From: Monosiga brevicollis MX1
Taxonomy: Eukaryota; Opisthokonta; Choanoflagellata; Craspedida; Salpingoecidae
Direction: 5' to 3'
Length of the DNA: 28,862 nucleotides
Assembly (NCBI RefSeq): GCF_000002865.3
Contig: NW_001865064.1
Span: 535,604-564,465 of the forward strand
Shown here one piece after another: positions 1 through 28,862 of this stretch. A program made the position numbers and the translations under genes. Below the pieces are notes generated by a model, which saw only the letters and a program-made list of their open reading frames with translations, ran no database searches and was not told where the DNA came from. The first letter of the stretch is position 1, and every line of letters starts with the position of its first letter.

Positions 1-2
1 CA

Positions 3-188
3 CTTGATAGCCAGAATGATGTCACGGCCGAGCAAGAAAAGAGAGCACGAAGAGAGAAACAGCGGATTCGAGACGGTGGAGGCACAGGCTGGGGCGGGGT
101 GACCTTTGTGTTGCCGGGCAAAGGGTGGTGTTGCCCTGACGGGTTGCAAAGTTTGCTTGGTTTGGTCAAGAAGGAAAACGACGGGTAG
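3..188 (+). CDS. Possible C-terminal end of a gene entering from the left edge
   Basis: A frame open from the window edge runs from base 3 to a TAG at 186-188. It encodes about 61 residues that begin with a strongly charged, helix-like stretch (QEKRARREKQRIRDGG) and then turn glycine-rich. The charged part looks like coding sequence, but there is no domain, and the rest could be an intron or a 3' UTR starting at the GTG near base 79. I do not recognise the protein. It could equally be chance open sequence; only the upstream neighbouring DNA would decide. Confidence 0.25.
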   Translation, partial: LDSQNDVTAEQEKRARREKQRIRDGGGTGWGGVTFVLPGKGWCCPDGLQSLLGLVKKENDG

Positions 189-630
189 CGGGGCAGCAGC
201 AAAAGAGCTCCTTTGGGGTGAATGCTTGAGAAGCTGTGCCAATGGGGCCCGCAGATCTCGCTCGGGGAACGATCCTGGGCTCGCACTTGGAACGCATGCA
301 GCAGAATGGCCTGTGGAGTGCCAAGTTTCTTGCTTGTATTTTCTTCCCAAGGAGGGTGAAGAAAGCTTCTTTTGTGATGCGCACTTGATGTGGTGGTCAG
401 GGGTGGGTCAGGGTGGGGCAGGAGGGTGGCTAAGTAGGAAGGGGGAGATCCGACGGAAACAGACGTTAGGGGATCTGTTTCGTCCGCTCTGTGCCACATC
501 AGTCAGGTCCAGCACTGGGTCAAGCAGGGTGTAAGCGCCGACGAGTTGAGTTGGGCGCGATAGTAGACGAGACGGTTACGCCGAGCCATTTTCCTTGTGG
601 CAGCATCGATCATCCTGACGAAGAAGCATC

Positions 631-632
<2 letters not shown>

Positions 633-696
<64 letters not shown>
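633..696. repeat. (GT)32 microsatellite
   Basis: An uninterrupted GT dinucleotide run of 64 bases. A second, imperfect GT run with one A interruption follows at about 806-834. Both lie in non-coding spacer. Confidence 0.97.
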
Positions 697-697
<1 letters not shown>

Positions 698-1919
698 AGG
701 CGCCGGTTGGTGCTTGCAGGCACGCATTTTACTAGTCGGCGAATGCAGTGAGATGTGAGATTGAACGCTACCTCAGGAAACGTCTGACATTCCAGCTGTG
801 TGTTCTGTGTGTGTGTGTGTGAGTGTGTGTGTGTTGTGGCTTTGCCTTTTGTATTGATTTGTGGGGGAAAAGTTGGTGTACAGTGATACACGGATGTGCC
901 CGCCCTCGTAAGCAAGGAGATGTACAATAGCCCGACGATGTGCTACAATAAGCATTCAATACAACAGTAATGTTTTAGCGTTTATGATTTGAAATGCTGC
1001 ATTATCTCCACCGAGCGATGATGTTAATGTTACACCCCTTTCCGCTCGAGCTTTCGAGAGAGAGCAGAGAGCGAGAGAGACGGGGAAAGAAAGCCAGAGA
1101 GTGACGGACAGAGTCAGAGTGTTTGTATGGGAAAAGTGTAGAAAAATCAGAGAATGTTTTGATTAAGACTCTGAAGTCAGAGATGCGAAGCGCGAGAGAG
1201 ACAAAGGTGACCAGAGTCGGAGACAGCAATGGCATCGCGAGTCGGTGTGATTTGTTCTCGATGCGCTGCCAAAGCTGTGTGAGCATGCAAGCTGCTGCGT
1301 ATCTACGGGATCGCGATCGAGTCCAAGTCGATGCCCTGAGCCGCTGCACACCAGCCTTACAGCCAGCTTCAAACGAAAACTTCCAAAACTACCCAAGGCA
1401 CAACTACAACCTGAAGGCTTTCTACGATACGTAGAATAATACAGAATAATGTATTACCAGATAAAATAAATATTTCTGCATAAACTCCACTTTCTTCTGC
1501 AATAAGTTGATCATTCACGGTCCAACAGGTTGTATATGTTGATATTAGAGGATTAAAACTGTATTTTAGAGAGGTATCAACTCGCCCGCTCACGCACTCA
1601 TTAAAAAGAAGAAAAAAATCAAAAACGGCAGCGCGACCTCTCTCCCTCTCTGCCTCTGCCTCTGCCGCCGCCGCTGCCGCTGCTGCCAATGCCTCTTCCG
1701 CACATGGGTATTGCATCGGTGAGGGGGCATCTTGGTGCGTTCTGAGCCGTGGTCTTGCCGCGAGACAGACGAATTTTTTGGAAACCGCTCGTGCATCAGC
1801 GGCAAGAACATGATGCCGACAATGGCAGCGGCAAATGGCAGCGGCAAATGGCGGCAGTAAATGGCGGAGAGCCTTCCAGGCGGAAGGGGTTGGAGTAGAT
1901 CTGTGTCGCGAATGCTATC

Positions 1920-1994
1920 CGTTCTCTCTCTCTCTGTCTCTCTCTCTCTCTGTCTCTGTCTCTCTGTCTCTCTCTCTCTCCCTCTCTCTCTCTC
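1920..1994. repeat. CT-rich simple-sequence tract
   Basis: A pyrimidine tract of CTCT and CTGTCT units on the plus strand, lying about 500 bases upstream of the PTEN start codon. It could belong to the PTEN promoter or 5' leader, but nothing in the sequence proves this. Confidence 0.9.
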
Positions 1995-2131
1995 ATGCAG
2001 ATCATGTGTCGTGCTCACGTCTTGCTTGATTCGGTTGCTCGGTAGGGGACTTGAGGTGTGGTTTTGCCTGCGCTTTGTCATCTTGGCGGTGGTGCACCTG
2101 TCGGCAGTCCGAGCTGAACCGTGTCCGACAG

Positions 2132-2242
2132 GTAAGACCTCCCCTTGCCTGCCCGTCAATGTCTGATTCGGCATGGTGGCGGTGGTGTTGTCCTGCCTCG
2201 GTTGTTGAACATGCTCCCCTTTCATTCCCTTCTTCTGTTCAG
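2132..2242 (+). other. Probable 5' UTR intron of PTEN
   Basis: A strong donor (CGACAG|GTAAGA) and a strong acceptor (CTTCTTCTGTTCAG|CTCT) bound a 111-base intron of normal size for this window. The bases between the acceptor and the PTEN ATG at 2476 carry in-frame stops and no upstream in-frame start, so the intron most likely sits in the 5' untranslated leader. This is inferred from splice consensus only. Confidence 0.55.
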
Positions 2243-2475
2243 CTCTAGGCACGTTGGACTCTTTCCAACCCCGAGAACGCGAACCCTTTGGCATCGGGCT
2301 GATCGCCGGTGTCCGCCTTGATCCCTTGGACTAGCCCACGACACAAATCACACGGCGGCCTCCGGTTTCCATCATTGTCCGGCCTTGACGGTCCTGCGGA
2401 CGTCCTTTCCCGCGCTCACATCCCGCTCCACCTGGGGCTCCCCCCTTTGCGCCTTGATCCTCTCTGAACGGCACG

Positions 2476-4148
<1,673 letters not shown>

Positions 4149-5147
4149 CTACCATGTCCTAACCCTCTCCTGTCCCTCACGCCCCCCACCCTACTTTACC
4201 ACATTCCGATTTTATAGACTGCAGTCCTATTGACTTGTTTCGTGGTTTCTGTTTTTCTCTTTACTTTTTTTTTTCTGTTTATGTGTTGTCGTTGGTCTTG
4301 TGTGAATCCTTAATCCGCCTGGCTTTTTTACCCTCGCCTCTGTTCTGAACGGTTAGGCCAGCCCACAGCCCCTTGTCGCCTTGCGTGGATCCAATGCTGC
4401 CCGTGTGCATCCCCCTGTTGTTCCCTGGTTTGTGTTGGTGATTTCGATCAGAGGCCTTGGGCCGAAGGCACTGGACTCGAGTCTTTGTGTCTGCCGGCCC
4501 TTGTAGTGGCGAGTGTGGCGTTTTGGTCGCACTTCAGATTGCCGCGTGTTTAACACGGCCCGTATGCAATCAGTGCCAAGTGCTTTATCAATGTCTTTAT
4601 GCTATCAAGTGGTGCAGCGCCGCCACTCTTGTCTCCAAATTCATTCGTCATTGGTTTTTTTTTTTTTTTTTCAAAACAGGTCACAGAACAAAACATTGTT
4701 GACCAGGTTGGTGGGGTGCTCTCATATTGACACACTGTTTTCTCGTCTTTGCAATTGTAACACAGTCAAGTAGCAGCAGGCTGGCTGGCAGCCAAGGCGC
4801 AGAAGTCAAAAGCCAGGTCAGGTCATAATAAATGGGTTCCACCAGGCAAACATCGTCGGCCAAGGAAAAAATTGGAAAGGAAAAAAAAAAAAAACTCAAA
4901 AAGTCGGCCACAAGAAACGTTCAAAATAACAAATTCAGATAAGAGAACGGGCAAAGCTGGCCCTAATACATTGTTGCGGTCAAACGCAACCAAACTATCG
5001 GGTGCGGCGAAACAAGCTGCTCGGCAGCCAAGGGACAGACGATGAAGCCAGGCCAGGTCACTACCAGGCATGGATTGTTGAGTCCCGTCGTCGCCCTGGT
5101 CACGCGGTGCAATTGGAATATGGCTGTGAGATGGGATAGCGCACAGG
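4149..5147. other. Convergent spacer between PTEN and the ankyrin gene
   Basis: This holds the 3' flank of PTEN on one side and of the minus-strand DEP-ankyrin gene on the other. It contains T-rich runs at 4266-4274 and 4653-4669 and an A-run at 4879-4893. I see no coding region or structured RNA here. Confidence 0.6.
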
Positions 5148-7534
5148 CTACGGCCAGAGCAAACGAGATACAATGGCCGTGCTGAGAGATGACGCACCAT
5201 TGGTCAGTGGGGCGGGGCTTGCACGAATGGTTTGATTGAGGACAACACCCGCGGCGTTGGGGGCTGATCGTGTGTTGACGGTGGCGCCAGCACGATTGCC
5301 TCCTACGGCTCCAGTGGCTTCAAGGGACATGCGCTGCAGCACCTGCACGCATTGGCTATAGCCTGTCCCAAGCGCGACCCCAAGCAAACAAGCAAATGAT
5401 TGGTCATGAGATGCATGGTCAAGAGAAGGAACTTGCTCGCAGGAAAATGGATATTCAGACATCAAGGCCTGCCTACCTCGCGCAGTGGCGTAATGTAGCG
5501 GCGTCATGCCATTGGAGTCACGAAACGAGGGCTTGGCGCCACGTTGCGCAAGGGCTTTGCAAATGTCCGGACGATTGCACACGGCAGCCCTATCCAAAGA
5601 GCATCGGATGAGACACGCGGCGAGTGCCTACAGATCGCGGGGTTGAGAACAAGGGGACTGACCAGTGAAGCGGAGTGGTCATGCGTGAATCAGTGCAGTT
5701 GACGTCGAGTTGCGGTCGGCTCAACAACGTCACAACAATGTCAAGCGGGCTGGTTGCGGAGATGGCCAGGTGCAGAGGCGCTCGCCCACGGTCGTCGCGC
5801 GCATTGACATGGCTATCGTCATTCTCCAACAACATCTGCGCCAGCCACGGCTGAGCATGAGGCAAGCCGAACCGAAACTCTTCTATCACAACACAATAAT
5901 GCGAGTTTATGGATGGCTACGTGCTAGGTTGGACATACCCGAAGACATCGCGGAGTGTCGCTGGATACGGCATAGTGAAACGCCGTGCGCCCCTCGGCAT
6001 CGGCAACCGTCGAGTCAGCTCCAGCACGCAGCAATCGTGCCAGGTGCTCAACATGACGGCACATAATGCTCCAGTGCAGAGGCGTCACCAGTTCCGTATC
6101 GCGGTGGTTGATTAGCTCCAGCGGCGCCACCTGTTCAAGAGGGAGTGGGTCGCGAGCGTGAACAAGAGCAAGCAGGACCCAAGCACCACACGTGAAAAGA
6201 TGCATAGAAACAAAACGAGAACAACAAAAAAAAAGGGGGGGGGGATTGAAAACAAAAAGTCACAAAACCAGGTCAGAAAGCCGGAAAGTTTGACGCACAC
6301 GCAGTAGAATATCGAGGCTGCGCGTAGAGGGATGCTTGCAGGCCCAGTGAATGGCCGAACGACCTTCAGGGTCCATAAAGCCGAGCAATTCCCGGTTGGC
6401 GCGCAATAATGCTCGGATCACTTCGGCATGGCCATAGTAGGCCGCCCAGAGAAGCGCTGTGCGCCCGTTGTTGTCGCGCGCCGATGCATCTGCATTGCTC
6501 TTTAAGAGCAGTTCGACGGAGCGCACGCGGTTGGCAATGGCGGCATACATGAGCGGCGTGCGTCCAAGCGCATCACAGCTGTTGACGTCGAGTGTTTGCA
6601 GCAAGGCCTTGATAGCCACACGGTCTCCCTGGCCGGCCGCCGAGTGCAGCATTGTGGCACCGTGCTGCTGCCATTCCTCGTACTGCTGCTGAGCGTCTGC
6701 CGAAGCGGGTTCTTCTTCGGCCGTGGTACCATTCATGGTGAAGGAGCGATCCAGCGCATCGCTGCTGCGTGCTTCACCAAGACGGCCACCGAGCAGTTCC
6801 CGTCGTGCACCACTGGCCCCGGTGGAAGCAGATCGCGCACGCCGCGACACGCGACTGGCGCCTGTGCCGGGCGAAAGCAAGTCGCCACCTGAATTCTGAC
6901 CCGTGCCTGAAGCGCGGGCCTCAGTTTGACTCGGACGCCCGGCTCCACGGATGTGAGTCGCGGCCCGCAGTGTAGACCCAAGACGGGCCAGGCGTGCTCG
7001 AAGCCCCGTGCCCTGGCTGACGCCAAGGTTACTACCGGCACTCTCCAAACCACTGCCCGTATCGCTCTCATCATGACCATTGGTATCCTGAGTGCGGTGT
7101 GGCACGGCCGAGTCTGACTCGGAGAGGGTAGAGCTGCTGCGGGGAGCGGGGCTAGCTGTGCCGGCAACCTGCGAGGCTGAGACGGCATGACGCACGCGGC
7201 GCTGGGTGCTATACTGCGTGAAGCGGTAAAACACATGTGGCGAGGAAACAAAAGGCTCGTCACTCTTTTGTGGGTCCAGCGGCTCAAATAACCCAAGGTC
7301 GAGTAGTTGCTGGCCCGTCTGTTGGGCGGCCGTCACGTCGTTCACCCCTTCCATGTTTTGCATGACCCACTGGGTGATGGCTTGGCCAGGAAAGACGTTG
7401 CGGTGCAGCTTGAGTTGAAACTGGCAATCCTGCGTTGGCACGCCAGTTGTGGGGTGGCGCAGAGCACGAATGTACATGTTGAGCAGCTGCTGTTGACGTT
7501 GCTGCTCCTGTCGCTGCTGCTGCGTCTCCTCCAC
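5148..7534 (-). CDS. DEP domain plus ankyrin-repeat protein, inversin-like repeats
   Basis: Five exons on the minus strand: 7534-6299, 6130-5939, 5850-5663, 5589-5477 and 5362-5148, about 647 codons. Residues 18-106 form a DEP domain (RALRHPTTGVP, then HRNVFPGQAITQWV, ending HVFYRFT), a fold that often tethers signalling proteins to membranes or GPCRs. A Ser/Gly/Arg-rich linker follows. From about residue 291 there are some nine ankyrin repeats (GRTPLMYAA, GRTALLWAAYYGH, TPLHWAAVCNRPD, MTPLHYATARG), ending in a short disordered tail. The repeat wording resembles inversin/ANKRD55-type ankyrins; that is a resemblance, not an assignment. Exon phases all agree, and the TPLHW|AAVC join selects the acceptor at 5590. 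The first exon has no ATG at its start: it opens directly after an acceptor-like ACTTAG, with the first in-frame Met at residue 20, beside the start of the DEP domain. It may therefore be a separate gene starting at Met20 (7477) or a downstream part of the kinesin gene. Confidence 0.85.
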
Positions 7535-7623
7535 CTAAGTTCGGGGCGCAGCGCCAAAGGTGCGAAGGAAGCACGCGATCATCAAAACTAGGAACAATTT
7601 TTTTCTGTCACACAAGGTCACAG

Positions 7624-10600
7624 TCAGAATGCCACTACCATGCTACCAACCTCTGAGGTTTCTGTCTCGGTTTCCTCCTGATCCTGGGCTCCGTCACTTT
7701 CATTGTTATCATGGCGATTCTTGCAAACTTTTGAACGTGTTTTGGAATCAACGTCTTGGACGGTGACCTTGGTCCGACCCGGCGAAGGGGTGGGCGTTTG
7801 AAGAGTGTCCATGGGGCTGAGCTCAGCGCGTTCTGATTCCGACTCGGACGAAGAGAGCTCAGCGGAAGCGCGGCCCGTTGTCTTGAGGGGCCGGCCGGAA
7901 TGAGTACGTACAAAGCCACGGCCAGACTGCTGGGGAAGGAGATAGCTCGCTCGCGATCCAGCGGCTTCGCGAGTGGGTGTGGCCCGGTCATCAGCGTCGA
8001 CATCAGTCACCTCAGCTGTCGGAGGAAGTGTTGAGCGCAAAGGAGATTGGGGTGGAGGCAAGAACCGTGGTGGGCCTGCCCCTGGATGAACAGAGTAGCA
8101 ACGTTGATGAGCCATGGGCAGACACAGGCGGGCAAAAGATGACATGGGTCCAGGCATTCAGAGAGGCGAGAAGGAAAAGGCAACCGAAGGTAAAGGGCAA
8201 TGCGGCGTACGTTTAGGACCGCTGCTGGCACTGCTGCCGCGAGAGGTGGCATCCGAGGCCATGGAAGAGTGCGTTGAGTCTAAACAAAAGTAAACAAAGA
8301 AATGAGAAGAGGCCACCAAGGCGGGGGGGGTGGTTGCGTTGAATAGTTCTGTAACACACCCGTGCTGAGAGTCATGTGGCGCATGTCCTCATCCATACTG
8401 GAGGCGGTGGGTTCGGACGACAGCAAAGGAGCCGCGGCCAGCTCTGGGTTGGTAAGTGATAGTTCTGTGGCTTGGCGCACAAAGTCAGCGCGTTGGCGTT
8501 GGAATTCAAGCCGCTCCATTCGGAGTTGCTCACGCTCCGCTTCGAGCAGGGCCAGTTTGGCGTCGTACTCGTTGGCCAACTTGGCCTCCATGGCCTTGAC
8601 GGCAGCATGAAACTCGGGGGACTCTTCAATCTCAGCACCACCTAGAATCAAACGAGGGCGTTGAAATGGGTACGCGATCAGCAGGACAAAGTGCATGTTG
8701 CAGACTTGTTCCCACAAGGCTGTTGAGAACCAAATCGAGAAGGAAGCACAAGGACAAACCAGTGAGGAGCTGGCGTTCCATGGAGTGTATCTTGGCCCGA
8801 AGGCGCTTGGATTCCTCTTGGGCTGTGGCAACTGCTGCGGTGCGGGCTTCAAGCTCGTTGGCCATGGCTTCTTTCTCGGTGGTGAGGCGTAGCTTTTGTT
8901 CCTTAAGCTGGGTCACGGCCACACCGCCTAGGCATGGGGAAGGACCGATGAGTGAGTGATAATCATATTCTTCCGTAGAACCTGGAGGGCAAAGGGCAGA
9001 GGGTGTGCGGCGTACGAGAGGAATCGGCCAGGGCTTTGCGAAGCCGCTTAATTTCACTTTCGTAAGCCGAAAGGAGGGCGCTGTTGTTGAGGTCTTGATT
9101 CACATATGCATAGTTCTTGACCTGCTTGGCGCGCTTGGCAAACTTGAGACTGTAGGCGCGGGCGGGACATGAAACGGTGAGGGCACTGTTGCAAGGAACG
9201 CACAGGTGTGTCCTCGGGACCGTACCTGTTGAGGGTTTCCGGGTAGCTGTTGGCCACGGCGGTGACGGCGGTGATCAGGGTTGTTTTGCAGTTGCCGCCC
9301 AGGCTCCCCTGCAGAAGGCGCGTGAGCTTGGAGTCACGGTAGGGGATGTGGTGGTTGCCTGGCGAAGTCAGAGCCAAGATAACCTAAACCAACGGAGAGA
9401 ATAAAAAAAAGCGGGGGGGGGGGGGCGGGGGGGTGGTTGTTGTGCGCGTGAGGCTGAGGCAATGAGGTGAACGATTTTGAAACTGAGTAGATGGGTGCTT
9501 GAGGGGCTGAGCTGACCTTGCCAAAGGCGGTGAGTGAGGTGTTGATGTTTTTCATCTCATCAAGCTGCTTGCCGCCTTGGATGCCGGTTTTAGAAATGCG
9601 TTCTGAACCAGCCAGGTCAACAAGGTTCAATTTGCCGATGGTGACGCTCTTGCCCTCGTCTAGAATGTGTTTGACCCATACGAATGCATCATCGTATGTA
9701 TGTGAGAGGCATCGCACCTGATGATGATCGCGCCGGTGGGTGGGCAGGCAGCAGGCGGGCAGGCAGCAGGTGGGCAAGCGGAGCGAGAGAGATAAAAAAA
9801 AAAAAAAAAAAACTCACCGTCTTCAGTACCAGCCTGTGATTTCTCGACAATGACGGTGAAGAGTGCATGGGAACGGCTGGACTGCTGGTTCATTTGGGTG
9901 GCACTGGTGGACCGCATCTTGGTGCCGAGTTGTAAAAGGTCGCAAATTTCGGACGGAGACTTGACAATGTGTTCAGACAGGCCAGAGACGTAGACGTCGG
10001 TGTTGGGGTCGGAGCGGATGCGCAACTGTTTGGCGTCAGTGTTGTGTAAAGCGTCGGGATTGAGAAGATCGCTAATTTTTTCGTTGTAAATCTGAAGGAA
10101 GGAGACGCGGACCAGGTAGGTCACGTTTGGTGTCTGGTCGCCTTCAATATGCTGGAAAATCTCACTGGCAGCGCGAGGGATGATGCCTCGGTCCTCGGCC
10201 TCCTGTGATGGCGGGATTTGGCCGTGCGGTTAGGGTTGGGGTTGAAGGGTGGGGTTAAAGCTGAAGAATGGGCAACAGTCGGGGGGGGGGCGGGGACGAA
10301 AGATAGGCTGCACGGTGCAAAACTTGCTTCGGTGCCTTGAATGGTGTGGGTTTTTCCGGTGCCCGTTTGTCCGTAGGCAATGATGGAGCCGTTGTAGCCT
10401 GCCAAAAGTGAAGAGTTGTTGTGCGTCAAGACAAGGGAGGGTGGGGCATTGACGTTGGCAAGGGAAATGGGCGCGGGCGCAGGAGCAGCACGCTGGTGCT
10501 GGGCGGTTAAGAGCAAGCGGGGTCGACCTTCAAGACTGGAAAGGACAACGGGGCGCACGGCCGAGTCGTAGACATCCGACTGGCTGGCATTGGGCTCGTA

Positions 10601-11350
10601 GATGCGATCAAAGACAAATTGGTGCTCTTTTTCGCGCCCAAAGGCCGCGGGTCGGTCAATCTTGCACATCTGGTGTCGTGAGAAAAGGGAGCCGCCGGTC
10701 AGAAGCCGAATTTAAGGAGAATGTGTTTGGCAGGGCGGAGGGGTGGGGAAGATGCAGACCTGAAGGTCATGGACTTTGAGACAGGGTTTTTGCAGCTGTT
10801 CGCGCATGATCATGGGCCGGACACGAACAACAACCTGGCAAGCGGATCAGAGGGACGGACGAGGGGTTGATGGAAGCCAGCGTGAGCCCACGGGGATGGA
10901 AGTTGCGATAAAGGGGGATGAGGATTGAAGAAAGGAGACCTTGAAGTTTTTCGTCTTGTTACTCTCGTCATTGTCAACGGCATCAAAGAGGGATTCGGCC
11001 AGGTTGGTGCCGCGGGCTATGTGATGAGCAGAGACGTGAGCGGGTAGACGGGGGCGAGGGTTGCGGGCCGCTGGGTTGATTGGGCCTGGGCGTACTTTGA
11101 AGGTGTGGGGCAGCAAAGGCGGTCGGGGTGAGGGGTCCCGGAGTATCAGGTTCGGGTGCTGGTTCGGCGTAGTTGTTCAAAGCTGCAGAGCAGAAACAAG
11201 GGCAGGCACATTTGTTGAGCTGCTTGGGGGCGCTTTGAAGAGTCTGAGGGGGGGTTATTTCAAGGTGGTGACGGAGGTGCGGGGCAGACCTATGGGTTCC
11301 GAGGCCACGCCATCAGCTGCGGGAGCCGCAGGTGGCTCCTCTTGGGCCAT
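7624..11350 (-). CDS. N-terminal-motor kinesin with coiled coil
   Basis: Fourteen exons on the minus strand: 11350-11290, 11182-11096, 11016-10940, 10834-10760, 10669-10528, 10398-10328, 10202-9818, 9659-9517, 9383-9226, 9149-9016, 8927-8760, 8641-8360, 8279-8211 and 8081-7624, about 769 residues if it ends at the TGA at 7624. It is an ATP-driven microtubule motor. After a Pro-rich, acidic N-terminus the motor begins near residue 74 (VVVRVRP). It shows the P-loop GQTGTGKT (157-164), switch I NQQSSRSH (276-283), switch II DLAGSE (314-319), the [14 protein letters not shown] helix, and a neck at [13 protein letters not shown] (400-412). Coiled coil covers roughly 430-590 and a Ser/Pro-rich acidic tail follows. 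The intron after exon 6 needs a GC-AG splice. No PH, FHA or other cargo domain is visible, and I cannot assign a kinesin family. The last exon may instead splice into the DEP-ankyrin exon. Confidence 0.9.
9413..9433 (-). repeat. Homopolymer G tract (C on the sense strand) in kinesin intron 8
   Basis: A G run with one C, inside the 133-base intron between kinesin exons 8 and 9. On the transcript strand it is poly-C and could act as part of the pyrimidine tract. It is likely to be length-variable and prone to sequencing error. Confidence 0.85.
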
Positions 11351-11737
11351 GGCGACGATTGGATCTGAATGCGTGTGTGCTCGTGTTTGCTCGGGTGGGA
11401 AGCAATGAGAGAAGGTCACAAAGACGGAAGACGGAGAAGGAGGACGAGGGGAAAGAGAAGGAAGGAGAGGAATGGCCAGAGGCGGCGTTCAAGGGAGAAT
11501 GTGGTGATGCAGTGGAGATTAGCGCCGAGGCGCACGGCTGAACATGGTGAACGTGGTGTTGTTGGTCGTGGCGAGGTAGGGCGCGTCCTTGTCGGATATA
11601 TCAAAGGACACTGGTGGCGCGTCGATCTCAAGACAGAGCCACCCGCTCGCGGCCCAAGGCCCAAGCGAGACGCGACGAGACGAGACGAGACGGGAGCGAT
11701 GCAACGAGCGCAAAGCAGCCCAGGAAAGCTCCCCCTC

Positions 11738-11776
11738 GAGCAGGTCGAGCAGGTCGAGCAGGTCGAGCAGGTCGAG
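11738..11776. repeat. 9-base tandem repeat (GAGCAGGTC, four copies plus GAG)
   Basis: Four perfect copies of GAGCAGGTC in a row followed by GAG. A unit length divisible by three keeps all frames open, which explains the repetitive frames seen here on both strands. There is no coding context. Confidence 0.95.
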
Positions 11777-12000
11777 TTAGGACTTTGATTGGTCGTAGCC
11801 TTTCCATCCAATGTCCAATGCCTGCCAACCACAACAGGCAGCCTGGCAAACGAATGCAGACACACGTCAAGTGCTGCTCCAAGGCGAATGCACACCACCG
11901 TGCCTCCCCCCACGCACGTCCGTACACCTTAAAGCTACACTGGAAACCCGCGCCACGGCACTACTGCCCCTCTGGTCCCGGCGTCCCTCTCTGCGTGCGC

Positions 12001-12002
<2 letters not shown>

Positions 12003-12052
<50 letters not shown>
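12003..12052. repeat. (GT)25 microsatellite
   Basis: A perfect 50-base GT run in the spacer upstream of the kinesin gene, followed directly by CT-rich sequence. Confidence 0.97.
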
Positions 12053-12055
<3 letters not shown>

Positions 12056-12089
12056 GACGCAACGAGAACAACAACGAGAGGGTCTGTCT

Positions 12090-12305
12090 CTGAACTCTCT
12101 CTCTCGAAATCTCTGTGTTTGTGTGTCTCTCTGTCTCTGTCTCTGTCTCCGTCTCTGTCTCTTCAAAGTCTCTCTCTGTCTCTCAAAATCTCTCAAAATT
12201 TCTCTTTTCGTCTCTCTCTCTCGTAAAATCTCTCTGTCTCTCTAATCTCTCTCTCTCTCTCTAAAAAGTCTCTAAAAAACCCTCTCTCTCTTTCTCTCTC
12301 TCTCG
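12090..12305. repeat. CT-rich tract with recurring TCTCTAAAA-type words
   Basis: Plus-strand CTCT and CTGT runs are broken at intervals by AAAA (CTCTCAAAATCTCTCAAAA, CGTAAAATCTCTC, CTCTAAAAAGTCTCTAAAA). The same word pattern returns near 24710-24900. Confidence 0.85.
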
Positions 12306-13133
12306 TCTCTGGCGGCGATCGACCGCTCAGGTGAATTGGCAGACCTCGCCCTTGCCTTGGCCTGTGTCAATCTTTCTCTCTCTCTATCTGTGCATCTCTG
12401 CATTTCTGCCGTTGCGCCTTTCCGCCTGTTCGCCACACCCGCTTTCGTGCTCCCTCTCCCCTTCTTCTGTGTTTTTCTGATCGTTGTTAGGGCGTGTTTG
12501 CTGGATCAAATAATCGGCGATTTGTCTTGACTAGCCTGTTTCTCTAAAGTATGAAACAAGTTGGGACGCTTCTCTGTATTCCCCTTGCTTTCTAGCTTAG
12601 ACCCAATCTGGTTTGGTTGAACATCTCTGAATTTTCACATTGGGAATGACGCCTCTCTCTCTGCCCGTTGAACCGTCCGTCGCAGTGGCAGTGCATCAAC
12701 GTCTCTGATCAACGGCGCCTGGCGACTTGTGGACGCAGGGCCTCTGAAAGCTATTCGGTCGAGGCGCTCACGGGCCGTTTGGCCAGTTGAGGGACATGAC
12801 AGAGGGCGTGCGGCCAAGGTTTTGGTGCAAGTATGAGCTTGACATGCGGACTTTGGTGTCCCGATCATGCAAGCGGTGGTGGCTGAGACCAGTGGACGTG
12901 GACGTGTGTGCCAGGATCGTCCGACGTATGGCACACTCTGTCACACGCCAGAAGAGTCCCACGCCACACTCCAAAGGAAAAGAAAAAAAAAAAATATCAA
13001 TCGCGCATGCCAATTCAAATACAGACGTCAGTCACCTCTGGCGGTGCAAGCGGCAGGCATAAAAAAAAAACACAGGTCCAAAACGCGCCCCGACTCGACA
13101 CGATCGCAGCGCCATGTCATTGCCGCTTGCCGC

Positions 13134-13811
13134 TTAGGTCGAGGCAAAGAATAACCAGAGGGCCAGGGCGGTTTCGGAGAAAAAGGGAATGGCGTAGAAT
13201 GGCTCCACCAGGCCGCGGGCGTCGGGGGCCACGAGACGACAGATGCTGCCGAGAAGATAGACGAGGCCCGAGGCCGCCAAGCCCCAGGCAATGGGACGCG
13301 GGGCCCGCAGCAGCGAGGGGGTGGCAGCCACCGATTGCTTGGGGTGCAGGAGGAGGCCCATGATCAGACAATTGATGCCAAAGGGAATGAGACCAACGTC
13401 GTAGCCCGTGGCATGGAGCTCGGTCAGAAGGAGAGCCAGGTCGTCCTGCCCGCGTTGGGCCGCCAGCGGCGTGCCGGAGAGCAAGACCAAGCTGGCGCCA
13501 ATCAGAGCCGCCTGCACCAACCGCAGAACCAGGGCCAAATGCGCCAAGACTGGGTGGGCCAAGCGCAGCAGGGTGTAAAACAAGACGCCAACCACAATGT
13601 CGCAGAGGACCATCATGGCATCGGCCAGCAGGCTGGCCCGAAAGCTCGCCTCATGCTCGCGCACCGCCGCTGCTGTGGCAGCTGCCTCCCCCGGGACCAG
13701 CAAATTGCCCCGCACCACGCCTTCGGCCCAGATCCCGCACACAATAATGAGAATGTAGGCCCCACCCAGCACTCGTCGAACCGTCCCAGACGACTCCTTT
13801 TCCCCGCTCAT
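13134..13811 (-). CDS. DUF4386-type multi-spanning membrane protein, intronless
   Basis: A single open frame of 225 residues from an ATG at 13811 to a TAA at 13134; the frame extends upstream only through non-ATG codons. It shows about six hydrophobic segments: GGAYILIIVCGIWAEGV near the N-terminus, a pair around 65-110, another around 150-165, and two near the C-terminus. The pattern of a Gly-rich first helix, then a VRGNLLVPGEAAATAAAVREHEASFRA-type region, then a run of short helices, resembles the bacterial DUF4386 family, whose function is unknown. It is unusual here in having no intron while its neighbours have many, and it is very GC- and Ala/Leu-rich. Acquisition from bacteria is plausible. 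The family call comes from memory of the pattern. Confidence 0.75.
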   Translation of the reverse strand: MSGEKESSGTVRRVLGGAYILIIVCGIWAEGVVRGNLLVPGEAAATAAAVREHEASFRASLLADAMMVLCDIVVGVLFYTLLRLAHPVLAHLALVLRLVQAALIGASLVLLSGTPLAAQRGQDDLALLLTELHATGYDVGLIPFGINCLIMGLLLHPKQSVAATPSLLRAPRPIAWGLAASGLVYLLGSICRLVAPDARGLVEPFYAIPFFSETALALWLFFAST

Positions 13812-14069
13812 CCTGGTCCGTCCACGCGCAGACGCCAACCCACACCACGCCGCGCAACAAGCAAGAACCGGCAAAGCTGGCTTGAAGAAAAATAAAAACC
13901 CTCAGAAGGGGGGAAGGGGCAGAGCAGTCCCAGTGATCGTGCGGCAGAGAAGAAAGAGGAGAAGATAAGCGTGTGTGTGTCTGTCTGTATGTCTGTATGT
14001 GTGTATGTGTGGTTCGAGGTGATGAAGAAAAAAAATGCAGAGAGGGGGCAGTAAAGGGGCAGGTACAGG

Positions 14070-14147
14070 CAGCAGGAGGAGGGGAGCAGCAGGAGCAGCA
14101 GCAGCAGCAGCAGCAGCAGGAGGAGGAGGAGGAGGAGGAGGGAGGAG
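14070..14147. repeat. CAG then AGG trinucleotide repeat
   Basis: About nine CAG units (14092-14119 with flanking copies) pass directly into about nine AGG units. It lies outside any supported coding exon. Confidence 0.93.
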
Positions 14148-14191
14148 TGGTCCAGTGATCCGTTAGGTCAAGTTGGGTGTGCTCCTTTTTT

Positions 14192-14194
<3 letters not shown>

Positions 14195-14268
<74 letters not shown>
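14195..14268. repeat. (GT)37 microsatellite
   Basis: A perfect 74-base GT run, the longest dinucleotide GT tract in the window. Confidence 0.97.
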
Positions 14269-14272
<4 letters not shown>

Positions 14273-14591
14273 GGACGTACGTACATCCGATGTATGTCCA
14301 TTCAAAGAGGTGTGTGTATGTGTGTGTGAGCAGAGACGAGAGTTGCGAGTGAGCAGAGACACACACAGAGATCGAGAGACAGACGAAGGGGCGGGGAGGC
14401 GGAGTGACAGAAGAACGGAGAGTGCGACCGAGGGAATTCAAGCGAGTTTAAGGTTAAGCGAGAGGAGAGAAAACAAGTCTAAGAACAAGGAACGGTAAAA
14501 GTACCACATGTAAGTAATAATAATAAGGATACGAAGAAAGGTTTTTTGTGGCTTTTTTTGGGGATTTTTTTTTTTTTGCTTTTTACAAGTA

Positions 14592-15890
14592 TCAGGGCTC
14601 TACTGTAGAGTTGGCGTGCCATAACGACTTGATGTTGGAGTCGGAGTTGCACAGCTTGGCGAGTAGCGCTGGGGTTTGAATGGTTCTACTCCTGATTCCT
14701 TTTACAAGCTGGCAAGGGCCTGATCCAGGTCCAACTCTATCCAAAACTGCCAAGACTGAGGGGAAAATGTCATTGCGTTCAAAACTATAACGACCCCCAC
14801 CTGCAGGACACCATGATGAATGTGCGTTTGCTCGAATCACACAAAACAGCCCGACAAGCATCAGAATGCCGTTTCGTGAGCTGGACTGTCCCTTGCTGTA
14901 GCTGGATTGCTTGCCCACCGGAAAACCTGCTTCCCGACCTTCCATATACCCAGGCCCATCATCAATTAGCGTATCTTTGAGCAGCCGGTGACTCAACCTG
15001 TCCGCTTCAAAACCGTAATTCCGCATCTTGTCCTCGTACCGACTCGAGCCGGGGCACGGGCAAGCCCAAAGGCGAGGGCACAATCTGTATCACCATCGAG
15101 TGGCTGGTGTATGGGGCTGGAATGCATTGTCGAAATCTGCCAGGTGGTAGCGTCAAATCCGTTCTGGAGCCAGATGCCAGGTACTTTTTGGTGCTCTGCG
15201 CGGAAGCCTAAACATTCACCTGTCTTTCGCTCTGGGTTCGTGCATTTTGAAAAGCACAACCATCGCCCTCATTCAGACCTGAGAGGCGCAGACGGCAGGT
15301 TTGAGTCTGCAAAGTGACCTCTAACCCGTGCAACAACTTCTTGAATGACTGTGCAGCAAATTTGCCAATGAAACGTACTCCAAACTTTGGTACTTGAATG
15401 GCTGCAGGCGTTGACGACACGGGTGCAAGCTTGCCACCAAAGGGTGCGCCAAATGATTAGGGTGCCTTCCCAGCTAGCCCGATTGACGACGGGGGCAGGA
15501 TTAGGTGGAGGCTGCGGGAGGTCGAGCTGTCTTTTTGTGTGCAACAAGACCAGCACGACTGCCCCAAGTGACCAGTGATGAAAAGACCACAAGCCAAAAG
15601 GCTGACGTTCAGGAGGAATTGACAGCGCGCATCTTAAATAGATCACTGTTTCTGCCGAGTCCATCTGGCTGCTGTATTCGACCAACATCTTCAACGAAAC
15701 CAAGACCCCAATTAAGCAGACACGTCCATGTCAAGGCAGCAACGGCCTGTAAATGTAACCACAATATTATGTTAGCGTTAAATCCACTGGCCTTGACACG
15801 TCGTAGAGCCTGACAGACAAGTGCAGAGCACGACCTGCCCCAGCACCGATGTTCGTGCTCTATTTGATTGCAGCATATTCCGATTTTCAA
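14592..15890 (-). other. Weak, unidentified minus-strand coding region
   Basis: Several minus-strand frames of 70-163 codons follow one another here (about 15703-15269, 15420-15208, 15259-14993 and 15083-14592) with some good splice signals, such as AGACAG|GTGAAT near 15222 and GATACAG near 15113. The 14592-15083 frame holds plausible protein with a hydrophobic stretch (GILMLVGLFCVIRANA) and a tail rich in Ser and Cys. I could not join the frames with consistent phase, there is no domain I recognise, and third-position GC is lower than in the clear genes. It may be a fast-evolving gene, a decayed gene, or chance. Confidence 0.3.
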
Positions 15891-15991
15891 CCTATAGCGC
15901 TTCTAAGGATTGCGTTGCTGTCATCGCGCCTGAGCTCGTTTCAGGGTTTGATATGTATGATATTGGTGACAATGACCGCGACCGAAAGTAA

Positions 15992-16843
<852 letters not shown>

Positions 16844-17459
16844 TGCACGCACGGCACAGGCAGGCACAGATGCACAGATGCACAGATGCACGGACGGGTC
16901 TTCCCAATATAAGAAGCCAGCAGAGGATTCAGCTTGTGCACATGGTGTTGATGCATTTTGTTGTGGTTGTCGCGTTGCCATTTGAAAGGTTTTTGAACTT
17001 CTCTTTCTCTTTGACTTATTACTCTATTTTTTTTTTTTTTTGGCATCGGCCTCAGCATCAGTTTCAGCGAGTATGGTATCGCATCGGTGTGTGCTGGGCG
17101 TGCTGGCTGTTCGTACAAAGTTTGTCTTGCTTATTCACGGGCGATACGGAAATGCCAGGTCGGGGCTTGGGTGAGAGTCATTGAGCGTTGCTGCATTTGT
17201 TTTCCATAGGTGCAATTGCCACTGACTTCATCATCGTGCGCTGAGCCAAGCAAAAAACGTCGATGATATCGCTTCGCGAATGATACTCAAGAGTGAGTCA
17301 CTCGCCATATCAAGGGGAGGAAAGGGGATCAAGGCTGGCTGTCCAACTGCCGTTTTGACCCACACCGCCCCTTTCAACTGGCTGGATTTGGTTTAGGAAC
17401 TGGACCTGGGTCTTATGAGAATTGTTCAAAAGTCTGGAAGCGGATCGTGGTAAAAACCC
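16844..17459. other. Spacer upstream of the ankyrin-kinase-PARP gene
   Basis: No gene is visible. It holds a T run at 17026-17041 and a mixture of moderate-GC sequence, and should include the promoter and 5' leader of the downstream gene. I see no clear TATA or initiator. Confidence 0.5.
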
Positions 17460-20400
17460 ATGACCATGAGTGAAGATGGAAAGCAGCTGTACAATGCGTG
17501 TTTTCAACAAAGTTCAGAAAAGGCCCTGAAGCTGTTGAGCAGTTGGGACGCGCCACGTATTCAAGCCACAAATACTTACAAAGGCGGTGTACGTTTGCTG
17601 CTTGGTCGTGACGTTACACTCGCGTTCACATGTTCACATGGTATTCGACCTCTGGTGCGAAATGGTTAATGATGATGCTGCACCTGTCTACATGGTGGTA
17701 CCACAACCGGTAGATCGGCACATCTTTCTACGCTGCCTGTTTCAACGGTCATGTGCAGGTGGCGGAGATGCTATTGAGGCATGGCGCTGATGCCAACGCC
17801 AAGCACCTCGTCAGTACCTGCTCCATTCCCCTTTGGTGTGCATTTGCTGCTGACACATGGTATTTGGCATACGGGCCGCTCATGGTGCTATCATGGTGTT
17901 GCTACACCTGTTTACAATGGTGGTGGATCAACCTACAGGGGGACACTGCATTGCACTGGGCCTGTAGACTTTGTCATGTGGAGGTGGTGAAGATGCTATT
18001 GAAGCATGGCGCCGATGCATACGTTGCAAATGCCGTCAGTACCTCGCACTTTAATGATATTCCGTCTGTGCTTGGTTGCGCCGCGCGTGCTCCTCTCCTT
18101 CTCTCCTTTTTTTTTGCTTTGCGTCCACCCGTTTGACTTCACCGTACAACTCGCTTGTCGCTCGCCCATGTACCCGCCTCTTGCTCTTTGCTCTTGGTCA
18201 TTCATCTTTCTTCCTGTTATGGCTGTGTGCTCAGGAAGGTAAAACGCCCCTTGATCTGGTTCACCTAAGCGATCATGACACCAAGCTGGAGGATGTGTTT
18301 GTTGCGCACGAGATTCGTCTCGCACAACTTCCTGCCTGGCTGCCACCTCTACCCGGCGATACACCTACTATGCAGGTGGGTCCTCTCCTCATATGTCTTC
18401 AACTGCGATTCTTGCTTGTTTCCGTATCTGACGTATTCATGACCACTGACACCACACTACCCATAGACGACAGCCCATGTTGTGGGGGTGGTGCACGTTT
18501 GGCTCAAGCCACTCCTGCCCGGGCCCACCACCACCCATCCCTTCCCGTACCTCGATGCCCTGATCAGTGGTACCATCAAGCGCGACCCCAAGCTCGCAAC
18601 GGCGGTTGATGACATTCGAAAAATCATCAATGAAGCACCGGCAGAGGCATCTGTGATGGACTGTGCCACCCTTCAGGTCATCATCACTCAGGCCGTCGAC
18701 TCGCTTGATCAGGCACTACGGGCGCCCGAAGCGTTGAAAAATCGTTTGAGGCACTTGGATCCAAAGACCGACGCCGTGGAATCAGTGCTCCAAGATCTGC
18801 ATGACCTTGCAAACCAGTTTGAGCTGCAGCCAGTCCTTCACGAGCTCCAGACCGTGCTGGCAACATTTCCCGATCCACCTACTGCGCCGGCATCTGCACC
18901 CAAGACGCCCCCCGCCGATATTGCAACGGCCCTGAACAAACTTGCTATGCCGCGCAACATCGGGCCTGAGCGCCAAAAGCTGCTTGATAGCACTGAAAGC
19001 AACCTCAAGCGCCTGACACTGGCGCTGATCGATTCCCTGGGTGCTGTTGCGAAAGCAGGGGCTGCCGAAATGATTCAGTGCGTGGTCACGCTGTGGCGAT
19101 GCACGCAATGCTCGGATGTAAGCGAACCGCCTCCAGCCAAGGCGCTGCCCGAGGCGTGGAAGCAGCTCTGTCGAGCTCACGAGATGCTGAGTGTGCCCGA
19201 ACACAATGGTCTGGAGCAGCTTGCAATCTGGGTAGGAACGCATGACTATTTCCACCTGAATTGGTACCTGGCATTTGTGCATCACGAGTTGCTGGCTTTG
19301 ATGCAGAGGCTGCAGGACATGGCTGACTGGCAGACCACGACGCTGTCCGTGCTGGCTTTGTGCAAAACTTGTATCAATGAAATCACGCGGGACAGCGCAA
19401 GCCGGATTGTATCTGCACACGAAGAAATGTCCAAGTTACAGCAACAAATCCAGGCGACCAAAGCATTCTTGACTTTTGCTCCAGATGAGCTGCGTGCTGG
19501 GCTTGAAGCTGGTGTGCAAGACAAGCAAGAACGTCTGACCACCTTGCGCCATCAGTTGGCTGCTCAGCCACACGTGGATCGTGTCGCAGAGCTGGCAAAG
19601 CTGTTGCATCAGCACTTCCCAGCCCTACTGGTATTGCTGCATCCCGAACAAAGCTCCTTGGGAGCACACCTTCGTGCAGTGCTTGGACCTGACCTGCCCG
19701 CCAGTCTCATCTTTGAGGTCATGACCGAAGTGAATCAGGCGTTGACGCTCTCCAGTCTGGGCCAGCTTGACCTATACTACAATCAGAACCACAAAGTGTA
19801 CAAAGCCCACGCCGCGCTGCCCAACTGTTCCGCGCAAGACTTGGCCGTGAAAGAGTATGCCTTTGCTCGGCAACAAAAGCATGATCAGTGCCGCACGTTT
19901 CTCCGTGAACTCCGCGCCATGCGTCAGCTGGAGCACCCAAACATCATCCCGGTCCTCGGCACGCTTGTGGACGTGCACAATGGCCACCCCAGCGCATACC
20001 TGGTGCAGCCGTGGTGTACGCAGGGAGATTTGCAGCAGTGGCTTAGCAGAGCGCGTCACCTGGCCACCTCGGCCGTGATTACGGGTTTGATGAATCAGTT
20101 GCGCGCAGCATTGGCTTTTATGCACAGCAAAGGCTTGGTGCATCGGGATGTCAAGCTGAGCAACGTCATGCTGGATGGTGAGGAGGATCGGCCGGTTGTC
20201 CGGCTTGGCGACTTTGACATGGCCAAGGCCGCCGCTGAAGCCACAATGCTACCATGTACAACCACTGCATCGTCGGGTACGGCCGGATATGTAGCTCCGG
20301 AGGTGCTTTTTGGTGACGGCTGTGTGGGTGCGCGCCCGGCGCAGGATGCCTTTTCCTTTGGCTGCGTTCTTTACAATACCTACATGTTTCCACAAACAGT

Positions 20401-21617
20401 GCCCGCTGCTCGTCTACCCACGGATCAGCTGGTTGACAAATGCAAATGGAATTTCCAAGCAGGAGGCACAGATTGCAGCTTTCCACACCTGGCGGCTGAG
20501 GTAAGCGCGACTTCGGAACTGACCAGTGGGGCATTGCTCTCTTAGTTTCATGATCAAACCTTATTTGGTGTTACTCGATGCAGATGTGTGATTCTGCGAG
20601 CTATCTGTATCGTGAAGCGCGGGCCTTGCTTGCCACTGATCCAAAGGGACGCCCCAGCCTATTTAGTGCCGGGCTGATTGCGCAGCAACCCGTCGCCCAC
20701 AAAGTTGGGCCAGCTATTGATGTTTTGCGCGATGCGCCTGAGCTTGTGCAGGAGGTGTGTTGTTCGAGAATGCAATTGCTTTTTTTTTTTGATCCGCAGG
20801 CTGATTTAAACCCGGGTGTGGCTAGGTGGCGGACCTGTTAGAACAGCTGAGTTGTGACGGGCGAGGACCGGACACGATTGCAGTGCGGCGGGTCAAGCGC
20901 GTCGAAAACCCAGTGTTGTGGGAGCGCTATAGTGCAAAGCGACGGGAGATGTTGCATCGCATCACGAGTCAGAGGCACTGCGATCAACTTCAAACGGCTA
21001 AAGTGGATGCGCTCCCAGGCCTTCCGGCCTTGCTTCGCAACACATCCTGTCAGGAGCGGCTGCTGCTCCACGGGATCGCCGCCGACAAATCGCTGCGTGA
21101 CAAGATTGTGCGCCTGGGCCTCGACTATCGCTTTGCGGGCAGCAGCAGAGGTCATCGCTTTGGGCACGGCACGTATTTGTCGGATCATCCTGGCAAGGTC
21201 TGACAGCACTGGCTTCTCCTTGCTATTTTCTTCATTCAAATGCTGCTGTGCTGACGTATTGTGTGTTGACTTGCATGTAGACCCATCAGTACGCCAAGGC
21301 TGGCCCCAACGGTGAACGCATGCTCATTGTGACGAGAGCACTGCTCGGCCAAGCCTATGTCGATGAAGCGCCTAACTCGAAGGCGCTGGCACCCCCGCTT
21401 CTGCCCAGTGCGCCGAACAACGAACGGTGGGTGCGCGGGACAGAGTCGGCCTTTGATGCGTGTTGGTCTTTGCATCTGACCTGCCGACTGCTGCGCCTGG
21501 CTTTTCTTCAGATACGATTCGGTTATTGCGACGCCGCATGGGCGATTTCAAGAGGTCATTATGTTTGAGAATGCCCAAATGTATCCCGAGTTGGTGGTGT
21601 ACTACACGGCCGATTAG
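17460..21617 (+). CDS. Ankyrin repeat - protein kinase-like - PARP catalytic fusion protein
   Basis: Nine exons: 17460-17588, 17714-17809, 17939-18034, 18235-18375, 18467-20500, 20584-20754, 20826-21197, 21281-21426 and 21512-21617, 1096 residues, all phases consistent. Residues 44-154 hold ankyrin repeats (AACFNGHVQVAEMLLRHGAD, GDTALHWACRLCHVEVVKML, EGKTPLDL). About 160-580 is a long helical region of unknown family. Residues about 590-880 form a kinase-like domain: Lys in LAVKEY (616), ELRAMRQLEHPNIIPVLG, HRDVKLSNV (713-721), DFD for DFG (736-738), GTAGYVAPEV, and a C-lobe Arg in PKGRPSL. No GxGxxG loop is obvious. Residues about 905-1096 form an ADP-ribosyltransferase domain: ENPVLWERYSAKRREM, LLLHGI (His971), GHGTYLS (Tyr1006) and FQEVIMF (Glu1076), ending near PELVVYY. 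The H-Y-E triad suggests poly- or oligo-ADP-ribosylation. A second ATG lies two codons after the first. The kinase part may be a weak kinase or a pseudokinase. Confidence 0.9.
17589..18034 (+). repeat. Tandem duplication of an ankyrin exon together with its introns
   Basis: Exons 2 and 3 of the ankyrin-kinase-PARP gene are each exactly 96 bases and both are followed by GTCAGTACCT. Their preceding introns (125 and 129 bases) share similar wording over their length: TTTGCTGCT near the start, ACATGGTATT in the middle and GCTxCACCTGTxTAC near the end. This is the mark of a segmental copy of exon plus intron. Confidence 0.75.
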
Positions 21618-21886
21618 GATGTTGCAGTCTGCTGCTGCATTTTGCTGTTTGCTTGTCAGAATGTCACCAAGGGTGGGAGCTGGCTCAAGGAGGAATGGTT
21701 TGTGGTGTGCGTGTGTTTGAAAGTGAGATTGAGCTCAAGGCGTGTGTGAGGACAAGGGTAGAGCAAGGAAAGATGGGAGACTGTTATGAGTAATCGGATA
21801 CAAACATCCAAAGGTATCAATTTGGGAGCAGAAGGAGCGAGACACTAAAACATCGAGCAGTTCTTCAAAGCATTGGTGTCGGGTTG

Positions 21887-24130
21887 TTAGATGTTGATGT
21901 ACAAAGGCTCCACGGGAAGTGCGCCCACTGGGGTATAGTCAAGCTGGCACACCTGTGGCTCAGCTCCTTCACGATTGATTGTGATCTCGATGCTCAAGCG
22001 AACGTCGGCATTCACCGTCTGAGTCAGACACATGATACTTGTATCATCTGCAGGCTCCATGTCAGCCTCAACCACCAGGTCTTGAGGGGCATCGTGCTCG
22101 TTGATTTTGCATTTGACCTGCGTGGATGGGGGGTCACACTTGATCACGATATTGAGTTGAGTCTTTTTGCTTCGCTCAACAAGCCTGTCAACGGTCCAGT
22201 CATCATCTGCTCTTGTAATAATCTTGGTGATGACTGTTTTGCACAAGGCGATCAGGCTGCTTGCTTTTTTGAACGTTAAAAGACATTCATTTGTCTCCTC
22301 TAGAAATCCAGACGCCTGTTTTTTGAAAAACAAGCGTTGGGTCGGATGCCCTAAAAAGTAGTCGTGAAGCTTCTCCAAGCGATTTCTTAGAACCTTAAAG
22401 GAGTTGTCCTATCGAAAGCAGTAACATCGTGTGAGTCCTGTAACACACTAAACACGCCATGCCATGCACCTTACCGCGTCAAAGAGCCAGGGGCAATCTT
22501 TCAGAATGGATGGATGCAATATGTTGGCGGCGAGAAAAGAGAGTTCAACCAAACTTTCCTTCACGCCGTGTGTGGTCGGCCATAGATCTGTGCCTGCCTG
22601 ACTGATGTTGCAGACGGTCTGCGCTACGTCACGAACAATGATCGCATCACGCAAGGCCAGTTGAAGCTTGCAGGAGCTTGGGCTGAGATAAAAAAGAGCA
22701 TTGCATTCAAAATCGACAGGAGGATCGCTGTTCTGTGGCCGGTCAACTCTTCGAAAGTTGACGGGGATTGCGTCGGTCGGGCGAAAGTAGGACTTGAAGC
22801 CAAGATCATACAAAAGGATGCTCGACACTCCATTGACGTGTGCGAACAAATGTTTCAAGTCGATGTTTGATGGTTTGGATGGCATTTGCCAACACAACCC
22901 AGCAACGTTGCTGCTCAGCCGTGCTTGATCTAGGGCGAGAAATGATGCGCCTGTGTTTGGGTTGTCCTCTTGAACTTTTGCACGTTGAATCGCATGAGCC
23001 ACCGATTTGTTTCGCTTGGTCTTGAGAGCTGCGAGCACGCTTGAAAGCGTTTCTTTCCATTGAGAAACACCAATTTGTTTTTCAAACAAGCTTGCCGTTG
23101 CCTCCAAGACGTCTTCAGTCAGGACTGGCCTTGAGAGCTGATTGTGCACTAATAGGCCACCTGCTACCGCGCTGAGCTTCTCGCACAGGATCGTTTGTGT
23201 GTCATATCGAGAGGGACCTTGGCACCATTCTGCATATGATTCAGCCAGCTTCGCGTGTATGTTCCATACGAGCACAGTGTCCAGAACGCTCGCATGGCAA
23301 TTGGTCCAAAGCTTCTTGTTCTTTTGATTCGTAATGCCCTTAATGATATTTCTGACCGCGTCTTCGCGCCCATTAGCATCAACGTGACCCAAGGCAGCTT
23401 TCAAGACAGAAGACAGATTCGTGGGGGCATTGTTGGCAACAACTTTTTCGCTGGGAATTCGGATGGCACCCACACGACGTCCAAAAAAAGCCTCGACCTT
23501 GTGGCGCACTTCAGGATCGAGCGAATCCGAATCAATGGCAACTTCACCATTCAACTTGATGGAAATATTTTGGCCATTTGCTTGTCCGACGTTGATCAGA
23601 AAGTCTCGCACAAACTTTTGAAGCTTTTGATTATCATCGTCGCCATCTTGCTCGATGATGAGCTCGCGCAGACGCTGTTCATGTTCGTCTTTCAAACGTG
23701 CCTGGATCGACGTCAGGTGATCAGTCGACAGCTCTTTCGAAATCGCTTTAACGACCGTTGGACGCCAGGTCATGAGCGCATTATACGTAAAAAGGTCGCC
23801 GCTGTTGTTTTGCTTGATTTCAAAAAGAGCATGATCGGCCAAGAAGCCTGCTATCATGGCCCGCAACGTGGCAAGTTTCTGCCGGTCGGAAAGTTTTTTT
23901 CGCAGCCTTTCTCTGGCCGTAGCGTTCCGATTGTTTGGCATCATTGAACGTTGCTGCCTCCACTGGAGACAGAAAAATGAGCAGTACAGCAATGCTCCTT
24001 GCTTCAGGCCTTGCTTCACGGTCCCTTGCTCATTGCATTGAATTGTCCGTCTGAATCCGCCCATTTTACGAGCGAGTCTGAAAGTGTACACGCCAGCAAA
24101 CTTTACAGGTGTGTGGACATTCCATGTCAT
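21887..24130 (-). CDS. Uncharacterised two-exon protein (orphan)
   Basis: Two exons on the minus strand: 24130-22475 and 22408-21887, joined through a 66-base intron with donor GACGCG|GTAAGG and acceptor TTTCGATAG|GACAAC, phase 0. The full frame is about 725 residues. The true start may be the paired Met at 23944/23941 (about 662 residues), because a good acceptor (TTTTTCTGTCTCCAG) lies just upstream at about 23965 and the earlier part could be a spliced leader. The protein is mostly helical and soluble-looking, with an acidic EQDGDDDNQK stretch, no signal peptide or clear membrane segment, and a more beta-like C-terminal part. I recognise no domain. It converges on the ankyrin-kinase-PARP gene, 269 bases from its stop. 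Its GC content and third-position GC are lower than in the neighbouring genes. Confidence 0.75.
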
Positions 24131-24458
24131 GACTTTTCGACATTAACGCCACAGCAGGCCGCACACCTTTGTGGGTCATCGTGGTAGAATCCGCTTGTGA
24201 CCTGGTCCCGACCTTCACTCATGAGTCTGCGCGCTGCCGGCGAGTGAGTGCCCCAACCGTCCACCCCCATGCCCATGGGTTTGGTGCAAGAGAAAAAAGA
24301 CAACATCGACACTAGCGCTGCAGGAAGCGTGCTGATGCAGCCTGGACCTCATGTCTCCTTCTTCGACAGTCCTCACTGCGATCCTAACCAATGTAAAAAA
24401 AGCCAAGAACCCGCCCTTCCCCCTGCCGACTCGTCGATCTCGATCTCTAGGAAAAGAT

Positions 24459-24460
<2 letters not shown>

Positions 24461-24537
<77 letters not shown>
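24461..24537. repeat. (AG)38 microsatellite
   Basis: A perfect 77-base AG run flanked by GATC-containing AG-rich sequence. Confidence 0.97.
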
Positions 24538-24539
<2 letters not shown>

Positions 24540-24699
24540 GAGAGATTATCGCGAGAGAGATCGAGAGAGTCCGGCTGATCTGATCGATCGCTGTGCCGAG
24601 TTCAGACACAATAAAATCGTCTGACATTAACATTCTGGTTGAAAATGAAAGTGTGATATGTATCACACAGTCCCTTCGCGCTGTGAACTGTTGACTTGT

Positions 24700-24910
24700 T
24701 TCATCTCTCTTTTAAGATCTCTCAAACGACGTTTATCTCTCGACAATCTTTCATCCTTGAGATGTATCTCTAAAATACGAAGTTGTCTCTAAAATCTGCT
24801 TTGTTGTAAATGATTACTAGGTCACCATATCGTGCAAACCTCTAATCTCACCTTTTATCTCTGACCGATTTCACCTTGTTCTCTCACATCTCTTCCTGAA
24901 TTATGTCATC
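24700..24910. repeat. Dispersed TCTC-word cluster upstream of the RUFY-like gene
   Basis: About ten copies of ATCTCT, TCTCTAAAA or TCTCAC words spaced at 15-40 bases in an otherwise non-repetitive AT-richer stretch. It resembles the block at 12090-12305. It may be a decayed CT microsatellite or a cluster of protein-binding sites; the sequence alone does not say which. Confidence 0.5.
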
Positions 24911-25142
24911 TAAGCACATCTCTTGATTTTGTTTGTGTCAGTGAGACGTGCACACACACACACAGTGGCAGCGCCGACGTGACGATCGCCGGCATTTCAG
25001 GGCGTCCGAGCCCACGGATTTGTACACGGACGATAGCTTTCAGGGTGTTCTTTGCCAGTTTGTGGCTTTTATCGGTGTGGGGCGAGCGCGTATAAACGCA
25101 TACACCTGCGCATAACCATACACCCAGCTGTTGAATAGTCTC

Positions 25143-25146
<4 letters not shown>

Positions 25147-25183
<37 letters not shown>
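25147..25183. repeat. (GT)18 microsatellite
   Basis: A GT run ending about 23 bases before the start codon of the RUFY-like gene, so probably within its 5' leader or core promoter. Confidence 0.95.
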
Positions 25184-25187
<4 letters not shown>

Positions 25188-25205
25188 AGTCGCGGCATCG
25201 GCTTT

Positions 25206-28200
25206 ATGGCCGACTCGGATGAGGCGGCAGCAGCTGAATCGGCGAGACCGGATGCCTCGCCACCAAGCAGTGGCTCGGTGCCTGATGAATCTGATGAACG
25301 GGAGGATGCTGCGCACGCAGTCGTCGCTCAGGTGCGTGTTTTGGTGCGAGCGAGCCCGACCGTCGCGCTCAGCAATAGGAGCCCTTCTCATGGACCGGTC
25401 GTCATCCCACGTGCTTGGCCTCTTGTGTTAGGACCCCGGCAGCCCGGGCCCAACGGCTGAAGAAGAACAGCAAGAAACCCATGCTCCCGACGCTTTTGAT
25501 GCGCCAGATGCAGCCGATGCGTCTGATGCCGTGCCCAGCAGCCCGGGCCTCACCGTGCCCGAGGTACCATCGCGCAGGCCATTGGCCGAAGACCTTGTTC
25601 AAATTTTGGCATCCACACCCTCACATGCTCATGGACCTCGTCTCCACCGCCTTCTTTTTTTTTTTTTTTTCACGCTCGCCGGTCTTGCATCTCCTTCACT
25701 TGCCCCCACCATTCTCGCCTCCTTGTTCCAAAACAGGTGGGTGCAGCCGCAGCCCGTCGCGCCGAGCTGATTGAAAAGATGCGCTCCCAGCGCCTGACCT
25801 CCCTCAAGCCCGGCCCCGATGGCGAAACGCATGCCGTACCTGTTGCGCAGCCCGGCGATGAGCCCCTCCCCGGCCAGGTCTCTAGCCGCCGTTGCTGCTC
25901 GCCTCCATTGCTGTCCGCCGCAGACTCCTCACCATGATGTACACGCATGGTCTTAGGAGGTGATCGGCGTGGCCATACCGCCCCCAACGGAAACGGAGGA
26001 CGTCTCACGACTTGCCCGCAGTGGCAGTCTGCGGGTTGTCCCCTCCTCCCCGACCCGCACCAACGCACCTGCCGCTGCGCGTGTGACCAACGATGGCACC
26101 ACTCCTGCTGCGTCCCGCGGCCTTTTTCGCAAGCTCAAGTGGCGTGGCAACGTGCGTACCACACTTTTTCCGGACACCGCAGCGCCTTTGATGTGCTTCT
26201 CACTTTCTTTCCCTGATACTCGTGGTGTAGACTGGGAGCACGTCCGAGGAAGGCGGGTCAGGCGGCGAGGAGACGCCGGCTGAAGAGTCTCGCCCGGCGC
26301 GGAGTGGCAGCAACCCTCGTACGAGCGCCGCGGCCCAAGCCCGGGAAGACCAAGAGCGCCGCCAGCAACTCAAAGCCGAAGCCGATGCCGAGGGACACCG
26401 ACGCGAATGCGCCAACATGGTCAGATGCACCCCACCTCTTTTCTCATGCAAGCCCCCGCCTCGTGTTCTTTGTTGCCGAACCCAGTCTCGTGGGTTTGAC
26501 CTCATTTTGCCGCGTGCTGCGCAGCTCAACATGTGTAAGATTGCCCTGAAAACCATGATCGAGTCCACCATTGGATTGGCCCCGCCCATTCACGACTCGC
26601 ACCGCCCCTTGGCCCAGGTCTGGTTCTCGCTGCCTCATCCATCCGAGTCTGTTTGTTCTTTGGACCAAGCCCGGCCAAACGCTTACCATGTATTCTGCAC
26701 GCACGCATCGATAAACGCACATGTGTGACTGAAAAGCTTCTACTCGTGCTTGAGGCCGTGCTGCGCCATGGTGTGCGTAAGCGTGCCCTTGCCGCCAACC
26801 GGGACGTTTTTGCCTTGTTTGATGCCGCCGACCGCGGCGGGCTCTTGGCCGAGCTGGCCGAGCCTGCGGCCGCCCTCGGTCCCGACCAAGTGACTCTTGT
26901 TAGTATTGTCAAGCAAGCGCGCAGCCATCCGGCCCTGCGCACGAACCAGGGCCGAGGTCGGTTCTGCCTTCGGCAGGCCACCCAGCACAAGCTCATTTCA
27001 GAGCTCGTGCGCACTGCGGCAGACCACCCAGCCGTCCTGCACGACGCGTATGTGCCTTCACACGCCTCGTGACGTTTTTTAGCAGCCGATGTCCTCCTCC
27101 CCCCCCTCCTCACTCGATCATTGATGTCTCTCTTCTTCACTGTGTGGTACAACTTGTAGGTTCGAGCCCTGGGCCTTTTTGCGGTCAGAGGACGCGGTAG
27201 TGCTAGCCGGTCTGCTCATGGGCCTGGCAACCCTGGAGCTCGATCTTGAGTGCCCCGCCGAACAGCTCGACACGGACACAGATGTCTTGGACCTCAGTCT
27301 CTATTTTAAGGTTTGCCGTTTCTTGAACCGCGCTGGCCGCGCCACGATGGACGCACGGCAGCCTCTACGCTCGCGCCAAGGCTCAAACTGGGACCGGCAC
27401 TCATTGACTATAGGATGGCAACTATCTGAAACCAGCCACCGCAGAGAATCCCGACGAGGAGGACGCGCGCTTCTCTGAAGAAACATTCACGTGCGTGACC
27501 ACGCCTGTTCCCCGCTCTTGCCTATCGCGCCTGCCGCGCTTTTGACAAGCACGGCTCCTCGTGCTGACCGAGTGCACCTGCTGTGCTTTTATCAGGGCCT
27601 TGAGTGATCAAAACGCACGCTTGCGTGAGCACAATCGCAAGCTGGAGCAACAGCTCTTCTCGTCCAATCATGAAATGGCGGAGACCAAGGAGCAGCTGGT
27701 TGCGGCTCAAGCCGCAGCCGACGAAGCCCGAGCCAAGGTTACCGAGCTACAGCAAGAACTCGCCGAACGTAAAGAGGTTGGTCATACGGCTGTCTATGAC
27801 TAACCAGTTGGTGCTCTTTCAAGAGACTGGCTGCTTGTATTCGTATTCATCCCCCCTGTCGTCTCTGCTGAGCCACGTTTTTTGCCACATGACTCATGTA
27901 TCTGACGATCCCTGTGTCATGAGCAGGAGGTGCAAAGTGTACGGGCAGAGTGTGATCGCCGTGTAAGTTCGCTGGCCTTGGCCTCTTGGGTGGCGTCGCA
28001 TCGTGCTCACAGTCAAGGCGTGTGCTCGTGCTCGTGTGACAGCTTCAAGCCGTCGAGGCAGACATTTCCACTGAGCGCGCCACGTACAACGTCTCGCGCG
28101 AAGGCTTGAGCCAGGTCTTGGACGCGACGACCCAACAAATGGCCAAAGAGCAGCAGCTGCGCGAGGAGATGGAGCGCGAATTGGTGTCCTGGAAGCAGAA

Positions 28201-28862
28201 GCGCGATGAATTGAGCGATCAAGTGCAGGGGCTCGAAGCCAAGTTGGCTCAGCGGCAAGAGGCCAACGACAACTTGCGCAAGCAGCTCAAGGATGTCAAG
28301 GGCCTCAACTTGCAGATGCTCTCCACCGTGCAGGTGCGCCTTTTCTGCCCGGATGATTTCGGGTCCATGCCGCAAACTTGTCAGTTCTGTGCATGTTAAC
28401 GCTCATGCAACGCTTCTGGAACAACGCGTTCAGGAACTACAAGACAAAGCCAAGGAAGCCGATGAAAAGGTGCGAGAGAGGAGAGCCACGGTTCATACCA
28501 CCCGAAGCATGTGCATCGTGCTCACTGAAGTGACCTTTTGGGCGTGTGCAGACGCATGCAATTCAGCGCAAGTGCGATCAATATCAGGGTGAAATCCAGG
28601 GTCTGACCTCCAAGCTCGGCGACGGCGAGACGGCACGCGAGCGGCTGGAGAAGACGTTGGTGCAAGTCACGCAGCGACTCAAGGTCAGATCTGGCTCTTA
28701 CTAGCTTTTTGGTGGCCGGGGACACACCGTCTTGGCTCACCTGATCTTGCGTGCTTGTAGACGGTGGATGGGGAAAAAACCGAGGTGGAAACCAAGCTCA
28801 TGATGGAGAGTGAGTGGCGGGCCAATCTGCAGGAAGAAGTTGCTACTCTGAAAAAGCGCGTA
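25206..28862 (+). CDS. RUFY-like RUN domain and coiled-coil protein, 3' end outside the window
   Basis: Fifteen exons to the edge: 25206-25331, 25432-25563, 25737-25877, 25957-26151, 26231-26419, 26525-26617, 26737-27047, 27160-27310, 27414-27490, 27596-27776, 27927-27962, 28043-28333, 28434-28469, 28552-28683 and 28761-28862+, 731 codons so far. The first 235 or so residues are acidic, Pro/Ala-rich and disordered. A RUN domain covers about 250-430: LNMCKIALKTMIEST, VLEAVLRHGVR, GRGRFCLRQATQHKLISELV, AVVLAGLLMGLATLELDLE, then DLSLYFKDGNYL. From about 470 to the edge it is continuous heptad coiled coil. This order matches animal RUFY1-3, effectors on endosomes that bind small GTPases and, in RUFY1/2, PI3P through a C-terminal FYVE finger; any FYVE domain would lie beyond the window. 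The start ATG is the first one after the GT repeat and opens a frame that splices cleanly. Exon 7 has a weak acceptor (CTGAAAAG) and is the least certain join. Confidence 0.9.
25653..25670 (+). repeat. Poly-T tract in RUFY-like intron 2
   Basis: A T run in the intron before exon 3. It lies about 65 bases from the acceptor, so it is not the pyrimidine tract proper. Confidence 0.85.

Follow-up and report, generated by a model that had tools for sequence, protein, structure and literature searches.

The window, a 28,862-nucleotide stretch of the genome of the choanoflagellate Monosiga brevicollis, contains a gene that belongs to an expanded and putatively intracellular family, which we consider most likely to be a diversified recognition repertoire (for non-self, pathogens, or allorecognition). 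The gene's product appears to be a single polypeptide in which ankyrin repeats are combined with a protein kinase and an ADP-ribosyltransferase. A first-pass annotation had read it as a signaling enzyme whose phosphorylation and ADP-ribosylation might both be directed at one target recruited by the ankyrins; the large family and the hypervariable face of its ankyrin repeats shift the likely biology from a single odd enzyme of this sort to a diversified recognition repertoire.

In the available text of a survey of choanoflagellates, most animal cytosolic sensors, including the LRR-containing NLR family, were not detected, and NACHT-LRR proteins, cGAS, and STING were (PMC6040629); pathogen recognition in these organisms is called a mystery in the accessible part of another paper (PMC8592570), which also reports 674 genes up-regulated in Monosiga upon exposure to bacteria. 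The present family provides a concrete candidate for diversified intracellular recognition in a choanoflagellate, by a route without a NOD domain, and the candidate receptor would couple two protein-marking enzymes in one chain.

Gene model and domains of the window gene

Nine exons on the plus strand join in frame to give a 1096-residue protein ending at a TAG stop codon, and all eight introns are of the GT-AG type, in agreement with the nine exons in consistent phase that had been proposed:

Exon 1, 17460..17588 (+): N-terminal ankyrin cap, MTMSEDGKQLYNACFQQ...
Exon 2, 17714..17809 (+): ankyrin repeat of 32 residues, phase 0, matched by Pfam
Exon 3, 17939..18034 (+): ankyrin repeat of 32 residues, phase 0, matched by Pfam
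Exon 4, 18235..18375 (+): last ankyrin repeat (partial) and linker
Exon 5, 18467..20500 (+): middle region of ~410 residues, followed by the bulk of the kinase domain (K616, E635, HRD 713-715, DFD 736-738, APE 764-766)
Exon 6, 20584..20754 (+): last part of the kinase domain, with subdomain XI (D851-P852...R855-P856), then linker to the PARP domain
Exon 7, 20826..21197 (+): N-terminal part of the PARP catalytic domain, with His971 and Tyr1006
Exon 8, 21281..21426 (+): PARP catalytic domain, phase 2 at its end
Exon 9, 21512..21617 (+): end of the PARP domain, with Glu1076 and the TAG stop codon

Each of the three domain types named in the first-pass annotation exceeds a Pfam cutoff, including the two for which it had proposed an HMM search: Pkinase (PF00069; residues 609 to 800, E 3.6e-35), accompanied by PK_Tyr_Ser-Thr (residues 597 to 814), and PARP (PF00644; residues 906 to 1092, 37.3 bits versus a cutoff of 26.7, E 2.7e-9). 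Five ankyrin families also pass, with their best stretches inside residues 12 to 115 (E 3.4e-14 to 2e-8). The residues singled out by that annotation (Lys616, His713-Arg714-Asp715, the APE motif, His971, Tyr1006, and Glu1076) proved correct, and the protein has the features of both enzyme superfamilies: a PARP catalytic domain with a triad of the H-Y-E type, and a kinase with the K, E, HRD, DFG-type, APE, and subdomain XI Arg signatures, in which DFD replaces DFG. The closest solved structures to the kinase are mixed among the matches listed (TYK2, ULK1, ScRIPK, and PknB). Judging from its sequence, the kinase is probably active, and its activity could be low given the DFD motif and a Gly-rich loop that, by eye, looks atypical. 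The middle region of exon 5 is without a Pfam match and is mostly helical in a single-sequence structure model of low confidence (mean pLDDT of 46.8).

It is highly improbable that two adjacent genes are present instead, i.e., one for the ankyrins and kinase that stops near 20545, followed by one for PARP whose start codon is the ATG at 20584. Such a division would accord with the ATG that opens exon 6 in 27 of 28 loci (those in which the codon read is that of exon 6), with the Pfam kinase matches, which end at 800 to 814 and hence ahead of exon 6, and with the 50 of 60 solved kinases listed that align no further than exon 5. However, exon 6 bears kinase subdomain XI, with Arg855 and Pro856 kept in all 30 loci aligned, and the exon layout recurs, making the two-gene reading unlikely. 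Moreover, the other 10 of the 60 solved kinases align across exon 6 (seven CHK2 entries and three of the 8ho6 kind), the putative start codon is replaced by ATA in paralog L058, and the frame beyond the exon 5 donor runs into a stop at unrelated distances, from 4 to 102 codons, in the 28 loci whose exon 5 aligns in one piece (L061 and L063, in which it is split, were omitted). The comparison of 30 loci thus argues for the single three-domain protein first suggested. That no described family has all three domains also holds for our literature search, which, within the portions of the papers it covered, produced no description of such a family; the available part of a 2014 survey reports the combination of ankyrin and PARP in M. 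brevicollis and does not mention a kinase there.

Family size, genomic distribution, and conservation of the enzymes

The genome contains at least 46 kinase loci of the window gene's kind, and a PARP match lies no more than 1.2 kb downstream at 45 of them, a recurrence that makes the kinase-PARP layout more than chance. These counts are lower bounds, as genome searches score the best candidates; at least 53 PARP rows occur among the matches listed, and exon 1 of the window gene, the ankyrin cap, has 87 matches in the genome. Two other leads were discarded: a viral source, for which one kinase scan of viral contigs gave four pattern matches, none of them a relative by tblastn, and a 29,192-residue open frame on contig C7, which was set aside since the locus there (L047) has stretches of N.

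The enzymes were aligned for 30 of the 46 loci (the window gene and 29 paralogs). K616, E635, HRD, N720, DFD, APE, D781, R855, and P856 are kept in every one, as is Tyr1006 of the PARP triad, and His971 and Glu1076 are each kept in 29 (Tyr replaces His971 in L065, and Gln replaces Glu1076 in L068). Median dN/dS is 0.135 for the kinase, 0.169 for the PARP domain, and 0.273 for the middle region, over 325 pairs from the 26 loci aligned without a frameshift (among them L057 and L047, for which one stop codon and the N codons, respectively, were passed over). The retained catalytic residues and low ratios show the enzymes to be conserved under purifying selection, but some copies may be broken, as alignment required a frameshift in four loci (L040, L050, L060, and L066) and L057 has an in-frame stop.

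Loci are enriched near contig ends: 17 of 41 lie within 40 kb, whereas 9.3 would be expected for those contigs (P 0.0014; the loci on C20 and C36, both on C37, and the one on C50 were omitted). This distribution favors the notion of an arms-race or selfish family, in which subtelomeric-style duplication would have spread genes that are mating-type-like or confer locus-specific incompatibility. We nevertheless hold that account to be quite improbable, because the contig ends may be assembly breaks within repeats, and the search for telomere repeats found one TTAGGG run only, such that telomeres were not located.

Variation on the ankyrin binding face

Ankyrin repeats of the family are encoded by single exons, mostly of 33 residues. 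We sought arrays at 23 of the 46 kinase loci, among which L047 (masked), L048, and L050 had no recognized repeat. Among genes with ankyrins but no enzyme part, L094 has 14 ankyrin exons, in a stretch that includes two cap exons. Repeat statistics are based on the 80 of 95 exons that are 33 residues long, so the window gene's own two repeats, at 32 residues each, fall outside this set; the intron comparison is based on 56 exons.

Across the 80 exons, the positions of highest entropy are, in order, 5, 13, 3, 10, 14, and 2, the same six (2, 3, 5, 10, 13, and 14) that were randomized in an artificial ankyrin library, according to the accessible part of its description (PMC3308923). The ratio of dN at these six positions to dS elsewhere is 4.40 (median in held-out halves, 4.14) and dN/dS inside the set is 2.15, as NG86 ratios on exchanged, homogenized repeats that are not equal to a formal site model; with the classical DARPin set (2, 3, 5, 13, 14, and 33), these values fall to 3.04 and 1.62, respectively. 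None of 50,000 random six-position sets reached the observed pN/pS. When five binding-face positions are considered, 79 different residue combinations occur in the 80 exons, and the bootstrap range for pN at these positions over framework pS is 2.2 to 3.5. The repeats display two sequence marks of NLR-like diversified repeat receptors, high similarity to one another and an excess of amino-acid change on the ligand face.

Some repeat units on different contigs have near-identical introns in common, indicating that units have been exchanged or homogenized. Ankyrins generally vary at their surface positions, and together these observations would suit a neutral process in which conversion homogenizes the repeats and the surface positions are merely unconstrained. 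We judge this improbable: neutrality predicts that dN, dS, and intron divergence are about equal, but the five positions have a dN of 1.34 versus a framework dS of 0.27 (all pairs), and in 319 repeat pairs whose introns are less than 10% different (mean of 6.2%), the first two bases of the five-position codons differ by 68% and 56%. The dN/dS inside the six-position set also speaks against it.

A more serious alternative, though still an unlikely one, is that these are diversified regulatory enzymes whose arrays aim phosphorylation and ADP-ribosylation at many endogenous proteins, in an adaptor-like manner and with no role in non-self recognition. Conserved enzymes with variable binders would suit the diversification of substrates equally well. 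Yet stable endogenous targets would be expected to bring about less change than the near-absence of repeated combinations among the 80 exons and the divergence of the hypervariable codons far beyond that of near-identical introns.

Under the preferred reading of a recognition repertoire, the N-terminal array of one-exon repeats would bind a specific partner through its hypervariable concave face, and the helical middle region would couple binding to the pair of conserved effector enzymes, namely the kinase and the ADP-ribosyltransferase with its H-Y-E triad. Changing the repeats would allow different ligands to be read, and either the ligand itself or shared downstream proteins would receive phosphate and ADP-ribose from the same two enzymes. 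More tentatively, and with greater doubt than belief, one may picture a relative of animals with a cytosolic receptor repertoire of its own: ~45 enzyme-armed copies and possibly ~58 more cap-exon genes (which could be a cassette reserve), one-exon repeats shuffled as units of ~215 nt, six face codons diversified by selection and perhaps also by targeted mutation, and a kinase-ADP-ribosyltransferase that puts two marks on what is recognized.

Comparison with known systems

Fungal NLRs (the NWD family of Podospora) resemble this family, in the available portion of their description, in forming a gene family with highly similar repeats in variable number, change focused on the side of the repeats that faces the ligand, exchange among members, and repeats linked to effector domains, with PKinase among their N-terminal domains; for ANK repeats at one fungal locus, five positions are positively selected, all but one on the concave face (PMC4986451). 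Here, by contrast, the repeats are N-terminal and encoded as single exons, the effector is a kinase plus an ADP-ribosyltransferase, and the 1096-residue protein gives no Pfam match to NACHT or NB-ARC at E ≤ 0.001, which sets it apart from NLRs proper.

The PARP triad of tankyrases is likewise H-Y-E. Tankyrases also have N-terminal ankyrin repeats and a C-terminal PARP domain (PMC4245714, in the part available), but the window protein has an additional kinase and short arrays. Its PARP domain is closer by phmmer to the solved structures of PARP12, PARP15, and PARP14 (E 4e-10 to 7e-7) than to tankyrase-2 (E 0.007), and it has no Pfam match to SAM at E ≤ 0.001; on these sequence grounds, membership of the tankyrases is ruled out. 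The mono-ADP-ribosyltransferases PARP12, PARP14, and PARP15, whose human forms are linked to antiviral immunity, thus supply the nearest solved PARP domains, and to our knowledge they have no ankyrin-kinase part; in the alignment, the third catalytic residue is Glu in the window protein versus Ile in PARP12. RIPK4 and ANKK1 resemble the window protein in uniting a protein kinase with ankyrin repeats on one polypeptide, but their kinase comes first and their ankyrins last, and we know of no PARP domain in either.

DARPins share with this family a fixed framework and variation at positions 2, 3, 5, (10), 13, and 14 (PMC8248824 and PMC3308923, in their accessible parts). For one three-repeat array of the family, the top solved match is a designed ankyrin fusion, with many DARPins and ankyrin-1 among the 60 listed. 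Position 33, which is randomized in DARPins, is conserved in the family's repeats, and DARPins come from artificial libraries, whereas the arrays here are natural and linked to enzymes; the family would be a natural counterpart to synthetic ankyrin libraries.

Gene structure and the one-gene reading

The nine exons at 17460..21617 (+), which the first-pass annotation had joined into a single gene, do read through in frame across GT-AG introns and yield a 1096-residue protein. The ankyrin repeats of this protein, its kinase domain and its PARP catalytic domain each exceed a curated Pfam cut-off, and every catalytic residue that had been listed is found at its stated position. The middle region between the ankyrins and the kinase (~410 residues) is without a Pfam match and is predicted to be helical in a low-confidence structure model. 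Neither a signal peptide nor a membrane segment was apparent in the protein on inspection by eye, and it is thus presumed to be intracellular. A long CAGA tetranucleotide array, open in several frames, lies 5′ of the gene (observed at 16500-16843, although the open frames suggest a start before 16300). Other features of the window are as follows.

6263-7534 (-), open frame encoding a DEP domain together with ankyrin repeats
9663-10711 (-), kinesin motor domain over two open frames
13137-13901 (-), DUF4386 open frame (E 8e-45)
22451-24142 (-), 564-residue open frame immediately 3′ of the gene

The last of these has no Pfam match at E <= 0.01, and a genome search with it returned itself alone.

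The alternative to a single protein, a pair of genes with the first stopping near 20545 and the second starting near 20578, is disfavoured on three counts. (i) The kinase domain finishes in exon 6 (20584-20754), which carries the subdomain XI motif as D851-P852-K-G-R855-P856; the Arg of this motif is known to pair with the Glu of APE. R855 and P856 are retained in all 30 loci of an alignment that includes the window gene. In a search against solved structures, where exon 6 begins at kinase query position 266, 10 of the 60 listed kinases align through exon 6, reaching position 288 or 301, and the other 50, as well as the Pfam kinase matches, end within exon 5. (ii) The exon layout is shared: in a spliced alignment of 30 loci (L039-L068, L039 being the window gene), exon 7 is 372 nt long in 27 and exon 8 is 146 nt long in 23, with no frameshift needed in 26, and the aligner split three (L056, L061 and L063) into six exons. 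(iii) Reading on past the exon 5 donor leads to a stop after 4 to 102 codons, at distances that bear no relation to one another across the 28 loci with an unsplit exon 5 alignment. The first codon of exon 6 is ATA in L058 and ATG in the other 27 readable loci. As judged from sequence, these results argue for one ankyrin-kinase-PARP gene rather than two.

Genomic spread and conservation of the enzymes

A search of the genome (39.47 Mb, 57 contigs) with the kinase as query recovers 39 loci, including the window's, with >= 68% identity and a cover of at least 264 of the 265 residues, together with four partial or split copies and three more distant loci (43-46% identity), for a total of at least 46. 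At 45 of these 46, a PARP match lies downstream on the kinase's strand, no more than 1.2 kb away; only C9:58464 (contig and position) lacks one. The middle region returned 52 rows, of which those that span most of the region, the window's own excluded, are 36-62% identical. Kinase loci lie near contig ends more often than expected (17 of 41 within 40 kb, versus 9.3 for the same contigs; P 0.0014), an excess that might stem from assembly breaks. Among the PARP matches listed, eight have no kinase locus within 1.2 kb:

C9:9573
C9:44726
C9:76293
C9:104123
C9:165115
C14:166865
C7:96516
C55:2587257

Six of the eight follow a kinase-PARP gene in the same orientation, 1.3-1.9 kb beyond its PARP exon on the 3′ side, and are possibly partial second copies.

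Exon 1, the N-terminal ankyrin cap, has 87 matches: 29 precede a kinase locus by no more than 6 kb, and the other 58 do not. Five stretches around non-kinase caps contain a cap followed by ankyrin exons, with no kinase or PARP among the matches listed (L091 and L093 include long N stretches). The 58 other caps (e.g., L092, L094 and L095) thus point to a more numerous group of genes that carry this cap exon ahead of ankyrin exons, with neither kinase nor PARP observed in the five stretches; in L094, 14 ankyrin exons were recognised, in a stretch that includes two caps.

Both enzymes are conserved in sequence. Median dN/dS (325 pairs from 26 loci) is 0.135 for the kinase and 0.169 for the PARP domain, with higher values in the linker (0.251) and the middle region (0.273). 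K616, E635, HRD, N720, DFD, APE, D781, R855 and P856 are invariant across the 30 loci, and the PARP catalytic exceptions are His971 to Tyr in L065 and Glu1076 to Gln in L068. The nearest solved PARP domains are those of PARP12, PARP15 and PARP14 (E 4e-10 to 7e-7); the match to tankyrase-2 is weak (E 0.007). PARP12 has Ile at the alignment position of Glu1076. The nearest solved relatives of the kinase are mixed, and we therefore assign it to no group.

Variation and exchange of ankyrin repeats

In DNA upstream of 22 paralogs plus the window, at least one repeat was recognised at 20 of 23 kinase loci (none at L047, which is masked, L048 or L050). Repeats are single phase-0 exons, with 33 residues in 80 of 95 and the donor GTCAGT in 75 of 95. 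The exon finder scored framework positions and may therefore overlook repeats whose framework has diverged strongly; neither synonymous sites nor introns entered its score. Statistics are based on the 80 exons of 33 residues, of which ankyrin-kinase-PARP loci supplied 52 and the five other-cap stretches 28; the window's own two repeats, at 32 residues, fall outside this set.

These arrays are hypervariable at the predicted binding face. Repeat positions 3, 5, 10, 13 and 14 have entropies of 3.2-3.8 bits, position 2 has 2.8, and no other position exceeds 2.15. The classical DARPin set (positions 2, 3, 5, 13, 14 and 33; PMC8248824) averages 2.99 bits, versus 1.02 elsewhere (permutation p 5e-5), even though position 33 is conserved in the natural repeats. 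Another artificial library (PMC3308923) randomises six positions that are exactly the six most variable here. For that six-position set, dN(set)/dS(elsewhere) is 4.40 and within-set dN/dS is 2.15 (3.04 and 1.62, respectively, for the classical set), and none of 50000 randomly drawn six-position sets reached the observed pN/pS. When positions were picked in half of the genes and tested in the other half, the median ratio was 4.14 (range 3.05-7.39, 40 splits); ankyrin-kinase-PARP loci alone (4.39) and other-cap stretches alone (4.22) are much alike. Among the 80 exons there are 79 distinct five-residue combinations, the lone shared pair lying inside L052.

The intron comparison covered the 56 repeats followed by a full intron (unit ~215 nt). 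Introns differ little more between genes than within them (0.170 versus 0.159; overall mean 0.169). In 10 of 49 cases (0.20, versus an average of 0.064 and a maximum of 0.224 with shuffled labels), an intron and its nearest neighbour belong to one gene, indicating some within-gene clustering, with most nearest neighbours in another gene. Across the 319 most similar intron pairs (mean difference 0.062), the differences at codon positions 1, 2 and 3 are 0.68, 0.56 and 0.37 for hypervariable codons, versus 0.110, 0.084 and 0.045 for framework codons. Two ankyrin units on different contigs, in L040 and L043, have zero mismatches in aligned intron bases (gaps uncounted), yet their exons differ at all five hypervariable positions. 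The hypervariable codons fit both selection after exchange and targeted mutation.

Proposed mode of action and known systems

The anatomy supports reading the product as a binder-linker-effector protein, in which a variable ankyrin face would connect through the helical-looking middle region to a kinase and an ADP-ribosyltransferase, both conserved. A literature search, with most subscription journals outside its reach, found no description of this triple architecture or family. A 2014 PARP survey lists Monosiga brevicollis, among others, as having ankyrin-PARP combinations, and a 2022 tankyrase paper reports tankyrases as undetected in this species.

The closest working analogy is with the fungal NLR families, where repeats, including ANK, can show high similarity, variable copy number and positive selection, mostly at concave-face sites (PMC4986451). 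A Pfam search of the window protein found neither NACHT nor NB-ARC, and membership in the NLRs was rejected on that basis; the ankyrin-kinase-PARP family is thus termed NLR-like by analogy of working principle, not by membership.
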